Positions 1-64,000 of a DNA stretch of 64,000 bases are shown here, one piece after another (within the stretch, counting starts at the first letter, position 1; the number at the start of each line of letters is the position of its first letter). The stretch spans positions 186,001 to 250,000 of the forward strand of contig CABYIV010000001.1 of assembly GCA_902519255.1 (NCBI GenBank), given 5' to 3'. The stretch is from an uncultured Pelagibacteraceae bacterium (GTDB lineage: Bacteria > Pseudomonadota > Alphaproteobacteria > Pelagibacterales > Pelagibacteraceae). The notes beneath the pieces were generated by a model. The model made no database searches. It was not told where the DNA came from and saw only the letters and a list, made by a program, of their open reading frames with translations. A program made the position numbers and the translations under genes.

Positions 1-65
1 ATCCAAACTGAATTTTGAGGCTCCCATTCAGCCGGCATTCTAAATCCATTAAAGTTTTCATTCAT
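1..65 (-). CDS. aguA: Agmatine deiminase, N-terminal fragment (runs off window)
   Basis: This gene is too short here for the ORF track. Read on the minus strand from an ATG at 65, it gives 21 codons, MNENFNGFRMPAEWEPQNSVW, before the window ends. The FRMPAEWEP..(V/T)W start is typical of agmatine deiminase, which converts agmatine to N-carbamoylputrescine plus ammonia. The start overlaps the stop of the N-carbamoylputrescine amidase gene by 8 bp (ATGAATGA), which implies translational coupling. The pairing with the amidase makes the call convincing despite the short stretch. Catalytic residues lie outside the window. Confidence 0.85.
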   Translation of the reverse strand, partial: MNENFNGFRMPAEWEPQNSVW

Positions 66-939
66 CTGCAGGATTTTTTAGTATGCCTTTATAAAAATCG
101 ATTCTTCTATCCCTTAAAAAAGGCCAATGCTCTCTGGCTGAATCAATTTTTTTATAGTTGATTTCACGAATTAAAATTTCTTCTTGTTTATTCCCAAGTT
201 TTCCAATTATTTGCCCACTAGGATCTATGATCATTGAGTTTCCCCAGAATTCTATTTTCTTCTTACCTTTTTTTTCTGTTCCAACTCTATTTATAGCAAC
301 CACATAAGTACCATTTGCGATTGCGTGAGATTTTTGCATTGTTATCCAAGAGTCTAGTTGAGATTTTCCAAATTTCTTTTTCTCTTTAGGATGCCATCCA
401 ATAGCAGTAGGGTAAAAAATTATTTGTGCACCTTTAAGTGCAGTCAATCTTGCAGCTTCCGGGAACCATTGATCCCAACAAATTAAAGTTCCAATTTTAC
501 CAAATTTTGTTTTAACAGATTTAAAACCTAAATCTCCAGGAGTAAAATAAAATTTTTCATAATAACCAGGATCATCTGGTATATGCATTTTTCTATATTT
601 CGATAAAATTTTACCTTTCTCGCTAATAACGATACTAGTATTATGATAGAAGCCATGTGTTTTTTTTTCAAATAATGAAATCATTAATACTATTTGTAAA
701 TCTTTGGCTAATTCACAAAATATTTTTGTAGTTCTGCCAGGTATTTTTTCCGCTAGCTTAAAGTTGGAATGACTTTCTGTTTGACAAAAATAATTTGATA
801 AAAATAGTTCTGGTACACAAATTATTTTAGCTTTTTTTGATGCTGCTTTTTTTATATTTTTAATAGCTGAATTTATATTTTTTTGAATATTATCTGAAAT
901 TTTACTTTGAATAATTCCAATTTTTACCTTTTTGATCAT
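58..939 (-). CDS. aguB: N-carbamoylputrescine amidase (nitrilase superfamily)
   Basis: This is a carbon-nitrogen hydrolase of about 293 residues that should hydrolyse N-carbamoylputrescine to putrescine, CO2 and ammonia in the cytoplasm. The nitrilase triad is visible: Glu45 in VPELF, Lys118 in KYRKMHIP and Cys155 in LICWDQWFPE (track numbering). The KMHIPDDPGYYEKFYFTPGD stretch is characteristic of the AguB branch. The track begins at a TTG (942); I prefer the ATG one codon later. It is the third gene of a tightly packed minus-strand polyamine operon. The stop of the upstream gene is 3 bp away, and agmatine deiminase overlaps its end by 8 bp. Length is normal for the family. Confidence 0.92.
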   Translation of the reverse strand: MIKKVKIGIIQSKISDNIQKNINSAIKNIKKAASKKAKIICVPELFLSNYFCQTESHSNFKLAEKIPGRTTKIFCELAKDLQIVLMISLFEKKTHGFYHNTSIVISEKGKILSKYRKMHIPDDPGYYEKFYFTPGDLGFKSVKTKFGKIGTLICWDQWFPEAARLTALKGAQIIFYPTAIGWHPKEKKKFGKSQLDSWITMQKSHAIANGTYVVAINRVGTEKKGKKKIEFWGNSMIIDPSGQIIGKLGNKQEEILIREINYKKIDSAREHWPFLRDRRIDFYKGILKNPADE

Positions 940-942
940 CAA

Positions 943-1983
943 TCAAAATATTTTGGAAAAGTTTTTTCTGTCTCTATTTTTCCACTCTCCAGTATGATAA
1001 GCGTCACTTGCTATTAATGGTAAAACACTGGTAGCTTCAGCAAATACCATTTGTTCTTTGGTAGTATCAACCTTACCCCATGAACTTGCTTCTTTTAATG
1101 TTGAACTACTGCAAGCTCCATCTCTTGAGTCAGCAACAGTAATTTGTATTGCATATTTGTGCATATCTACATTTTTTCCCAAAAGTTCAGCACAAATTAC
1201 CGTGTCTTGTATAAAGTTTTTAGGAACTCCACCACCAATCATAAATAATCCCGACCCTTTAGATTTAATTTTAATCTCTGTTAATTCTCTAAATTCTCTA
1301 ATTGAGTCTATTGTAATATGACTTTTTGGATTTCTCTCTTGATGCATGACTAATCCAAAACCTGCACTTGAGTCTGTAAATGCAGGACAGAATATAGGTA
1401 CATCGTTATCAAAAGCTGTTTCAATTAAAGAACCTTTCTTTTTAGAATTAGTTTTTAGATATTTGCCAATCTCTTTAATAAATTCTCTTGATGTGTAAGA
1501 CTTCGGTTCAAGTTTGTCTGCTATTTCTCCTATTGTTTTATCACAAACCTGGAGCTCCTCTTCATCGATGTAAGTATCATAAATCCTATCTATATAATTG
1601 TCCCTAAGTTCATTATCATTTTGATATTGTGATCCTTGGTAATGTTTAAATCCAAGCGCTTCAAAAAAATCCATATCTATTATAGATGCTCCAGTTGCTA
1701 CAATTGCATCTACCATGTTGTATTTAACCATATCTCTATAAATATGCATACATCCAGCGGCAGAAGTAGACCCTGCAAGAGTTAGGAATATTGTACAATC
1801 TTTATCTTTAAGCATTTCATTATATATCTTGGATGCATTAGCAGTTTCTCTTGAAACAAAAGACATTTTTTCCATAGAAGATATAATTTTTCTAGAGTCA
1901 AAAGATGTAATATCAATATGCTCAACCTCTTTACTTAAAAAGTCTTTTTTTCTGTTATGATTAAGATTTTTTGTATCTGACAT
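943..1983 (-). CDS. Deoxyhypusine synthase-family protein (possibly homospermidine synthase-like)
   Basis: The 346-residue protein belongs to the deoxyhypusine synthase fold family. It has the NAD-site stretches LAGSTSAAG (about 69-77) and VATGASIIDMD (about 95-105), SAGFGL, and a Lys304 in EASSWGKV at the position of the family's catalytic lysine. Bacteria lack eIF5A, so protein hypusination is not expected. Bacterial members are thought to act on free polyamines, for example putrescine to homospermidine. The gene lies between an ornithine decarboxylase-type enzyme (1-bp TAATG overlap) and aguB/aguA, all in polyamine metabolism. Family membership is firm; the exact acceptor substrate is inferred. 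Confidence 0.85.
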   Translation of the reverse strand: MSDTKNLNHNRKKDFLSKEVEHIDITSFDSRKIISSMEKMSFVSRETANASKIYNEMLKDKDCTIFLTLAGSTSAAGCMHIYRDMVKYNMVDAIVATGASIIDMDFFEALGFKHYQGSQYQNDNELRDNYIDRIYDTYIDEEELQVCDKTIGEIADKLEPKSYTSREFIKEIGKYLKTNSKKKGSLIETAFDNDVPIFCPAFTDSSAGFGLVMHQERNPKSHITIDSIREFRELTEIKIKSKGSGLFMIGGGVPKNFIQDTVICAELLGKNVDMHKYAIQITVADSRDGACSSSTLKEASSWGKVDTTKEQMVFAEATSVLPLIASDAYHTGEWKNRDRKNFSKIF

Positions 1984-3161
1984 TATGCAACAAGAAACTC
2001 TTTATTTGTTTCTTTGTCATACATCGTCATTATTGGATCATCACAAACTTCGTAAATACTATCAGAATAATATCCATTAAATTGAGTTCGAAATGTCAAT
2101 CCGTATGCTCCTAATTGACCTAATTCAATGTAATCACCTTCTTTAATATTATTAGGTAGAATAAAAGGTCCCTTCATATAATCCATGCTATCACATGTTG
2201 GTCCATAAAAATCAAATGAAGTCAATTTTTTTGATATAATTCTTCCACTTGTAATTATCCTTGATGGATAAACTATATTAGGTACACCTGCATCAAATAA
2301 AGTTCCGTATGTTCCATCATTAATATATAGCTTTTGTTTTTTTCTTAAGTTTACTCTCACAATTGTCGAACCACTTTCTGCAACAATTGCTCGACCTGGC
2401 TCACATATAATTTCTGGTTTTTTTTCTAATTTTAATTTATTTAATGAATTTTTTATTTCCTCAAAATAAGAGTCTAATGATTTAGGAACTAAATCAGGAT
2501 AGATTGTTGGAAACCCTCCACCTATATTTATAACATCTGGAACTATTTTTGTTTTTTTTATTATATATTTAATTTCATTAATCCCTTTTGAATAGGATAT
2601 TGGATGCATACATTGCGAACCCACATGAAAACTTAATCCTATTTTTTTTGCATACTGTTTTGTTAATCTATAAAGCCCTATTGCTTCAGAAGTTTGTGCA
2701 CCAAATTTTTTAGATAAATCTATTTCTGCGTGTTCATTAGAAACTGCAACTCTTACAAATAACTCCAAATCCTTAGCTTGATTAGTACTATTAAGAATCT
2801 TTATTAATTCATCTTTTGTATCTATTGAAAAAGTCTTAATATTATATTTGAAATATGCTTCGTTTATACTTTCCTTGCTTTTTACAGTATGCATGTAGGA
2901 GCATTTTGCATCTGGGCTAACACTTCTAATTGCCTCAACTTCTTTAATTGAAGCGATATCAAAATCATTAATTCCGCTTTCCACGATAGTTTTTAACACT
3001 AATGGATGTGGGTTTGTTTTAACTGCATATAGGATTTTACCAGGAAATTTATTCTGAAAAAATTTAGAAGCTATGTTTATAGAATCTCTTCTAATACAAT
3101 AAACAGGTTCTGTTGGTTTCAGTTGGTCAACTAATTTGTCAACTGATTTAAATTTTTGCAT
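1983..3161 (-). CDS. Ornithine/lysine decarboxylase, PLP-dependent fold III
   Basis: The 392-residue protein has the alanine racemase-like (eukaryotic ODC-type) fold. The PLP lysine is Lys48 in YAVKTNP, with HVGSQ (His179), GGGFP (about 214-218), EPGRA (254-258) and the active-site cysteine Cys323 in GPTCDSMD. It should decarboxylate ornithine to putrescine; some relatives also or instead use lysine. It is the promoter-proximal gene of the polyamine operon, preceded by a GGAG ribosome-binding site 6 nt from the ATG and by a structured leader (3194-3239). Fold and cofactor use are clear; ornithine versus lysine preference cannot be read confidently. Confidence 0.9.
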   Translation of the reverse strand: MQKFKSVDKLVDQLKPTEPVYCIRRDSINIASKFFQNKFPGKILYAVKTNPHPLVLKTIVESGINDFDIASIKEVEAIRSVSPDAKCSYMHTVKSKESINEAYFKYNIKTFSIDTKDELIKILNSTNQAKDLELFVRVAVSNEHAEIDLSKKFGAQTSEAIGLYRLTKQYAKKIGLSFHVGSQCMHPISYSKGINEIKYIIKKTKIVPDVINIGGGFPTIYPDLVPKSLDSYFEEIKNSLNKLKLEKKPEIICEPGRAIVAESGSTIVRVNLRKKQKLYINDGTYGTLFDAGVPNIVYPSRIITSGRIISKKLTSFDFYGPTCDSMDYMKGPFILPNNIKEGDYIELGQLGAYGLTFRTQFNGYYSDSIYEVCDDPIMTMYDKETNKEFLVA

Positions 3162-3193
3162 TTAAAGCTCCAAAAAAAATTTAACAAAAAAAA

Positions 3194-3239
3194 CCGGCAT
3201 AACTGCTATGCAAGTTTATATAAAACGAGCATTTATGCT
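3194..3239 (-). promoter_or_regulatory. Hairpin-rich leader/operator region before the decarboxylase
   Basis: Two inverted repeats face the decarboxylase on the minus strand. One is AGCAT-AA-ATGCT (3228-3239). The other is GCATA-GCAGT-TATGC (3197-3211), followed by CGG and a run of seven T. The GCATA and TATGC arms can pair in more than one way, and the second hairpin plus U-run resembles a weak attenuator. A possible -10 (TTTATATAA) lies between the repeats, so the first could instead be an operator inside the promoter. Function is inferred. Confidence 0.45.
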
Positions 3240-3271
3240 GAAAATGAGCCAATGTAAAGTAAAAATGTACC

Positions 3272-3300
3272 CTTGAAATAATTTAGAATGTTTCCATATA
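3272..3300 (+). promoter_or_regulatory. Sigma32-like promoter (CTTGAAA-N15-CCATATA) before the RegA-like gene
   Basis: CTTGAAA at 3272-3278 and CCATATA at 3294-3300 are separated by 15 bp. They resemble the enterobacterial heat-shock consensus (CTTGAAA ... CCCCATNTA). The identical two boxes with the same spacing precede hsp20 at 29275-29303. The ATG of the next gene is only 6 bp beyond the second box, so a transcript would start at or next to the start codon. Confidence 0.55.
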
Positions 3301-3306
3301 AGGCAC

Positions 3307-3870
3307 ATGCCAGAAACGGAAGTATTAAAAAAAATAACAGAATTTGAGGATAAATCTCTACTTATTGTAGATGATGATAACCCTTTTAGAGAGAGACTAG
3401 CTCGAGCAATGGAAAAAAAGGGCTTTTCTGTTTCACAAGCAGAGGGTGTAAAAATTGGAATAGAGTCTGTGAAATCAAAAAAACCTGCTTTTGCAGTTGT
3501 TGACTTGAGACTAAACGATGGAAACGGACTAGAAGTTGTAAAAGAAATCCAGAAAAATAACTCAGAGAGCAGAATAGTGATGCTTACTGGTTATGGAAAT
3601 ATACCAACTGCAGTAGCAGCCATTAAAGAAGGTGCAATAGATTATTTAGCTAAACCAGCAGATGCAGATGACGTAGAAAAAGCACTTTTAGCTGATCCAA
3701 ATAAAAAAGCTGCTCCGCCAGAAAATCCAATGTCCGCTGATAGAGTTAAATGGGAACATATTCACAGAGTTTTTGAATTATGTAACAGAAATGTATCTGA
3801 GACTGCAAGAAGACTTAAAATGCATCGAAGAACACTTCAAAGAATTCTATCAAAAAGATCTCCAAGGTAA
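3307..3870 (+). CDS. regA: RegA/PrrA/ActR-type response regulator
   Basis: The 187-residue protein has a receiver domain (about 16-120) with acidic pocket VDDD, phospho-acceptor Asp66 in VVDLRLNDG and conserved Lys116 in YLAKPAD. A short linker leads to a Fis-type helix-turn-helix (about 148-182: NVSETARRLKMHRRTLQRIL). This layout is diagnostic of the RegA/PrrA/ActR family, global redox-responsive regulators of respiration and energy metabolism in alphaproteobacteria. The partner kinase RegB is not in this window. The start is 6 bp after a sigma32-like -10 box, with only AAGG very close to the ATG, so the message may be leaderless. Confidence 0.9.
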   Translation: MPETEVLKKITEFEDKSLLIVDDDNPFRERLARAMEKKGFSVSQAEGVKIGIESVKSKKPAFAVVDLRLNDGNGLEVVKEIQKNNSESRIVMLTGYGNIPTAVAAIKEGAIDYLAKPADADDVEKALLADPNKKAAPPENPMSADRVKWEHIHRVFELCNRNVSETARRLKMHRRTLQRILSKRSPR

Positions 3871-3872
3871 TT

Positions 3873-4424
3873 CTAGATATATTTTCTAAGTTTAATAATT
3901 TTATTAACTAAAGCTGTTAGTAATAATATCTTAAATAATTCAGCATAAAGAAATGGGTAAACACCAAATTCTAATATTGGTTTATCCCAACCGATTAAAT
4001 TTCCAAGCCACAAAATACCCAAAATATATATTACTGATGTTGCAATTATAATTTTTAAAAAATTTAATATATGGTTTTTATCGTATGTAAATATGCCTGC
4101 TATCAGACATGCAAATATAAAACCTATTAAATATCCCATTGTGGGACCAACAAAATAAGCTAATCCTATTCCTTTCTCTGGTGAGTTAGAAAATACTGGT
4201 AATCCCATAATTCCTTCTATCAAATAAAAAACTACCGAAAGTACCCCGACTTTATATCCAAAGGAAATTCCTAAAAACAAAACTATAAATGTTTGCATAG
4301 TCATAGGAACTGGATAAAAAGGTATTTTAATTTTTGCAGATATTGTCAATAAAATAGAACCTATTAATGCAAATATTATGATTTTAATTATTTTATTATT
4401 AGAAATTGAATTTACTAATTCCAT
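3873..4424 (-). CDS. bioY: BioY biotin transporter substrate-binding subunit
   Basis: This 183-residue membrane protein has about six hydrophobic segments and BioY hallmarks: KIPFYPVPMTMQTFIVLFLG near residues 30-50, then YLIEGIMGLPVF and a VGPTMGYLIGF stretch. BioY is the S component of ECF-type biotin uptake and can work alone or with EcfA/EcfT; no such partners are present here. It converges on the RegA-like gene (2 bp between stops) and diverges from polA. Biotin uptake would fit the vitamin auxotrophies common in SAR11, which is an inference. Confidence 0.88.
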   Translation of the reverse strand: MELVNSISNNKIIKIIIFALIGSILLTISAKIKIPFYPVPMTMQTFIVLFLGISFGYKVGVLSVVFYLIEGIMGLPVFSNSPEKGIGLAYFVGPTMGYLIGFIFACLIAGIFTYDKNHILNFLKIIIATSVIYILGILWLGNLIGWDKPILEFGVYPFLYAELFKILLLTALVNKIIKLRKYI

Positions 4425-4470
4425 TAGCTTTAAATTACTATTTTAATAAAGTTTAATCCACTAATATTTA

Positions 4471-4499
4471 TTAACAGGATGTTTTATTCTTACTATAAT
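4471..4499 (+). promoter_or_regulatory. Sigma70-type promoter of polA
   Basis: TTAACA (4471-4476) and a perfect TATAAT (4494-4499) are separated by exactly 17 bp, about 25 bp before the polA ATG at 4525. The -35 box differs from TTGACA at one position. This is one of the clearest housekeeping promoters in the window. Confidence 0.65.
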
Positions 4500-4524
4500 A
4501 CGTCAATTTATTATAAATTAAATT

Positions 4525-7290
4525 ATGGGTAAAATTAAAAAAACAGATCATTTCTATCTTATTGATGGGTCTGGATACATATTTAGAGCCTATTATGCAT
4601 TGCCACCATTAACACGAAAAAGTGATGGTTTGCCAGTAGGAGCAGTAAGTGGATTTTGTAACATGCTGTTTAAATTATTAGAGGACTCTAAATCTAGCGA
4701 AAATTTAGAAAAACCAACTCATTTTGCAGTAATCTTTGACTCTGCAAGAAAGAATTTTCGAAACGAAATATATTCAGATTATAAAGGAAATAGGTCTGAT
4801 GCTCCCGACGATCTAATTCCACAATTCGATTATATTAGAAAGTCAGTATTAGCATTCAATTTACCCTCTATAGAAATGTTAAATTACGAGGCTGATGATT
4901 TGATAGCCACCTATGTAGAGCAAATATTAGACGAAGGTGCAAAGGTAACAATTGTATCATCTGACAAAGATTTAATGCAACTTTTCAAAAAAAAGGTTCG
5001 TATATATGATCCAATGAAGAATAAATTTATATCTAATGAAGATGTAATCAATAAATTTGGTGTTGGTCCAGATAAAGTAATTGATGTTCAATCACTAGCA
5101 GGGGATAGTACAGACAATGTACCTGGCGTTCCAGGAATTGGTGTAAAAACAGCAGCAGAATTAATTAAGGAATATGGAAATTTAGAAAACCTTCTTAAAA
5201 ACGCAAATAAAATAAAACAGAATAAAAGAAGAGAAACACTTTTAGAAAACAAAGATAAGGCTCTGGTAAGTAAAAAACTGGTCACATTAAAAAATGATGT
5301 TCCGGTGAAAGACAAATTAGCTGACTTTGTTCTAAAAAAAGTAGACGTAGACAAGTTATACAATTTCTTGAGAGAGATGGAATTTAATAGGTTATTGAGT
5401 TCGGCAATTTCGACGTATGGTCAATCCAAATTTAGTGATGAAATAGAAGTCAAAAAAGAAACATCTAAAATATCAAAAGATAAATATGTTTTGATAAAAA
5501 ATTTAACTGAAATAAAAGATTGGATGCAAGAAGCCGAAGAAGCTGGTGAATTTTCTATTGATACTGAAACAGATTCTCTTGACCCACATCAGGCAAATTT
5601 AGTTGGTATCTCAATTTCTAGCAAAATAGGTAAAGCTTGTTACATTCCAACAGGTCATATTGATAAAAATAATCTAAATGAAAAAGATGTTTTGAGAATT
5701 TTAAAACCATATTTAGAGGATAAAAGTTTAAAAAAAATTGGGCAAAATATTAAATTCGATTACATAATATTTCGTAAAAGGGATATAGATATTCAAAGCA
5801 TGGAAGATACAATGTTGATGTCATACGTTTTAGATGCTGGGAAAAATAGACATAATATGGATACCCTTTCAGATATTCATCTTGGTCACAAAACAATTAA
5901 ATATAAAGATCTTGTTGGATCTGGAAAAAAAGAAATTAAATTCAGTCAAGTAGAGTTAAATATTGCAAAAGATTATGCTGCAGAAGATGCTGATATAACT
6001 TACCGTTTATATAAAATATTTTTGAAATCGCTTAAATCAGAAAAATTACTAAATATTTATGAAATTTTCGAAAAACCTTTAATTAAAATTTTAGCATCAA
6101 TGGAAATCAATGGCATAAAATTGGATAATAATTTTCTTAAAAAATTATCAGTTAAGTTTGAAAAAAAACTTCAAGATTTAGAAAAACAAATTTTTAAAAT
6201 TTCAAAAAAAAAATTTAATATTGCATCGACTAAACAGTTGGGTGAAATAATGTATAATGACCTCAAAATTGCATCGCTAAAAAAGACTAAAAAAGGGAGT
6301 TTTGCAACTGGTGCAGCAGTTCTAGAGGATTTAGCTTACAAAGGGAATGAATTTCCTAAATTGGTTTTAGAATGGAGGCAATCTAGTAAATTGAAAAATA
6401 CATATTCAGATTCTTTGCCAGAGCATTTAAATCCCAATACAAAAAGAGTGCATACATCTTTTCTGTTAGCAGCAACTACAACAGGTAGACTTGCATCTAG
6501 TGATCCAAATTTACAAAATATTCCTATTAAAACTGAGGAGGGCAAAGATATTCGTAAAGCCTTCATATCAGAAAAAAATAAAAAACTTATATCGGCAGAC
6601 TATAATCAGATCGAAATGAGAATTTTGGCTGATCTAGCTGATGTAAAAGAACTAAAAAAAGCTTTTAAAAATAATGAGGATATTCACTCATTAACCGCTA
6701 GCCAGGTTTTTGGTGCGGACATAAAAAAAATTGATGCTGATATGAGGAGAAAAGCGAAAGCTATTAATTTTGGAATAATTTATGGAATATCTCAATATGG
6801 TTTGGCCAAACAAATTGGTGTATCAAACAATGAAGCCGAAGAATTTCTAAATTCATATTTTATTAAATTTCCAGAAATTAAAGAATACATGAATAACACA
6901 ATTAAATTCTGTAGAAAAAGTGGATATGTAAGAAATATTTTTGGTCGAAAAACTCATATTCCAGGAATCAATGACAAAAATTTTAATGTTAGAAATTTTC
7001 AAGAAAGGGCAGCTATAAACGCACCCATCCAAGGATCTGCATCAGAAATAATGCGACTTGCTATGATTAGAATCAACGATGAGCTTGATACAAAAAAAAC
7101 AAATGAATTTAATATGTTGCTTCAAATTCACGATGAGTTGATTTTTGAGGTAATTGATAATGGTACTAAATCTGCTTCTAAAAAGATTAAAGATATTATG
7201 ACAAGTGTGAAAGATAGTGATTTGCATTCATTTTCAATACCATTATCGGTAGATGTAAACATAGGTGATAACTGGGGAGAGCTTCATTAA
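4525..7290 (+). CDS. polA: DNA polymerase I
   Basis: This 921-residue three-domain enzyme fills gaps and removes RNA primers. The 5'-3' exonuclease domain covers about 1-290 (LIDGSGYIFRAYYALP, NYEADDLIAT, SSDKDLMQL). The 3'-5' exonuclease domain retains the metal-binding DTETD motif near 346, so proofreading appears intact. The polymerase domain carries motif A (SADYNQIEMRILA, about 692), motif B (RRKAKAINFGIIYG) and motif C (QIHDELIFE, about 867). Length matches bacterial PolI. A TTAACA-N17-TATAAT promoter precedes it. It stands as a single gene upstream of chvI, separated by a 51-bp spacer. Confidence 0.98.
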   Translation: MGKIKKTDHFYLIDGSGYIFRAYYALPPLTRKSDGLPVGAVSGFCNMLFKLLEDSKSSENLEKPTHFAVIFDSARKNFRNEIYSDYKGNRSDAPDDLIPQFDYIRKSVLAFNLPSIEMLNYEADDLIATYVEQILDEGAKVTIVSSDKDLMQLFKKKVRIYDPMKNKFISNEDVINKFGVGPDKVIDVQSLAGDSTDNVPGVPGIGVKTAAELIKEYGNLENLLKNANKIKQNKRRETLLENKDKALVSKKLVTLKNDVPVKDKLADFVLKKVDVDKLYNFLREMEFNRLLSSAISTYGQSKFSDEIEVKKETSKISKDKYVLIKNLTEIKDWMQEAEEAGEFSIDTETDSLDPHQANLVGISISSKIGKACYIPTGHIDKNNLNEKDVLRILKPYLEDKSLKKIGQNIKFDYIIFRKRDIDIQSMEDTMLMSYVLDAGKNRHNMDTLSDIHLGHKTIKYKDLVGSGKKEIKFSQVELNIAKDYAAEDADITYRLYKIFLKSLKSEKLLNIYEIFEKPLIKILASMEINGIKLDNNFLKKLSVKFEKKLQDLEKQIFKISKKKFNIASTKQLGEIMYNDLKIASLKKTKKGSFATGAAVLEDLAYKGNEFPKLVLEWRQSSKLKNTYSDSLPEHLNPNTKRVHTSFLLAATTTGRLASSDPNLQNIPIKTEEGKDIRKAFISEKNKKLISADYNQIEMRILADLADVKELKKAFKNNEDIHSLTASQVFGADIKKIDADMRRKAKAINFGIIYGISQYGLAKQIGVSNNEAEEFLNSYFIKFPEIKEYMNNTIKFCRKSGYVRNIFGRKTHIPGINDKNFNVRNFQERAAINAPIQGSASEIMRLAMIRINDELDTKKTNEFNMLLQIHDELIFEVIDNGTKSASKKIKDIMTSVKDSDLHSFSIPLSVDVNIGDNWGELH

Positions 7291-7344
7291 TAAACATTTA
7301 ATTGCCCAATTTTAAACATTTTAGTATTTTTATAGTTAAACATG
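7291..7344 (+). promoter_or_regulatory. Three TAAACAT repeats before chvI
   Basis: TAAACAT occurs at 7291, 7313 and 7338 in the short polA-chvI spacer and at the chvI start codon. The first two copies extend to TAAACATTT and are 22 bp apart, about two helical turns, as is usual for tandem sites of OmpR-family regulators. This could be an autoregulatory ChvI site, although A/T-rich repeats can also arise by chance. Confidence 0.3.
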
Positions 7345-8040
7345 AAACAAACAATTGCCCTTGTTGATGATGATAGAAATATATTAACTAGTTTAAGTAT
7401 TGCTCTAGAGAAAGAGGGTTTTAACATTCAAACTTATTTGGATGGAGAAAGTGCCTTAATAGGTTTGTCAAGAAATCCCCCAGACCTTGCAGTTATAGAT
7501 ATTAAAATGCCAAGAATGGATGGAGAAGAATTGTTAAAAAAATTGAGAAAAAAAACATCTATGCCCGTTATCTTTTTAACTTCTAAAGATGAAGAGGTGG
7601 ATGAGCTCTTAGGACTAAAACTAGGGGCTGATGATTTTGTAAAAAAATCAGGTGGCTTTTCAACTAAAGTTCTTATTGAAAGAATACGTGTCCAACTTAG
7701 AAAAAAAGATAATAATTTAGAGGATAATAGAAATATAATTTCACATGGAAAATTAAAACTTGACCCTTCACAGCTAGAGTGTGAATGGGATGGCAAGCAA
7801 TTACCAGATAAATTAACAACAACAGAATTCTTAATTGTAAAGGAATTAGCAAAAAGACCTGGAATTATCAAAGAAAGATCTCAATTAATGGATGTTGCTT
7901 ACAGAGAAGACACAGACATTGAAGATAGAACAATTGATAGTCACGTAAAAAGGATTAGAAAAAAGTTTAAAAAAGTAGATAATAACTTTTCAGCGATAGA
8001 AACCAGATATGGTAGTGGTTATCGTTGGAATGTTAAATAA
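7342..8040 (+). CDS. chvI: ChvI-type response regulator (OmpR family)
   Basis: The 232-residue regulator begins with the ChvI-like sequence TIALVDDDRNILTSLSIALE. It has a receiver domain with phospho-acceptor Asp53 (VIDIKMPRMDG) and conserved lysine in DDFVKKS. A C-terminal winged-helix OmpR/PhoB DNA-binding domain spans about 130-230 (TTTEFLIVKELAKRPG, DRTIDSHVKRIRKKF, YGSGYRW). In rhizobia, ChvG/ChvI responds to acid and envelope stress and controls envelope genes. Its kinase gene follows with a 1-bp TAATG overlap, so the pair is co-translated. Confidence 0.93.
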   Translation: MKQTIALVDDDRNILTSLSIALEKEGFNIQTYLDGESALIGLSRNPPDLAVIDIKMPRMDGEELLKKLRKKTSMPVIFLTSKDEEVDELLGLKLGADDFVKKSGGFSTKVLIERIRVQLRKKDNNLEDNRNIISHGKLKLDPSQLECEWDGKQLPDKLTTTEFLIVKELAKRPGIIKERSQLMDVAYREDTDIEDRTIDSHVKRIRKKFKKVDNNFSAIETRYGSGYRWNVK

Positions 8041-9572
8041 TGGCTACTTCAAAATCTAATAATCAATCTATTTTAAAAAAATTCTTAGTTATCAACTTTA
8101 TTGTTTTTTTAGTGATAGGTGTATTAACATTATTTTACCTTAACACAGTAAAACCTACGCTCATTAAAAATAAAACTGCCTCGCACATAAAAATTATTGA
8201 TAACACAACAGAAAATATTGATCGTTTAAAAATAAATTTCTCATCTGAAGATATCAGAGAGTTTTTGTTTTCCACTAAATTTTTATTTCAAAGTATAGAT
8301 AGAGTACAGATATTTGATAGTGAATTCAATCTATTAGGAGATACCGACACATTAGACTTAGATCCAAATGCTTTCTCAAGAAGTTTAAACATAATTGAAA
8401 TGAGTGACTTAAATAATCAAAGTATTCAAAATAAGAATTTGGAAGAGAGTAATAAAAGCTTTGAAAGTAAAGAAATATTTGAAGATTTAAAAAAGTACTC
8501 ATATTCATCAGATTATGGAAAACCGTTAACTTACTCTAAAGAAAACTATGATCAATTTTTATTAGTAACTGTTAAAAATGTAGTCAGTGAAAACAAAACA
8601 ATAGGCTATTTAGCTATTACTGAAAATGCCAATGAAATAAAGGTTGCAATAGATGAAAGAAGAAATTTTATAATCAGAACAGCTTTGCTTGTCGCATTAG
8701 TAATTTTAATTTTTTCATATGTATTAAATAGATACTTCTTAAAACCAATTAAAAATTTGGTTCAATATACAAATATTATAAAAAACAAAAGTAAGGAAAA
8801 GACCAATATTGGAAATATAAAAAAAAGAAATGATGAATTAGGAAAATTATCAAATTCTCTTGATGAAATGACTAATGAATTAAACAAAAGAATTACTACA
8901 GCAGAAAATTATTCAACAGATCTTTTGCATGAAATCAGAAATCCTTTAGCATCTCTAAAAAGCGCCTCTGAGATAATTTCTGAAACAAATGATAAATCTC
9001 AAAGAAACAAATTAATTAATATTGTATCACATGACGTAGAGAGAATTGAAAGATTAATAACTGATTACTCTCAAATGCTAAGAGATGAGGCTGCAATTTC
9101 CTCTGAGAAAATGCAAAAATTAAATTTAAAAGAGATTGCTCAATCTGTTGTTGACGATTTTAACAGTATCTATGAAACAAAAAAATCGATTGGAATTAAA
9201 TTGAAATCTAATGGAATTAAAAATTATAGTATATTAGGGATTGAAAATAGAATTGAACAAATTATTGCAAACTTATTAGAAAACTCAATTTCTTTTAGCG
9301 AAAATAATCAAGAAATTACCGTTGAAATATCAAAAGATAAAAATGACAAAATTAAATTAGTTGTCGTTGATCAGGGATCTGGATTTAGTGAAAAGGATAC
9401 AAATAAGATATTCAACAGATTTTATAGTAATAGACCTGAAAACTTTGGAGAACATTCGGGTTTGGGATTAAATATTGTCAAAAATTTAGTTGAAATTCAT
9501 GGTGGTGAAATCAACGCATCTAATAATAAAGATAAAGGAGCAAGAATTGAAATTATTTTCCCAGAAGCATAA
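8040..9572 (+). CDS. chvG: ChvG-type sensor histidine kinase
   Basis: The 510-residue membrane kinase partners ChvI. It has a first transmembrane segment at about 15-35, a periplasmic sensor region to about 210, a second transmembrane segment at about 212-232 and a HAMP-like linker. The dimerisation helix carries phospho-accepting His297 in LLHEIRNPLASLKSASE. The ATPase domain has the N box (ANLLENSISFS), the G1 box (VDQGSGF) and a GLGLNIVKNLVE G2 box. Length and layout match ChvG/ExoS, though the sensor domain is on the short side. It overlaps chvI by 1 bp and is followed after 44 bp by ahcY. Confidence 0.92.
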   Translation: MATSKSNNQSILKKFLVINFIVFLVIGVLTLFYLNTVKPTLIKNKTASHIKIIDNTTENIDRLKINFSSEDIREFLFSTKFLFQSIDRVQIFDSEFNLLGDTDTLDLDPNAFSRSLNIIEMSDLNNQSIQNKNLEESNKSFESKEIFEDLKKYSYSSDYGKPLTYSKENYDQFLLVTVKNVVSENKTIGYLAITENANEIKVAIDERRNFIIRTALLVALVILIFSYVLNRYFLKPIKNLVQYTNIIKNKSKEKTNIGNIKKRNDELGKLSNSLDEMTNELNKRITTAENYSTDLLHEIRNPLASLKSASEIISETNDKSQRNKLINIVSHDVERIERLITDYSQMLRDEAAISSEKMQKLNLKEIAQSVVDDFNSIYETKKSIGIKLKSNGIKNYSILGIENRIEQIIANLLENSISFSENNQEITVEISKDKNDKIKLVVVDQGSGFSEKDTNKIFNRFYSNRPENFGEHSGLGLNIVKNLVEIHGGEINASNNKDKGARIEIIFPEA

Positions 9573-9616
9573 ATCTTTGTTGATATATTAAGTGAAATTG
9601 TTAAAAGCCTCCTTTT

Positions 9617-10903
9617 ATGGAAGATTTTAAAGTAAAAGATATATCCCAAGCGGAATTTGGAAGAAAAGAAATTTCACTGGCTGAAACTGAAATGCCAGGA
9701 TTAATGGCTCTTAGAGAAGAATATAAGGGTAAAAAACCTTTAAATGGAGCTCGGATTGTTGGTTGTTTACACATGACAATACAAACAGCTGTCTTAATAG
9801 AAACTTTAGTTGACTTAGGAGCCGAAGTAAGATGGTCCTCATGTAATATTTTTTCGACACAAGACCATGCAGCAGCAGCAATTGCAAAAGCTGGCATTCC
9901 TGTATTTGCTTGGAAAGGCGAAACAGAGGAAGAATATTGGTGGTGTGTAAAGCAAACTATTGAAGGGAAAGATGGCTGGAAACCAAATATGATACTTGAT
10001 GATGGTGGTGATCTTACAGCATTGATGCACAAAGATTATAAAGAATTATTAAATGATGTTAAAGGCTTATCAGAAGAGACAACTACAGGAGTTTTAGCAT
10101 TAAAAAAAATGGAAAGTGAAGGCAATTTACTTGTTCCAGCAATAAATGTTAATGACTCAGTAACAAAATCTAAGTTCGACAATTTATATGGTTGCAGAGA
10201 AAGTCTAGTTGATGGAATTAAAAGAGCTACTGACGTCATGATGTCAGGTAAGGTAGCTATTGTAGCTGGATTTGGAGATGTTGGAAAGGGAAGCGCTGCT
10301 TCTCTTCGTCAAAGTGGTGCAAGAGTTATGGTTACAGAAACAGATCCAATTTGTGCTCTCCAAGCTGCAATGGAAGGTTATGAAGTAGTCTTAATGGATG
10401 AGATGATAAAAGAAGCCGACATTGTTGTTACTGCAACAGGAAATAAAGATATTGTGACAGCTGACCATATGAGAGAAATGAAAGATAGAGCAATTCTATG
10501 CAATATTGGTCACTTTGATAATGAAATCCAAGTAGATGCTCTTAAAAATTATAAATGGGATGAAATAAAACCACAAGTTCACGAAATTACATTGCCAGAT
10601 GGAAAAAGAATTATTTTATTAGCAGAAGGTAGATTGGTTAATCTTGGATGTGCAACAGGACACCCTAGTTTTGTAATGAGTGCTTCTTTTACAAATCAAG
10701 TAACAGCTCAGATAGAATTATGGAATAACTCAGATAAATATGAGAAAAAAGTATATGTTTTACCTAAACATTTAGATGAGAAAGTAGCCAGACTTCATTT
10801 AGAAAAAGTTGGAGCTAAATTAACCAAATTATCAGATGATCAAGCAAAATATATAAGCGTAACACCAGAAGGACCTTATAAACCAGATGCCTATCGCTAC
10901 TAA
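9617..10903 (+). CDS. ahcY: S-adenosylhomocysteinase
   Basis: The 428-residue cytosolic enzyme splits S-adenosylhomocysteine to homocysteine and adenosine, removing the inhibitor left by methyltransferases. The start [28 protein letters not shown] and [16 protein letters not shown] are highly characteristic. The NAD-binding [10 protein letters not shown] loop is near residue 218, and the C terminus ends PDAYRY like the family. No Shine-Dalgarno is visible; the leader instead reads GCCTCCTTTT, which resembles the anti-SD of 16S rRNA. The following tsaE starts 17 bp inside this gene. Confidence 0.98.
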
Positions 10904-11369
10904 AAGTAGCAAAATAGATATTTCAAAAGAAATTATCACACAAAAAATTGCTGAAAAAATTGCAAGTAAAGTTAGTAAAAATACAACTTTGCTTTTTTAT
11001 GGAAATATCGGAGTAGGCAAGACTACATTTATCAGGTATCTAATAAATTATCTTCAAACAAAAAATGGTTTAGAAAGAACAGAAATACCCAGTCCAACTT
11101 TTAATATTATAAATGAATATGAGATTAATTCCTTGATTATTAGACATTTTGATCTTTACAGAATTAAAGATAAAAAAGATTTAAATAATTTAGGAATTAA
11201 TGAAAATCTAGAGGATTATGCCAGACTAATTGAATGGCCTGAAATCTTAGGTAAAAATATAGAAAGTACTTTTACATTAAATTTTGAATATGACGAAAAG
11301 CTTGAAAATAGGTACTTAATTATATCAAATAATATTGATTTTAATTTTAATGAATTTGAAAAAATTTAA
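10887..11369 (+). CDS. tsaE: tRNA threonylcarbamoyladenosine synthesis ATPase TsaE
   Basis: The 160-residue P-loop ATPase has Walker [11 protein letters not shown] (about 38-47). Family motifs [14 protein letters not shown] and HFDLYRIKD follow, then LIEWPEILG. TsaE works with TsaB and TsaD to form the t6A37 modification of ANN-decoding tRNAs. It overlaps ahcY by 17 bp and is followed by an AmgK-like kinase and a MurU-like transferase. A tsaE-amgK-murU order is known from other alphaproteobacteria. Length is usual for the family. Confidence 0.93.
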
Positions 11370-12288
11370 AAAACTATCAGGAGATGCATCTTTTAGGCAA
11401 TTTTATAGAACAAATAATTCAATATTAGTTTATAGCAAAATTCAAAAGCGATCAAACCTGTTAAATTATGATGCAGTTAACAAAATATTGATTAAAAATA
11501 AAATACTAGCACCAGGTTTAATTAGTCAAAATTATAAAAAAAATTTTATAGAAATTGAGGATTTCGGCAATAAAAACATGTTGGATAAAATTAAATCCTC
11601 AAAAACTAAATTAAATGAATACAAAAGAATACTAAAAGTTTTATATCAAATTCAAAAAATTAAAAATTTTAAAAATCAAAATTTTCTTAAAAAAAAATTT
11701 AATTTATCAAACTATTCAAAAGCTAAAATACTTAAAGAGTCATATCTTTTTTTGGATTGGTACTTAGCAGCAAATAAATTAATTATTCAAAAAGGACATT
11801 TAAAAAAAAATTTCAAAAAAATAATAGATAATTTGTATTTAAATTTAAAAATCAAACACAAAGTTTTTGTACATAGAGATTTTCACGTCTCAAACATGAT
11901 GTTTTATAAAAATAAAATTGCTTTAATAGATAGTCAAGATGCAGTCCTAGGTAATCCAGCATATGATTTGGCCTCACTTATAGACGATGTAAGAATTAAA
12001 ACTTCAAATAGTTTTAAGTCAAATATTTTAAAAGTATTTCTTAGTAAATTTAAGTATAAAAATGAAACTCAATTTATTAATGATTTTGAAATTTTATCTG
12101 TTTTAAGAAATCTAAAAATAATTGGTATATTTACAAGACTTGCAAAAAGAGATAAAAAAAGAAAATATCTAAAATTAATACCTTATGCATGGAAATTAAT
12201 CGATAATCGTATTAAAAATAATCCAAATTTCCGTGATTTAAAAAATTTTTTACAAAAAAACCCAAGAATAAAAAAATATGAAAATTAA
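11350..12288 (+). CDS. AmgK-like sugar kinase (aminoglycoside phosphotransferase fold)
   Basis: The protein has about 312 residues and an APH/choline-kinase fold. Visible features are GDASFRQFYR near the N terminus, the catalytic HRDFHVSN loop near residue 175 and the metal-binding LIDSQDAVLGNPAYDLASLIDD stretch. Together with the MurU-like gene that overlaps its 3' end by 11 bp, it most likely phosphorylates recovered N-acetylmuramate or GlcNAc at the anomeric position, as AmgK does in Pseudomonas putida. The track starts at a TTG (11335); the in-frame ATG at 11350 is the better start and leaves a 20-bp overlap with tsaE. Substrate is inferred from gene pairing. Confidence 0.8.
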   Translation: MNLKKFKKLSGDASFRQFYRTNNSILVYSKIQKRSNLLNYDAVNKILIKNKILAPGLISQNYKKNFIEIEDFGNKNMLDKIKSSKTKLNEYKRILKVLYQIQKIKNFKNQNFLKKKFNLSNYSKAKILKESYLFLDWYLAANKLIIQKGHLKKNFKKIIDNLYLNLKIKHKVFVHRDFHVSNMMFYKNKIALIDSQDAVLGNPAYDLASLIDDVRIKTSNSFKSNILKVFLSKFKYKNETQFINDFEILSVLRNLKIIGIFTRLAKRDKKRKYLKLIPYAWKLIDNRIKNNPNFRDLKNFLQKNPRIKKYEN

Positions 12289-12970
12289 AACAGCAATAAT
12301 TTTATGTGCAGGATTTGGAAAAAGATTAATGCCATTAACTAAGAAAACACCAAAGCCACTCTTAAAAATTAATGAGATTAGCTTATTAGAAAATACTATA
12401 AACTTTATAAAAGTATTAGAAATAAAATCTTTAAAAATTAATACTTTCTATTTAAGTGACAAAATAAAAGATTTCATTTTTTCAAATAATTTTGGTTTAG
12501 AAATTCAAATTATAGAGGATGGTGAAGAAATTTTAGATACAGGTGGTGGTCTTTTAAATGTAGTAAATAATTTAGTTGAAACAGATTTTATAGTTTTTAA
12601 TCCTGATACAATTTGGAACGCTGAATATGCAAATGAAATTAAGCAGATGGAAAATATCTATTTTAAAAATAACTTAGAAAATATTTTAATGGTTGTGAAA
12701 AAAGATTTAAGTTTTGATAAAAGACTTAAAGGTGATTTTTCTATGGATGGCAATAATTTAAAAAAGAACAATGATCAAAATTATATTTATACAGGGTGTC
12801 AAATTATAAATAAAAATATATTTAAAAATTTATCGAAAAAAATATTCTCGATGAATGAGATTTGGGACAACTACATTGAAAAGCAAAATTTATATGGTTT
12901 CGAAAGTAATATTGAATTTCTACATTTGACAGATAAAGAGATTTACGAAAAACTTTTGCAAAAAAGTTAG
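12278..12970 (+). CDS. MurU-like sugar-1-phosphate nucleotidyltransferase
   Basis: The 230-residue nucleotidyltransferase has the signature LCAGFGKRLMPLTKKTPKPLL at residues 9-29 and an ILDTGGGLLNV stretch (about 86-96) typical of MurU relatives. The metal-binding FNPDTIW (about 110) follows. With the upstream AmgK-like kinase it would make UDP-MurNAc from salvaged MurNAc-1-phosphate, bypassing MurA/MurB. A mannose-1-phosphate guanylyltransferase-like activity cannot be excluded from motifs alone. It ends convergently in gpmA with a 4-bp overlap. Confidence 0.82.
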   Translation: MKIKTAIILCAGFGKRLMPLTKKTPKPLLKINEISLLENTINFIKVLEIKSLKINTFYLSDKIKDFIFSNNFGLEIQIIEDGEEILDTGGGLLNVVNNLVETDFIVFNPDTIWNAEYANEIKQMENIYFKNNLENILMVVKKDLSFDKRLKGDFSMDGNNLKKNNDQNYIYTGCQIINKNIFKNLSKKIFSMNEIWDNYIEKQNLYGFESNIEFLHLTDKEIYEKLLQKS

Positions 12971-13677
12971 AATTTAATTAAATCCCTAGATCTACTTTGA
13001 TCGAGGTATTTAGCTTCTTTTATATTCTTTTTTTCAAATTTCAAAAGTAGAGGATTTCCGGTTGGTATTTCAAGTTTAGAAATTTGATTGTCATCAATTT
13101 TAAATAAATATTTTAAAAGCGATCTAATAGAATTTCCATGAGCTGATATAATTGTGTTATCGTGTAAATTTTTCTCTATGTTTTCAACAAAATAGGGCAC
13201 AACTCTATTATAAGTATCTTTTAAGGACTCTGTATCTGGAATTAAGTTACGAGGTATATCATTATAAATACTTATATTTTTTGGATGATATGGACTATTT
13301 GTATTCAATGGTTTTGGAGGATTATCCCAAGACCTTCTGAATTTGTGAACTTCTTCTTCTCCTAATTTTTTTTTCATTTCATCTTTATTTAATCCTGTAA
13401 GTGACCCGTAGTGCCTTTCATTTAATTGCCAGGCCTTGATTATATTATTTGGTTTAACTCTGATCGTATTTAAAATTAGTTTTAAGGTATCAATCGATCT
13501 CAGTTGATATGAGGTATAAAAATGTTTTATTTCTAAATTTAATTTTTTTATAAACTCTCCAGCTTTACAGGCTTCCAATTTACCTTGTGGTGCAAGCTCA
13601 ACGTCGACCCATCCTGTAAATTTATTTTCTAAATTCCATTCGCTTTGACCATGTCTAACAAGTATTAAGTGACTCAT
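12967..13677 (-). CDS. gpmA: 2,3-bisphosphoglycerate-dependent phosphoglycerate mutase
   Basis: The 236-residue histidine phosphatase-fold enzyme interconverts 3- and 2-phosphoglycerate. LVRHGQSEWN at 6-15 holds the phospho-histidine His9. FTGWVDVELAPQG, LNERHYGSLTGLNKDE and SAHGNSIRSLLKYL (second catalytic histidine) are classic GpmA motifs. Length is typical, without the long C-terminal tail of the enterobacterial enzyme. Only 26 bp separate its start from the divergent VanZ-like gene. Confidence 0.95.
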   Translation of the reverse strand: MSHLILVRHGQSEWNLENKFTGWVDVELAPQGKLEACKAGEFIKKLNLEIKHFYTSYQLRSIDTLKLILNTIRVKPNNIIKAWQLNERHYGSLTGLNKDEMKKKLGEEEVHKFRRSWDNPPKPLNTNSPYHPKNISIYNDIPRNLIPDTESLKDTYNRVVPYFVENIEKNLHDNTIISAHGNSIRSLLKYLFKIDDNQISKLEIPTGNPLLLKFEKKNIKEAKYLDQSRSRDLIKF

Positions 13678-13703
13678 TTGTGAAAATTTAATATAGATTA
13701 ACT

Positions 13704-14075
13704 ATGAATTACTTAAAGCAGTTTTTTTATCTGTCTAACATAGTTTTATTTATTTTTTACTTATACCCTGGTAGTATTTTTGGGTGTTTTATTTATAGTG
13801 ATTGTAAAATTCAACCACAATTAACAAGAGATTTTTTAGTATCTTCAAATCATGTTTATGTTTTCTTTATTATATCAATTCTAGGATTAATTGCTTTTAA
13901 ACATAAATTAAAAAATATATTTATTTATCTTATTTGTATTTCTATCATTTTAGAAATTCTGCACTTAATTATTCCAGAAAGAGGATTTGAATTAGGTGAT
14001 TTGTTTGGTAATATAATAGGTGTATTTATATCATTTTTAGTTTTTAAAATAATTTATAAAGGTAAATTGCAATGA
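13704..14075 (+). CDS. VanZ-like membrane protein
   Basis: This 123-residue protein has about four transmembrane segments and the C-terminal signature ERGFELGDLFGNIIGVFISF. That resembles the R-x-(F/P)-(D/E)-xxD-xxxNxxG pattern of the VanZ-like family. The molecular role of most VanZ-like proteins is unknown; a link to envelope or cell-wall processes is often assumed. Its stop overlaps the zeta-subunit start by 4 bp (ATGA), so the two are probably co-translated. Confidence 0.75.
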   Translation: MNYLKQFFYLSNIVLFIFYLYPGSIFGCFIYSDCKIQPQLTRDFLVSSNHVYVFFIISILGLIAFKHKLKNIFIYLICISIILEILHLIIPERGFELGDLFGNIIGVFISFLVFKIIYKGKLQ

Positions 14076-14380
14076 GTTCATTCGATGAAAGAAAAAAAGG
14101 TTTTGAAAAAAAATTTGCTCATGATGAGGAAAAACAATTTAAAATTAATGCAAGAAAAAATAAATACTTAGGAGAGTGGGCCTCACAAATACTGGGATAC
14201 GATGAGGAAAAAAAAAATCAATATATTCAAGATGTAATTAAAGCAGATTTTGCTGAGGCAGGTGATGAAGATGTGTATAGAAAGCTTTATGGAGATTTAA
14301 AAGATAAAAATATATCCGAAGATCAAATTAGAAAAAAAATGCAAGAATGCAATGAAAAAGCAACTACTGAAGTTAGTTAG
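14072..14380 (+). CDS. F1-ATPase inhibitor zeta subunit (DUF1476)
   Basis: The 102-residue soluble, mostly helical protein starts MSSFDERKKGFEKKFAHDEEKQFKI, the conserved N-terminal region of the alphaproteobacterial zeta subunit. ARKNKYLGEWASQILG and the aspartate-rich middle are also family hallmarks. In Paracoccus the N-terminal helix blocks rotation of F1 and prevents ATP hydrolysis. Here it lies outside any ATP synthase operon, between a VanZ-like gene (4-bp overlap) and a secreted nuclease (29-bp overlap). The N-terminal region looks intact; inhibitory activity has to be inferred. Confidence 0.9.
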   Translation: MSSFDERKKGFEKKFAHDEEKQFKINARKNKYLGEWASQILGYDEEKKNQYIQDVIKADFAEAGDEDVYRKLYGDLKDKNISEDQIRKKMQECNEKATTEVS

Positions 14381-14864
14381 TTTTCTATTTTTATTTACAT
14401 TTGTAGCAACAAATTACTTACTATCAGAAACAATCCTAATTTCAGATAAGATTAAAATAATTGATGGTGATACAATTTTATTAGATAATAAAAAAATTCG
14501 TTTTTCAGGCATAGATGCTCCAGAAACTAAATTTAAAGGGAAGCAACAGTTTTGCCTAAAAAATAAAAAAAAAATTAATTGTGGAAAAATTTCAAAAAAT
14601 TCTCTTACAGAAAAAATTATAAATAAAAAATTAAAATGTCTAATCGAGCCACAAAAGGACTATTTTGGTAGGTATTTAGGTGAGTGTTTTGTCAATAATG
14701 AAAGTGTTTCAGCTTACATGGTAAGAAATGGATTAGCATTCGACTATCCAAAATATTCGAAAAAAAAATATTCTAAAGATCAAATTTATGCAAAAAACAA
14801 TAAGTTAGGTTTATGGAGTATGGAATTTGATTATCCATGGATATGGAGAAAAAATAATAGATAA
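14352..14864 (+). CDS. Secreted staphylococcal-nuclease-like protein
   Basis: The 170-residue protein starts with a signal peptide (about 1-26, KKQLLKLVSFLFLFTFVATNYLLSE). An SNase fold follows with KIIDGDTILL (metal-binding aspartates near 38-40) and catalytic-type Arg50 and Glu58 in RFSGIDAPETK. Arg107 lies in DYFGRYLGE. All three residues of the SNase active site therefore appear present. It would hydrolyse DNA or RNA in the periplasm or outside the cell, perhaps for phosphate or nucleoside scavenging. It overlaps the zeta-subunit gene by 29 bp. Confidence 0.87.
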   Translation: MKKQLLKLVSFLFLFTFVATNYLLSETILISDKIKIIDGDTILLDNKKIRFSGIDAPETKFKGKQQFCLKNKKKINCGKISKNSLTEKIINKKLKCLIEPQKDYFGRYLGECFVNNESVSAYMVRNGLAFDYPKYSKKKYSKDQIYAKNNKLGLWSMEFDYPWIWRKNNR

Positions 14865-14877
14865 TTTATATTAAACT

Positions 14878-15477
14878 GTGATTCTTTTTAGAAAGTATAT
14901 TTTATTTTTTGGTCTATTATTTTTAACTGCTTGCTCATCGATACCACAAAATACAGCAGATGGCTGTTCAATATTTTCTGAGAGATATCTTTGGTATAAA
15001 CACGCGAAAAAAACTGAAAAAAAGTGGGGAACACCAATCAACTTACAATTAGCAATAATAAAAATGGAATCTGATTTTGACTGGCTCGCTAAGCCTGCGC
15101 GTCAAAAATTATTTAAAGTTATACCTTATAAAAGACCCTCTAGTTCATTTGGATACTCACAAGCCATTAAAGGTACTTGGAAACAATATAAAGATGAGAC
15201 TGGAAATAAATATGCTTTAAGAACTAGATTTAAAGATAGTGTTGATTTTATTGGATGGTATACAAATAAAACGGAAAAAATTTTAAAGGTTTCAAAAAAA
15301 GATGCTTTCAGACAATATATTGCTTATCATGAAGGCTGGGGAAATTATAAAAATTATAAAAACAATCAGAAAGTTATAGTATTGGCAAAAAAAGTAGAGG
15401 GTTATTCAAATAAATTCAAGAAGCAGCTTAATAAATGTAGTAAATCTTTGACTACTAGAAAATATATTATTTTTTAA
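14878..15477 (+). CDS. Lytic transglycosylase-like lipoprotein
   Basis: The 199-residue protein opens with a lipoprotein signal ending LTAC (Cys19). The body resembles lysozyme-like transglycosylases: a candidate catalytic Glu64 in AIIKMESDFD, then SSFGYSQAIKGTWKQY and AYHEGWGNYKNY. It probably cleaves or binds peptidoglycan from the outer membrane. The start codon is GTG at 14878, directly before the hydrophobic signal. It ends convergently, overlapping the RND permease gene by 11 bp. Family assignment is by pattern rather than a strong diagnostic motif. Confidence 0.75.
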   Translation: MILFRKYILFFGLLFLTACSSIPQNTADGCSIFSERYLWYKHAKKTEKKWGTPINLQLAIIKMESDFDWLAKPARQKLFKVIPYKRPSSSFGYSQAIKGTWKQYKDETGNKYALRTRFKDSVDFIGWYTNKTEKILKVSKKDAFRQYIAYHEGWGNYKNYKNNQKVIVLAKKVEGYSNKFKKQLNKCSKSLTTRKYIIF

Positions 15478-18400
15478 TCAATTGCTTTTCTAGCTCCAGA
15501 TCTACCGCATCTATTCTCTTGGTATTTTTTGCTAGTGTTAAATACATAGTGGGCGTCACATATAATGTAAAGAATGTTGAAATAATCATTCCACCAAAAA
15601 TTGTTGATCCAACTGCTAATCTAGACGCCTCACCTGCGCCTGGACCTATGTTACCTACTATGAGAGGCAACATTGCAATCATGGTGCTTAATGAAGTCAT
15701 TATGATTGGTCTTATTCTTAATTTACAAGCTTCCATCAATGCTTCCTCAATTTTTGCACCTGTTGTTCGAATTTGATTAGTATAGTCGACGATAAGAATA
15801 CTATTTTTAGTGGATATACCAATTAATATAATCAAGGCGATTTGTGAAAATATATTTATCGAACTATTTAGAAATAAAATGAATACAAGACCTCCAAAAA
15901 CTGCAAGAGGCACAGTCAATATAATAATAAAAGGATGGACAAATGAATTAAAAGTAGCAGCCATTACTAAATATGCAGTTATTAATGCTAAAGCGAAAAT
16001 AAGAAATATTTCGTTACTAGTCTCCTTTAGTTCTTCGGACTTACCTTTCCAAGTTATTTGATTTTGAGGAGCAACTCTCAACATTACGTCTTCTAAATAT
16101 TTTATAGCTTCAGATAATGTGTATTCTTCAGATAAAGCTGCCGATATAGTTACTGCTCGTTGTCTATTATATCTAGGTAATGACTCAGCAGTTCCTTTCT
16201 CTTCAAATTCTACCAAACTTGCAACAGACACTAATTTTCCCGTAGTTTCAGATCTTACAAATATCTTCGATAAGCCATCTTTATCTCTTCTATCTGCTAA
16301 ATACTGCTGAAGAATAATGGGGTATTCTCTTCCTTCTTTATTATATGTTGTAACCCTCTTTCCACCATATAATGTTTCTAGTGTTCTGCCTATATTTTCT
16401 ATTGAAACTCCTAAATCATTTGCTCTATTTTTGTTAGTAATTAATTTTACTTCAGGTTTATTTTTTGTGTAATCACTTTCAATTCTAAACATATTTCTAT
16501 TTCTTCTTAGCTCTCTTAAAACTTGGCTTTGAATTTGTTCTAACTCTTCATAACTTGTCCCATAAATCACCATTTGAACTGGTTTATTATAGCTAGAAAC
16601 TCTTATAGATTGAGGTGATATAGGAAACGCAAAAGTCTCAGGTACGCTAACAACTTGACCAATAGCTTCTCTTAAAACAACTTGTGTGCTCTTTTCTCTA
16701 TTTTTCCATTCATCTAATAGCGCAATTATAATAAAGGAGTTATAAGAGGTTGCAGATTTACCAAATCCTGGGACCCTCATAATTAATCTTTGGTAAGGAC
16801 TATCCTCTGCTTGTAACAATTTTAATATTCTTCCCTCAATTATTTGTGCTTTTTCCTGAGTATACTCGAATGAACTTCCTTCGTCTGTGGAACCTATAAT
16901 TAAATAAGCTCCTCTATCTTCTAATGGTATCAATTCTTTTTTTGTGAAATCAAATAAATAAACAGATGCTGCAATTAATAAAATTATAAATATCGAAATT
17001 GTTTTCTGCTTATTAATCCAATATCTTAAGGTATCAGTATAAAACTCTGTGAAAGATTTAAATCCATTATTAAATTTTTTTACGAAAAAATTATTTTTTT
17101 CTTTTTTATTTAAAAACTTACTTCCTAACATTGGTGAAAGGGTTAGGGCCACAAATGAAGAAACAACAATTGAGAAAGATAGGGCTATTGCAGTTTCCTT
17201 AAACAGGGTACCAGCTATACCCTCAATAAAAATTAAAGGTAAAAAAACTGCAACTAAGATTAAAGTTGTAGCTATTATCGCAAATGTTATCTGTCTTGAG
17301 CCTTTATAAGCAGCTACAAGTGGCGTTTCTCCTTTTTCAATTCTTGTATAAATTGCATCGGTCATAATCACAGAATCATCTGTAATTATTCCTATCGCTA
17401 AAATAAAGCTTAAGAGTACAAAAATGTTAATTGAAAGATCAAAAATATATAAACCTAAAAAGGATCCTATTAAACTGACTGGCAATGCAACGGCTGGTAC
17501 TATTACAGCTTTTAGGTTTCCTAAGAACAAGTAAATTATTACTACAACTAAAATAAAAGCAATGATTAAACTTTTATAAACTTCTTGTATTGCAGTCCCT
17601 ACATAAGTTGCTCTATTAAATGCTATTTCCAGCTTTAGTCCATCTGGAAGAGAATTATTTAAAATATTAATTTTTTGTTTTATTTGTTTTGAAAGCTCTA
17701 CTGTTGATGCCCCACTCTTTGCATATATTCCAATCCCAACTGTTTTTAAATTAGTTGCATTTTTTCTTTGAGCCTTAAACAAAGTTTTCTCAGAAACTGG
17801 CCCAAACTCAACATTTGCAATGTCAGAAAGAGTTGTGACTTTATCTTTATTTTTCTTAAGAGGAAGCTGCTTAATTGTTTCAATGTTAGAGTAAGACTTA
17901 TCAATATTAAGAGTTAAATCTTTGTTACTAGCTTCTAAAGTTCCAGCAGGAATATTAATATTTTCATTTCTTAATGCTCTCTCGACTTCTTGAATAGTAA
18001 GATTATTGGCTGCTAACTTGATTGGATCTACCCAAACTCTAACACTTAGCTCTCTTAATCCACCGACTAAAATTCTACCAACATTTGGTACACTCGAAAA
18101 TGCATCTATAAGATATCTTTCTGCATAATCACCCAAATCTAAATCATTCCAAGTTGGTGAAGATAGCGCAACCCACATTGTAGTTGTAAAACCAGCTGCT
18201 TGTTTCAAAATTTGAGGTGGGTTTGCTTGATCTGGCAAATTGTCCGCAACTCTTGATACTCTTTCTCTTATGTCATTTGCTGCATCATCTAAATCTATAT
18301 CTGTGTTAAAATAAATATTTATTCTACTTCTTCCATTAAGCGAACTAGAATCAATGTTCTTAATTCCTTCCGCTCCTCCTATAACATCTTCTATTTTTTG

Positions 18401-18595
18401 TGTTATCTCTTCATCAACAATTTCAGCTGAAGCAGATTTATAATCGGTTTGGACCTGTACCACAGGAGGCTGAATGCCATCTGGTAATTCTCTAACAGGT
18501 AATTCCCAAAACACAAAAATTCCAAAAATAATTAGTATCATTGACATTACCCATGCAACGACAGGTCTTTTAATACTAACTTCAGTTATATACAT
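15467..18595 (-). CDS. RND-family efflux permease (AcrB/MexF-like)
   Basis: The 1042-residue inner-membrane transporter has RND architecture: one N-terminal helix, two large periplasmic loops and two groups of helices. The proton-relay region GIITDDSVIMTDAI lies near residue 400, the N terminus MYITEVSIKRPVVAWVMSM is typical, and the C-terminal half repeats the pattern (GISTKNSILIVDY). It should export lipophilic compounds using the proton gradient with the adaptor encoded just upstream (7-bp gap). No TolC-like outer-membrane channel is in the window. Substrates cannot be deduced. Confidence 0.93.
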   Translation of the reverse strand: MYITEVSIKRPVVAWVMSMILIIFGIFVFWELPVRELPDGIQPPVVQVQTDYKSASAEIVDEEITQKIEDVIGGAEGIKNIDSSSLNGRSRINIYFNTDIDLDDAANDIRERVSRVADNLPDQANPPQILKQAAGFTTTMWVALSSPTWNDLDLGDYAERYLIDAFSSVPNVGRILVGGLRELSVRVWVDPIKLAANNLTIQEVERALRNENINIPAGTLEASNKDLTLNIDKSYSNIETIKQLPLKKNKDKVTTLSDIANVEFGPVSEKTLFKAQRKNATNLKTVGIGIYAKSGASTVELSKQIKQKINILNNSLPDGLKLEIAFNRATYVGTAIQEVYKSLIIAFILVVVIIYLFLGNLKAVIVPAVALPVSLIGSFLGLYIFDLSINIFVLLSFILAIGIITDDSVIMTDAIYTRIEKGETPLVAAYKGSRQITFAIIATTLILVAVFLPLIFIEGIAGTLFKETAIALSFSIVVSSFVALTLSPMLGSKFLNKKEKNNFFVKKFNNGFKSFTEFYTDTLRYWINKQKTISIFIILLIAASVYLFDFTKKELIPLEDRGAYLIIGSTDEGSSFEYTQEKAQIIEGRILKLLQAEDSPYQRLIMRVPGFGKSATSYNSFIIIALLDEWKNREKSTQVVLREAIGQVVSVPETFAFPISPQSIRVSSYNKPVQMVIYGTSYEELEQIQSQVLRELRRNRNMFRIESDYTKNKPEVKLITNKNRANDLGVSIENIGRTLETLYGGKRVTTYNKEGREYPIILQQYLADRRDKDGLSKIFVRSETTGKLVSVASLVEFEEKGTAESLPRYNRQRAVTISAALSEEYTLSEAIKYLEDVMLRVAPQNQITWKGKSEELKETSNEIFLIFALALITAYLVMAATFNSFVHPFIIILTVPLAVFGGLVFILFLNSSINIFSQIALIILIGISTKNSILIVDYTNQIRTTGAKIEEALMEACKLRIRPIIMTSLSTMIAMLPLIVGNIGPGAGEASRLAVGSTIFGGMIISTFFTLYVTPTMYLTLAKNTKRIDAVDLELEKQLIKK

Positions 18596-18602
18596 GTATT
18601 AA

Positions 18603-19619
18603 TTATTTTTTATTTTCTTGTTTTTCAGACTCAGACTTTTTAAATATATTTAATTTTTGTAACCACGCAAACATACCATTCTTGTTTTCTTTATTATCTT
18701 TTTTCTTTTTTCCACCCCAACCAGATTTGTTTTGATTAGCTACTTTAGCACCCTTTTTTATAGGTCTTATTATTAAATTTGGTCTGACTTTTTTTGTGCC
18801 TTCAGCAACAACTTTGTCACCAACTTTTAGACCATTTAAAACTTCAACAAAACCAAGGTATCTATCGCCAGTATCAATATTTGTTTTTAATACTTTATTT
18901 TTTTCGTCAACTTTATAGATAAATATATTATCACCTTCCACTATTGTGCTGGTATCTGGGATACTTAAGCTTTCTCTTGTATCATATTTTATTGAAATTT
19001 CTAAAAATGAGCCAGGCAAAATTTCACCAGATGTATTATCCATTTTTATCCTTGTTGGTAATGATCTAGTATCCTCACTAATTCGACTAGCTAACGAGTC
19101 AACTTCACCTTTATAGGTTTTATCTTTGTATCCAGAAAATTTTATATCAACAGGTAAACCAACCTTAATAAATGGTACAAACATTTCAGGTATATCTACA
19201 TCACAATAGATAATACTGGTATTTTCGAGATTAACTAAGATTGAAGATTTTGAAACTTCGATGTCTTCTGAAAATTCTCTTTTTCCAATTGTTCCATCAA
19301 ACTGAGCAGTAATTTTTCTATTTTTAAGTTCTGCAATTACATCACCTTTTTTTACTTTTTGATTAAAGTTGATAGGTTTAAGTATCTCATACTTCTCAAT
19401 TTTATAGGATTGTGTTTTAAATGGTCTTGCTGTTCCGTATGTGCTTATTAAATTTTCAAAAACTCTATTTTCAGCTGCAGTAACAATTATTCCAGGAGGT
19501 GGTCTTTTACTAAATTTCTTCTTAAAATGATTTCCAATCATTGTTCTACCAACAATCACTGTAGCTATAATTAAAAAGAAAATTATTATTATGCTTGTAA
19601 TTTTTGTTGATCTTTTCAT
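18603..19619 (-). CDS. RND efflux periplasmic adaptor (HlyD/AcrA-type)
   Basis: The 338-residue membrane fusion protein has an N-terminal signal/anchor helix (about 8-26). A split lipoyl-like hairpin with a very short coiled-coil region follows (GDVIAELKNRKITAQFDGTIGKREFSEDIEVS). Then come beta-barrel and membrane-proximal domains (NTSGEILPGSFLEISIKY; VEVLNGLKVGDKVVAEGTKKVRPNL). It links the inner-membrane RND permease to an outer-membrane channel. The C-terminal tail (about 290-338) is Lys/Asn-rich and probably disordered. It lies first in the two-gene efflux unit, 3 bp after the sulfurtransferase stop on the same strand numbering. Confidence 0.9.
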   Translation of the reverse strand: MKRSTKITSIIIIFFLIIATVIVGRTMIGNHFKKKFSKRPPPGIIVTAAENRVFENLISTYGTARPFKTQSYKIEKYEILKPINFNQKVKKGDVIAELKNRKITAQFDGTIGKREFSEDIEVSKSSILVNLENTSIIYCDVDIPEMFVPFIKVGLPVDIKFSGYKDKTYKGEVDSLASRISEDTRSLPTRIKMDNTSGEILPGSFLEISIKYDTRESLSIPDTSTIVEGDNIFIYKVDEKNKVLKTNIDTGDRYLGFVEVLNGLKVGDKVVAEGTKKVRPNLIIRPIKKGAKVANQNKSGWGGKKKKDNKENKNGMFAWLQKLNIFKKSESEKQENKK

Positions 19620-19622
19620 ATT

Positions 19623-20435
19623 TTATATTTTACCATATTCAGCCCATGAACCATCATAAATGACTGGAAGATACTTATTATTTACTTGAGAATATGCAAG
19701 TGCCAAAACACATGCTGTGATCCCAGAACCGCAAGAAAACACTACATTTACTGGGTCATTTAAAGATAAATCTTTAAAATAAGAAGAAATTTCAGATTTA
19801 CTTTTAAAAGTAAAATCGTCATTGATAAGGGTTTTAAACGGTAAGCAAATTGAATTAGGTATTGAACCACTTCTTACATTTTTTCTTGGGTCTGGAGTTG
19901 TGCCATTAAAACGATCTTTGCTTCTCGCATCAACTAAATCAAATTTTTTTTTAATTATATTTTGGTCAATCTGATCTTTGCTCTTAACCATTCCATTATT
20001 TTCTTTTGCTTTATAGCTAGTTGTTTGAATAATTATATTATTAGCAGAAGTTATTCTTTTTTCTTTTTTCCATTTATTAAAACCTCCATCTAAAACATGT
20101 ACTTTCTTTTTATCATGACCAAAGTAAATTAAATTAAACCATACTCTACAAGCACTTAAAACATCAGAATTATCATAAATCACAATTTCGTCTTCGTTAG
20201 ATATGCCCATAGATGATAGTATGTTTTCCCATGAACTAATGTCTGTTAACATATGTGGTAAGTCGGTTGATTTATTACAATTTTTGTCGATATCAAAAAA
20301 AATTGCATTTGGTATATGCTCTTTATTAAATTCTTCTTTGCCACTTCTATTTGTTGCAGGCATATGCCAAGAGCCATCAATTATTTTTACATTTGAGAGA
20401 TTTTTTTCTAGCCACTCAGTTGATATAAGTGACAT
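19623..20435 (-). CDS. sseA: 3-mercaptopyruvate/thiosulfate sulfurtransferase
   Basis: The 270-residue protein has two rhodanese domains. The catalytic Cys235 lies in VFSCGSGITACVLALA; the CGSGITA loop is the form typical of 3-mercaptopyruvate sulfurtransferases. DGSWHMP near residue 20 and VHVLDGGFNKWKKE in the first domain are also family markers. It moves sulfane sulfur from mercaptopyruvate to an acceptor such as a thiol or cyanide. Its start overlaps the msrA stop by 1 bp, so both are co-translated in a small sulfur/oxidation-related unit. Confidence 0.93.
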   Translation of the reverse strand: MSLISTEWLEKNLSNVKIIDGSWHMPATNRSGKEEFNKEHIPNAIFFDIDKNCNKSTDLPHMLTDISSWENILSSMGISNEDEIVIYDNSDVLSACRVWFNLIYFGHDKKKVHVLDGGFNKWKKEKRITSANNIIIQTTSYKAKENNGMVKSKDQIDQNIIKKKFDLVDARSKDRFNGTTPDPRKNVRSGSIPNSICLPFKTLINDDFTFKSKSEISSYFKDLSLNDPVNVVFSCGSGITACVLALAYSQVNNKYLPVIYDGSWAEYGKI

Positions 20436-20881
20436 TAGAAACTTTTTTCCAAATATTTCTGATGATAATCTTCAGCTTTGTTATAATTTTTTGATTTTGA
20501 TATTTTGGTAACGATTTTACCCTTAAATTTTTCATTAATTTCTTTCAATACTTTGTTAGCGATTTTATTTTGATTTTCATCATGAACAAATATTTCACTT
20601 CTATACTGAGTACCTACATCTGGACCTTGCCGGTTTAAAGTAGTTGGGTCATGAAATTCAAAAAAATTTCTTATTATTTCCTCATAAGAAATTTTAGTAT
20701 TGTCAAATTCAACTTTAACTACTTCTGCGTGATTGGTATCACCATAACATACTTCTTTATAAGATGTCTTCTCAGTATTACCTCCACAATATCCAACCTC
20801 TGTATTTATTACTCCATCTAACTTGCTAAATTTTATTTCGGGTCCCCAAAAACATCCAAGTGCTAAAGTTGCTATTTCCAT
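20435..20881 (-). CDS. msrA: Peptide methionine-S-sulfoxide reductase
   Basis: The 148-residue enzyme reduces methionine-S-sulfoxide in proteins. The catalytic Cys10 lies in LALGCFWGPE. VINTEVGYCGGNTEKTSYKEVCYGDTNHAEVVKVEFD and FFEFHDPTTLNRQGPDVGTQYRS are diagnostic, and the latter includes substrate-binding residues. It is slightly shorter than average and lacks an obvious C-terminal resolving-cysteine extension. It is followed by sseA with a 1-bp overlap. Its start faces a DMT permease with only 34 bp between. Confidence 0.95.
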   Translation of the reverse strand: MEIATLALGCFWGPEIKFSKLDGVINTEVGYCGGNTEKTSYKEVCYGDTNHAEVVKVEFDNTKISYEEIIRNFFEFHDPTTLNRQGPDVGTQYRSEIFVHDENQNKIANKVLKEINEKFKGKIVTKISKSKNYNKAEDYHQKYLEKSF

Positions 20882-20915
20882 TGCTAAAAATTTTAATTAA
20901 TCTAAAGTTATTATC

Positions 20916-21797
20916 ATGCTTTCCAAAAATCAATTAGGCTTTTTTTACATGTTTTTATCAATATGTGCCTTTTCATTTATGGATGTAATAGTCAAGTGGT
21001 CATCAGATTATCCAATTGGACAGGTAATGTTCTTTAGAGGTCTATTTGGTATTTTGCCAATAATTTTTTTAGTTCCTAAGACAAGATTTAGAGATTTTTA
21101 CAAAACAAATAGACCAGGATTACATTTAATTAGATGTTGTTCAGGACTGATAGCTTTAGCTGCAATATTTTTGGCACTAAGAAACCTACCACTTGCAACA
21201 GTGACAAGTATTTCATTTGCTGCACCTATATTTACAACTTTGCTTTCAATATTTTTACTAAGTGAGAAAGTAGGAGTATATAGATGGGCCGCAGTATTTG
21301 TTGGTTTTATTGGTGTTTTAGTAATTACCCAACCAGGATTTTCTAGCTTAAATATTTATTATTTATTTCCAATAATCTTTTGTATTGGAATGTCTTACGT
21401 TGCAATTACAATTAGAAAACTTTCATCCACAGAACCAGTCTGGTTGATCTCATTCTTTTTTTCTTTTGCAATTACAATTGTTGGAGTTTTATCAATGCCA
21501 TTTGGGTGGATCATGCCAACTTTCAATGATTTCTTACTATTATGTGCAATTGGCTTGTTGGGAGGAACAGCTAATTTATTATTAAGTCAATCATATAAAT
21601 TATCCGAGGTTTCTCTGGTTACACCTCTTAAATATTTAGGATTAATATTTGCAATATCTTTTGGATATTTTATTTGGGATGAAATTCCCACAATTAAAAC
21701 ATTGATGGGTGCTTCACTGGTAATAATATCATCAATCATTATATTTCGAAGAGAAATATATTTAAATAAACAAGTAACGGTAAGTAGAAATGAGTAA
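20916..21797 (+). CDS. DMT-superfamily permease (EamA type)
   Basis: The 293-residue membrane protein has about ten transmembrane segments arranged as two EamA repeats (about 8-140 and 150-285). Typical stretches are AFSFMDVIVKWSS, LPLATVTSISFAAPIFTTLLSIFLLSEKVG and the matching second-half SEVSLVTPLKYLGLIFAISFGYFIWDEIPT. Such proteins usually export or import metabolites such as amino acids or nucleotide precursors; the substrate cannot be read. It overlaps the downstream glycosylase gene by 8 bp. Confidence 0.9.
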   Translation: MLSKNQLGFFYMFLSICAFSFMDVIVKWSSDYPIGQVMFFRGLFGILPIIFLVPKTRFRDFYKTNRPGLHLIRCCSGLIALAAIFLALRNLPLATVTSISFAAPIFTTLLSIFLLSEKVGVYRWAAVFVGFIGVLVITQPGFSSLNIYYLFPIIFCIGMSYVAITIRKLSSTEPVWLISFFFSFAITIVGVLSMPFGWIMPTFNDFLLLCAIGLLGGTANLLLSQSYKLSEVSLVTPLKYLGLIFAISFGYFIWDEIPTIKTLMGASLVIISSIIIFRREIYLNKQVTVSRNE

Positions 21798-22416
21798 GGC
21801 ACCGACATATTGGAAAAAAGCTAAAACATATCTTTCAAAAAAAGATAGAATTATGAGATCATTGATTAAAAAATATAAAGATAATAATTTAACTACTAGA
21901 AAAGATGTCTTTTATTCTTTATGCAAAAGTATAATAGGACAACAAATAAGTGTTGCTGCCGCAGACTCTGTCTTTAAAAAATTTGAATTGGCATGTAAAA
22001 AAAAAATTAATCCAAAAATTGTTTCAAAGCTTAAAACATCACAACTTAAAAAATGCGGTCTTAGTCGTCAAAAAATAAGAGGCATCTTGGAAATGTCTCA
22101 AAAATTTAAAGATAAAAGTTTTAATCCAAGATTAATTTCGAAAATGAGCGATGAAGAAGCAATTATATACTTATCAACTTTAAGACAAATTGGAAGATGG
22201 TCAGCAGAGATGATTTTGTTATTTACTTATAATAGGTCTAATATCTGGCCAGTTCAGGATATTGGGTTATTAAGAGCAATATCAAACAACTATAAAAAAA
22301 AATATTTTCCACCTGAAACTTTTATAAAAAAGCTTCAAAAAAGATTTTCTCCATACTGCTCTGTTGCCACTTGGTATTTGTGGCGTTCAATTGATGACGA
22401 TACTATTCAGTATTAG
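21790..22416 (+). CDS. DNA-3-methyladenine glycosylase II-type (HhH-GPD)
   Basis: The 208-residue protein is a helix-hairpin-helix GPD base-excision repair glycosylase. It has SIIGQQISVAAADSVFKKF (about 49-67), an HhH segment LSTLRQIGRWSAEMILLF, and the catalytic Asp157 in WPVQDIGLLRAI. This matches the compact AlkA-like branch that removes alkylated bases such as 3-methyladenine. There is no iron-sulfur cysteine cluster as in Nth/MutY. It overlaps the DMT permease by 8 bp and ends convergently in a DUF1330 gene (14-bp overlap). Confidence 0.9.
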   Translation: MSKAPTYWKKAKTYLSKKDRIMRSLIKKYKDNNLTTRKDVFYSLCKSIIGQQISVAAADSVFKKFELACKKKINPKIVSKLKTSQLKKCGLSRQKIRGILEMSQKFKDKSFNPRLISKMSDEEAIIYLSTLRQIGRWSAEMILLFTYNRSNIWPVQDIGLLRAISNNYKKKYFPPETFIKKLQKRFSPYCSVATWYLWRSIDDDTIQY

Positions 22417-22699
22417 CACCCTCTACAATAAACATATGTCTTTTTGTAGTTTGTTCTGCATAAGACCAAGCTTTTAAATAATCTTCTGAGTCATGACAAG
22501 ATATGGCCATGTCATAACTGGGAAATTCCCAAATGACGGTCCTTAATATTTTGTCACCACTATAATATTTTAGTTTGCCTCCTCTAACTACAGGAGTACC
22601 ACCAAATTTTTTTATAACTGGTATTGCATTTTCACCATATTTTTTTAGGTTATTTTGATCTGAAATCTCTGTATACAAACTCACCCAATACGCCTTCAT
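22403..22699 (-). CDS. DUF1330 protein (copy 1)
   Basis: The 98-residue protein is a small ferredoxin-like alpha/beta-barrel domain. It has the DUF1330 start MKAYWVSLYTEISDQNNLKKYGENAIPVIKKFGG and the later RTVIWEFPSYDMAISCHDSEDYLKAW. Biochemical role is unknown. It follows a related gene by 18 bp on the same strand; together they form a tandem paralog pair. Its 3' end overlaps the glycosylase gene convergently. Confidence 0.85.
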   Translation of the reverse strand: MKAYWVSLYTEISDQNNLKKYGENAIPVIKKFGGTPVVRGGKLKYYSGDKILRTVIWEFPSYDMAISCHDSEDYLKAWSYAEQTTKRHMFIVEGANTE

Positions 22700-22717
22700 A
22701 TTTGCCCCTTTTCTAAG

Positions 22718-23008
22718 TTATTCCATTCCTTCAAATATCATATGTTCTCTAATTACATTATCTTTAAGATATGTTCTTGCCTCAACATATTCTTCAGAAT
22801 CGTAGCATTTTTTAGCAGTTTCCACGTCTGGGAACTCTGCAAGTGCTATTCTAACCATTTCTCTACCCTCAAGTGCAATGTTATTTGCACTTCGAGCTAA
22901 AATTTTTCCAGAATGTTTTAATACAGCTTCCTTTGCTTTATCTGCATATTTTTTCATTCTTTCAGGGTCTTTAATTTCACTGTAAGTTGCAATCCAGTAA
23001 CCTTTCAT
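22718..23008 (-). CDS. DUF1330 protein (copy 2)
   Basis: The 96-residue paralog of the adjacent gene shares MKGYWIATYSEIKDPERMKKYADKA and ALAEFPDVETAKKCYDSEEYVEARTYL. It is preceded by a GGAG ribosome-binding site close to the ATG. It diverges from the phosphoribosyltransferase gene with only 27 bp between starts, much of it a T-run. Family function is unknown; the fold resembles dimeric small-molecule-binding domains. The duplication followed by divergence is the notable feature. Confidence 0.85.
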   Translation of the reverse strand: MKGYWIATYSEIKDPERMKKYADKAKEAVLKHSGKILARSANNIALEGREMVRIALAEFPDVETAKKCYDSEEYVEARTYLKDNVIREHMIFEGME

Positions 23009-23035
23009 AATTCTCCTTTTTAATTTTTTTTTTTT

Positions 23036-23572
23036 ATGTTACCAAATTTTATGGCAGAAAAATTAATAATCAATTATGAAGATTATAAATTAGCAGTTGA
23101 AAAGTTAGCTCTTACAATTGAAAAAAATTACAAACCATCTGTTTTAGTCGGAATAATGAGGGGTGCAGCACCTATAATTGATATGCTATCAAGAATATTT
23201 AAATTGCCAACTGCTTATGTTGTTATTCAAAGTTATTCTGGAGAAACTGTAGAAAATAAACAAGGCGAACTTATTTTTGCAAGAGACATAAGCTCAATAG
23301 CTAAAAATGAAGACTTTAAAAATATTTTATTAGTTGATGATTTATCCGATACTGGACTTACATTAAATGAAAGTATTAAATGGTTAAAAAATTATGATCC
23401 AGTGAAAAACCATATTCAAGAAATAAAAACAGCTTGCCTTTGGAAAAAAAAATCCTCTTCTTTTACTCCAGATTTTTGTCCAATTTTACTAGATGGAGAT
23501 CCTTGGATAGTTCAACCTTCAGAATATTATGATGAAATAGATATTAATGGTTTAAAGGAAAAACATTCATAA
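23036..23572 (+). CDS. Purine-type phosphoribosyltransferase
   Basis: The 178-residue type I phosphoribosyltransferase has the PRPP-binding motif ILLVDDLSDTGLTL (about 97-110) and SVLVGIMRGAAPIIDMLS near residue 38. Layout and length resemble bacterial hypoxanthine/xanthine/guanine enzymes that salvage nucleobases to nucleotides. Two start codons are possible (23036, or ATG at 23051, MAEKL); neither has a clear Shine-Dalgarno. It faces a BMP-type ABC importer across a shared terminator, which supports a role in purine or nucleoside salvage. Base specificity is not determined. Confidence 0.8.
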   Translation: MLPNFMAEKLIINYEDYKLAVEKLALTIEKNYKPSVLVGIMRGAAPIIDMLSRIFKLPTAYVVIQSYSGETVENKQGELIFARDISSIAKNEDFKNILLVDDLSDTGLTLNESIKWLKNYDPVKNHIQEIKTACLWKKKSSSFTPDFCPILLDGDPWIVQPSEYYDEIDINGLKEKHS

Positions 23573-23603
23573 AAAAAGGCCAACTATATAAGTTGGCCTT
23601 TTT
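23573..23603. terminator. Bidirectional rho-independent terminator
   Basis: AAAAAGGCCAACT-ATATA-AGTTGGCCTTTTT is a perfect 13-bp stem with a 5-nt loop, A-run on one side and T-run on the other. It lies right after the phosphoribosyltransferase stop and 17 bp before the end of the convergent BMP gene, so it can terminate both transcripts. Confidence 0.9.
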
Positions 23604-23619
23604 AATTTTTTTTTGAAAA

Positions 23620-24684
23620 TTATTTTGGAATATCTCCTTCAACACCTTTTACATAAACACTCATTCCAGCTAACATTCCATCATCAGCAACTTTCCCTTC
23701 GGCAACTAATATATTACCTTTTTGGTCATATATAGGACCTGTGAACGAATGAACTTTTCCTGATGCTAGATCTTTTTGAAGCTGCTCTACTTCTTTAACT
23801 AAGTCAGCACCCATTGCAGAATTATATGGTCCCATAGCTACCATACCTTCCTTTAATCCGTGCCATGTGTCTTGTTGTTTCCATGTGCCGTCTCTTGCAG
23901 CAATAGCTCTTTCAACATAATATGGTGCCCAATCATCTATAATTGAAGTCAAAATTGATTTAGGAGCAAATCTCTGCATGTCACTTGCTTGACCAAATGA
24001 CCATACACCTGCTTTCTCCGCTGTTTGAACTGGTGCTGTACTATCTGTATGTTGCATAATTATATCTGCACCTTGATCGATTAAAGCTTGCGCTGCTTCA
24101 GCTTCTTTACCTGGATCGTACCAAGTAAACACCCATACAATCTTAGTTTTAATATTTGGATTGACCTTTTGTGCAGCAAGAGTCATTGCGTTAATTCCTC
24201 TTATTACTTCAGGAATTGGAAAAGATGCAATATAGCCAATCGTGTTAGTTTTAGTCATTTTTCCAGCAATATGTCCTAAAAGAGTTCTTCCTTCGTAAAA
24301 TCTTGCAGAGTAAGTAGAAACATTTGAGTGCTCTCTTTTATAACCTGTTGCGTGTTCAAATTTTACATTTGGAAAATCTTTTGCAACTTTGTTAGTTGGA
24401 TCCATATATCCAAAACTAGTTGTAAAAATTAAGTCGTGGCCAGATTGAGCCAATTGTCTTATCACTCTTTCTGCATCAGCACCTTCTGGAACACTTTCAA
24501 CAAATGTTGTTTTTATTCCAGCTGCCTCTACAGCGTTTCTACCTTCGTGATGTTGAAATGTCCATCCATGGTCACCAGTTGGGCCAACATAGACAAAACC
24601 AACTTTAAAATCTGCATTTGAGTTTACACTAAACCCAAGTAGAAAAATTGCAGAAATTAAATATTTAAAAAAGTTTTTATACAT
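23620..24684 (-). CDS. BMP-family ABC transporter substrate-binding lipoprotein-like protein
   Basis: The periplasmic binding protein has about 354 residues. The track begins at 24732, but the ATG at 24684 directly starts a normal signal peptide (MYKNFFKYLISAIFLLGFSVNSNA) and has a GGGG-containing ribosome-binding site, so that start is preferred. The BMP/PnrA pattern is clear: FKVGFVYVGPTGDHGWTFQHHEGR, DLIFTTSFGYMDPT, NVKFEHATGYKR and MQHTDSTAPVQTAEK. The family binds nucleosides or similar ligands for import. It is the last gene of the transporter operon, 89 bp after the second permease. The ligand is inferred. Confidence 0.9.
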   Translation of the reverse strand: MYKNFFKYLISAIFLLGFSVNSNADFKVGFVYVGPTGDHGWTFQHHEGRNAVEAAGIKTTFVESVPEGADAERVIRQLAQSGHDLIFTTSFGYMDPTNKVAKDFPNVKFEHATGYKREHSNVSTYSARFYEGRTLLGHIAGKMTKTNTIGYIASFPIPEVIRGINAMTLAAQKVNPNIKTKIVWVFTWYDPGKEAEAAQALIDQGADIIMQHTDSTAPVQTAEKAGVWSFGQASDMQRFAPKSILTSIIDDWAPYYVERAIAARDGTWKQQDTWHGLKEGMVAMGPYNSAMGADLVKEVEQLQKDLASGKVHSFTGPIYDQKGNILVAEGKVADDGMLAGMSVYVKGVEGDIPK

Positions 24685-24773
24685 TTTGAATTTCCCCTTT
24701 AAATTTTTTTTGTGAAGCTTTAAGTTAATCAAAATTCAAAAAAAAAAAAATAATTATTTTCGAATAGCTAACA

Positions 24774-25706
24774 TTACTTTTCCTTATAGAATATTCTTCC
24801 TAAGGAGGTTGGAGTATTCAGTTTTATTTTTCTACTGTCACGAGAGATTACAACTAAAACTATTATTGTCATCAGATAAGGTAATGCACTTAAAAATTGA
24901 ACTGGTATTCTAAACCCTATTGCTTGCATATGTAATTGTAGAATTGTAATCCCACCAAAAATTAAAGCACCAATTAAAACTTTTATAGGACTCCAGGTTG
25001 CAAATACAACCAAAGCCAAAGCTATCCATCCTCTTCCAGCTGTCATATTTTCAATCCACTGTGGAGTGTATATTAAAGATAGATATGCACCTGCTAAGCC
25101 ACACATAGCTCCTCCATAAAGAATACAACAGTATCTAACTAGAATAACATTTATACCTTGATTAGATGCCGAAACAGGCGAATCACCAACAGCTCTAACA
25201 ACTAAACCTAATTTAGTTTTTTTCAAAAAATAATTAGTTAAAAATGGTAAAGCAAAAGCAAAATATAAAACTATAGAGTGTCCAAATAATATCGGACCAA
25301 AAAATGGAATACTTTCTTTTAAACTTGAAAATAAAATTGGAAATTCTTTTCCAGGGATACCAACAAAACTTTTTCCTAACATTGCGGATAAACCGATGCC
25401 AAAAATAGTTAATGCCAAACCCGTTGCAACATGGTTTGTAAGAAGAGATTGCGTTAAAAATCCAAAGATTAGTGAAATTATAACTCCTGATAACATAGAG
25501 CCTACGATTGCTATAAAAAGGTTGTCTGTTATTACCATTAAAGCAAAACCAGATATTGCTCCGATTATCATCATTCCTTCGACACCTAAATTTAAAACGC
25601 CCGATCTTTCAGTAATCAATTCACCTGAAGCAGCAAGTATTAATGGCACTGATGAAGCCATTATCGATCCTATCAGAATTCCTATAAAACTAATGTCTAA
25701 GATCAT
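24774..25706 (-). CDS. ABC transporter permease, nucleoside/BMP type (second permease)
   Basis: The 310-residue membrane protein has eight or more hydrophobic segments. It carries ASGELITERSGVLNLGVEGMM at about 25-45, a signature of BPD_transp_2 permeases of the nucleoside/sugar (YufQ/PnrD) group, and GRGWIALALVVFATWSP later. It forms a heterodimeric channel with the adjacent permease, whose end overlaps its start by 17 bp. The position between ATPase/permease and binding protein matches Bmp operons. The 13-A run (24738-24750) in the following gap may weaken readthrough to the binding-protein gene. Confidence 0.9.
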   Translation of the reverse strand: MILDISFIGILIGSIMASSVPLILAASGELITERSGVLNLGVEGMMIIGAISGFALMVITDNLFIAIVGSMLSGVIISLIFGFLTQSLLTNHVATGLALTIFGIGLSAMLGKSFVGIPGKEFPILFSSLKESIPFFGPILFGHSIVLYFAFALPFLTNYFLKKTKLGLVVRAVGDSPVSASNQGINVILVRYCCILYGGAMCGLAGAYLSLIYTPQWIENMTAGRGWIALALVVFATWSPIKVLIGALIFGGITILQLHMQAIGFRIPVQFLSALPYLMTIIVLVVISRDSRKIKLNTPTSLGRIFYKEK

Positions 25707-26769
25707 TTTTTTTTAAACTTAAAATTTTAACTTTGAAAAAAAGCAAATAATCAGATGCGAGTAAAAAAAATAAGATCATACCCTGAAAGACTTGGCCGGT
25801 ATATTTTGGTATTTGTAAAAAAATTTGAGCCGTTTCAGCACCGAGGTATGTCAATGCAACAACCAAAGATGCAAAAATTATGCCAAAAGGATTAAGACGA
25901 CCTAAAAAAGCAACAATAATTGCTGTAAAACCGTAATCGGGGGATATCATTCTATGCAGCTGTCCAATAGGTCCAGTAATTTCACCAACTCCAGCTAATC
26001 CCGCACAAGCACCACTAATCATAAAAACAACCAAAATCATAGTTTTTCCTTTAAACCCAGCATACTTAGCAGTTTTTAAACTTAGACCAGATACTTTAAT
26101 CTGAAAGCCTAAATAGGTTTTATAAAGAATAAACCAACTCAGCATAACTGCTGCGAGAGCTAAAAAAATACCAGCATGAATTCTCAAACCCTCAAATAAT
26201 AATGGCATTCTAGATGAGTCACTAAATTGTCTTGTTTCAGGAAAATTAAAACCTTCAGGATTACTCCATGGCCCAACTACTAAGTAATCTAAGAGTAGCT
26301 TTGAAACGTAAACCAACATAAGACTAACTAAAATCTCGTTTGTATTAAAATATGTTTTAAGAATTGCTGGGATAAGTGCAAAGATCATTCCCCCGATTGC
26401 TCCAGCAAGTATTACTAAAGGAAGTATATAAAAACCTTCTTGATTATAAAATATAAGAGCAACTCCTCCTCCTACAATCGCACCAAAAGTTAATTGCCCT
26501 TCTGCACCAATATTCCAATTATTACTTTTAAAACAAAATGATAAACCAATAGCAATTAAGCAAAGGGGGGTTGCTTTGAGTAGCAATTCACTGAATCCAT
26601 ATAAATTTGAAATAGGAGTTATAAAGTAAAACTTAAGTGCTTCTATTGGATTAAAGCCTAAAATATAAAAAATTATACCGCCACCTAAAATTGTAAGTAT
26701 GATTGCAATAAAAGGAGTAAAAAAATATAATGCCATTGGTACATCATTTCTTTTTTCAATTTTAATCAA
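25690..26769 (-). CDS. ABC transporter permease, nucleoside/BMP type (first permease)
   Basis: The 359-residue permease carries SNNWNIGAEGQLTFGAIVGGG (about 80-100) and NTNEILVSLMLVYVS, both characteristic of the YufP/PnrC group. About nine transmembrane segments are visible. The start is unusual: the track uses a TTG at 26769, which sits 5 nt after a GGAGGAGG sequence inside the end of the ATPase gene, a very strong ribosome-binding site. An in-frame ATG lies at 26736 but lacks such a site. I keep the TTG. It overlaps the ATPase gene by 8 bp and the second permease by 17 bp. Confidence 0.88.
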   Translation of the reverse strand: MIKIEKRNDVPMALYFFTPFIAIILTILGGGIIFYILGFNPIEALKFYFITPISNLYGFSELLLKATPLCLIAIGLSFCFKSNNWNIGAEGQLTFGAIVGGGVALIFYNQEGFYILPLVILAGAIGGMIFALIPAILKTYFNTNEILVSLMLVYVSKLLLDYLVVGPWSNPEGFNFPETRQFSDSSRMPLLFEGLRIHAGIFLALAAVMLSWFILYKTYLGFQIKVSGLSLKTAKYAGFKGKTMILVVFMISGACAGLAGVGEITGPIGQLHRMISPDYGFTAIIVAFLGRLNPFGIIFASLVVALTYLGAETAQIFLQIPKYTGQVFQGMILFFLLASDYLLFFKVKILSLKKNDLRH

Positions 26770-28261
26770 TGGAACCTCCTCCCATTAGAACTCCTAATTT
26801 TTCTGGAGTGACTTCCTCTGAAGGCATTATTTTTGAAAGCTTGCCTTTGTAAATAACTGCAATTCTATCACTGAGTTTTAATAACTCCTCCGTATCTGTA
26901 GAAATTAAAATCGTTGATTTTTCTTGATTGTTAATTTTTATGAGTGTTTCATGAATATAATTGATTGCACCCACATCGAGCCCCCATGTTGGATTGTAAC
27001 AAATTAATAATTCCGGAGCTGTAATTAACTCTCTTCCTAAAATAAGTTTTTGTAAATTTCCACCCGATAGAAATTGACTTTTTAATTCAACATTGTCTGT
27101 ATTTACTGAGAAGTCAGATAATATTTTCTTTGAATGCTCTTTAATTTTTTTTTCATTTACCAAACCTTTTTCAAAAAAATTTGATGACTTAAAATTATTT
27201 AAAGCTACATTTTCATATATTTTTAATTCAGGTACAGCCGCTTGGGATATTCTATCTTCAGGAGAAAAAGCCATTAAATACTCTCGTCTTTGCTTTGGAT
27301 TTAATTTAGCAATTTCCTTATTTCGAAAAATGATTGATGTATTAGGTGTAATTATTTCCCCACTCAAAATTTGAAAGAGTTCGTTTTGACCATTGCCAGA
27401 AATACCCGCTATACCTAAACATTCTCCTTTCTTTAAAGAAAAATTTAGATTAACTAAATTTGTTTCAAAAGGATCATCGCTATAAAAATTTAAATGTTTT
27501 ACTTTAAATATCTCATCTTTATTTTTGGAAATATTAATTTTTTTCTTAATTTTCGCTAGTTTTTGACCAACCATCTTATTTGCGAGAGTTTCAACTCTTT
27601 CATTTTGTGTTTGACTAACCGATACAACCTTACCTTTTCGCATTACTGCAACTTCATCACATAAAGACAAAACTTCTTTTAACTTGTGAGTTATGTAAAT
27701 AATTAATATCCCTTCATCACAGAATTTTTTTAAAGATATAAATAATTCCTCTGTTTCCTGCTCAGTCAAAACAGATGTAGGCTCGTCCATGATTAGAACT
27801 TTAGGGCTTCTTAAAAGACATCTTATAATCTCAACTTTTTGCTTTTGCCCTGCTGATAAATTTAATACAGGAACGTCAAGGTCAATACTAAAGTTATATT
27901 TTTTTAATATTTCATTTACTCTTACCCTTAAACTTTCGTTATCTTCAGTTGCATCTATACTTAAGTTTTCAAATACTGATAAAGTTTCAAATAAATTGAA
28001 ATGCTGAAAAACCATTCCAATTTTATTTTTCTTGGCATCGAGTGGAGAACTTAATTTTAAATTTTTTTCATTTAAAAAAACCTCACCATTATCTGGGCTC
28101 ACTACACCAGACAAAATTTTTACCAATGTAGATTTTCCAGCTCCGTTCTCTCCTAATAATGCGTATATTTTTCCACTTTTAAATTGAAGAGATACATTAT
28201 CATTAGCTATACATCCTGGATATATTTTTGATATATTTGATATTCTTAAGTCTGTTGCCAT
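26762..28261 (-). CDS. ABC transporter ATPase with two nucleotide-binding domains
   Basis: The 499-residue ATPase has two ABC domains, as in sugar/nucleoside importers (RbsA/YufO type). Domain 1 has Walker A LLGENGAGKSTLVK (about 33-46), signature LSAGQKQKVE and Walker B VLIMDEPTSVL. Domain 2 is degenerate: IAGISGNGQNELFQ replaces a canonical Walker A, whereas LSGGNLQKLILGREL is retained. A degenerate second site is normal in this group. It energises the two permeases that follow. As promoter-proximal gene of the operon it follows a 138-bp spacer shared with the divergent lipoprotein. Confidence 0.93.
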   Translation of the reverse strand: MATDLRISNISKIYPGCIANDNVSLQFKSGKIYALLGENGAGKSTLVKILSGVVSPDNGEVFLNEKNLKLSSPLDAKKNKIGMVFQHFNLFETLSVFENLSIDATEDNESLRVRVNEILKKYNFSIDLDVPVLNLSAGQKQKVEIIRCLLRSPKVLIMDEPTSVLTEQETEELFISLKKFCDEGILIIYITHKLKEVLSLCDEVAVMRKGKVVSVSQTQNERVETLANKMVGQKLAKIKKKINISKNKDEIFKVKHLNFYSDDPFETNLVNLNFSLKKGECLGIAGISGNGQNELFQILSGEIITPNTSIIFRNKEIAKLNPKQRREYLMAFSPEDRISQAAVPELKIYENVALNNFKSSNFFEKGLVNEKKIKEHSKKILSDFSVNTDNVELKSQFLSGGNLQKLILGRELITAPELLICYNPTWGLDVGAINYIHETLIKINNQEKSTILISTDTEELLKLSDRIAVIYKGKLSKIMPSEEVTPEKLGVLMGGGSID

Positions 28262-28399
28262 AGCATTTCTTTAATATAATAAATCAATAACTCAATAATC
28301 TTTAAAATTTCCTATCTTTTCAAATTTGTATTAAATTCAAACAATTTAATGAAAGTTTTGAACAAATTGTTAACATAATTCAACTTTAGGTATGTATTA

Positions 28400-28732
28400 A
28401 TGATTGTTGCTTTAAAAAAAAATACTTTATCAAAAAAATTTATTGCTCTGTTTATCACATTAACAATAATTTTTTTAAATGGATGCCAAACAATTAAAAA
28501 GAAATCTGATGAAGTGGCTGAAAAAGAGAATGAAAAATTTGGTCAATTCGTTGGAAAAGAAGTTAATGAGATGAGATTAGAATTAGGCTCACCGTCAGAA
28601 GATTTTGTCAATGAACTTGGAAATGAAATGCTTATCTACAAAACAAAAAAATATGGAATTCCTTGTGAAAGAAAATTTGAGGTGAATGCATCAGGGGTTA
28701 TTATCGGATTTAGCTCTAGTGGATGTATTTAG
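28400..28732 (+). CDS. Small lipoprotein with SmpA/BamE-like fold
   Basis: The 110-residue protein has a lipoprotein signal ending LNGC (about residue 29). The mature part is about 80 residues: a charged linker (KKKSDEVAEKENEKF) and then FVGKEVNEMRLELGSPSEDFVNELGNEMLIYKTK. The glycine-rich G-xx-xxxxxxxLG-P pattern resembles SmpA/OmlA/BamE domains. A C-terminal pair of cysteines (GIPCERKF, SSSGC) could form a disulfide. It may be an outer-membrane assembly accessory or a general periplasmic lipoprotein; the exact role is unknown. Confidence 0.65.
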   Translation: MIVALKKNTLSKKFIALFITLTIIFLNGCQTIKKKSDEVAEKENEKFGQFVGKEVNEMRLELGSPSEDFVNELGNEMLIYKTKKYGIPCERKFEVNASGVIIGFSSSGCI

Positions 28733-28733
28733 T

Positions 28734-28756
28734 CTTGTGGGGACTAGCCCCACAAG
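28734..28756. terminator. GC-rich hairpin between convergent genes
   Basis: CTTGTGGGG-ACTAG-CCCCACAAG is a perfect 9-bp stem with a 5-nt loop. It starts one base after the lipoprotein stop and ends 8 bp before the end of convergent hsp20. It stands out from the A/T-rich background but has no T-run on either side, so it may stabilise 3' ends rather than act as a classic rho-independent terminator. Confidence 0.6.
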
Positions 28757-28764
28757 CAAGGTAC

Positions 28765-29211
28765 TTATTTAATTTCAATAAGTTTCTTTTTTTTATGTTC
28801 CGGGATAATCCTTTCACATGCAATTGTTAAAAGACCATCTTTTAACTCTGCACCATTCACTTTTACATCATCAGCAATTGTAAATGATCTCGCAAATTGT
28901 CTTTGCGATATACCTTTATGGATTATCTCTCCATCTTGATTTTTGTTTTCACTTCTATCAACTTGTTTAGTTCTTACAGTTAATAGATTATCTTCAAACT
29001 CTACCTCAACATCTTTTTTGCTAAAACCAGCTAAAGCAACTTCAATTGAGTAGTTATCTTTGCCAGTCCTTCTTATGTTGTAAGGCGGGTAGTTTGATTG
29101 CATACTTAAACCACCATTGCCCAACATGCTTTCGAATTGGTCAAACATATCGTCAAAACCAATAGAGAAAGGCCGAAGTGAGTTGAAAATTGATAGATCC
29201 TTACTTGTCAT
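28765..29211 (-). CDS. Small heat shock protein (Hsp20/IbpA-type)
   Basis: The 148-residue ATP-independent holdase binds unfolding proteins. It has an N-terminal arm (FNSLRPFSIGFDDMFDQFESML) and an alpha-crystallin domain (about 38-135) with YNIRRTGKDNYSIEVALAGFSKKDVEVEFEDNLLTVR and GISQRQFARSFTIADDVKVNGAELKDGLLTI. The IPEHKK tail only partly resembles the I-x-I/V motif. This is the alphaproteobacterial class A-like pattern. It has an AAAGGAGG ribosome-binding site embedded in a ROSE-like hairpin and a sigma32-like promoter, so control by heat at both transcription and translation is expected. Confidence 0.94.
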   Translation of the reverse strand: MTSKDLSIFNSLRPFSIGFDDMFDQFESMLGNGGLSMQSNYPPYNIRRTGKDNYSIEVALAGFSKKDVEVEFEDNLLTVRTKQVDRSENKNQDGEIIHKGISQRQFARSFTIADDVKVNGAELKDGLLTIACERIIPEHKKKKLIEIK

Positions 29212-29270
29212 ATTATCCTCCTTTAATTAAGCAAGTTTATTTATTGCTAGCCCCATTAGGCGACTAACAA
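29212..29270 (-). ncRNA. ROSE-like RNA thermometer in hsp20 5' UTR (candidate)
   Basis: The minus-strand leader contains two stems. Hairpin 1 is UUGUUAGUC/GGCUAGCAA (29244-29270), nine pairs including G-U, with an inner CC/GG extension. Hairpin 2 pairs CUUGCUU (29229-29235) with the Shine-Dalgarno AAGGAGG (29217-29223) around loop AAUUA, with a G opposite G in the middle and one U-G pair. UUGCU opposite the SD with an internal G-G is the core of ROSE thermometers known upstream of small heat shock genes. The predicted transcript starts at hairpin 1. No folding was run. Confidence 0.6.
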
Positions 29271-29274
29271 AGTT

Positions 29275-29303
29275 TATATGGTAATTAATTTTGATATTTC
29301 AAG
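29275..29303 (-). promoter_or_regulatory. Sigma32-like promoter of hsp20 (CTTGAAA-N15-CCATATA)
   Basis: On the minus strand CTTGAAA (29303-29297) and CCATATA (29281-29275) are separated by 15 bp, matching heat-shock promoter boxes. The -35 box begins 2 bp from the stop codon of the upstream peptidase gene. The start site is predicted near 29268, giving a leader of about 57 nt that begins at the first hairpin. Confidence 0.65.
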
Positions 29304-29304
29304 A

Positions 29305-31383
29305 TCAGGTGTTTAATTTTCCAGCTATTTTCAAAGCGAACGCGTAGTCAACTGCAATCTCCTCAATTGCTCCATCTCTTCCAGATTTTCCTCCATGACC
29401 TGCATTCATTTCTGTTTTTAATAAAAGTAAATTGTTATCCGTTTTGTAATCTCTTAATTTTGCAGTAAATTTTGCTGGCTCATCAAATAATACCCTGTTA
29501 TCACTTAGACTTGTTGTTATCAAAATGTTTGGGTAATCCATCTTTTTAATATTGTTATAAGGCGCATATGAAAATATGTAATCAAAGTGTTCTTTTTTAT
29601 CTTTAGCATTTCCAAATTCATCAAATTCGCCGACTGTTAATGGTAACGAATGGTCTAAGTTCGTGGTCAACGAGTCAACGAAAGGAACAGCCATAACAAT
29701 TCCCAAAAATAAATCAGGCGCTTGGTTAACAACGGCTCCCATTAAAAGACCTCCAGCAGATCCACCCATTCCAATAATATTGCCTTTAGATGTAAACTTT
29801 TTTTCAATTAAAAAATTTGCAGAAGCAATGTAATCTTCAAATGTATTCTTCTTGTTTAATAATTTTCCTTCTTTCCACCATTTCATTCCTTTTTCCATAC
29901 CGCCTCTAATATGAGAAGTTACCCATATAATATCTCGCTCTATTAAACTTATTCTTGTTGAAGAAAAACTTGGTGACATAGAACTACCGTAAGATCCATA
30001 CCCATATAATAATAATTTTGCAGATCCGTCTAATTTAGTTTTTTTATGTCTTGTTATGGTAATAGGAACCATTCTTCCGTCATGAGAGGTACACTCTAAT
30101 CTTTCAACTATGTAGTCATCAGAATTATGGCCACTAGGAATCTCTTGTTCTTTAACTAATTTTTTCTCCTTTGTTTTAAGATTGTATAGGTAAGTCCTTC
30201 CAGGAGTTTTTGGTGATGAATATGACAAATAAACGGTATCAGTATTTCTATCTCTTTGAGTTAATGAAACACCAGGTACTATAACTTTTTCATCTGAAAA
30301 AAATATTTCTTCTTCTTCATTTTTTGGATTTCTTAATATTAATTTTGATAATGCATTAGAAGTTTCAGATCTTATAATCCAATCATTTAAAAAAATTAAT
30401 CCTCCAATTAAAACCTCATCTCGTGCAGGTATAAATGTTTCCCACTCCTTTTTTTCTAAATCATTTGTCTTTTCGATCTTAAAATCTTCTGCATCTTCAT
30501 TTGTATGTTTATAGAAATTACCATTCCATGAATTAACAGAATATATTATCCCTCTTTTTCTTTTATCAATTAGTTTTGGTTTTGGAATTATTTCATCTGC
30601 TTTAAAATAATACTGTTCGGACGTATTATGATCAGATGACGTAATAAAAAAATACTTTTCGTCAGAGCTAAGACCTATTCCTACAGTAAATGCTTCACTT
30701 TCTTCTTTAAATATAAGAATATCTTTACTAGCAGGAGCACCAATTTCATGCCTGTAAATTTCTCTTGGTCTGTGATTGTCATCAAGCTTAGAGTAAAAAA
30801 TATATTTGTCATCTAAGCTAAATGTTATTCCACCACTTGTATTTTCAATTTTTTCACCAACTTGCTCTCGACTTTTAATATCTCTTATATGTATAGTGTA
30901 ATATTCAGATCCTTTTAAATCTAATGAATAAGCTAGTAATTTATCATTATAGCTAACTTCTAAGTCTCCAAGCCCAAAATATTCTGTTTTAAGCTTTTCT
31001 TTTTCTAAATCACCATTCCAAATTTCTTCTATTTCATCAGAATCAATTTTCTTTCTTAACTTTATAGAATAATTTCCTTTTGTTGTTGTTTTTGTCCAGT
31101 AACTATATCTTACATCTTTAAACGGAAGAGACTCATCATCAAGTTTAATTCTTCCTTTAATCTCATCGAATAAAATTTTTTGAATTTCTTTTGTATCTGA
31201 CATTTGATGACTAAAATAATCATTTTCATCTTCAAGATATTTTCTCACCTCTGGCAATAATTTTGAACTATCCTTCAATACTTCAAGTATATTTTCCTGA
31301 TGTATCCAACTATAATCGTCTTCCCAAGTTACGTTGTGACAAGATTTTAATTCTGGTTTTTTTTTAAGCTGTGGTATTTTCAT
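29305..31383 (-). CDS. ptrB: Oligopeptidase B (S9A prolyl-oligopeptidase family)
   Basis: The 692-residue serine peptidase has an N-terminal seven-bladed beta-propeller (about 70-400) and a C-terminal alpha/beta hydrolase domain. The nucleophile serine is in GMGGSAGGLLMGAVVN. The catalytic Asp is likely in SLSDNRVLFDEPAKF, and the His in MNAGHGGKSGRDG. YGYGSYGSSMSPSFS and HIRGGMEKGMKWW are typical of oligopeptidase B, which cleaves short peptides after basic residues in the cytoplasm. There is no signal peptide. It diverges from a J-domain gene with just 17 bp between starts. Confidence 0.94.
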   Translation of the reverse strand: MKIPQLKKKPELKSCHNVTWEDDYSWIHQENILEVLKDSSKLLPEVRKYLEDENDYFSHQMSDTKEIQKILFDEIKGRIKLDDESLPFKDVRYSYWTKTTTKGNYSIKLRKKIDSDEIEEIWNGDLEKEKLKTEYFGLGDLEVSYNDKLLAYSLDLKGSEYYTIHIRDIKSREQVGEKIENTSGGITFSLDDKYIFYSKLDDNHRPREIYRHEIGAPASKDILIFKEESEAFTVGIGLSSDEKYFFITSSDHNTSEQYYFKADEIIPKPKLIDKRKRGIIYSVNSWNGNFYKHTNEDAEDFKIEKTNDLEKKEWETFIPARDEVLIGGLIFLNDWIIRSETSNALSKLILRNPKNEEEEIFFSDEKVIVPGVSLTQRDRNTDTVYLSYSSPKTPGRTYLYNLKTKEKKLVKEQEIPSGHNSDDYIVERLECTSHDGRMVPITITRHKKTKLDGSAKLLLYGYGSYGSSMSPSFSSTRISLIERDIIWVTSHIRGGMEKGMKWWKEGKLLNKKNTFEDYIASANFLIEKKFTSKGNIIGMGGSAGGLLMGAVVNQAPDLFLGIVMAVPFVDSLTTNLDHSLPLTVGEFDEFGNAKDKKEHFDYIFSYAPYNNIKKMDYPNILITTSLSDNRVLFDEPAKFTAKLRDYKTDNNLLLLKTEMNAGHGGKSGRDGAIEEIAVDYAFALKIAGKLNT

Positions 31384-31400
31384 TTAAATTTAATTAATTT

Positions 31401-31910
31401 ATGAATATTTTTTTTGCAATACTAATAATCTTTATAATTCTTTATATTTTACTCAATTGGTTTGCCAAAACCTCAACAAAAAAAATATCAAAATTTGTAA
31501 GAACATTTATTATAATTTCTTCAATATTGTTAGCGGTAATAATGGCATATGCAGGAAGATATATATTTTCCTTACCATTTATGTTGGCTATTTTGCCTTT
31601 AATTAAAACAAAAGCAGGTATTTCTTTATTTCAGCTATTTAGATTATGGGGACTTTTTAGAGTTTTAAAAAATTCTGGCAGATTTAATTTTAATCAATTT
31701 AATCAAAATATGTCATCTCAGAATATGAGTTTAGATGAAGCATATAGAATTTTAAATTTAGATCCCAAAAAAAAATATACAAAAGATGAAGTGATGAATT
31801 CTTATAAAAAAATTATGAAAAAAATTCATCCAGATAGAAGTCCAGAATTAAATAATATTGCTACTTTAGTGAACCAAGCCAAAGACACAGTCTTAAAATC
31901 GGTTGTTTAA
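31401..31910 (+). CDS. Membrane-anchored J-domain protein
   Basis: The 169-residue protein has two or three hydrophobic segments in its first 85 residues and a C-terminal J domain (about 110-165). The latter has YRILNLDPKKKYTKDEVMNSYKKIMKKIHPDRSPE; the HPD motif that activates DnaK is present. The layout of membrane anchor followed by J domain resembles the TIM14/Pam18-like proteins common in alphaproteobacteria. It probably recruits DnaK to the inner membrane. It converges on the GT9 gene with a 4-bp overlap. Confidence 0.87.
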   Translation: MNIFFAILIIFIILYILLNWFAKTSTKKISKFVRTFIIISSILLAVIMAYAGRYIFSLPFMLAILPLIKTKAGISLFQLFRLWGLFRVLKNSGRFNFNQFNQNMSSQNMSLDEAYRILNLDPKKKYTKDEVMNSYKKIMKKIHPDRSPELNNIATLVNQAKDTVLKSVV

Positions 31911-32842
31911 GTATAACTTAGTATTGATTTGTACACTTGTTCGACCTTAATTAAATTTGGATCAATTTCACTTCCATGTATAATATTATTAACATCATAT
32001 CCTTCAGGAATAATTCTAATATGATTAGGAGTATAATCCGTATATGCTTTTGGTGAGTCCAATAAAATCACTAAGCTTGGTTTGCCAGATTGTGATGAAA
32101 TATGTGAACCAAATGAATCATTCCCCACATACATATCTGCAGAAGCTATAAAAGGTATTACTTCTGAGATATTTTTGTTACTAAGATCTATAATATTATC
32201 TCCTTCAACCTTATCCATTATTTCTTGAGCAATTAATTTTTCATTAGGACCACACAAAATAAAAAAATTAAATTTATTTAGTTTATTTAACTCATTTATT
32301 AGATTTGAGTAATTATCAGTGCCCCATTTTGTTGTTGGACCTGAAGATCCAGCTCCTATTACAATGTTAAATTTTGATTTATCAAAATAAGTTGAGACAC
32401 TTTTAAGTTTATTTTCATTTATGTGAATTTTTGTGTATGTTTTACATTTCTCTATGTTTAATACACTCGCAGTAAACTTTTGTGCTGCGTTGATTAAATG
32501 AAGATTTTTCTTTTTAAATAAAGGATAGTGATAAATATCTTTTATTCCAGCTAACTTACACGCGATGAATATTCTAGGACTTGGATAATAAATAAATATT
32601 TTATCAAAATTATATTTTTTTAATTCCGATGAAAAACTAAATATATTTTTAAATTTATTGTATTTTTTATCTATTACTATGACTTCTTTAATTTTAGGAT
32701 CATCCTCTAATGCATCCGACAAATTATTGCATAATGTAAAAACTGTTATAGGTCCAAATTTTTCAGATAATTGATGCACATAACTTAGATGTAACAAATT
32801 TGCTCCAAGACCTATATAGCTAAGATAAACACAAACTTTCAT
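31907..32842 (-). CDS. Glycosyltransferase family 9 (heptosyltransferase-like)
   Basis: The 311-residue protein has a GT-B fold with two Rossmann-like halves. FNIVIGAGSSGPTTKWGTDNYSNLINELNK (about 160-190) and ADMYVGNDSFGSHISSQSGKPSLVILLDSP (about 235-265) match the GT9 nucleotide-sugar site seen in heptosyltransferases (P-xxxWp and G-D-SG-xHia). It likely adds a sugar to the lipopolysaccharide core, though it may be a GT9 member with another donor. It stands alone here. Confidence 0.83.
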   Translation of the reverse strand: MKVCVYLSYIGLGANLLHLSYVHQLSEKFGPITVFTLCNNLSDALEDDPKIKEVIVIDKKYNKFKNIFSFSSELKKYNFDKIFIYYPSPRIFIACKLAGIKDIYHYPLFKKKNLHLINAAQKFTASVLNIEKCKTYTKIHINENKLKSVSTYFDKSKFNIVIGAGSSGPTTKWGTDNYSNLINELNKLNKFNFFILCGPNEKLIAQEIMDKVEGDNIIDLSNKNISEVIPFIASADMYVGNDSFGSHISSQSGKPSLVILLDSPKAYTDYTPNHIRIIPEGYDVNNIIHGSEIDPNLIKVEQVYKSILSYT

Positions 32843-32915
32843 AAGTATTTAGAATATATTTTTTTATTATTTTTTTCTTAAATCTATTCTATAATTATAG
32901 TCATATAATTAAGTT

Positions 32916-33794
32916 ATGATTAATGGAATATATGCAGCTATATTGTCAGTATTAGATAAAAATCTGGCGTTAAATAGTGAAAAAACGATTAAATATGCTG
33001 AAAACTTAATCGACAAAGGTTGCCATGGAGTAGTTTTTTTTGGAAGTACTGGACAATCACAACTCATATCTCTTTCGGAAAAAATTCAATTAATCAATTT
33101 GTTACCAAAAAGTAATTATAGGGATAAATTTATAATTGGAACTGGTCTTAATTCGCTAGTTGACAATATTAATTTGATAAAAATAGCCAAATCAAATGGG
33201 TTTAATAAATTTTTAATTATGCCTCCTGCCTATTATAAGTATAGCGATGACGATGTGATTAATTTTTACTCAAGAATAATAGATGAAATTAATGAATGTA
33301 AAATAATTTTATATAATTTCGAAAAACTCTCAGGATATAAATTTAGTATTGATTGTGTTGAGGAGTTAGTTAAAAAATTTCCAAGTCAAATTGTTGGAGT
33401 AAAAGACAGTTCTTATAATCTGTATGAAAATTTGAAAATTGATAATTTTTCAGTTATGCCTGGTTCAGAGTCAAAATTATTAAAAGGATTAGAATTAGGT
33501 TGTTCTGGAATAATTACAGCAACAACAAATGTTACTTCAATTTTAGCAAGAGATGTTTACGATAAATTTCAAAATGGCTCAGATCAATCTTCTAACGAAA
33601 AGTTGTGTTTAGTAAGAAGTATTTTTGATAAATTTAATTTGATTTCAGGTTTACATACTTTCATGGCACAAATTGACCATGACTACCAGAATTTAATTCC
33701 ACCATTGAAACTGTTAAATGAAAACGAAAAAAAAATATTTTTTGCAGAACTTCAAAAACTTGATTTTGACTTTAAGCACTTAAAAGCAGCATAA
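32916..33794 (+). CDS. DapA/NanA-family aldolase/lyase
   Basis: The 292-residue TIM-barrel enzyme belongs to the dihydrodipicolinate synthase/N-acetylneuraminate lyase family. The Schiff-base lysine is in IVGVKDSS, the tyrosine in ILYNFEK, and the substrate loop reads FFGSTGQSQLIS. DapA proper usually has GTTGE and YNVP, so both differ here. A role as a keto-acid lyase (for example on a sugar acid or N-acetylneuraminate-like compound) is more likely than lysine synthesis. A TATAAT box lies at 32890-32895. The stop overlaps the cfa start by 1 bp (TAATG). Confidence 0.8.
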   Translation: MINGIYAAILSVLDKNLALNSEKTIKYAENLIDKGCHGVVFFGSTGQSQLISLSEKIQLINLLPKSNYRDKFIIGTGLNSLVDNINLIKIAKSNGFNKFLIMPPAYYKYSDDDVINFYSRIIDEINECKIILYNFEKLSGYKFSIDCVEELVKKFPSQIVGVKDSSYNLYENLKIDNFSVMPGSESKLLKGLELGCSGIITATTNVTSILARDVYDKFQNGSDQSSNEKLCLVRSIFDKFNLISGLHTFMAQIDHDYQNLIPPLKLLNENEKKIFFAELQKLDFDFKHLKAA

Positions 33795-34981
33795 TGAAAC
33801 TTATAAATTTTTTAAATGATTTGTTCAAAGAAGATGGTTTTATCTTAATAGATTATAATTCTAACAGATATGTTATAGGAAAGCCTTTGAAAGAAATTCC
33901 TATAGAATTACAATTGTTAGACAAAAGTTTGCATAAAAAATTACTTTTCCATCCTGATTTATATTTTGGTGAAGCATATACCAATGGCTCTTTAAGATTA
34001 AAAAATGGAACCTTGACGGAATTTCTTGATATAGCTTTTAAAAATATTGGAAGAGCAGATATTAATATTTATGGAAAGACATTAAATAAAATAAAGGGAA
34101 CTTTAAAATATTTAACAAGTTTTAATAAAATTGTTAAATCTAAACAAAATGTTGCACACCATTATGATATTTCAGAAAAATTATATGATTTGTTTCTTGA
34201 TAAAAAAAGACAATATTCATGTGCATACTTCAAAAATGAGAATGATACCTTGGAAACTGCTCAAGAAAATAAAATTGATCACATAATTAAAAAACTTCAT
34301 ATACAACCTAACCAAAAAGTTTTAGATATTGGATCTGGTTGGGGAACACTTGCAATTGACATTGCAAAAAAAACAAAAGCTTCAGTTACCGGAATTACAC
34401 TTTCAGAAAATCAATTAAAATATAGCCAACAAAAAGCCAAAGAATTAAATTTAGATAATCAAGTTGAATTTAAATTAATAGATTACAGACAATTGAATGA
34501 AAAATTTGATAGGATAGTTAGTGTTGGAATGTTTGAACATGTTGGAAAAAAATTCTATCAAACCTATTTTAATAGAGTGTCTCAAATGTTAAAAAAGGAT
34601 GGAGTAGCCTTGATACACACAATTGGATCAAATCTACCACCTAGAGACCCACAGCCTTGGATAACAAAATATATATTTCCTGGTGGATATACCCCTAGTT
34701 TAAGCGAAATAGCGAGGCCAATAGAGGATTCTGGACTTATAGCTACAGATATAGAGATTTTAAGGATGCACTATGCTCACACATTAAGAAATTGGAGAGA
34801 AAGATTTCTATCAAAAAAAGATCAAGTTTTAGAAATGTTTGATGAAAAATTTTTAAGGATGTGGGAATTTTATCTTACAAGTTGTGAAATGGCTTTTAAA
34901 TGGGGAGATCAAGTTGTATTTCAACTTCAGCTAACTAAAGATATTAGATCTGTTCCCAATACTAGAGACTATATTTATTAA
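33794..34981 (+). CDS. cfa: Cyclopropane-fatty-acyl-phospholipid synthase
   Basis: The 395-residue S-adenosylmethionine-dependent enzyme modifies unsaturated acyl chains in membrane phospholipids. The N-terminal lipid-binding domain covers about 1-110, with LYFGEAYTNGSLRLKNGTLTEFL. The catalytic domain has VAHHYDISEKLYDLFLDKKRQYSCAYF, the SAM-binding VLDIGSGWGTLAI (about 172-184), GMFEHVGKKFYQTYF and HTIGS. Length fits the family. It is coupled to the upstream lyase by a 1-bp overlap. Other CFA-like methyltransferases remain possible, but motif order favours Cfa. Confidence 0.92.
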   Translation: MKLINFLNDLFKEDGFILIDYNSNRYVIGKPLKEIPIELQLLDKSLHKKLLFHPDLYFGEAYTNGSLRLKNGTLTEFLDIAFKNIGRADINIYGKTLNKIKGTLKYLTSFNKIVKSKQNVAHHYDISEKLYDLFLDKKRQYSCAYFKNENDTLETAQENKIDHIIKKLHIQPNQKVLDIGSGWGTLAIDIAKKTKASVTGITLSENQLKYSQQKAKELNLDNQVEFKLIDYRQLNEKFDRIVSVGMFEHVGKKFYQTYFNRVSQMLKKDGVALIHTIGSNLPPRDPQPWITKYIFPGGYTPSLSEIARPIEDSGLIATDIEILRMHYAHTLRNWRERFLSKKDQVLEMFDEKFLRMWEFYLTSCEMAFKWGDQVVFQLQLTKDIRSVPNTRDYIY

Positions 34982-35010
34982 AAATTAGCTGATAAAGCTG
35001 TATTTCTTAA

Positions 35011-36189
35011 ATGAAAAAAAAGAAAAAAAAACCTAAAAAAAAAAATTTAAAAACAAAGGTTAAAAAATCAAAAAATAAATCCAAGTCAAAAATAAAGAAA
35101 AAAAGACCAAAATTAAAAAAAAAAACAACAAAAAAATTAAATCGAAGAAAAAAAATAAAAAAAGTTAAGTTAAAGACAAGTACTGAAAAGGGTATTATTT
35201 CAAGAACGGTCAGACTTGAGGAAGATTTAAAAAATAAGTTTTCTTTCAAATTTAGTTTTAATTTATTAGCAATTGATAAATTAATACAAAAATTTTTTCA
35301 AAGTATAGAATTTAGATTAATTCGTTTTAAAGAAATAAGAGCTGAGGAAAAAAGGCAAATTAAACTTGAGAAAATTGAGCAAGCAGAAAAGGAAAAAATC
35401 GAAATTGAGAAACAAAAGAAAGCAGATGAGTTAGCTTTTTTAAAAGAAAAAGAAATCCAGTTAAAACAAGAACAAAAATTAGAAAGAGAAAGAGCAAAAG
35501 ATATAAAATTATTCTTAAGAAAAGAACAGGCTATACTAAGAAAAGAGCAGGCGGAGAGACAAAAGAAATTTTTACAAGAATTAAAATTAGAAAAGCAAAT
35601 AGAAAAGTTTAGAATAAGAGAGGTAAAAGAACTAGAACAACTAGAAAAATTAGCCTTAAGAGAAAAGAGAGAGGATTATTCAGGATTACAAGAGCGTATC
35701 GAAAAACTAAAATTAAAATATCAACAAATAAGAGATCAGAAAATAAGAGAACGAGTTGAAGCGTTAGGCGTAGAAACACAAGAAGGAGACGATAGAGCAA
35801 AATTACTTCAAAGAGAAAGGGAGTATACTTTAGCTAGGCAAAAAATTGAGTTTGCACTTGAAAGCTTTTACAGAAGTGCGAATAGTTTAGTTTTTCAACT
35901 TAATAAAAGATATATAACTAAACATATGTCTATCTTGAGATGCATAGACAGAAGATTCGAAACCGGAGAGATATTTATAAAATGGGACGAGACAATTGAT
36001 GATGAGTGGTTAATACTAATTTATATTAAAAATAATTCCCCTGATGAAGGTATAGTCATTGAAGATAAAACAAATGAAGAAAAAAATATTTCACATGAAT
36101 TTAAACCCAGTGAAATTTTTAAAGCCTCAGATTTAATGGTAGACTCATTAACACAGCTGATTGCAAAAAAAAGATCTAAGAATAATTAA
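35011..36189 (+). CDS. Lys-rich N-tail coiled-coil protein, function unknown
   Basis: The 392-residue protein is not a recognised family. The first ~56 residues are mostly lysine and arginine (MKKKKKKPKKK..., KLNRRKKIKKVK), like a histone H1-type tail. A long charged coiled coil of E/K/R/Q heptads follows (about 110-270; repeats such as KEQAILRKEQAERQKK). A short globular C-terminal domain follows (about 275-380: FALESFYRSANSLVFQLNKRYITKHMSILRCIDRRF, DDEWLILIYIKNN). There is no signal peptide or membrane segment. The basic tail suggests binding to nucleic acid or anionic membrane. A-runs at the start are slippage-prone. Confidence 0.75.
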   Translation: MKKKKKKPKKKNLKTKVKKSKNKSKSKIKKKRPKLKKKTTKKLNRRKKIKKVKLKTSTEKGIISRTVRLEEDLKNKFSFKFSFNLLAIDKLIQKFFQSIEFRLIRFKEIRAEEKRQIKLEKIEQAEKEKIEIEKQKKADELAFLKEKEIQLKQEQKLERERAKDIKLFLRKEQAILRKEQAERQKKFLQELKLEKQIEKFRIREVKELEQLEKLALREKREDYSGLQERIEKLKLKYQQIRDQKIRERVEALGVETQEGDDRAKLLQREREYTLARQKIEFALESFYRSANSLVFQLNKRYITKHMSILRCIDRRFETGEIFIKWDETIDDEWLILIYIKNNSPDEGIVIEDKTNEEKNISHEFKPSEIFKASDLMVDSLTQLIAKKRSKNN

Positions 36190-36734
36190 ATTTGTTGGTC
36201 TTTAATAATTTTTTCTATTAACTTTATATTTTCTCCACTTTTAATTAATGGATAAATTGATTTTGCTTTTCTCAAGTCATCAACTGCTTTTTCATATTCC
36301 TTTAAGCCTAAGTATATTTGCGCTCGTCCTGATAATGCTCCAAAATGTCTTGGCTCTAGATCTAAAACTTTTTCAATATCATCTAACGATTTCTCATAAT
36401 CCCCCAATATAAATAGTAATGTTGCTCTCTTATTCCAACCCTCCGCCCATTTTGGGTCCTCATTAATCACATCTGTAAATAGTTTTAATGCCATTGTATA
36501 CTGCTGATGGTACATGGAATAGGTTCCGTTTTCTAATTTGTTCGTCAGATAATCATTGTTTGGGTGTCTTGTCCATTTATTCCAAATTTGATCCTCTAGC
36601 TTTTCTGCTTGTTGTAAATTTTTTGCATTAAGTAATTCTCTAAACAATATATTTAAATTGTCTGAATACACATTATTTGTACTTACAAATAAAAATATAA
36701 TTATAAAACTTACATATTTTTTAATCACTGACAT
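36186..36734 (-). CDS. Secreted TPR-repeat protein
   Basis: The 182-residue protein has an N-terminal signal sequence (about 1-24, VIKKYVSFIIIFLFVSTNNVYS). About three tetratricopeptide repeats follow, with consensus stretches PKWAEGWNKRATLLFILGDYEKSLDDIEKVLDLEPRHFGALSGRAQIYLGLKEYEKAVDDLRKA (about 90-155). TPRs mediate protein contacts; the partner is unknown. It starts 14 bp inside the end of the RamB/ScfR-type regulator, suggesting co-expression. It ends convergently in the Lys-rich gene with a 4-bp overlap. Confidence 0.85.
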   Translation of the reverse strand: MSVIKKYVSFIIIFLFVSTNNVYSDNLNILFRELLNAKNLQQAEKLEDQIWNKWTRHPNNDYLTNKLENGTYSMYHQQYTMALKLFTDVINEDPKWAEGWNKRATLLFILGDYEKSLDDIEKVLDLEPRHFGALSGRAQIYLGLKEYEKAVDDLRKAKSIYPLIKSGENIKLIEKIIKDQQI

Positions 36735-38145
36735 ATACAGATACTCCTCTAGAATTAATATCTACATCAAATTTTTTATGCAATGGTGGAAAAGCTCTTT
36801 GAGAACAATCCAGTCTATCACAAGTTCTACATGAAACCCCTACAGGTATTTCTGATTTTTTATCATTCAAATCTAAGTTTTCCGTATAAACAAAATCTCT
36901 TGCATATTTGGCTTCACATCCAAGTCCAATAGATAACATACTTTTTTTTTGTCCATATCTTCCTATACCTTTTTCAACAGTTCTTGCTATACATACATAC
37001 TTTTCACCATTAGTCATTTTACTTACTGCAGCCTGTATAACACCAGGTCTAGAAAAAGCCGAATATACATTCCATCGAGGACAAGCACCACCATAACGTG
37101 GTATTTCTATACCTGACAATGAAAATCTTTTTGAAATATTACCAGCTACATCAACTCTCAAAAAATGAAATGGAACCCCAGGTAATTTTGGATCATTCAA
37201 ACATGTTACTCTATGTGTCACTTGTTCGAACGAAGTTGCAAAAGTATTTTGCAATAACTCTAAATCATATTTAAGTTTTTTACATTCATAATGAAATAAT
37301 TTGTAGGGCATTAAAATTGCTGCACCACAATAATTTAATAAAGCAACTTTTGTTAATTTTTTCGATTCTTCATTTGGATAATTAAAAGTATCAAGATAAG
37401 AATTTATTATGTCACTAGCCCCCTCTTGTGCAATTTGAGCTGCAGCATGTAATTTCTTTGTTTCCAAAGACAAATAATCAGACAATAGTAACTTTCTATT
37501 TTTGTTATCATAAATTTTTGAAAAGGGTTTTCCTTCCTCAGGAATTATATCTTGTACTTCAATTTTATACTCTGATTTTAAATAATCACATAAAGCAATA
37601 TATCTTGTTCTATTATTTTGTTTTATTTGTTCAAAGATTTGATTTGCAAATTCCTCTAGTTTTGGAAAAAAATTTCTATTTTCTTGCAAAAAATCTGAAA
37701 TTACTTCTCCAGGAAATGAGTTTTTTCTATTATCAACAATTTTTCCTGAAAGTTTTTCAATTTTGTTAACCAATTCATGATCTTTTTTTTTCAAAATGTC
37801 TCCTAATCTTATTAGAGCTTTACCAATTTTTGGATTACTATTTGCTAGATCTTTAACTTCTGGACCAACTATATCCAAATCTTCAAAAAGTTGATCATCA
37901 AGTAATTCTGAAATTGTGTTGACCATATTGATATCTGATTTATTTGTTAGATCGCTAATGTTGATGCTTAATTCCTCACAAATTTTTAAAAGTAATTCCC
38001 CGTCAATTTTTCTTTTACCACCCTCGATTAAAGCTAAATAACTTGGTGAAATGTTAAGTTGTGAGGCTAGTTTGTTTGCCTGCATACCTAGCTGTCTTCT
38101 AAAAGCTTTTATTTTTGGACCAATGTTTAATTCTACTTGACTCAT
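36721..38145 (-). CDS. RamB/ScfR-type transcriptional regulator of acyl-CoA/glyoxylate metabolism
   Basis: The 474-residue regulator has an N-terminal XRE helix-turn-helix (about 10-65: IKAFRRQLGMQANKLASQLNISPSYLALIEGGKRKI). An IrrE-like middle domain (about 195-300) and a C-terminal DUF2083-type domain ending CRTCDRLDCSQRAFPP (conserved cysteines) follow. These proteins sense short-chain acyl-CoA or related metabolites and control genes such as aceA. The divergent neighbour is isocitrate lyase, and TTTGTAAA boxes lie between them, as expected for direct control of both. The cognate metabolite is not deducible. Confidence 0.9.
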   Translation of the reverse strand: MSQVELNIGPKIKAFRRQLGMQANKLASQLNISPSYLALIEGGKRKIDGELLLKICEELSINISDLTNKSDINMVNTISELLDDQLFEDLDIVGPEVKDLANSNPKIGKALIRLGDILKKKDHELVNKIEKLSGKIVDNRKNSFPGEVISDFLQENRNFFPKLEEFANQIFEQIKQNNRTRYIALCDYLKSEYKIEVQDIIPEEGKPFSKIYDNKNRKLLLSDYLSLETKKLHAAAQIAQEGASDIINSYLDTFNYPNEESKKLTKVALLNYCGAAILMPYKLFHYECKKLKYDLELLQNTFATSFEQVTHRVTCLNDPKLPGVPFHFLRVDVAGNISKRFSLSGIEIPRYGGACPRWNVYSAFSRPGVIQAAVSKMTNGEKYVCIARTVEKGIGRYGQKKSMLSIGLGCEAKYARDFVYTENLDLNDKKSEIPVGVSCRTCDRLDCSQRAFPPLHKKFDVDINSRGVSVYVSD

Positions 38146-38151
38146 TTACTA

Positions 38152-38182
38152 TTTGTAAACTTTGTAAATTATTATTTACAAA
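38152..38182. promoter_or_regulatory. Operator cluster A: TTTGTAAA boxes near the regulator start
   Basis: TTTGTAAA occurs at 38152 and 38161 (9-bp spacing), and the inverted form TTTACAAA at 38175-38182. The cluster begins 6 bp upstream of the regulator's start codon, suiting autorepression. The boxes resemble the RamB consensus of actinobacteria (AA/GTTTGCAAA), with T in place of C. Confidence 0.55.
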
Positions 38183-38224
38183 AAATTTATTGTATTTACT
38201 GGAATTTTAACATTTTTTGTGGAT

Positions 38225-38256
38225 TTTGTAAATATTGTAAATTATAAAGTTTACAT
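38225..38256. promoter_or_regulatory. Operator cluster B: second TTTGTAAA cluster on the aceA side
   Basis: TTTGTAAA at 38225, ATTGTAAA at 38234 (again 9-bp spacing) and the inverted GTTTACAT at 38249-38256 repeat the geometry of cluster A about 73 bp away. TTATAAAG between the boxes could be a -10 of the aceA-side transcript, so binding here would regulate it. Confidence 0.55.
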
Positions 38257-38416
38257 GGACAAAAATACTATAAAAAACATTGAAACTAGTTCTCAAACTA
38301 CAAATCACCAAGAGCACCAAGAGCATAGAAGCAGAGGGGTTTATTTAAGAGATGACCACTGCGATTGGGGATCAAGTGGGATGAATGAGTTTACAGAAGA
38401 ATATAACGAAAAGTAA
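38255..38416 (+). CDS. Candidate small protein upstream of aceA (53 aa)
   Basis: An open frame from ATG 38255 encodes 53 residues, [17 protein letters not shown]..., with a His/Gln/Glu-rich stretch ([12 protein letters not shown]) and an acidic C terminus ending [10 protein letters not shown]. The track starts further upstream at a GTG inside the operator boxes, which is less plausible. No family is recognised. It fills most of the space between the operator region and aceA, with 29 bp before the aceA start. It may be a genuine small regulatory peptide or merely a leader; no strong Shine-Dalgarno precedes it. Confidence 0.45.
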
Positions 38417-38445
38417 AAAGAATTAGTTTTTTTAAAGGGGGAATA

Positions 38446-39720
38446 ATGTCAGCCGAGAAAATCTCGTACGAGTTGAAAAGATTTGCAGGAATACAAAGGG
38501 ATTATAAGCCAGATGAAGTAGAAAGGCTAAGAGGATCTATTAGAATTGAGTATTCAATGTGTAAACAGCAATCTCAAAAACTCTGGAGATTGTTGAATAC
38601 AGAGCCATATGTAAACACACTTGGTTCTTTATCAGGAAATCAAGCTGTTCAACATGCAAAAGCAGGTTTAAAAGCGATCTATTTAAGTGGTTGGCAAGTT
38701 GCAGCAGACGCAAACAGTGCCGGTGAAATGTATCCTGATCAATCTTTATATCCTTACGACAGCGCACCTAAATTAGTTGAGTCTATGAATAATTCTTTAA
38801 TTAGAGCTGATCAAATTCAGCATATGGAAATAGCAGATGGAGATATGAATAGCAGCGAAAGAACTGATTACATGTTGCCAATTATTGCAGATGGTGAAGC
38901 AGGATTTGGCGGGCCGTTAAATGTATTTGAGCTAACAAAAAAATTTATAAAAGCTGGCGCAGCCGGAGTTCATTTTGAAGACCAACTAGCTAGTGAAAAA
39001 AAATGTGGACATATGGGTGGTAAGGTACTTGTTCCTACTGGAACCATGGTCCGAAATCTAAAAGCAGCAAGATTGGCAGCTGATATTGCCGACGTTCCTC
39101 TCATTATTCTTGCAAGAACAGATGCCAACGCTGCGAAACTAATAACAAACGATTTTGATGAAAATGACAAACTGTTTTTAACTGGAGAAAGATCACCTGA
39201 AGGCTTTTATTATGTAAAAGATGGCATTGATCAAGCAATCTCAAGAGGGTTAGCTTATGCACCTTACGCAGATTTAATATGGTGTGAAACTGCAACACCT
39301 AATTTAGAAGAAGCAAAAAAGTTTGCTGATGCAATACATGCAAAATTTCCTGGAAAGATGTTGGCTTATAATTGCTCTCCATCCTTTAATTGGAAGAAAC
39401 ATTTATCTGATGATGAGATTGCAACATTTCAAACTAAAATTGGAATGATGGGATATAAATTTCAATTTATAACTTTAGCAGGTTTCCATACGCAAAATAT
39501 TGCTATATTCGAGCTTGCAGAAAAGTATAAAAAGGAAGGTATGACTGCTTACTCTAGAATACAACAAAATGAATTTGCTAGAGAAAAAGATGGATATACC
39601 AGTGTTAAACATCAACGAGAAGTTGGCACTTCTTATTTTGATGCAGTTTCCAATACAATAAGTTCTGGAAAGAGCTCCACAACAGCAATGAAAGGCTCGA
39701 CAGAATCTGAGCAATTTTAA
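38446..39720 (+). CDS. aceA: Isocitrate lyase
   Basis: The 424-residue enzyme splits isocitrate into glyoxylate and succinate, the first step of the glyoxylate bypass. The catalytic cysteine motif [16 protein letters not shown] is at about 183-198. [32 protein letters not shown] and [12 protein letters not shown] all match AceA. The start has an AGGGGGA ribosome-binding site. The divergent RamB/ScfR-type gene and its operator boxes indicate control by acyl-CoA or acetate status. It ends with a 4-bp convergent overlap into a DjlA-like gene. No malate synthase is in the window. Confidence 0.97.
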
Positions 39721-40436
39721 TTACTCTTTAGCTTTTGAATTTGATCCCAGGCTGAATTAATAGCTCTCATTTTCTTTTTACTTTCCTCAATAACTTCCTG
39801 AGGAACTCCTTTACTTAGAAGTAAGTCAGGATGATGTTCTTTACTTAATTTTAAATATCTTTTTCTAATATCTGTAAGATTATCATCAGGTTTGCTCTCT
39901 AATACTACATATGGATTGAGTTTATCTGATGATTTTCTACCCTCAACTATTCCATTGAACTGAGAATCACTAAGACCAAATAATTGGGAAACATGTTGTA
40001 TCATTCTAAATTCTTGATCACTTATATTTCCATCAGCTTCTGCAATATAAAATAATATATTAATGACTTCTTCCAACACATTTATATTTCCTTGATAGAT
40101 CTGAGCTATTTGTTTTGCATATGGTTCGTAACCAGTACTTTCTTCTTTAGCTTTATTAAAAATTTTTCCAACTTGATCTAATTCATGTTCTGGAATTTTG
40201 AGTTTATCTTTAACCGCTATTAATTCCTCTCTACTAACCTGACCGTCTGCTTTACTCAGTTTAGCTGATAAAACTATAAGAGCTAATGCAAAAACTTGTT
40301 GAGGTTGTGCAAAAGATTTAAATGTTGATCTTGATCTTGATACTTTTCCACCAATTAAGGAACCCAATAGCATCCCAAACGGTCCTCCTAAAGAAAAACC
40401 GATCATCCCACCAATTAAACTTCCCCAGATAGACAT
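39717..40436 (-). CDS. DjlA-like co-chaperone (TerB + J domain)
   Basis: The 239-residue protein has a glycine-rich N-terminal hydrophobic segment ([29 protein letters not shown]). A TerB-like helical domain (about 50-160) with [20 protein letters not shown] and [18 protein letters not shown] follows. The C-terminal J domain (about 175-237) carries EHHPDLL, retaining HPD. This is the DjlA layout; DjlA stimulates DnaK at the membrane and is linked to envelope stress. It diverges from a small membrane protein gene with 32 bp between. Confidence 0.87.
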
Positions 40437-40468
40437 ATAAAAAAAATTTAATATAATTTAATATATTT

Positions 40469-40762
40469 ATGTTCTCAACTTTTTTAGCTTTAACATTTTT
40501 ATTTTTAATGTTTATGTGGTCATTGGCGTGGGTAAATTATTATAATAAACTAGATAAAAGATTTGGTTCGTCTTTATGGAGATGGAGTTATGACTATCCA
40601 GTGCCAGGTGATAGAGACATTTCTTTTCTTGATGATAAAAAATTTGTTATTTTAAGAAGAAAGAGAAATAGAGCAGTTACAGTTATGTATTTTATTTTAT
40701 TTTTCTCTTTTTTTATATTTTTATCTTTTGTAACCCAGATTTTGTACGCTATTCAACATTAG
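40469..40762 (+). CDS. Small membrane protein, function unknown
   Basis: The 97-residue protein has a transmembrane segment at each end (about 3-24 and 72-92). A charged middle loop lies between them (NKLDKRFGSSLWRWSYDYPVPGDRDISFLDDKKFVILRRKRNRAVTV). No known family is recognised. It is probably a small inner-membrane protein. It ends convergently in the DCC-family gene with a 4-bp overlap. Confidence 0.65.
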   Translation: MFSTFLALTFLFLMFMWSLAWVNYYNKLDKRFGSSLWRWSYDYPVPGDRDISFLDDKKFVILRRKRNRAVTVMYFILFFSFFIFLSFVTQILYAIQH

Positions 40763-41103
40763 TTTAGTTGGTGTTTATTTTTTAAATACAAAAAGAACGC
40801 TACAATTTCATATCCAACATAAAATAACTGGTAAATGACAGGGAGTTTAAAAAATTTATAAAGAAACTTGTATTTTGGAATACTTTTCCAAATAAGTAAA
40901 AAAGCATCAATGCCCACATAGATTTTTCCATCTTGTTCTACATGAAGTCTTCTTAGAAGCTCTTTATCAGTTTTTTTTGTTTCTAATTCAGCATTTTTAT
41001 TTTTGGTTATGTCTATCCAATTCAAATTTTCAATGTTTTCTTTTTTATAAATATTAATTTCTGCTCTGCAGATTTTGCATGAATTGTTAAAAAAAACCTT
41101 CAT
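40759..41103 (-). CDS. DCC-family thiol-disulfide protein (DUF393)
   Basis: The 114-residue protein belongs to the DCC family (putative thiol-disulfide oxidoreductases). The N-terminal MKVFFNNSCKICRAEINIYKK carries the Cys9-x-x-Cys12 pair in the family's usual place, though the family D-x-x-C-x-x-C has Asn here. LDAFLLIWKSIPKYKFLYK-like (GIDAFLLIWKSIP) and the C-terminal hydrophobic helix are also typical. The redox partner is unknown. It probably acts in the cytoplasm or at the inner membrane. Confidence 0.85.
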   Translation of the reverse strand: MKVFFNNSCKICRAEINIYKKENIENLNWIDITKNKNAELETKKTDKELLRRLHVEQDGKIYVGIDAFLLIWKSIPKYKFLYKFFKLPVIYQLFYVGYEIVAFFLYLKNKHQLN

Positions 41104-41188
41104 AATTAAACTATATTTGAATATTTTATTTTTACAAATGTGCCAAATAAGCAGTTGATATATTAATAATCACTACTACATTCTTCGA

Positions 41189-42601
41189 ATGTCAAATTTC
41201 TTCAAAGAAACAGATATAGATACATCACAAGCTGAAGCAATTGTTACTGAAACTTTAAAAAATTGTGATGACGGAGAATTATATTTAGAAAATCATAAAT
41301 CTGAGTCTATTGTTTTAGATGATAATAAAATAAAGAGTTCAACTTATAACTCTGATCAAGGATATGGTTTCAGAGCTGTTACAGGCGAAGTTGTTGCATA
41401 CTCTCATTCTAATGATATTTCAAAAGAGTCACTAAGAAAATCAAGCGATAATTTAAAAGATACATTAAAGTCAAAAAAAGGAACCTACAACCATGAAATT
41501 CCTAAAACTAACAGCAAATATTACGAAAATATTAATCCTATTGAAAGCAAGACTTTCGATTCAAAGATAGATTTGCTGAAAAGTGTTAATAACTATTTAA
41601 GATCAAAAGGCTCAATTGTAAATCAAGTAACTGCAAATTTTTTAGGTGAACATAAATCAATAGAAATTATTAGGTCTGATAATCAAATTTTGAAAGATGA
41701 TAGACCATTAGTCAGATTCAACGTTTCCGTTGTTTTAGAAAAAGATGGAAAAAAAGAAACAGGTGTTTATGGAGTTGGAGGAAGACAAAGTTATGATGAT
41801 TATCTAAAAGATGGAAGCTGGAAAGATGTTTGTGATGAAGCTTTTAGAATCGCAAATGTCAATTTAGAAAGCAAACCAGCGCCAGCAGGAGAAATGAAAG
41901 TTGTTTTAGGTCCTGGATGGCCAGCAATTTTAATTCACGAAGCAATCGGACATGGTCTCGAGGGGGATTTTAATAGAAAAAAAACTTCAGCATTTCATAG
42001 TTTAATGGGGCAGCAAGTAGCTAGCGAAGGAGTTACGATTGTAGATGACGGGACCTTACATCAAAGAAGAGGAAGTTTAACGATAGATGATGAAGGAACG
42101 CCTACTGAAAATACAGTTTTAATAGAAAATGGAATTTTAAAAAACTATATGCAAGACCGTTTAAACGCTCGTCTGATGGGAACTAAGTCAACAGGTAGTG
42201 GAAGAAGAGAAAGTTATAAACATGTGGTTTTACCAAGAATGAGAAATACAATGATGTTGTCAGGTAAATATTCACAAGATGAAATGATAAGTTCAGTTGA
42301 TAAAGGTATTTTCGCTGTAAGTTTTGGGGGAGGACAAGTAGACATAACCTCAGGAAAATTTGTTTTTAACTGTACGGAAGCATATGAAATCAATAATGGC
42401 AAAATAGGATCACCAATCAAAGGTGCTACATTAATTGGAGATGGACCGTCAATTTTAAAAGAAGTTTCATTAGTTGGTAATGATATGAAATTAGATCCAG
42501 GTATTGGGACATGTGGTAAAGCTGGACAAGGTGTTCCAGTAGGAGTAGCTCAGCCATCAATTCTTATAAATAAGATGACTGTTGGTGGAACAAAACTTTA
42601 A
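41189..42601 (+). CDS. tldD: Metalloprotease TldD
   Basis: The 470-residue protein is the catalytic half of the TldD/TldE protease. The zinc-binding HEAIGHGLEGD motif begins at His250 (HExxxH form), and NYMQDRLNARLMGTKSTGSGRRESYKHVVLPRM follows. TldD/TldE process small modified peptides (for example microcins) and unfolded peptides in the cytoplasm. tldE follows after 5 bp, so the complete heterodimer is encoded. Length fits the family. Confidence 0.95.
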   Translation: MSNFFKETDIDTSQAEAIVTETLKNCDDGELYLENHKSESIVLDDNKIKSSTYNSDQGYGFRAVTGEVVAYSHSNDISKESLRKSSDNLKDTLKSKKGTYNHEIPKTNSKYYENINPIESKTFDSKIDLLKSVNNYLRSKGSIVNQVTANFLGEHKSIEIIRSDNQILKDDRPLVRFNVSVVLEKDGKKETGVYGVGGRQSYDDYLKDGSWKDVCDEAFRIANVNLESKPAPAGEMKVVLGPGWPAILIHEAIGHGLEGDFNRKKTSAFHSLMGQQVASEGVTIVDDGTLHQRRGSLTIDDEGTPTENTVLIENGILKNYMQDRLNARLMGTKSTGSGRRESYKHVVLPRMRNTMMLSGKYSQDEMISSVDKGIFAVSFGGGQVDITSGKFVFNCTEAYEINNGKIGSPIKGATLIGDGPSILKEVSLVGNDMKLDPGIGTCGKAGQGVPVGVAQPSILINKMTVGGTKL

Positions 42602-42606
42602 TCTAA

Positions 42607-43923
42607 ATGATAAGGGATCAGGAATTTTTAAAAGATATAGCATCTTATTGTATTGAAAACTCTAAAAAACTAGGAGCAACAGATGTGGGTGTAAAAGTAA
42701 TTCACTCTGTCTCAGAAAATGTTAGTTTTAGAAACAAAAAGTTAGACGAGTCAAATAGAGCAGATAGTTTTGCTGTCAATTTAACTACTTATATAGAGAA
42801 AAAAAAATCAAGCATTAATTCATCAGATTTATCTAAATCAAACTTAGAAAAACTAATAGAACGTTGTATTGATGCTACAAAAATTACTCCATCAGATGAA
42901 AATAATTCGTTACCAGATAAAGATTTAATGTCTAAAGAGATAAGAGACCTTAATCTCTATGATGAAACACATTATCCAAATGATAAAAAGATTGAATTTT
43001 TAAAAAAAGTTGAAGAGACAGCATCAACTGACGAAAAAATAGTTAATACTGAAGCTGGTTTTACCGAAAATAAAAATAATTTTATACTCGCAAACAGTAA
43101 TGGTTTTTTAGGTGGATACAAAACTTCAAATTTTTCATCTTCATGTGTAGCTGTATCAAGAATTAACGGTGCAATGGAAAGAGATTATGAGTTTGGTAGC
43201 ACAAGATTCTTGGAAGATATGATGGAACCAGAGGAAATTGGAAAAATAGCTGCCGACAAAGCAATAAAAAAGTTAGGTCCAAAAAAAATCAAGAGTGAAA
43301 GAATTGGCGTTATATTCGATAAAAGAATTTCCAAAGGAACACTAAGCACACTAGCAAGTGCAATTAGTGCGAGTGCTATTGCAAGAGGAACTTCTTTTTT
43401 AAAAGATCAAATCAATTCTGAAGTTTTTCCAAATTCAATTAATATCATTGATGATCCAAAAATTGAAAAAGGATTAGGTTCCCAAAACTTTGATAGCGAG
43501 GGCGTTGAAACCAATTCTTTGAAACTAGTTGAGAATGGTATTTTAAAAAATTATTTAATTGATACTTATTATGGTAAAAAGTTAAATTTAAAATCTAATG
43601 GTAGGTCTGGAGGAACAACAAACTTATATTTTGAAAATGGTACCTTAAGTTTTAAAGATTTGCTAAATTCAGAAAAAAAGTTTCTATATATAACAGAGAC
43701 TATAGGCCATGGAGGCAATATTATTACAGGAGATTACTCAGTTGGAGCGTCAGGATTTATGGTTGAGGATGGAGAATTAACTTACCCAGTAAGTGAAATA
43801 ACTATAGCTGGAAATTTTAAGGAAATGTTTAAGAATATTACTTTGGCAAATGATTTAGAGATGAAGTACTCAACAAATGCTCCCACTTTGTTGATTAATC
43901 AAATGACGGTAGCGGGAAAATAA
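42607..43923 (+). CDS. pmbA: Metalloprotease partner TldE (PmbA)
   Basis: The 438-residue protein is the non-catalytic partner of TldD. It has the PmbA pattern GATDVGVKVIHSVSENVSFRNKKLDESN near the N terminus, SNGFLGGYKTSNFSSSCVAVSRINGAMERDYEF, and FDKRISKGTLSTLASAISASAIARGTSFLKDQ. It lacks an HExxH zinc site, as expected. It is expressed with tldD as a two-gene operon and ends exactly next to a convergent gene (no spacer). Confidence 0.94.
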   Translation: MIRDQEFLKDIASYCIENSKKLGATDVGVKVIHSVSENVSFRNKKLDESNRADSFAVNLTTYIEKKKSSINSSDLSKSNLEKLIERCIDATKITPSDENNSLPDKDLMSKEIRDLNLYDETHYPNDKKIEFLKKVEETASTDEKIVNTEAGFTENKNNFILANSNGFLGGYKTSNFSSSCVAVSRINGAMERDYEFGSTRFLEDMMEPEEIGKIAADKAIKKLGPKKIKSERIGVIFDKRISKGTLSTLASAISASAIARGTSFLKDQINSEVFPNSINIIDDPKIEKGLGSQNFDSEGVETNSLKLVENGILKNYLIDTYYGKKLNLKSNGRSGGTTNLYFENGTLSFKDLLNSEKKFLYITETIGHGGNIITGDYSVGASGFMVEDGELTYPVSEITIAGNFKEMFKNITLANDLEMKYSTNAPTLLINQMTVAGK

Positions 43924-44601
43924 TTATTGAATTTTTTTTAGTCTATATTCCCATAGACCCATTCTTTTATAAGCCACTTTTATAATCAATGCTTTTTTTT
44001 TATCGTACCATATTTCAAAATTTAATTTTTTATCATCAGATAGATTTGGGTTGGTAGAAAAAAGTCTAAAATGTTCTACATCATATTCTTTATTATAAAG
44101 TTTAATTTTTCCTTTTCCTAAAAATTCTATGTTTTGTTTTTTTACACTTCCAGATAATGGACTTATTTGTGTTTCAGTTTGCAAAATTCTATGATTCCAC
44201 CAATGACCGATTATATTTTCTCTATCCGCCTCACCCTTATATGATGATCCATCAATTATAAACTTCTCTTTTTTTTCATCAAAAATTAAATTTACATATT
44301 TTCTCTTATTGTTTTGAAATGTTTCTGAGTTAAATGAAATTAATTGGTCTCCAATATATTCTTCAGTACCTCTACTATTTATAGAGAATACTGTAACACC
44401 CAATAATTTTACATTGAAATTAGTCTTATTTTTAACAATAAATTTATTTTCTTCTTTTTTAAATGTGAAAATACTTTCTCCAATTTTTTCATCATCTTTA
44501 AATATCTCCATTTCTATGTATGAATAATTTTTATAGTGATCAGTATGTGCTTGTAAAAAAAGAGGAGATAAAACTAATAATATTACTAAGAATTTTCTCA
44601 T
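43924..44601 (-). CDS. Secreted DUF3108/DUF6134-like protein
   Basis: The 225-residue protein has a signal peptide (about 1-18, FLVILLVLSPLFLQA). A beta-rich mature part follows: YSYIEMEIFKDDEKIGESIFTFKKEENKF, NIIGHWWNHRILQTETQISPLSG and NFEIWYDKKKALIIKVAYKRMGLWEYRL. The pattern resembles periplasmic DUF3108/DUF6134 proteins of unknown role. There are no catalytic motifs. It is likely a single gene, with its promoter in the 79-bp spacer shared with the divergent YczE-like gene. Confidence 0.6.
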   Translation of the reverse strand: MRKFLVILLVLSPLFLQAHTDHYKNYSYIEMEIFKDDEKIGESIFTFKKEENKFIVKNKTNFNVKLLGVTVFSINSRGTEEYIGDQLISFNSETFQNNKRKYVNLIFDEKKEKFIIDGSSYKGEADRENIIGHWWNHRILQTETQISPLSGSVKKQNIEFLGKGKIKLYNKEYDVEHFRLFSTNPNLSDDKKLNFEIWYDKKKALIIKVAYKRMGLWEYRLKKIQ

Positions 44602-44680
44602 TATTTCATATTATTTTAACTAACTTGTCAGAACTTTATATAGAATTTTTATGTTTAAAAGATAAATAGTCTAAAGAATT

Positions 44681-45328
44681 ATGTTTTTAACCATTAAAAA
44701 TATTCCCTCAAAATCCTGGAGCTCAGAAAAACCTTTAAATTTAAAACCTAAATTTACAACTTTTTTACTTTTATGTATTGGTTTATCTTTGTTTGGGTTG
44801 GGAGAGGGTCTTTTATTAGTTTCTACGACTGGTAATTCTCCATGGTCTGTTCTTGCAGAAGGGTTATCAAACATATTAAATATTTCGATTGGTTTATCTA
44901 CATTAATAATAAGTATTGTTGTTTTAGGGTTTTGGTTTCCACTAAAACAAAAACCAGGAATTGGTACAATTTTAAATATTTTAATTATAGCAGCCATAAT
45001 TGATTTGACGCTTTTTCTTTTTGATCCTCCTTTAGCTACTTTTTCAAAATATATTCTTGCTGTATTTTCTGTTCTACTTGTCGGTCTAGGAAGCGGCATA
45101 TACTTAATTGCAAATTTAGGTCCTGGTCCGAGAGATGGATTGATGACGGGTCTAACAAAAAAAACTCAACTTCCTATTGCTTTAATTCGAGCTACTTTAG
45201 AAATTTCAGCTGTTATATCTGGTTGGTATTTGGGAGGAACTGTTGGTTTGGGTACTATAATATTTGCATTTGGGATAGGCCCTGCTGTAGCTTTAGGAAT
45301 TTATATTGTGGATAAAGTAACGAAGTAA
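44681..45328 (+). CDS. YczE/YitT-like membrane protein
   Basis: The 215-residue protein has about five transmembrane segments and the YczE-type patterns LSLFGLGEGLLLVSTTGNSPWSVLAEGLS (about 33-61) and IANLGPGPRDGLMTGLTKKTQLPIALIRATLEI (about 145-177). A glycine-rich end follows (GGTVGLGTIIFAFGIGPAV). Family function is poorly known. The antisense ORF in the same place is a shadow; the helices and repeats are on this strand. Confidence 0.82.
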   Translation: MFLTIKNIPSKSWSSEKPLNLKPKFTTFLLLCIGLSLFGLGEGLLLVSTTGNSPWSVLAEGLSNILNISIGLSTLIISIVVLGFWFPLKQKPGIGTILNILIIAAIIDLTLFLFDPPLATFSKYILAVFSVLLVGLGSGIYLIANLGPGPRDGLMTGLTKKTQLPIALIRATLEISAVISGWYLGGTVGLGTIIFAFGIGPAVALGIYIVDKVTK

Positions 45329-45388
45329 ATGTGTTTAGCGGACAATTAGTCGATTGTTAATACTGAATAAAAATTGTAAATATAAATC

Positions 45389-45844
45389 ATGTCTATAAAA
45401 AATTGGATGAAAGAATCGGCAAATATACTATTTGACGATAGTAAAAATGATTTAAGAGCCCTTCCTAAAACTGTGAGACTACAAATATTATTAGTTTTGA
45501 GTTTTATATGGACAACAGTATTTAGTTTATACGTATTTTCATATGCCACTTTTGCATTTGGTTGGGCAGGGACGTATGTTGCTCATATAGGTTTAATATT
45601 TGCTGTTTATTATACGTTTAAACAATTTCATAGAGCTGAAGCAAAAGCTGTTAGTGTTTTTAAGACAAAAAATTTTGATCCATTTAAAATAATGACAATT
45701 GTTTTTGTAATAGTTTTTATTTTTGTTTTCTCAAAAGGAATTGAAGTATTGACAAGAACAAACTCTTACTCAATTCCATATGATGGACCTAGTAAATCAG
45801 CATTTGAAAAGTGGCTGCCTTTTACCAAAAATAAATCTGAATAA
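45389..45844 (+). CDS. Conserved-looking membrane protein, function unknown
   Basis: The 151-residue protein has an N-terminal soluble part (MSIKNWMKESANILFDDSKNDLRALPKTVRLQ). About three transmembrane segments follow (about 32-52, 58-75 and 95-115) and a short C-terminal tail. No family is recognised. It has good coding character and an ATG start. It is flanked by YczE-like and typA (convergent, 7-bp gap). Confidence 0.65.
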   Translation: MSIKNWMKESANILFDDSKNDLRALPKTVRLQILLVLSFIWTTVFSLYVFSYATFAFGWAGTYVAHIGLIFAVYYTFKQFHRAEAKAVSVFKTKNFDPFKIMTIVFVIVFIFVFSKGIEVLTRTNSYSIPYDGPSKSAFEKWLPFTKNKSE

Positions 45845-45851
45845 TTATTTT

Positions 45852-47678
45852 TTAAGAAGCTTCTGATAATTTAGATAGCTTTTTTCTCTCGTGAGGATCA
45901 AGCACAGCTTTCCTTAATCTGCATGAATTTGGCGTAATTTCTAGTGCTTCATCAGAATTTAACATGCTCAATTGTTCAGCGATAGACATCTTTCTTACAG
46001 GAGTTAAAACAACATTTTCATCTGTTCCTTGTGTCCTCATATTTGTAAGTTTTTTACCTTTCATGACATTTATAATCATATCACCAGGTTTAGGTGACAA
46101 TCCTACAATCATACCCGAATAAACTGGATCGTTATGAGTAACAAACATTTCTCCTCTTGCCTGTAGATTATAAATTGCAAATGCTACTGCTTTTCCTTGT
46201 TCCATAGAAATTAATGCACCATTTCTTCTGCCTTCCATATCTCCCTCAAATTTTCCATAAGAATGGAATATTCTGTTTATTACTCCTGTTCCTTTAGTTA
46301 GAGTAAGAAATCTACTGGTGTACCCCATTAAACCTCTAGTTGGTGCATGAAAGATTAATCGTTTTTTATTTTTTCCAGTATCTTTAAGATCTATTAATTT
46401 TCCTTTTCTTTTATTCATGGAGTCTATAACTTTTGAAGAAAACTCTTCGTCAAGATCCATAGTAATTTCTTCAATAGGTTCTAATTTTTCACCATTTTCA
46501 TTTTTTTGAAATAAAACTCTAGGAGGGCTTACTGTCATTTCAAATCCTTCACGTCTCATTTGTGTTAATAATATTTCTAACATTAATTCGCCTCTTCCAC
46601 TTATTTCAAATGAGTCTTTGTTTTCATTTTCTGAAAAAGAAATTCCGACATTATTTTGAGCTTCTTGAACTAACCTCTCTCTAATTTGAGTACTTGTAAG
46701 TTTTTTACCTTCAGTTCCAGCTAATGGAGAACTATTTACTGTTATTTTGATAGACATCGTTGGTGGATCAATTGGGGTTGCTTGTATTGGTGTATCTACC
46801 TCAGTATCACATATGGTATCAGCAACATTTGCTTTTTCTAATCCAGCGATAACTACAATATCTCCAGCTTCGCCTACTTCTATTGGTACTTTTTTTGTCC
46901 CCTCGTATCTAAATATTTTAGTCAACCTTCCCTCATCAACTTTTTCTCCATCAAGATTAATTGCTTTGATTTGTTGGTTTGCTTTTGCAGTACCTTGAGA
47001 AATTCTACCAACTAAACTTCTACCCAAAAAACTGTCTGCATATAAAAGAGTCGAAAGCATTGCAAAAGGCTTGGTCTTGTCAAATTCTGCTGGTTTAACA
47101 TGATCTATTACTAAATCTAATAATGGGTTTAGATTCTCTCTTGGGCCATCTATTTCTTTAGATGCCCAGCCAGATCTTCCACTTGCGTAAATAACTGGAA
47201 AGTCTAATTGCTCTTCGTTGGCATCTAAGCTAACAAACAAGTCAAAAGTCTCATTTAAAACTTCATCGGCTCTTTGGTCAGCTTTGTCTAATTTATTAAT
47301 AACTACTATTGGTTTAAGGCCTTGTTTAAGTGCTTTAGCTAATACAAATTTAGTTTGAGGCATTACTCCTTCGGCTGAATCAATTAACAATAATGCACCA
47401 TCAGCCATACTAAGAACTCTTTCAACTTCTGCAGCAAAATCTCTGTGTCCAGGTGTATCAATAATATTAATTCTAGAATCTTTCCAATTTATGGAAGCTG
47501 GTTTGGCAAGAATTGTAATACCTCTTTCCTTTTCAAGTTCGCCGGAGTCCATTAGTCTTTCATCAACAACTTCATTTTCCCTAAAAGAACCACTCTGTTT
47601 CATTAAGTTATCAATTAAAGTAGTCTTGCCATGGTCAACATGAGCAATTATGGTGATGTTACGTATTGATGTTGTCAT
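45852..47678 (-). CDS. typA: GTPase TypA/BipA
   Basis: The 608-residue ribosome-associated translational GTPase helps 50S assembly and growth under stress. G1 AHVDHGKTTLIDNLMKQSG (about 13-31), G2 ERGITI, G3 DTPGHRDF and G4 NKLDKAD are all present. The BipA C-terminal region has GLMGYTSRFLTLTKGTGVINRIFHSY. Length is typical. It lies downstream of groEL on the same strand, separated by a clear groEL terminator, so it has its own promoter in that short spacer. Confidence 0.97.
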   Translation of the reverse strand: MTTSIRNITIIAHVDHGKTTLIDNLMKQSGSFRENEVVDERLMDSGELEKERGITILAKPASINWKDSRINIIDTPGHRDFAAEVERVLSMADGALLLIDSAEGVMPQTKFVLAKALKQGLKPIVVINKLDKADQRADEVLNETFDLFVSLDANEEQLDFPVIYASGRSGWASKEIDGPRENLNPLLDLVIDHVKPAEFDKTKPFAMLSTLLYADSFLGRSLVGRISQGTAKANQQIKAINLDGEKVDEGRLTKIFRYEGTKKVPIEVGEAGDIVVIAGLEKANVADTICDTEVDTPIQATPIDPPTMSIKITVNSSPLAGTEGKKLTSTQIRERLVQEAQNNVGISFSENENKDSFEISGRGELMLEILLTQMRREGFEMTVSPPRVLFQKNENGEKLEPIEEITMDLDEEFSSKVIDSMNKRKGKLIDLKDTGKNKKRLIFHAPTRGLMGYTSRFLTLTKGTGVINRIFHSYGKFEGDMEGRRNGALISMEQGKAVAFAIYNLQARGEMFVTHNDPVYSGMIVGLSPKPGDMIINVMKGKKLTNMRTQGTDENVVLTPVRKMSIAEQLSMLNSDEALEITPNSCRLRKAVLDPHERKKLSKLSEAS

Positions 47679-47722
47679 TTGCGCGTTCTTATATATTCAA
47701 AATATTTTTTTTCAATTCAAAA

Positions 47723-47750
47723 AAAAAGGGCAGTAAAAACTGCCCTTTTT
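47723..47750 (-). terminator. groESL rho-independent terminator
   Basis: AAAAAGGGCAGT-AAAA-ACTGCCCTTTTT forms a 12-bp stem with a 4-nt loop, flanked by A-runs and T-runs. On the minus strand it reads as a GC-rich stem followed by a U-run, 27 bp after the groEL stop. Confidence 0.9.
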
Positions 47751-47776
47751 GAATTTTTTTTTGAGTAAAATTGGGA

Positions 47777-49444
<1,668 letters not shown>

Positions 49445-49451
49445 TTATTAA

Positions 49452-49745
49452 TTATTTACCTGTTGCAATACCCATAATGTCAGATTCTTTCATTATGCTG
49501 TACTCTTTACCATCAATTTTAACTTCTGTTCCTGACCACTTACCGAATAAAACTTTATCTCCTACTTTAACGTCCATAGGTATTAGTTTTCCATCTTCAG
49601 TTTTTGCACCTCCGCCGACAGCAACAACTTTACCTTCTTGAGGTTTTTCTTGAGCTGTATCTGGAATAATTATGCCACCAGCAGTTTTTTCGCTGCTATC
49701 TAAAACTTCTATTAAAACACGGTCATGTAACGGTTTAAACTTCAT
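49452..49745 (-). CDS. groES: Co-chaperonin GroES
   Basis: The 97-residue heptameric lid of GroEL has [43 protein letters not shown] (about 2-44), including the mobile loop with [40 protein letters not shown] follows. It is the first gene of the operon. It has an AAAGGAG ribosome-binding site in a ROSE-like hairpin and a CTTGAAA-type heat-shock promoter. No CIRCE inverted repeat is visible. Confidence 0.98.
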
Positions 49746-49746
49746 A

Positions 49747-49770
49747 CAAATTCTCCTTTAAATAAGCAGT
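49747..49770 (-). promoter_or_regulatory. ROSE-like Shine-Dalgarno hairpin before groES (candidate)
   Basis: The minus-strand leader reads CUGCUUAUUUAAAGGAGAAU. CUGCUU can pair with AAGGAG around a 5-nt loop, with a G-G opposition inside. It matches the hsp20 leader (UUGCUUAAUUAAAGGAGGAU) at 17 of 20 positions. The predicted start site is very close, so the hairpin may sit at the 5' end of the transcript or be cut short by it. Confidence 0.45.
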
Positions 49771-49800
49771 CATATAGAGACATATTTAATAATTTTCAAG
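49770..49800 (-). promoter_or_regulatory. Sigma32-like promoter of groES
   Basis: CTTGAAA (49800-49794, minus strand) is followed after 14 bp by CTCTATA, which agrees with the CCATATA box of the hsp20 and regA promoters at five of seven positions. The -35 box lies in a perfect 14-bp palindrome, TTCAAGATCTTGAA (49795-49808). Confidence 0.55.
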
Positions 49801-49867
49801 ATCTTGAATAAAAATTATGGTCTAAAAAACCCAAGAATAAAGCATATTTTTAAGCTATACCTCAAGT

Positions 49868-50683
49868 ATGCCCCAAAACTTAGACAAAGATGGATTAAGA
49901 TCTAAAATAAATAGTTACGAATTATTTTTTATCGACATATGGGGAGTAATCCATGACGGATTACAAATTTTTGAAGATTCTATTGAAGTATTAGAAAATT
50001 TAAAAAAAAATAATAAAGAGTTTGTATTACTTACCAATGCTCCAAGACCAAATTCCACAGTTATTGATTTTTTGAAAAAAATGGGGCTCAAAAAATTTTA
50101 TGAAGATGTATACACCTCAGGAGAAGCTTCAATAAAATATTTAATGCAAAATTTTCAAAATTCAAAATTTTATCATATTGGACCACCAAGAGATTTTGAC
50201 TTATTTAAAAGATTTGAACAAAATAAAGTTAGCAATATTAATCAAGCTGATTATTTTATTTGTACAGGGTTATTTGAAGATCATGAGACAAAACTTGAAT
50301 ATTATAAAGATTTACTTGAGAAATTTTCAAATAAAAAATTTGTGTGTACAAATCCAGACCTAATTGTTGATAGAGGAGATGTTAGAGAGTTTTGCGCTGG
50401 ATCAGTTGCAAAAATATTTGAGGAAATTGGTGGGAAAGTAATTTACTTTGGAAAACCTTATCCTCCAGTTTATAATTTATCTGCTAACATAAATAGTAAA
50501 AATGTTTTATGTATCGGAGATAATATGAATACAGATATAAAAGGAGCTAATATTCAAAATTTTGACAATTTGTTAATAACGAGTGGTATACATAAAAAAG
50601 AATTAAGTAGTTTTAATGTTGATAAATTAGAAGAAAAATATGGAGTAAGCGTGAATTACACTCAAACAAAATTAAAATGGTGA
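49868..50683 (+). CDS. HAD-superfamily class IIA hydrolase (TIGR01459-like)
   Basis: The 271-residue HAD phosphatase has motif I FIDIWGVIHDG (nucleophile Asp near residue 18), motif II LLTNAPRP and motif III/IV region YFGKPYPPVY ... CIGDNMNTDIKGA. This arrangement, with a large C2 cap between, is the class IIA pattern of the TIGR01459 group, near p-nitrophenyl phosphatase/NagD. The substrate is unknown. It overlaps ribF by 7 bp and leads a run to ileS, so it may be co-expressed with flavin and translation genes. Confidence 0.88.
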   Translation: MPQNLDKDGLRSKINSYELFFIDIWGVIHDGLQIFEDSIEVLENLKKNNKEFVLLTNAPRPNSTVIDFLKKMGLKKFYEDVYTSGEASIKYLMQNFQNSKFYHIGPPRDFDLFKRFEQNKVSNINQADYFICTGLFEDHETKLEYYKDLLEKFSNKKFVCTNPDLIVDRGDVREFCAGSVAKIFEEIGGKVIYFGKPYPPVYNLSANINSKNVLCIGDNMNTDIKGANIQNFDNLLITSGIHKKELSSFNVDKLEEKYGVSVNYTQTKLKW

Positions 50684-51603
50684 ACAAAATTAAAATTTAT
50701 AAAAATTTTGAGATTTTAAAAAAACATCAAAATGCCATGATACTAATTGGTAATTTCGATGGATTACACTTAGGCCATCAGAGATTATTCAAAGAAGCAA
50801 AAAAATATAAAAAAAAATATAATTCAAAAATTGGAGTAGTGACTTTTGATCCAATACCAAAAATGTATTTTGATAAAAGTATTACGAATTATCGACTTTC
50901 AAATCTTAATCAAAAGAGCAGATATTTTAGTGATTATAACGTAGATTTTCTAATAAATAAAAAATTTGATAAAAAATTCTCCAAAATATCTTGTCATAAC
51001 TTTATTAAAAATATTTTATTCAAAAAGTTAAGTGCAAGTTATATTTTTGTTAGTAATAATTTTAGATTTGGAAATAGGAGAGAGGGGGACGTAAATTTAT
51101 TAAAAAGATTTCAAAAGAAATATAATTACAAATTAATTAACCCAAAACCGTTATATAAAAAAAATAAAATTATTTCTTCAACATTAATTAGAAAATTAAT
51201 TGAAAATGGCAATTTAAAAATTGCAAATCAACTTTTATCAAGAAATTGGTCAATAGAAGGTGTTGTAGAAAAGGGTAGAATGATGGGAAGAAAAATTGGC
51301 TTTCCTACATGCAACATAAATATAAAAAATTATGTAATACCAAAAGTAGGAGTTTATGCAGTTGATGTTTATATCGAAAAAAATAGAAAAAAGATCAAAG
51401 GAATAGCAAATATTGGGTATAGACCTACTTTTAATCAAAAAAAATTATTATTAGAGGTAAATTTATTTAAATTTTCTGGAAATCTTTATAATAAAAATCT
51501 AACTATTAATTTTACAAAATTTATTAGAGGAGAAACAAAATTTAAAAATATTGATGCTTTAAAAAAACAGATAAAGAAAGATATTAAAGTTGCTAAAAGA
51601 TAA
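50677..51603 (+). CDS. ribF: Riboflavin kinase/FAD synthetase
   Basis: The 308-residue bifunctional enzyme makes FMN and FAD. The N-terminal adenylyltransferase has IGNFDGLHLGHQRLF (about 24-38) and FVSNNFRFGNRREGD, then SSTLIRKLIENGN. The C-terminal flavokinase (about 185-305) has VVEKGRMMGRKIGFPTCNI and GIANIGYRPTFN. All conserved blocks are present. The order ribF-ileS-lspA is common in proteobacteria. It is unusually Lys/Asn/Ile-rich, as is normal in this A/T-rich genome. Confidence 0.96.
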   Translation: MVNKIKIYKNFEILKKHQNAMILIGNFDGLHLGHQRLFKEAKKYKKKYNSKIGVVTFDPIPKMYFDKSITNYRLSNLNQKSRYFSDYNVDFLINKKFDKKFSKISCHNFIKNILFKKLSASYIFVSNNFRFGNRREGDVNLLKRFQKKYNYKLINPKPLYKKNKIISSTLIRKLIENGNLKIANQLLSRNWSIEGVVEKGRMMGRKIGFPTCNINIKNYVIPKVGVYAVDVYIEKNRKKIKGIANIGYRPTFNQKKLLLEVNLFKFSGNLYNKNLTINFTKFIRGETKFKNIDALKKQIKKDIKVAKR

Positions 51604-51609
51604 AACTAT

Positions 51610-54357
51610 ATGAGTAAGGAACACATTAATTTACCTAAAACAAAATTCTCAATGAAGGCAAATTTGCCAAACAAGGAGCCAAATTATATTGAATTTTGGA
51701 AGAAAATTGACCTTTACAATTTGTTAAGACAAAAAAGTAAAGGGCAAGAAAAATTTGTACTTCATGATGGGCCTCCATATGCAAATGGAAATATTCATAT
51801 GGGTACTGCCTTAAATAAAATTTTAAAAGACATAATTACAAAATTTCATCAAATGGATGGCAAGGACTCAGTTTATGTTCCTGGATGGGATTGCCATGGT
51901 TTGCCTATCGAGTGGAAAATTGAAGAACAATACAAAAAGAACAAAAAAAATAAAAATGATGTTCCAATTATTGAATTCAGAAAAGAATGTAGGGAATTTG
52001 CAAATAAATGGATAGACGTCCATAAGGGAGAATTTACAAGACTTGGGGTAATTGGTGATTGGGAAAATTACTATTCTACAATGTCATTTGATGCGGAAGC
52101 TCAAATAGTTAGAGAACTTGGAAAATTTCTTAAAGAAGGAAGTCTTTATAGAGGTTACAAGCCTGTTCTTTGGTCAACTGTTGAAAAAACAGCTTTAGCT
52201 GATGCTGAAGTTGAATACATGGATCATGTTTCAGATACGATTTATGCAGCCTTCAAGGTGAAAGTTTCAAATTTAGATATTATTAAAGATGCTGATGTAA
52301 TAATTTGGACCACAACCCCGTGGACTATTCCTGCAAATAAAGCTTTAGCTTACAATGCTGGCCTAAAATATGTTTTGCTTGAAATAAATGATAACAAAAA
52401 TTTTGTCGATAGAAAAATAGTGATTGCAAAGGACTTAATAGAACCTTTTAAAAAAGATACATCTATAGAAAATATTAAAGTTTTAAACGAATTTTTAGGA
52501 AAAGATTTAAGAGGAACAGTTTGTAGTCATCCATTTTCTAAAATGGGATATGATTATGATATTCCAATGCTCGAGGCTAATTTTGTTACTACTGAACAAG
52601 GTACAGGCATTGTACACTGTGCTCCGAGTCATGGACCTGATGATTTCAATCTTTGTTTAAATAATAATATTAAAGCAATTGAAACAGTTGATGGTGATGG
52701 AAAATATACAAATGAAATTAAACATTTTGAAGGTTTACATATTTTTAAGGTCAATAACTTAATTATTGAAAAATTAGATGAGCAAAAAAATTTAGTAACA
52801 AACGGAAAACTTACTCACTCTTATCCCCATTCTTGGAGATCAAAAGCTCCACTAGTTCATAGAGCAACTCCACAATGGTTTATTTCTATGGAAAGTCATG
52901 GGTTAAGGGATAAAGCCTTAAAAGCTATCGATAATACAGATTTTTATCCTTCCAAAGGAAAAGAAAGAATAAAATCAATGATTGAAACTAGACCTGATTG
53001 GTGTGTATCAAGACAGAGAGTTTGGGGTGTACCGCTGCCGATTTTTATTTCAAAAAAAACAGGTGATGTCTTAGTTGATGATGAAGTTTTTGAAAATATT
53101 GCAAAAATTTACGAAAAAGAAGGTTCTGATTGTTGGTTTAATGAAGACTATCAGATATTTCTTGGAGATAAGTATAAAGCAGAAGATTATGAAAAATTAT
53201 CAGATATAGTTGAGGTTTGGTTTGATAGTGGATCCACTCATTCTTTTGTCTTAGAAAAAAGAGATGACCTTAAATGGCCTGCATCGATGTATTTAGAGGG
53301 TTCAGATCAACATAGAGGATGGTTTCACTCTTCATTATTAGAGTCATGTGGAACAAGAGGAGTTGCTCCATTTGAAAGCATTCTTTCTCATGGTTTTGTC
53401 GTAGATGGTAAAGGTCTAAAAATGTCAAAATCAACAGGTAACGTAATTGCTCCACAAGATATACTTAAAAAATACGGAGCTGATATATTAAGAATTTGGG
53501 TTGCATCTTCAAATTATGCTGAGGATCTTAGAATAGATTATTCAATTTTAGATCAACACGCAGAGTCTTATAGAAAAATTAGAAATACGTTTAGATATCT
53601 TTTAGGAAATATTCAAGATCAATATGAAAATCTTGATTTTGAAAAAGTTAAGTTTGAAAACTTTGACTCACTTGAAAAATTTATGCTTCATAGAATTTAT
53701 ATAATAAATGAGAATTTTAAAAATAATTTTAAAAATTATAACTTTCACAACTTATATAAAGAATTGCTAAATTTTTGTACAGTTGAGCTTTCAGCCTTTT
53801 ATTTTGATATCAGGAAAGATACTTTGTATTGTGAGGCTTTGAATTCCGATAAAAGAAAGAACTGCATTACTCTTTTAAATATTATTTTACAATGTCTCCT
53901 GAAATGGTTTGCCCCAATATTATCATTTACAACTGAAGAAATTTATCAATTGGTTAAAAAAGAAGAAGATAGACAAAGTATACATTTGCAAAATTTTGTT
54001 TCCATTCCAAATTCTTGGAAAAATATAGAAATAAGCTCAGATTGGGAATATGTAAAAAAAATTAGAGATGTGGCAAATATTTCAATTGAGAACATGAGAG
54101 CTGAAAAATCAATTGGCTCAAGTTTAGAGGCAATGATTGAGATAAAGTTAAATAAAGAATTTTATGATAAAGCAAAAAATATAAATTTTGCTGAAATTTG
54201 TATAACTTCATCTGCTTCTGTAATTAAAGAAGAAAATTTAAAAAATAGTATTGATGTAGTTGCAAAAAAAGCTCGGGGAACAAAATGCCCAGTTTGTTGG
54301 AAAATTTTTGAGTCAAGTTGTGAAAGGCATGGACATCTTAATTTAAATGGGCAATGA
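51610..54357 (+). CDS. ileS: Isoleucyl-tRNA synthetase
   Basis: The 915-residue class I enzyme charges tRNA-Ile. The HIGH-type motif is in [21 protein letters not shown] (about 54-74) and the KMSKS loop is in [16 protein letters not shown] (about 601-616). The CP1 editing domain lies between about 185 and 400 ([15 protein letters not shown]). A C-terminal zinc-finger-like tail reads [15 protein letters not shown], with CxxC plus C-xx-H rather than two CxxC. It overlaps lspA by 11 bp. Confidence 0.98.
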
Positions 54358-54844
54358 AAAAATAAATAAACTTCTTATTGGTTTTATATTTATAGTTATT
54401 TGCTTTGGTTTAGATAGACTATCAAAAATTTATATTCTAAATATTTTAAATAATGAAGGACAAGTTGATTTTTATATAAATCAATTTTTAAATATCTATT
54501 TAGTTTGGAATACAGGGATAGGATTTGGTTTATTTTCATCAGAAGATAAACTTTTCTATAATATCTTTACTGCAATTATAGTCATTATAAACTTAGTAAT
54601 ATTGTATTTCGCTTTCATTGAGTCAAAAATTAAATCATTTTTTTTGATGATAATATTAGGAGGCTCTTTAGGAAACTTATTTGACCGAGTTTATTACAGA
54701 GCTGTTCCAGACTTTATAGATTTAAATTATGCAGGATATCATTGGTTTATCTTTAATGTAGCTGACATATTTATAACAATTGGTATTATATGCCTTATTT
54801 TATCTGAATTTATATTCTATAAAAAAAAAGATGAGAAAAATTAA
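54347..54844 (+). CDS. lspA: Lipoprotein signal peptidase (signal peptidase II)
   Basis: The 165-residue inner-membrane aspartyl protease has four transmembrane segments and removes signal peptides from prolipoproteins. [22 protein letters not shown] (about 104-125) and [11 protein letters not shown] (about 135-145) hold the two catalytic aspartates. It overlaps ileS by 11 bp and the DUF3035 lipoprotein by 14 bp. Several lipoproteins encoded in the window (for example the transglycosylase-like one) would be its substrates. Confidence 0.96.
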
Positions 54845-55148
54845 ACTAAATTTAATCTTATTAATCGTTTTATTGCCATTATTAACTTTTTGTGGCGGAG
54901 TTAGAGATGCTTTAGAAGGTAAAAAAAGATCAGAACAAAGTGATGAATTCTTGGTTAAGAAAAAAAATCCATTACAAATGCCACCAGATATGGACAAATT
55001 ACCAGCTCCCGGGGAAGATTTAGAAATAAATAATTCACAAAACAAAGATGAAATTAAAGAGTTACTTAAGATAAAAGATGATAATCTTGATGATAATTCC
55101 GATAGTGGGTCAGATTTAATAAGTAATATGAAAAAGAAAATCCAGTAA
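54831..55148 (+). CDS. DUF3035-type lipoprotein
   Basis: The track begins at 54780, deep inside lspA. The ATG at 54831 gives a lipoprotein signal [23 protein letters not shown] with a lipobox-like LTFC, so this start is preferred (105 residues). The body has the DUF3035 pattern [25 protein letters not shown], followed by an acidic, probably disordered tail. It is thought to be an outer-membrane-associated lipoprotein; function is unknown. The gene follows lspA as in other alphaproteobacteria. Confidence 0.82.
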
Positions 55149-55151
55149 TTA

Positions 55152-56324
55152 ATGGAGACAAAACATATTATTTACAAAAATTTCAATAATAAAAATAAAA
55201 AATTATATAAAAAAAAACTTTCTAATTTCCTAAAGTTAAAAATTTTAATTGAAAAATATCCTTTATTAAAATCTTTAATAGATAATTATAATTATTCATT
55301 TCAGAAAAAAAATTTACTTAAATTTAAAAAATACGACGAGTTTAATTTGATAGGAATGGGAGGATCTATTTTAGGTGCACAAGCTATTTATGATTTTCTT
55401 AGTCATAAAATAAAAAAAAAATTTTTCTTTTATAATAACCTACAGAGCATTAGAATTACAAATCCAAACAAAAAACGTTTAAATATAATTATATCAAAAT
55501 CAGGTAATACCCTAGAAACATTATCAAATTTAAACCTGATTTTATCAAAACAGAAAAGAAATAAGAATTTAATAATCACTGAAAATAAAAATAATATCCT
55601 AAGAGCTATGGCGAATAAATTGAAATCTGATGTAATAGACCATAAAAATTATATTGGAGGAAGATATTCAGTATTATCTGAAGTCGGAATGGTTCCGGCA
55701 GAATTGATGGGTTTAAATGAAAAAAAATTTAAACGCTTAAATTATCTAATAAAAAATAAAACATTTATTAATTTTTTAATTGAAAATGTTTCTACAATTC
55801 ACTCAAATATTATTAAAGGAAAAAAAAATTGTGTAATTTTAAATTATGACGAAAAATTAAATAACTTTTTGAAATGGTACCAGCAATTATCTGCTGAAAG
55901 TTTAGGAAAAAAGGGTAACGGGTTTTTTCCTATAATCTCTACAATGCCAAAGGACAATCATAGTCTTTTACAACTTTATTTAGATGGTCCAAAAAATAAT
56001 TTCTTTAGTTTTTTTTTCACTAGAGAGAGAAGTCCAATTAAATTTAATAATGCATATTTAATTGATGGATTGGAGCACTTAAAAAAGAGCAGCTTAGATC
56101 AAGTATTGTATGCTCAAAAAAAAGCTACGCAAAATGTATTTAATAAGAAAAAATTATCATTTAGAAGTTTTGAAATTAAAAATAAAAGTGAGGAAACTTT
56201 AGGTGAACTATTTACATTTTTTATTTTAGAAACACTAATGCTAAGCTCCTTATTAAATGTAAATCCAATTAACCAACCTTCTGTTGAATTGATTAAAATA
56301 GAAACAAAAAAAATCCTAAAATAG
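55152..56324 (+). CDS. pgi: Glucose-6-phosphate isomerase (short form)
   Basis: The 390-residue SIS-domain enzyme interconverts glucose-6-phosphate and fructose-6-phosphate. The PGI signatures are GGRYSVLSEVGMVPAEL (about 173-189) and QQLSAESLGKKGNGFFPI (about 241-258). ISKSGNTLETLSNL is also typical, and STMPKDNHSLLQLYLDGPKN resembles the catalytic-His region. It is clearly shorter than the common 450-550-residue enzymes. It starts 3 bp after the DUF3035 gene and ends 9 bp into convergent rsmD. Function is well supported; kinetics cannot be judged. Confidence 0.87.
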   Translation: METKHIIYKNFNNKNKKLYKKKLSNFLKLKILIEKYPLLKSLIDNYNYSFQKKNLLKFKKYDEFNLIGMGGSILGAQAIYDFLSHKIKKKFFFYNNLQSIRITNPNKKRLNIIISKSGNTLETLSNLNLILSKQKRNKNLIITENKNNILRAMANKLKSDVIDHKNYIGGRYSVLSEVGMVPAELMGLNEKKFKRLNYLIKNKTFINFLIENVSTIHSNIIKGKKNCVILNYDEKLNNFLKWYQQLSAESLGKKGNGFFPIISTMPKDNHSLLQLYLDGPKNNFFSFFFTRERSPIKFNNAYLIDGLEHLKKSSLDQVLYAQKKATQNVFNKKKLSFRSFEIKNKSEETLGELFTFFILETLMLSSLLNVNPINQPSVELIKIETKKILK

Positions 56325-56882
56325 TAATTTACCAAATATTATTTTTGATAAACCATATTTTTTTTCTCTAAGAACTTTAAAATCTTCTATAAAATTTTCT
56401 TTAAATTTCTTATTTCTATGTATTACTATTAATGTACTTTTGTGAGCAATTTTTAAGTCTAAAATTTTCCTTAATAATTTATTTATATTTTTATCTTTAA
56501 ATGGTGGATCCAAATAAATTAAATTAATTATTTCATTATCTATATTTTCTTTAGAAATTTCATATGCGTTTATTTCCTTGATGACTGAATCTTTATCAAT
56601 TTCTAACTCCTTAATGTTTTTTTCTAAAATTTTCAAAGACGGTTTATAATTTTCAAAAAAAAAAACTTTTTTTACTCCTCTAGACAAACATTCAATACCA
56701 AACGAACCAGAACCGGAAAATAAATCCAAAACCACGTCATTTTTGAATTTAATTTTTTCATTCTTAGAATGCTCTAAAATATTAAATATCGACTCTCTAA
56801 CCATATCCTTTAAAGGTCTTGTTGTTTTATCTGTAGGATTATGAATTATTTTCCCTTTTAGTTTTCCACCAATTACTCTCAT
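56316..56882 (-). CDS. rsmD: 16S rRNA m2G966 methyltransferase RsmD
   Basis: The 188-residue SAM-dependent methyltransferase has MRVIGGKLKGKII at the N terminus, TRPLKDMVRESIFNIL and the SAM loop LDLFSGSGSFGIECLSRG (about 52-69). The catalytic YLDPPF motif is at 123-128. It methylates G966 of 16S rRNA in the P-site region. It overlaps purD by 4 bp (ATGA) on the same strand and ends 9 bp into convergent pgi. Length is normal. Confidence 0.95.
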   Translation of the reverse strand: MRVIGGKLKGKIIHNPTDKTTRPLKDMVRESIFNILEHSKNEKIKFKNDVVLDLFSGSGSFGIECLSRGVKKVFFFENYKPSLKILEKNIKELEIDKDSVIKEINAYEISKENIDNEIINLIYLDPPFKDKNINKLLRKILDLKIAHKSTLIVIHRNKKFKENFIEDFKVLREKKYGLSKIIFGKLLF

Positions 56883-58144
56883 TTATCTATGACTTTATGA
56901 CCTATATCTGATCTGTAAAAACCATCTTCCCAATTCAATTTATTAATCTGATTGATGATTTCTTTTCTACTTGATAAATAACTATCTGAGATATTTACAA
57001 AATTTATTACCCTTCCTCCAACTGCTACAATTTTGTTTCCAGAACTTTTTGTTCCAGCATGAAAAATAAAATTATCTTTAGTTGATTTGAATTCTTTTAA
57101 ATTTTTAATTTCAACATTCTTATTATATTTTTCAGGATATCCTTTTGAGCATAAAGCAATGCACATACTTTTTTTATTTTTCCATTTTATTTCGTGGGTC
57201 TTTAATTTTGAATTACAACAAGAATTTATTATCTCCAATAAATCACTGTCAACCAAAGGTAATATAGTTTGGCATTCAGGATCACCCATCCTGACATTAT
57301 ATTCAATTAGGTATGGTTCATTATTTTTTATCATTAAGCCGGCATATAAAAAACCGACGTACTTCTCATTCATTTCACTTATAGCTTTTAACGTTGGCTC
57401 AATTATTTTGTTTAAAATTTTATTCTCTAAATCATCATTAATTAAGCTTGAAGGTGAATAAGCTCCCATTCCTCCTGTATTTTTTCCAGTATCACCCTCA
57501 CCAACTCTTTTATGGTCTTGAGCTGTATTAAAAGTTTTATAACTAATTCCATCTGAAATAATAAAAAAACTCATCTCATCACCTTCTAGGAATTCTTCGA
57601 TTAATACTTGATCTGCTTTCCCAAATTTACCGTCAAATATTTCATTAACAGCAGTTTTAGCCTCATCAACATTTTGACAAATATAAACACCTTTACCTGC
57701 AGCAAGAACATCTGCTTTTACAACAAGAGGAAAATTAGATGACGATAAAAATATAAATGAGTCTTGTTTGGATTTACAAATTTTAAATTTAGCAGTTGGT
57801 ATGTTAAATTTCTCACAAATTTGTTTTGTAAATATTTTTGAGCCTTCTAATTGAGCTACTTTTTTTCTAGGACCAAAAACTTTAATATTTTTTGACTCTA
57901 GGAAATCTACTAATCCTTCGACTAATGGTTTTTCTGGACCAACAATCACTAATTCGATTTGTTCTTTCTTAATAAAATTATACAAATCTTGAAAATTTTC
58001 CAAATTTAAATCAATATTTACAGATATTTCTTCGGTACCAGCATTACCTGGTATTGAATATATTTTTGTTATTTTTTTTGAATTACTTAAGTGATGAACT
58101 AGAGCATGTTCTCGTCCTCCACTTCCAATTATTGCAATTTTCAT
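56879..58144 (-). CDS. purD: Phosphoribosylamine-glycine ligase (GAR synthetase)
   Basis: The 421-residue ATP-grasp enzyme is the second step of purine synthesis, joining glycine to phosphoribosylamine. MKIAIIGSGGREHALVHHL, VIVGPEKPLVEGL, VVKADVLAAGKGVYIC, AQDHKRVGEGDTGKNTGGMGAYSP and EYNVRMGDPECQTILPL are all conserved blocks. Key ATP and metal residues look intact. It is followed by rsmD with a 4-bp overlap and diverges from DUF2093 with only 22 bp between starts. Confidence 0.97.
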   Translation of the reverse strand: MKIAIIGSGGREHALVHHLSNSKKITKIYSIPGNAGTEEISVNIDLNLENFQDLYNFIKKEQIELVIVGPEKPLVEGLVDFLESKNIKVFGPRKKVAQLEGSKIFTKQICEKFNIPTAKFKICKSKQDSFIFLSSSNFPLVVKADVLAAGKGVYICQNVDEAKTAVNEIFDGKFGKADQVLIEEFLEGDEMSFFIISDGISYKTFNTAQDHKRVGEGDTGKNTGGMGAYSPSSLINDDLENKILNKIIEPTLKAISEMNEKYVGFLYAGLMIKNNEPYLIEYNVRMGDPECQTILPLVDSDLLEIINSCCNSKLKTHEIKWKNKKSMCIALCSKGYPEKYNKNVEIKNLKEFKSTKDNFIFHAGTKSSGNKIVAVGGRVINFVNISDSYLSSRKEIINQINKLNWEDGFYRSDIGHKVIDK

Positions 58145-58166
58145 TTAGTAAATATATATCTTAAAT

Positions 58167-58364
58167 ATGTTAAATAAGTTAGCTAAATTAAAATACTTAG
58201 CAAATAATTTTGAGATCATTGAAGATGGCGATCATGTGATTTGTGCTATCTCACAAAAAAAAATACCACTTGAAAACTTAACTTATTGGAACGTTGAAGA
58301 ACAGGAAGCCTACTTTTCGTATGTTGAGGCCTCAATGAAAAGAGATTTATTAGATAAATACTGA
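58167..58364 (+). CDS. DUF2093 protein
   Basis: The 65-residue soluble protein is a member of the alphaproteobacterial DUF2093 family. AKLKYLANNFEIIEDGDHVICAISQKKIPLENLTYWNVEEQEAYFSYVEASMKR covers nearly the whole domain. The family is small and of unknown function, usually next to purD or xseA and lipid A genes, as here. Its stop abuts the end of convergent lpxL directly (58364/58365). Confidence 0.87.
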   Translation: MLNKLAKLKYLANNFEIIEDGDHVICAISQKKIPLENLTYWNVEEQEAYFSYVEASMKRDLLDKY

Positions 58365-59225
58365 TTATGTTTTCCACCTATCATGAGTCCAGATCCACTG
58401 GTCTACATTTTTTAAAATCATTTTTTCAAGTATCTTATTTAGATGTTCAGTAATTTCTTTGATTGATTTATTATTCCCAATTTTGATTGGTTCTGAAACG
58501 AACATTTTAAAATAATAATTTTTTCTTCTCTCTATATAAATAGGCACTAAATCACATTTATATTTTTTAATTAATTGTGCGGGTATGGTCGTAGTACTTG
58601 CTGGTTTACCAAAAAAATTAATCTTTATTCCTTCTCTTACTCTTTGGTCTATCATTAGAGCTACTGAATTACCTTTTTTTATATTATCAATAATCTGTCT
58701 TGTGCCCGATCTTCCTTTTTTAATTTGATTTTTGCATATAAAATTTTCTCTGATTTCTTCCATAGTTTTGTTAAGGAATACGTTATTTAGCGGTCTATAA
58801 ATTGCACACAAATCTATACCAGCTTTCTCTATTTGGAGTGCCATCAATTCAAAATTATTGAAATGACCAGATATAAAAACAGCTAGTCTTTTTTCTTTCT
58901 TAATTTTGTTTAGGTTTTCAAGCCCGTCTATTTCAATAAATTTATTTAATTTGTTATTTCTAAATGCTTTAAGAAAAGGATATTCAGCAAGTATTCTTCC
59001 ATAATTTCCATATATTTTGCTGATAATTTTATTGTAATTTTTTTTGTCTACAATGCCAGATTGTTCCAAATTATTTTCAATTAACTTTTTTGATCTAAAT
59101 ATCGGTCCAAACAAGCGTCCAATAAAATCTCCCAAATTAGATCCATTTTTATAACCAATTATAATTAGTATAAAAAAAAACAATTTTATTAAAATAAATT
59201 CAATTAAATAAAAAAACTTCCTCAT
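58365..59225 (-). CDS. Lipid A acyltransferase (LpxL/HtrB-type)
   Basis: The 286-residue inner-membrane acyltransferase has an N-terminal hydrophobic anchor (about 5-30) and the HxxxxE/D motif in FISGHFNNFELMALQIEKAG. KKGRSGTRQIIDNIKKGNSVALMIDQRVREGIKINFFG, with the substrate-binding stretch, and the C-terminal DQWIWTHDRWKT are also conserved. It adds secondary acyl chains to lipid A. It overlaps lpxK by 4 bp and is last in the operon. Which secondary chain it adds (LpxL versus LpxM) is open. Confidence 0.92.
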   Translation of the reverse strand: MRKFFYLIEFILIKLFFFILIIIGYKNGSNLGDFIGRLFGPIFRSKKLIENNLEQSGIVDKKNYNKIISKIYGNYGRILAEYPFLKAFRNNKLNKFIEIDGLENLNKIKKEKRLAVFISGHFNNFELMALQIEKAGIDLCAIYRPLNNVFLNKTMEEIRENFICKNQIKKGRSGTRQIIDNIKKGNSVALMIDQRVREGIKINFFGKPASTTTIPAQLIKKYKCDLVPIYIERRKNYYFKMFVSEPIKIGNNKSIKEITEHLNKILEKMILKNVDQWIWTHDRWKT

Positions 59226-60145
59226 AATTTCTTTAATAAAAAATTTTTAAATTCTTTTTCTTTTTCAATTTTTAATCCTATTTTTAAAAATTGGATATTT
59301 TTTTTTTGTATATTTGATAATCGATTGTAGTCTTTTTCGGTTGTTATAATTTTTAATTTATTACTCTTAGCCATATTTTTTATATTATTTATATCAGAAT
59401 TTTTATATTTATAATGGTCTGGAAAAGTCATTATTTTTTTTATCTTAAAATTATATTTTTTTAATGTTTGTTGAAATTCTAAAGGGTTGCCTATGCCTGA
59501 AAAAACTAGAAAGTTATTTTTAAATTTAAAAGAATCAAGATTTCTAGGAGTGTATTTAGCTCTAAATATTTTTAAATTTGGATTTAATCTCTTTAGAGTT
59601 TTTTCGAAACTTTTATTTTTTTTTTCACCATTAAGAAATGCAAGATCATAATTTAAAATATTCGTAATTCTTTCCCTTAATGGCCCAGCAGGCAAAACTA
59701 GCCCATTTCCATCTAGCTCTGAACTATTAAAACAAGCAATAGAAATATCATAATTTAAACTTTTATCTTGTAAACCATCATCTAATATAGCTAACTGGTA
59801 TTTTTTTCTCTCAGCTATTCTCAGCGCAATATCTCTAAAACTTAAACAAATTAGATTTCCATATTTTGATAAAATATTTTGCTCATCAATTTGATCAATA
59901 TATTTTTTTTTAATAAATACAGTTTTAAACTTATATTTTAACATATCATTTATTTTTAAAACTAAAGGTGTTTTTCCAGTTCCACCTAAGTAAATATTTC
60001 CAACACAGATTGTTTTTATTTTAAAATATTTTTTTGGACTTAAAGATTTAAAAAAATTAAAAATAATTGTTATCAAACTAAATGGTAATAGTAATAATGA
60101 TATGAAATTGAAACTATCCCAAAAAATGGGTCTTTTTACTTTCAT
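59222..60145 (-). CDS. lpxK: Tetraacyldisaccharide 4'-kinase
   Basis: The 307-residue membrane-associated kinase phosphorylates the 4' position of the lipid A disaccharide. The P-loop GGTGKTP is at 54-60 inside TICVGNIYLGGTGKTPLVLKI. ILDDGLQDKSLNYDISIACFNS and LPAGPLRERITNI are LpxK signatures, and FSGIGNPLEFQQTLKKY and FPDHYKY follow. An N-terminal membrane helix is present. It has 1-bp (waaA) and 4-bp (lpxL) overlaps. Confidence 0.95.
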   Translation of the reverse strand: MKVKRPIFWDSFNFISLLLLPFSLITIIFNFFKSLSPKKYFKIKTICVGNIYLGGTGKTPLVLKINDMLKYKFKTVFIKKKYIDQIDEQNILSKYGNLICLSFRDIALRIAERKKYQLAILDDGLQDKSLNYDISIACFNSSELDGNGLVLPAGPLRERITNILNYDLAFLNGEKKNKSFEKTLKRLNPNLKIFRAKYTPRNLDSFKFKNNFLVFSGIGNPLEFQQTLKKYNFKIKKIMTFPDHYKYKNSDINNIKNMAKSNKLKIITTEKDYNRLSNIQKKNIQFLKIGLKIEKEKEFKNFLLKKL

Positions 60146-61374
60146 TATAAATAATTTTTAATTTCTTTAACGTTATTTTCAAAAATTTTAGCACCTAAAT
60201 AATTAATTTTATTAAGTTTACTATTTGATATTTTGTAATTATGATTTTTTAAAAATACCTTTTCCATTTGATCAATATTATTAATCTCTGAAGATATTTT
60301 TAAACTTTTTAATTCTTTATATATTTCTTTAAAATTATTTACTTTTTTACCATGCATAACGTAATTACCCATTCTTACAGCTTCTAATGGGTTTTGTCCT
60401 CCATGGTTTACTAAAGATCCACCAATAAATGTTACATTTGAAAGTCCTAAAAATTTTGACATCTCTCCATATGTATTAACAATATATACGTCACAATTTT
60501 CAGACGGTTTATGTCTGCTTGATCTTTCGGTAACTATCAGTTTTAATTTTCTAAGTTCTTGCTTTATGTCCTTTGATCTATTTATGTGACGCGGAACCAA
60601 TATTGTAATTAAATTCTTAAACTTTTTCTTTAATTTTAAATGTAATTTTCCAATGATTTTCTCCTCATTATAATGAGTGCTGGCCGCACAGAATACTTTT
60701 TTATTTTTAAAATATTTTTGAACATTTTTCTTCAAACTTTGTTTATCATTTTTGAAATACTTTAAATTTCCTACAAATTTAATTTTTTTAACACCCAATC
60801 TTTTTAAATAATTTTGGGTTTCTTGATTTTGAGGTAAAGCTATAGTTATTTTACTAAAAACATTTTTTGCAAAAGATGAAAAGATTTGCCATCTTTTGAA
60901 ACTTTTACTGGTAATTCTAGCATTGATTAAAATAAGAGGAATTTTTTTTGAATTTATTCTTTCATACATATTTGGCCAGATTTCAGAATCTACAAATATT
61001 GCGATTTTTGGTTCCCAATAATTTAAAAAGTTATTGCATATAAATCTAATATCAAATGGATAGTAAATATGAGTTGTTTTCTTTAATGGTTTCTTTGCAA
61101 TTATTGATGCAGAACTTAAAGTAGATGAAGTAAGTAAAATTTTTTTTATAGATTTGTCTTTTTCAAACTTATTTATCAAAGGAAGAATACTCATGATTTC
61201 CCCAACACTTGCACCATGAAACCATACAGTTGTATCAGTCTTTTTTAAATTATAATAAGCGTATTTTTCTAAGATTCTTCTCCAATCTTCCTTTCCATTA
61301 ATCAATCTTAAAAATAATATAAATGGAGAGATTAAAAAAAAAATAATTCCTAATATATTATACAAAAAATACAT
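60145..61374 (-). CDS. waaA: 3-deoxy-D-manno-octulosonic acid transferase
   Basis: The 409-residue GT-B enzyme transfers Kdo from CMP-Kdo to lipid IVA. The N-terminal hydrophobic anchor (about 1-25) precedes WFHGASVGEIMSILPLINKFE (about 51-71). SEIWPNMY and RHINRSKDIKQEL follow, then TYGEMSKFLGLSNVTFIGGSLVNHGGQNPLEAVRMG. It may add one or two Kdo units. It overlaps msbA and lpxK by 1 bp each. Confidence 0.95.
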   Translation of the reverse strand: MYFLYNILGIIFFLISPFILFLRLINGKEDWRRILEKYAYYNLKKTDTTVWFHGASVGEIMSILPLINKFEKDKSIKKILLTSSTLSSASIIAKKPLKKTTHIYYPFDIRFICNNFLNYWEPKIAIFVDSEIWPNMYERINSKKIPLILINARITSKSFKRWQIFSSFAKNVFSKITIALPQNQETQNYLKRLGVKKIKFVGNLKYFKNDKQSLKKNVQKYFKNKKVFCAASTHYNEEKIIGKLHLKLKKKFKNLITILVPRHINRSKDIKQELRKLKLIVTERSSRHKPSENCDVYIVNTYGEMSKFLGLSNVTFIGGSLVNHGGQNPLEAVRMGNYVMHGKKVNNFKEIYKELKSLKISSEINNIDQMEKVFLKNHNYKISNSKLNKINYLGAKIFENNVKEIKNYL

Positions 61375-63116
61375 TAGTTATTTTTTATTTGTCTCTCGTA
61401 GAAGTTTTTATAAAGCAATGAATTTTTGATTAGATCATTATGTTTCCCTGATGATTCTATAGAACCTTTATCAACAACATAAATTTTTTCTGAATTAAGA
61501 ATAGTTGATAGTCTATGAGCAATAACTACTGTTGTTTTATTTTTTGTTAATTCCTCAATGGCTTTTTGTATTTTTTCTTCTGTTTCAGAGTCAAGAGATG
61601 AAGTTGCTTCGTCTAGAAGAATTATTTTGCTATCCTTTAACAAAGCTCTTGCTATCGAAAGTCTTTGCTTTTCACCGCCTGATAATTTTACTCCATTTTC
61701 CCCTATAACAGTCTGAAATTTATTTTCTAATTTTTCTATAAAATCTGTACACATAGATATTTTTGCAGCCTTAAAAATTTCTCCGTCACTCGCCTCTGGT
61801 TTGGCATATTTGATATTATTAAAAATAGTATCATCAAAAAGTGTTGTATTTTGATCAACAATAGATATTTCTTTCCTTAATGATTTAAGATTTAGGTTTT
61901 GTACTTTTTGATTATCAATTAGAATTTCCCCAGAATCTGCATCATAAATTCTTGGTATTAAATTTAATATTGTAGATTTTCCTGATCCGCTGTGGCCTAC
62001 CAAAGCTGTCATTTTTCTGCCAGCTATATCAATATTAATATCTTTAAGGACTATGTTGTTAACATTTGATTTGTAACTAAAATTAATATTTTGAAATTTT
62101 ATTGATGCATTACTTATATCTAATATTTTTCCATTTTCATTTGTTGAAATTTTATTTTGTTGATCAATAATAGGTAATATTCTTTTTCCTGCCGATAGTC
62201 CTTGGCCAAAAGCAACGTTAACTGTTGCTAAAGACTTTACTGGTTGATAAGCAAGCATCATTGCAGCCAAAAAAGAGAAAAAATTGTTTATACTAAGCTG
62301 GTCATTCATAATTAATTTTCCTGAGTAAAAAATTAATATTGCAATCATTATTCCAGTTACAACTTCCATTATTGGAGTGGATCTTATAAAAACAGTTGCA
62401 ATTTTTATTGATTTTTCTTTTAGATCATTGACGAATTTTTCTGATCTTTCATGTTCATAATTCTCTCTTTGAAAAATTTTTATAATTTTATGATTTTTAA
62501 AAAGATCAATTAAATATTTATTTAAGTCGCCTGACTTTTCTTGTGCTTCTGTGGCAACTTTAATAATACGTTTTCCTAATTTTTTTGCAGTTATCGTAGC
62601 TATTGGAAGCATAATTAAAGCTATAAGAGAAAGCCTCCAATTTTGAAAGAACATCACAAATAATAAGCCAATAAGCGTTAAGCCATCCTTGAATAGGTTT
62701 AAAACTGCATTACTTAGCATTCCGGTTATTTGATTTACATCAAAGTTGAGATTTGAAATATATTTACCCGAATGTTTATCTTCAATTTTTTCAGTATCAG
62801 CTTTTATGAAAGAAGATAACATATCGATTTGAATATTTTTTTTCACTTCTTCTGCAGTTTTTATCATTAAAACTTTTGCTAAATATAGAGATATACCTTT
62901 AGTAGCAAAAGCTATTATGATTAAAAGTGGAATTATGAAAATTAAACTTTGATCTTTGTTTATAAAAATTTTTTCTATTGCAGGGTCAAGTAACCATGCC
63001 GTTGCTGATGTGGCGCCAGCAACTAAAATTGAAAATACTATAGCAAGTATTATTTTGTTAAGATGTTTTGTTGTATAATCATTGTATAATCTTTTTATAA
63101 TATCAATATTTTTCAT
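61374..63116 (-). CDS. msbA: ABC exporter MsbA-like
   Basis: The 580-residue half-transporter has six transmembrane helices (about 15-300) and a C-terminal ATPase. The ATPase has Walker A LVGHSGSGKSTILN (about 370-383), signature KLSGGEKQRLSIARALLKD and Walker B IILLDEATSSLD, then the H-loop VIAHRLSTI. Its position inside a lipid A/Kdo operon strongly suggests flipping of Kdo-lipid A across the inner membrane, although a multidrug role is possible for this fold. It overlaps ubiA by 1 bp. Confidence 0.88.
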   Translation of the reverse strand: MKNIDIIKRLYNDYTTKHLNKIILAIVFSILVAGATSATAWLLDPAIEKIFINKDQSLIFIIPLLIIIAFATKGISLYLAKVLMIKTAEEVKKNIQIDMLSSFIKADTEKIEDKHSGKYISNLNFDVNQITGMLSNAVLNLFKDGLTLIGLLFVMFFQNWRLSLIALIMLPIATITAKKLGKRIIKVATEAQEKSGDLNKYLIDLFKNHKIIKIFQRENYEHERSEKFVNDLKEKSIKIATVFIRSTPIMEVVTGIMIAILIFYSGKLIMNDQLSINNFFSFLAAMMLAYQPVKSLATVNVAFGQGLSAGKRILPIIDQQNKISTNENGKILDISNASIKFQNINFSYKSNVNNIVLKDINIDIAGRKMTALVGHSGSGKSTILNLIPRIYDADSGEILIDNQKVQNLNLKSLRKEISIVDQNTTLFDDTIFNNIKYAKPEASDGEIFKAAKISMCTDFIEKLENKFQTVIGENGVKLSGGEKQRLSIARALLKDSKIILLDEATSSLDSETEEKIQKAIEELTKNKTTVVIAHRLSTILNSEKIYVVDKGSIESSGKHNDLIKNSLLYKNFYERQIKNN

Positions 63117-63985
63117 TAAGTTAATTTTCCTACTAACAAAATTATTAAAATAATAAGACCCAAAAGATTGTTGCTTTTAAATTTTTTTAAGCAGTCATTC
63201 CCACTTTCAGTATTTAATTTAAGAGATTGAAAAATTAACAAATGAGTTAAAGGCACTATTAAAGCAATATAATATAAATAATTAAAATTCATTTTATAAC
63301 CAACAAGAAACAATGATATTAAAAATATAATGTAACAAAACGATATAAATTTTTTTGGGTTATTTTTAAATTTAATCGATGTTGATTTAACTCCAATTAT
63401 TTCATCATCATTAATATCTTGATATCCATATATTGTGTCGTAACCTAATGTCCAAAATGTGGCTCCTAAATAAAATATAATTGGTACTATAGAAACTTCA
63501 TTTTGAATGGATATCCATGCCAAAACTAGACCGTAATTAAAAGTAATACCTAAAAAAAGTTGAGGCCAGTAAGTAAATCTTTTCATTAATGGATATGTAA
63601 AAGCTAATGGCATTGAAATAAGAGCCATATAAATAGTAAATTTGTTAAAATTTATCAAAACTAAAAAAGCGATTAAACATAAGATTGCAGCATATATTGC
63701 TGCATTAAATACTGAAATTTTTTCTGACGCGATTGGTCTATTTTTTGTTCTTTCGACTAACTTATCAATTTTTCTATCACTTATATCGTTAACAATACAT
63801 CCTGCTGATCTCATTAGAACAGATCCAGAAAAAAATAAAAAAGCATAAATAAAATAAGTATTTAAAGAAAGAGAAAAATCATATGAAATTGTTAAACCCC
63901 AAACACAAGGCCAAAATAGAAGCATGAAACCAATTGGTTTATTAAGTCTTGTTAATTCAATAAAAATTTTAACCTTTTCAGACAT
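63116..63985 (-). CDS. ubiA: 4-hydroxybenzoate polyprenyltransferase
   Basis: The 289-residue membrane enzyme has about nine helices and attaches the isoprenoid chain to 4-hydroxybenzoate in ubiquinone synthesis. The two Asp-rich motifs are AGCIVNDISDRKIDKLVERTKNRP (about 62-85) and TLGYDTIYGYQDINDDEIIGVKS (about 178-200). LNKPIGFMLLFWPCVWGL is typical of the N terminus. It sits first in the row before msbA with a 1-bp overlap, so it is probably co-transcribed with the lipid A genes. Its upstream region runs to the window edge. Confidence 0.95.
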   Translation of the reverse strand: MSEKVKIFIELTRLNKPIGFMLLFWPCVWGLTISYDFSLSLNTYFIYAFLFFSGSVLMRSAGCIVNDISDRKIDKLVERTKNRPIASEKISVFNAAIYAAILCLIAFLVLINFNKFTIYMALISMPLAFTYPLMKRFTYWPQLFLGITFNYGLVLAWISIQNEVSIVPIIFYLGATFWTLGYDTIYGYQDINDDEIIGVKSTSIKFKNNPKKFISFCYIIFLISLFLVGYKMNFNYLYYIALIVPLTHLLIFQSLKLNTESGNDCLKKFKSNNLLGLIILIILLVGKLT

Positions 63986-64000
63986 AATTTACTTGTAAAT

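Follow-up and report, generated by a model that had tools for sequence, protein, structure and literature searches.

The hsp20 gene of an uncultured Pelagibacteraceae (SAR11) bacterium is probably preceded, as judged from sequence comparison, by a ROSE-type RNA thermometer whose anti-Shine-Dalgarno strand has a candidate competing partner in the coding region. The window, that is, the whole 64,000-nucleotide stretch of DNA analysed, carries the following features at this locus.

28765 to 29211, minus strand: hsp20, the putatively regulated gene, an open reading frame for a small heat shock protein of 148 amino acids (Pfam HSP20, E 1.4e-17).
29200 to 29206, minus strand: candidate coding-region competitor AAGUAAG in codons 2-4 (+6 to +12), 7 bp to CUUGCUU with one G-U.
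29217 to 29223, minus strand: Shine-Dalgarno AAGGAGG, the 3' side of hairpin 2 (from sequence, conservation and fold).
29229 to 29235, minus strand: anti-Shine-Dalgarno strand CUUGCUU, which contains the ROSE U(U/C)GCU box; its G at 29232 is left unpaired (all 28 leaders of the unbiased set read CUUGC(U)).
29244 to 29270, minus strand: hairpin 1, with the arms UUGUUAGUC / GGCUAGCAA, a bulge at G29261 and an apical CC/GG that closes the loop UAAU (from covariation and fold).
29276 to 29283, minus strand: putative -10 element TACCATAT (from sequence; a CC(C/T/A)ATAT-like form is conserved).
29298 to 29303, minus strand: putative -35 element, CTTGAA, in a promoter of sigma32 (RpoH) type (from sequence and conservation).

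The ATG of hsp20 occupies 29211-29209 of the minus strand and is preceded, in this order, by CTTGAA, 14 nt, TACCATAT, hairpin 1, CUUGCUU, AAUUA, AAGGAGG and AUAAU. Since a prolyl oligopeptidase gene ends upstream at 29305, the short intergenic gap is filled by the hsp20 promoter and leader. The sequence at 29303-29276 (CTTGAA-N14-TACCATAT) agrees with the sigma32 consensus CTTGAA-N13-18-CNCCATAT quoted in PMC3669281 and is a putative promoter, from which transcription of hsp20 probably starts at about 29269-29270. Of 130 unique leaders, 129 carry a loose TTGA / CCATAT-like pair, 124 of them with one and the same spacing, and a TTGAA...CCATAT-like promoter is present in all 28 same-genus leaders selected by protein (described below). 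When the window's own assembly (84% complete) was searched with the RpoH model, only an RpoD-sized match and no RpoH gene was found. RpoH scored above the cut-off in 6/6 complete relatives, so the sigma factor is expected in the window's genome, and its absence from the assembly probably reflects missing sequence. Beyond the other end of hsp20, a strong inverted repeat (CTTGTGGGG-CTAGT-CCCCACAAG, 28733-28764, minus strand) that lacks a T run separates the convergent ends of hsp20 and a 110-aa ORF at 28400-28732 on the plus strand.

The two hairpins proposed by the sequence-only reading are both present. In hairpin 1, UUGUUAGUC (29270-29262) pairs with GGCUAGCAA (29252-29244) over the nine base pairs described, although only the inner 7 of the 9 are conserved; to these we add a bulge, G29261, and at the apex two C-G pairs (29260/29259 with 29253/29254) closing the loop UAAU. 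In hairpin 2, CUUGCUU (29235-29229) lies opposite AAGGAGG (29223-29217) around the 5-nt loop AAUUA, and by sequence G29232 faces G29220, as had been claimed. Folding of the 62-nt leader returned exactly the structure described earlier, at -15.9 kcal/mol, against -8.9 +/- 2.4 kcal/mol for dinucleotide shuffles (z -2.96; 1/200 as good). Nearest-neighbour energies gave no sharp opening at 20-40 °C; the G-G mismatch is poorly modelled by them. Conservation across leaders is much stronger support for the hairpins than the fold of a single sequence.

Among 60 relatives and the window's own genome, hsp20 is present in 50 genomes. From the same genus, 28 leaders (the window's own genome included) were chosen by protein match rather than by RNA. 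Both hairpins are found in 28/28 of them, as is CUUGCU opposite AAGGAG, with one leader carrying an altered base on the Shine-Dalgarno side. We also scanned 85,462 species genomes, one genome per species, with a degenerate leader pattern, which gave at least 120 matches. Of the 120 matches listed, 119 immediately precede hsp20 in SAR11 records (Pelagibacteraceae, Ca. Pelagibacter and similar names), which places the window in SAR11. The remaining match, in Pelagicoccus, has no hsp20 in its locus and was rejected as chance. The G of the motif, the candidate for the G-G opposition, is invariant in all 146 leaders, having been required by the pattern in the pattern-selected leaders and not required in the 28 protein-selected ones. 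The sequence-only reading had staked its claim on conservation of CUUGCUU/AAGGAGG in relatives and had proposed a search for covariation; CUUGCU/AAGGAG is conserved, and covariation across the relatives' hsp20 leaders is strong in hairpin 1.

The covariation of hairpin 1 was measured on 101 distinct pairs of arms in a gapless alignment anchored solely at the GCC-loop-GG apex. Counted from the apex, positions 2-7 are paired in 96% of cases; shuffling the arms lowers this to 81% (at most 84%). Over all nine positions 86% are paired in register, against 22-44% when the arms are slid. Among 71 distinct rows, 97.5% of the cells are paired versus 90.2% after shuffling (slides do not exceed 69%), and 61 cells have changed on both sides versus 12.6 in shuffled rows. 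The bulged G and the apex are conserved beyond base pairing.

Hairpin 2 (CUUGCU against AAGGAG with the unpaired G) is almost invariant within the genus, so its covariation there is weak and includes no double-sided compensation. An RNAalifold consensus recovered hairpin 1 and missed hairpin 2, owing to this near-invariance and to a one-base shift between forms. The forms differ in the bases that flank the invariant CUUGCU: A...U with GGAGG (n=77), C...A with GGAGG (n=40), A...U with GGAGU (n=16) and U...A with GGAGG (n=5). The C-form loses a pair at the loop and gains one at the base. By counts, the base that precedes CUUGCU is perfectly associated with the apical base of hairpin 2. On the tree only 2 supported pairs of changes remain, too few independent events, and we leave this compensation as suggestive. 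In a set of 24 sequences across families, 11 of 15 pairs are double-changed, three of them in hairpin 2, but these sequences were fitted to the model and the set is biased towards it. No second copy of the element was found in the same genome.

The reading of this leader as a two-hairpin ROSE element in a SAR11 genome gains support from the HSP20 domain of the encoded protein, from the sigma32-type promoter, from the U(U/C)GCU box with its unpaired G against the Shine-Dalgarno sequence and from the covariation of hairpin 1. By sequence it has the marks of the class: it leads a small heat shock gene, the box faces the Shine-Dalgarno sequence in the 3'-proximal hairpin, and a stable covarying hairpin lies 5' of the sensor hairpin. 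The Rfam search that had been suggested gave a mixed answer. RF02523 (ROSE_3) matched the leader end to end, at 23.3 bits (E 0.0079 over 301 nt), below its curated gathering cut-off of 43 bits. In relatives the corresponding site scores 22-35 bits, the best within the genus reaching 28.3 bits. RF00435 (ROSE) and RF01832 (ROSE_2) had no match up to E 10, the leader matched no Rfam family at gathering score, and a genome-wide search for ROSE_3 with strict filters returned noise only. As far as sequence features were examined, the SAR11 hsp20 leader is ROSE-like in every one, yet it falls outside the present Rfam threshold.

The sequence-only reading had missed that AAGUAAG in codons 2-4 is fully complementary to CUUGCUU. 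These codons, ACA AGT AAG, are frozen at their synonymous sites: among 139 unique coding sequences, ACA is found in 138/139, AGT in 137/137 serines and AAG in 137/137 lysines, while elsewhere AGT (14-22%) and AAG (14-20%) are minority codons. From codon 7 onward the third positions of hsp20 are far more variable. The codon bias over codons 2-6 amounts to 8.6 bits, against 0.3-3.8 bits in 8 control families from the same loci. AAGTAAG is the sole heptamer of the hsp20 coding sequence that pairs fully with CTTGCTT, and the chance of such a heptamer in the start region is about 0.8%. The full hexamer match at +7 is present in 129/130 SAR11 leaders. It is kept in another SAR11 genus (ATGAGTAAG; 7/7, with the codons one position earlier) and is found in 0/28 hsp20, rpoH and dnaK leaders of other lineages, one of which is a further SAR11 genus. 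Where missense changes occur at codons 3-4 (L081, L023), the pairing is mostly retained via G-U. The codon pairing shows no covariation, since the anti-Shine-Dalgarno and codon strands are both invariant. Two further observations concern the same stretch. Codon 6 (29196-29194) is CTA in 119/137 sequences against a usage of 5-10% elsewhere, which the proposed pairing does not explain, and the third base of codon 3 (U9, 29203) is always that of AGT and never AGC, although C pairs better with G. Predicted folds show codons 10-14 as a fourth strand that would sequester codons 2-4; this idea was dropped, as codons 5 and 13 lack covariation.

Once 12 nt after the ATG are added, the predicted fold switches: CUUGCUU lets go of the Shine-Dalgarno sequence and takes AAGUAAG of codons 2-4 as its partner. 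In all four leader forms the model favours this codon pairing over the Shine-Dalgarno hairpin, by 1-6 kcal/mol; when 36-120 nt of coding sequence are included, the predicted ensemble is mixed. In the modelled codon-paired conformer the Shine-Dalgarno sequence is open at about 0.8.

From these data we propose that the leader would be transcribed from an RpoH promoter near 29270, and that a stable hairpin 1 would stand beside a weak hairpin 2, whose CUUGCU(U) strand would cover the Shine-Dalgarno sequence and leave one G unpaired. Warming would melt hairpin 2 and give the ribosome access. In the Pelagibacter group the CUUGCU strand could alternatively pair without mismatch to codons 2-4 and thus have two partners. 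In one conformer the Shine-Dalgarno sequence would be masked; in the other, codons 2-4 would be locked and the Shine-Dalgarno sequence would lie in a 22-nt loop. Both pairings would hinder initiation at low temperature and both would have to open on warming. That CUUGCU(U) exchanges between the two strands, and that selection froze the codons for this second partner, is a tentative reading to which we give a little less than an even chance. We read the SAR11 leader as bistable or as a double lock, the latter being favoured because a helix over codons 2-4 should block the 30S subunit too. The temperature response, the effect on translation and the role of the codon pairing are what we infer for this leader.

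A plain ROSE element, with codons 2-4 frozen for an unrelated cause such as a Shine-Dalgarno-like decoy (AAGGA, +10 to +14) or some other signal in the RNA close to the start codon, is a quite plausible explanation, though one we would not expect to prevail. AAG GAT does create AAGGA, and hairpin II of the Pseudomonas thermometer is sufficient alone (PMC3669281). Pairing accounts neither for the frozen codon 6 CTA (119/137) nor for the constant U9, and A6 is frozen though unpaired in one leader form. A decoy Shine-Dalgarno sequence, however, could do without AGT at codon 3; moreover the frozen stretch is the very heptamer, unique in the coding sequence, that pairs fully with CUUGCUU (about 0.8% by chance), and the missense changes at codons 3-4 mostly preserve that pairing by G-U (L081, L023).

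The main alternative to the double lock for the pairing of codons 2-4 is that it represents the ON state, in which the Shine-Dalgarno sequence is freed, and that warming or the ribosome shifts the strand to the codons. The unpaired Shine-Dalgarno sequence (open about 0.8) of the modelled codon pairing, which is the more stable conformer, would fit this. That conformer is, however, modelled as more stable at all temperatures, so the gene would be ON in the cold too, and the 30S subunit would be expected to meet an obstacle in a 7-bp helix spanning +6 to +12. We consider this alternative unlikely.

Less likely still is a leader that serves as a protein-binding site, for example for autoregulation by the small heat shock protein, rather than as a thermometer. 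E. coli IbpA represses itself through its own leader, and the conservation of the bulged G and apex of hairpin 1 beyond base pairing could be read in the same way. Against this, U(U/C)GCU facing the Shine-Dalgarno sequence together with a sigma32 promoter matches known thermometers, and the same fold ahead of rpoH and dnaK (see below) speaks for heat as the signal. That the hairpins arose by chance in AT-rich DNA, an idea for which the modest fold score of the single sequence (z only -2.96) and the Rfam score under the cut-off could be cited, is refuted by conservation and covariation over more than 100 distinct leaders and has a negligible probability.

The element is kept in other genera of the family. 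A covariance model of the SAR11 leader, run blind over 386 alphaproteobacterial genomes, found hsp20 leaders in other families and, with weaker matches, two rpoH and two dnaK leaders. After retraining on hsp20 leaders alone, the model gave 25 matches outside the training set at E up to 0.02: 11 hsp20, 3 rpoH and 5 dnaK leaders and 6 that look like chance. The rpoH and dnaK genes were identified by reading the downstream protein sequences (LSLYLTEISKFPMLDAEQEYMLAKRY; IGIDLGTTNSCVAVMDG) and not by domain search. None of these leaders reached an Rfam gathering score. In other alphaproteobacteria with small genomes, ROSE-like leaders immediately precede rpoH (L171, L176, L246 and L248, at about 1501-1569; E 4e-6 to 1e-3 with hsp20-trained models); in the SAR11 rpoH leader examined, no ROSE-like element was seen. 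Those of dnaK (L249, L251, which is the same place as L186, L256, L259, L260 and L188) have a UUUGCC / CUUGCU box against the Shine-Dalgarno sequence, come from several alphaproteobacterial families and score more weakly. A second type of leader precedes hsp20 in a neighbouring family, with a UUAAUCGCUUAAGGAGGAUUAA-like outer stem around the Shine-Dalgarno sequence and an upstream hairpin of its own (L029, L030, L233-L238, L178).

The closest known system is the Pseudomonas ibpA ROSE element, an experimentally proven thermometer of 62 nt with two hairpins and a sigma32 promoter (Krajewski 2013, PMC3669281), in which removal of the unpaired G (with U38C) locks the thermometer. These short ROSE-like thermometers are probably the source of RF02523. 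The SAR11 leader resembles it in its two hairpins, its length of about 60 nt, the U(U/C)GCU box against the Shine-Dalgarno sequence with an unpaired G, the stable conserved hairpin 1, the sigma32-type promoter directly upstream and the small heat shock gene; it differs in the sequence of hairpin 1 and in the added frozen partner in the coding region. With the classical ROSE element of Bradyrhizobium hspA (ROSE1, RF00435) and the enterobacterial ROSE_2 it shares the position in a small heat shock leader, the U(U/C)GCU box and a non-canonically masked Shine-Dalgarno sequence, but those elements have three to four hairpins and their Rfam families do not match the SAR11 leader. In the meningococcal fHbp thermosensor (PMC4999090) the coding region also participates in thermoregulation; there it pairs with the ribosome-binding site, whereas we propose that in SAR11 it pairs with the masking strand. 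RNA thermometers and SAR11 meet in a general remark in PMC2864753. Stav 2019 (PMC6429828) lists an unnamed 'possible RNA thermometer' in the SAR11 strain HIMB5, and the main text of that paper does not give its gene, sequence or mechanism. It comes from the same clade and may be the same as the hsp20 leader, and the bare thermometer would then not be new. What the comparison suggests as new is the frozen codons, which point to a second partner of the anti-Shine-Dalgarno strand that is undescribed for ROSE elements in the literature compared.

Regulators are scarce in SAR11 bacteria, and the way in which these cells perceive warming matters to ocean ecology. A conserved leader of this kind would work without a protein sensor and makes the question directly testable. 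Through its matches ahead of rpoH and dnaK in other alphaproteobacteria with small genomes, the covariance model further suggests ROSE-like leaders there; if so, this type of control would reach beyond small heat shock genes and include the main chaperone as well as the sigma factor.
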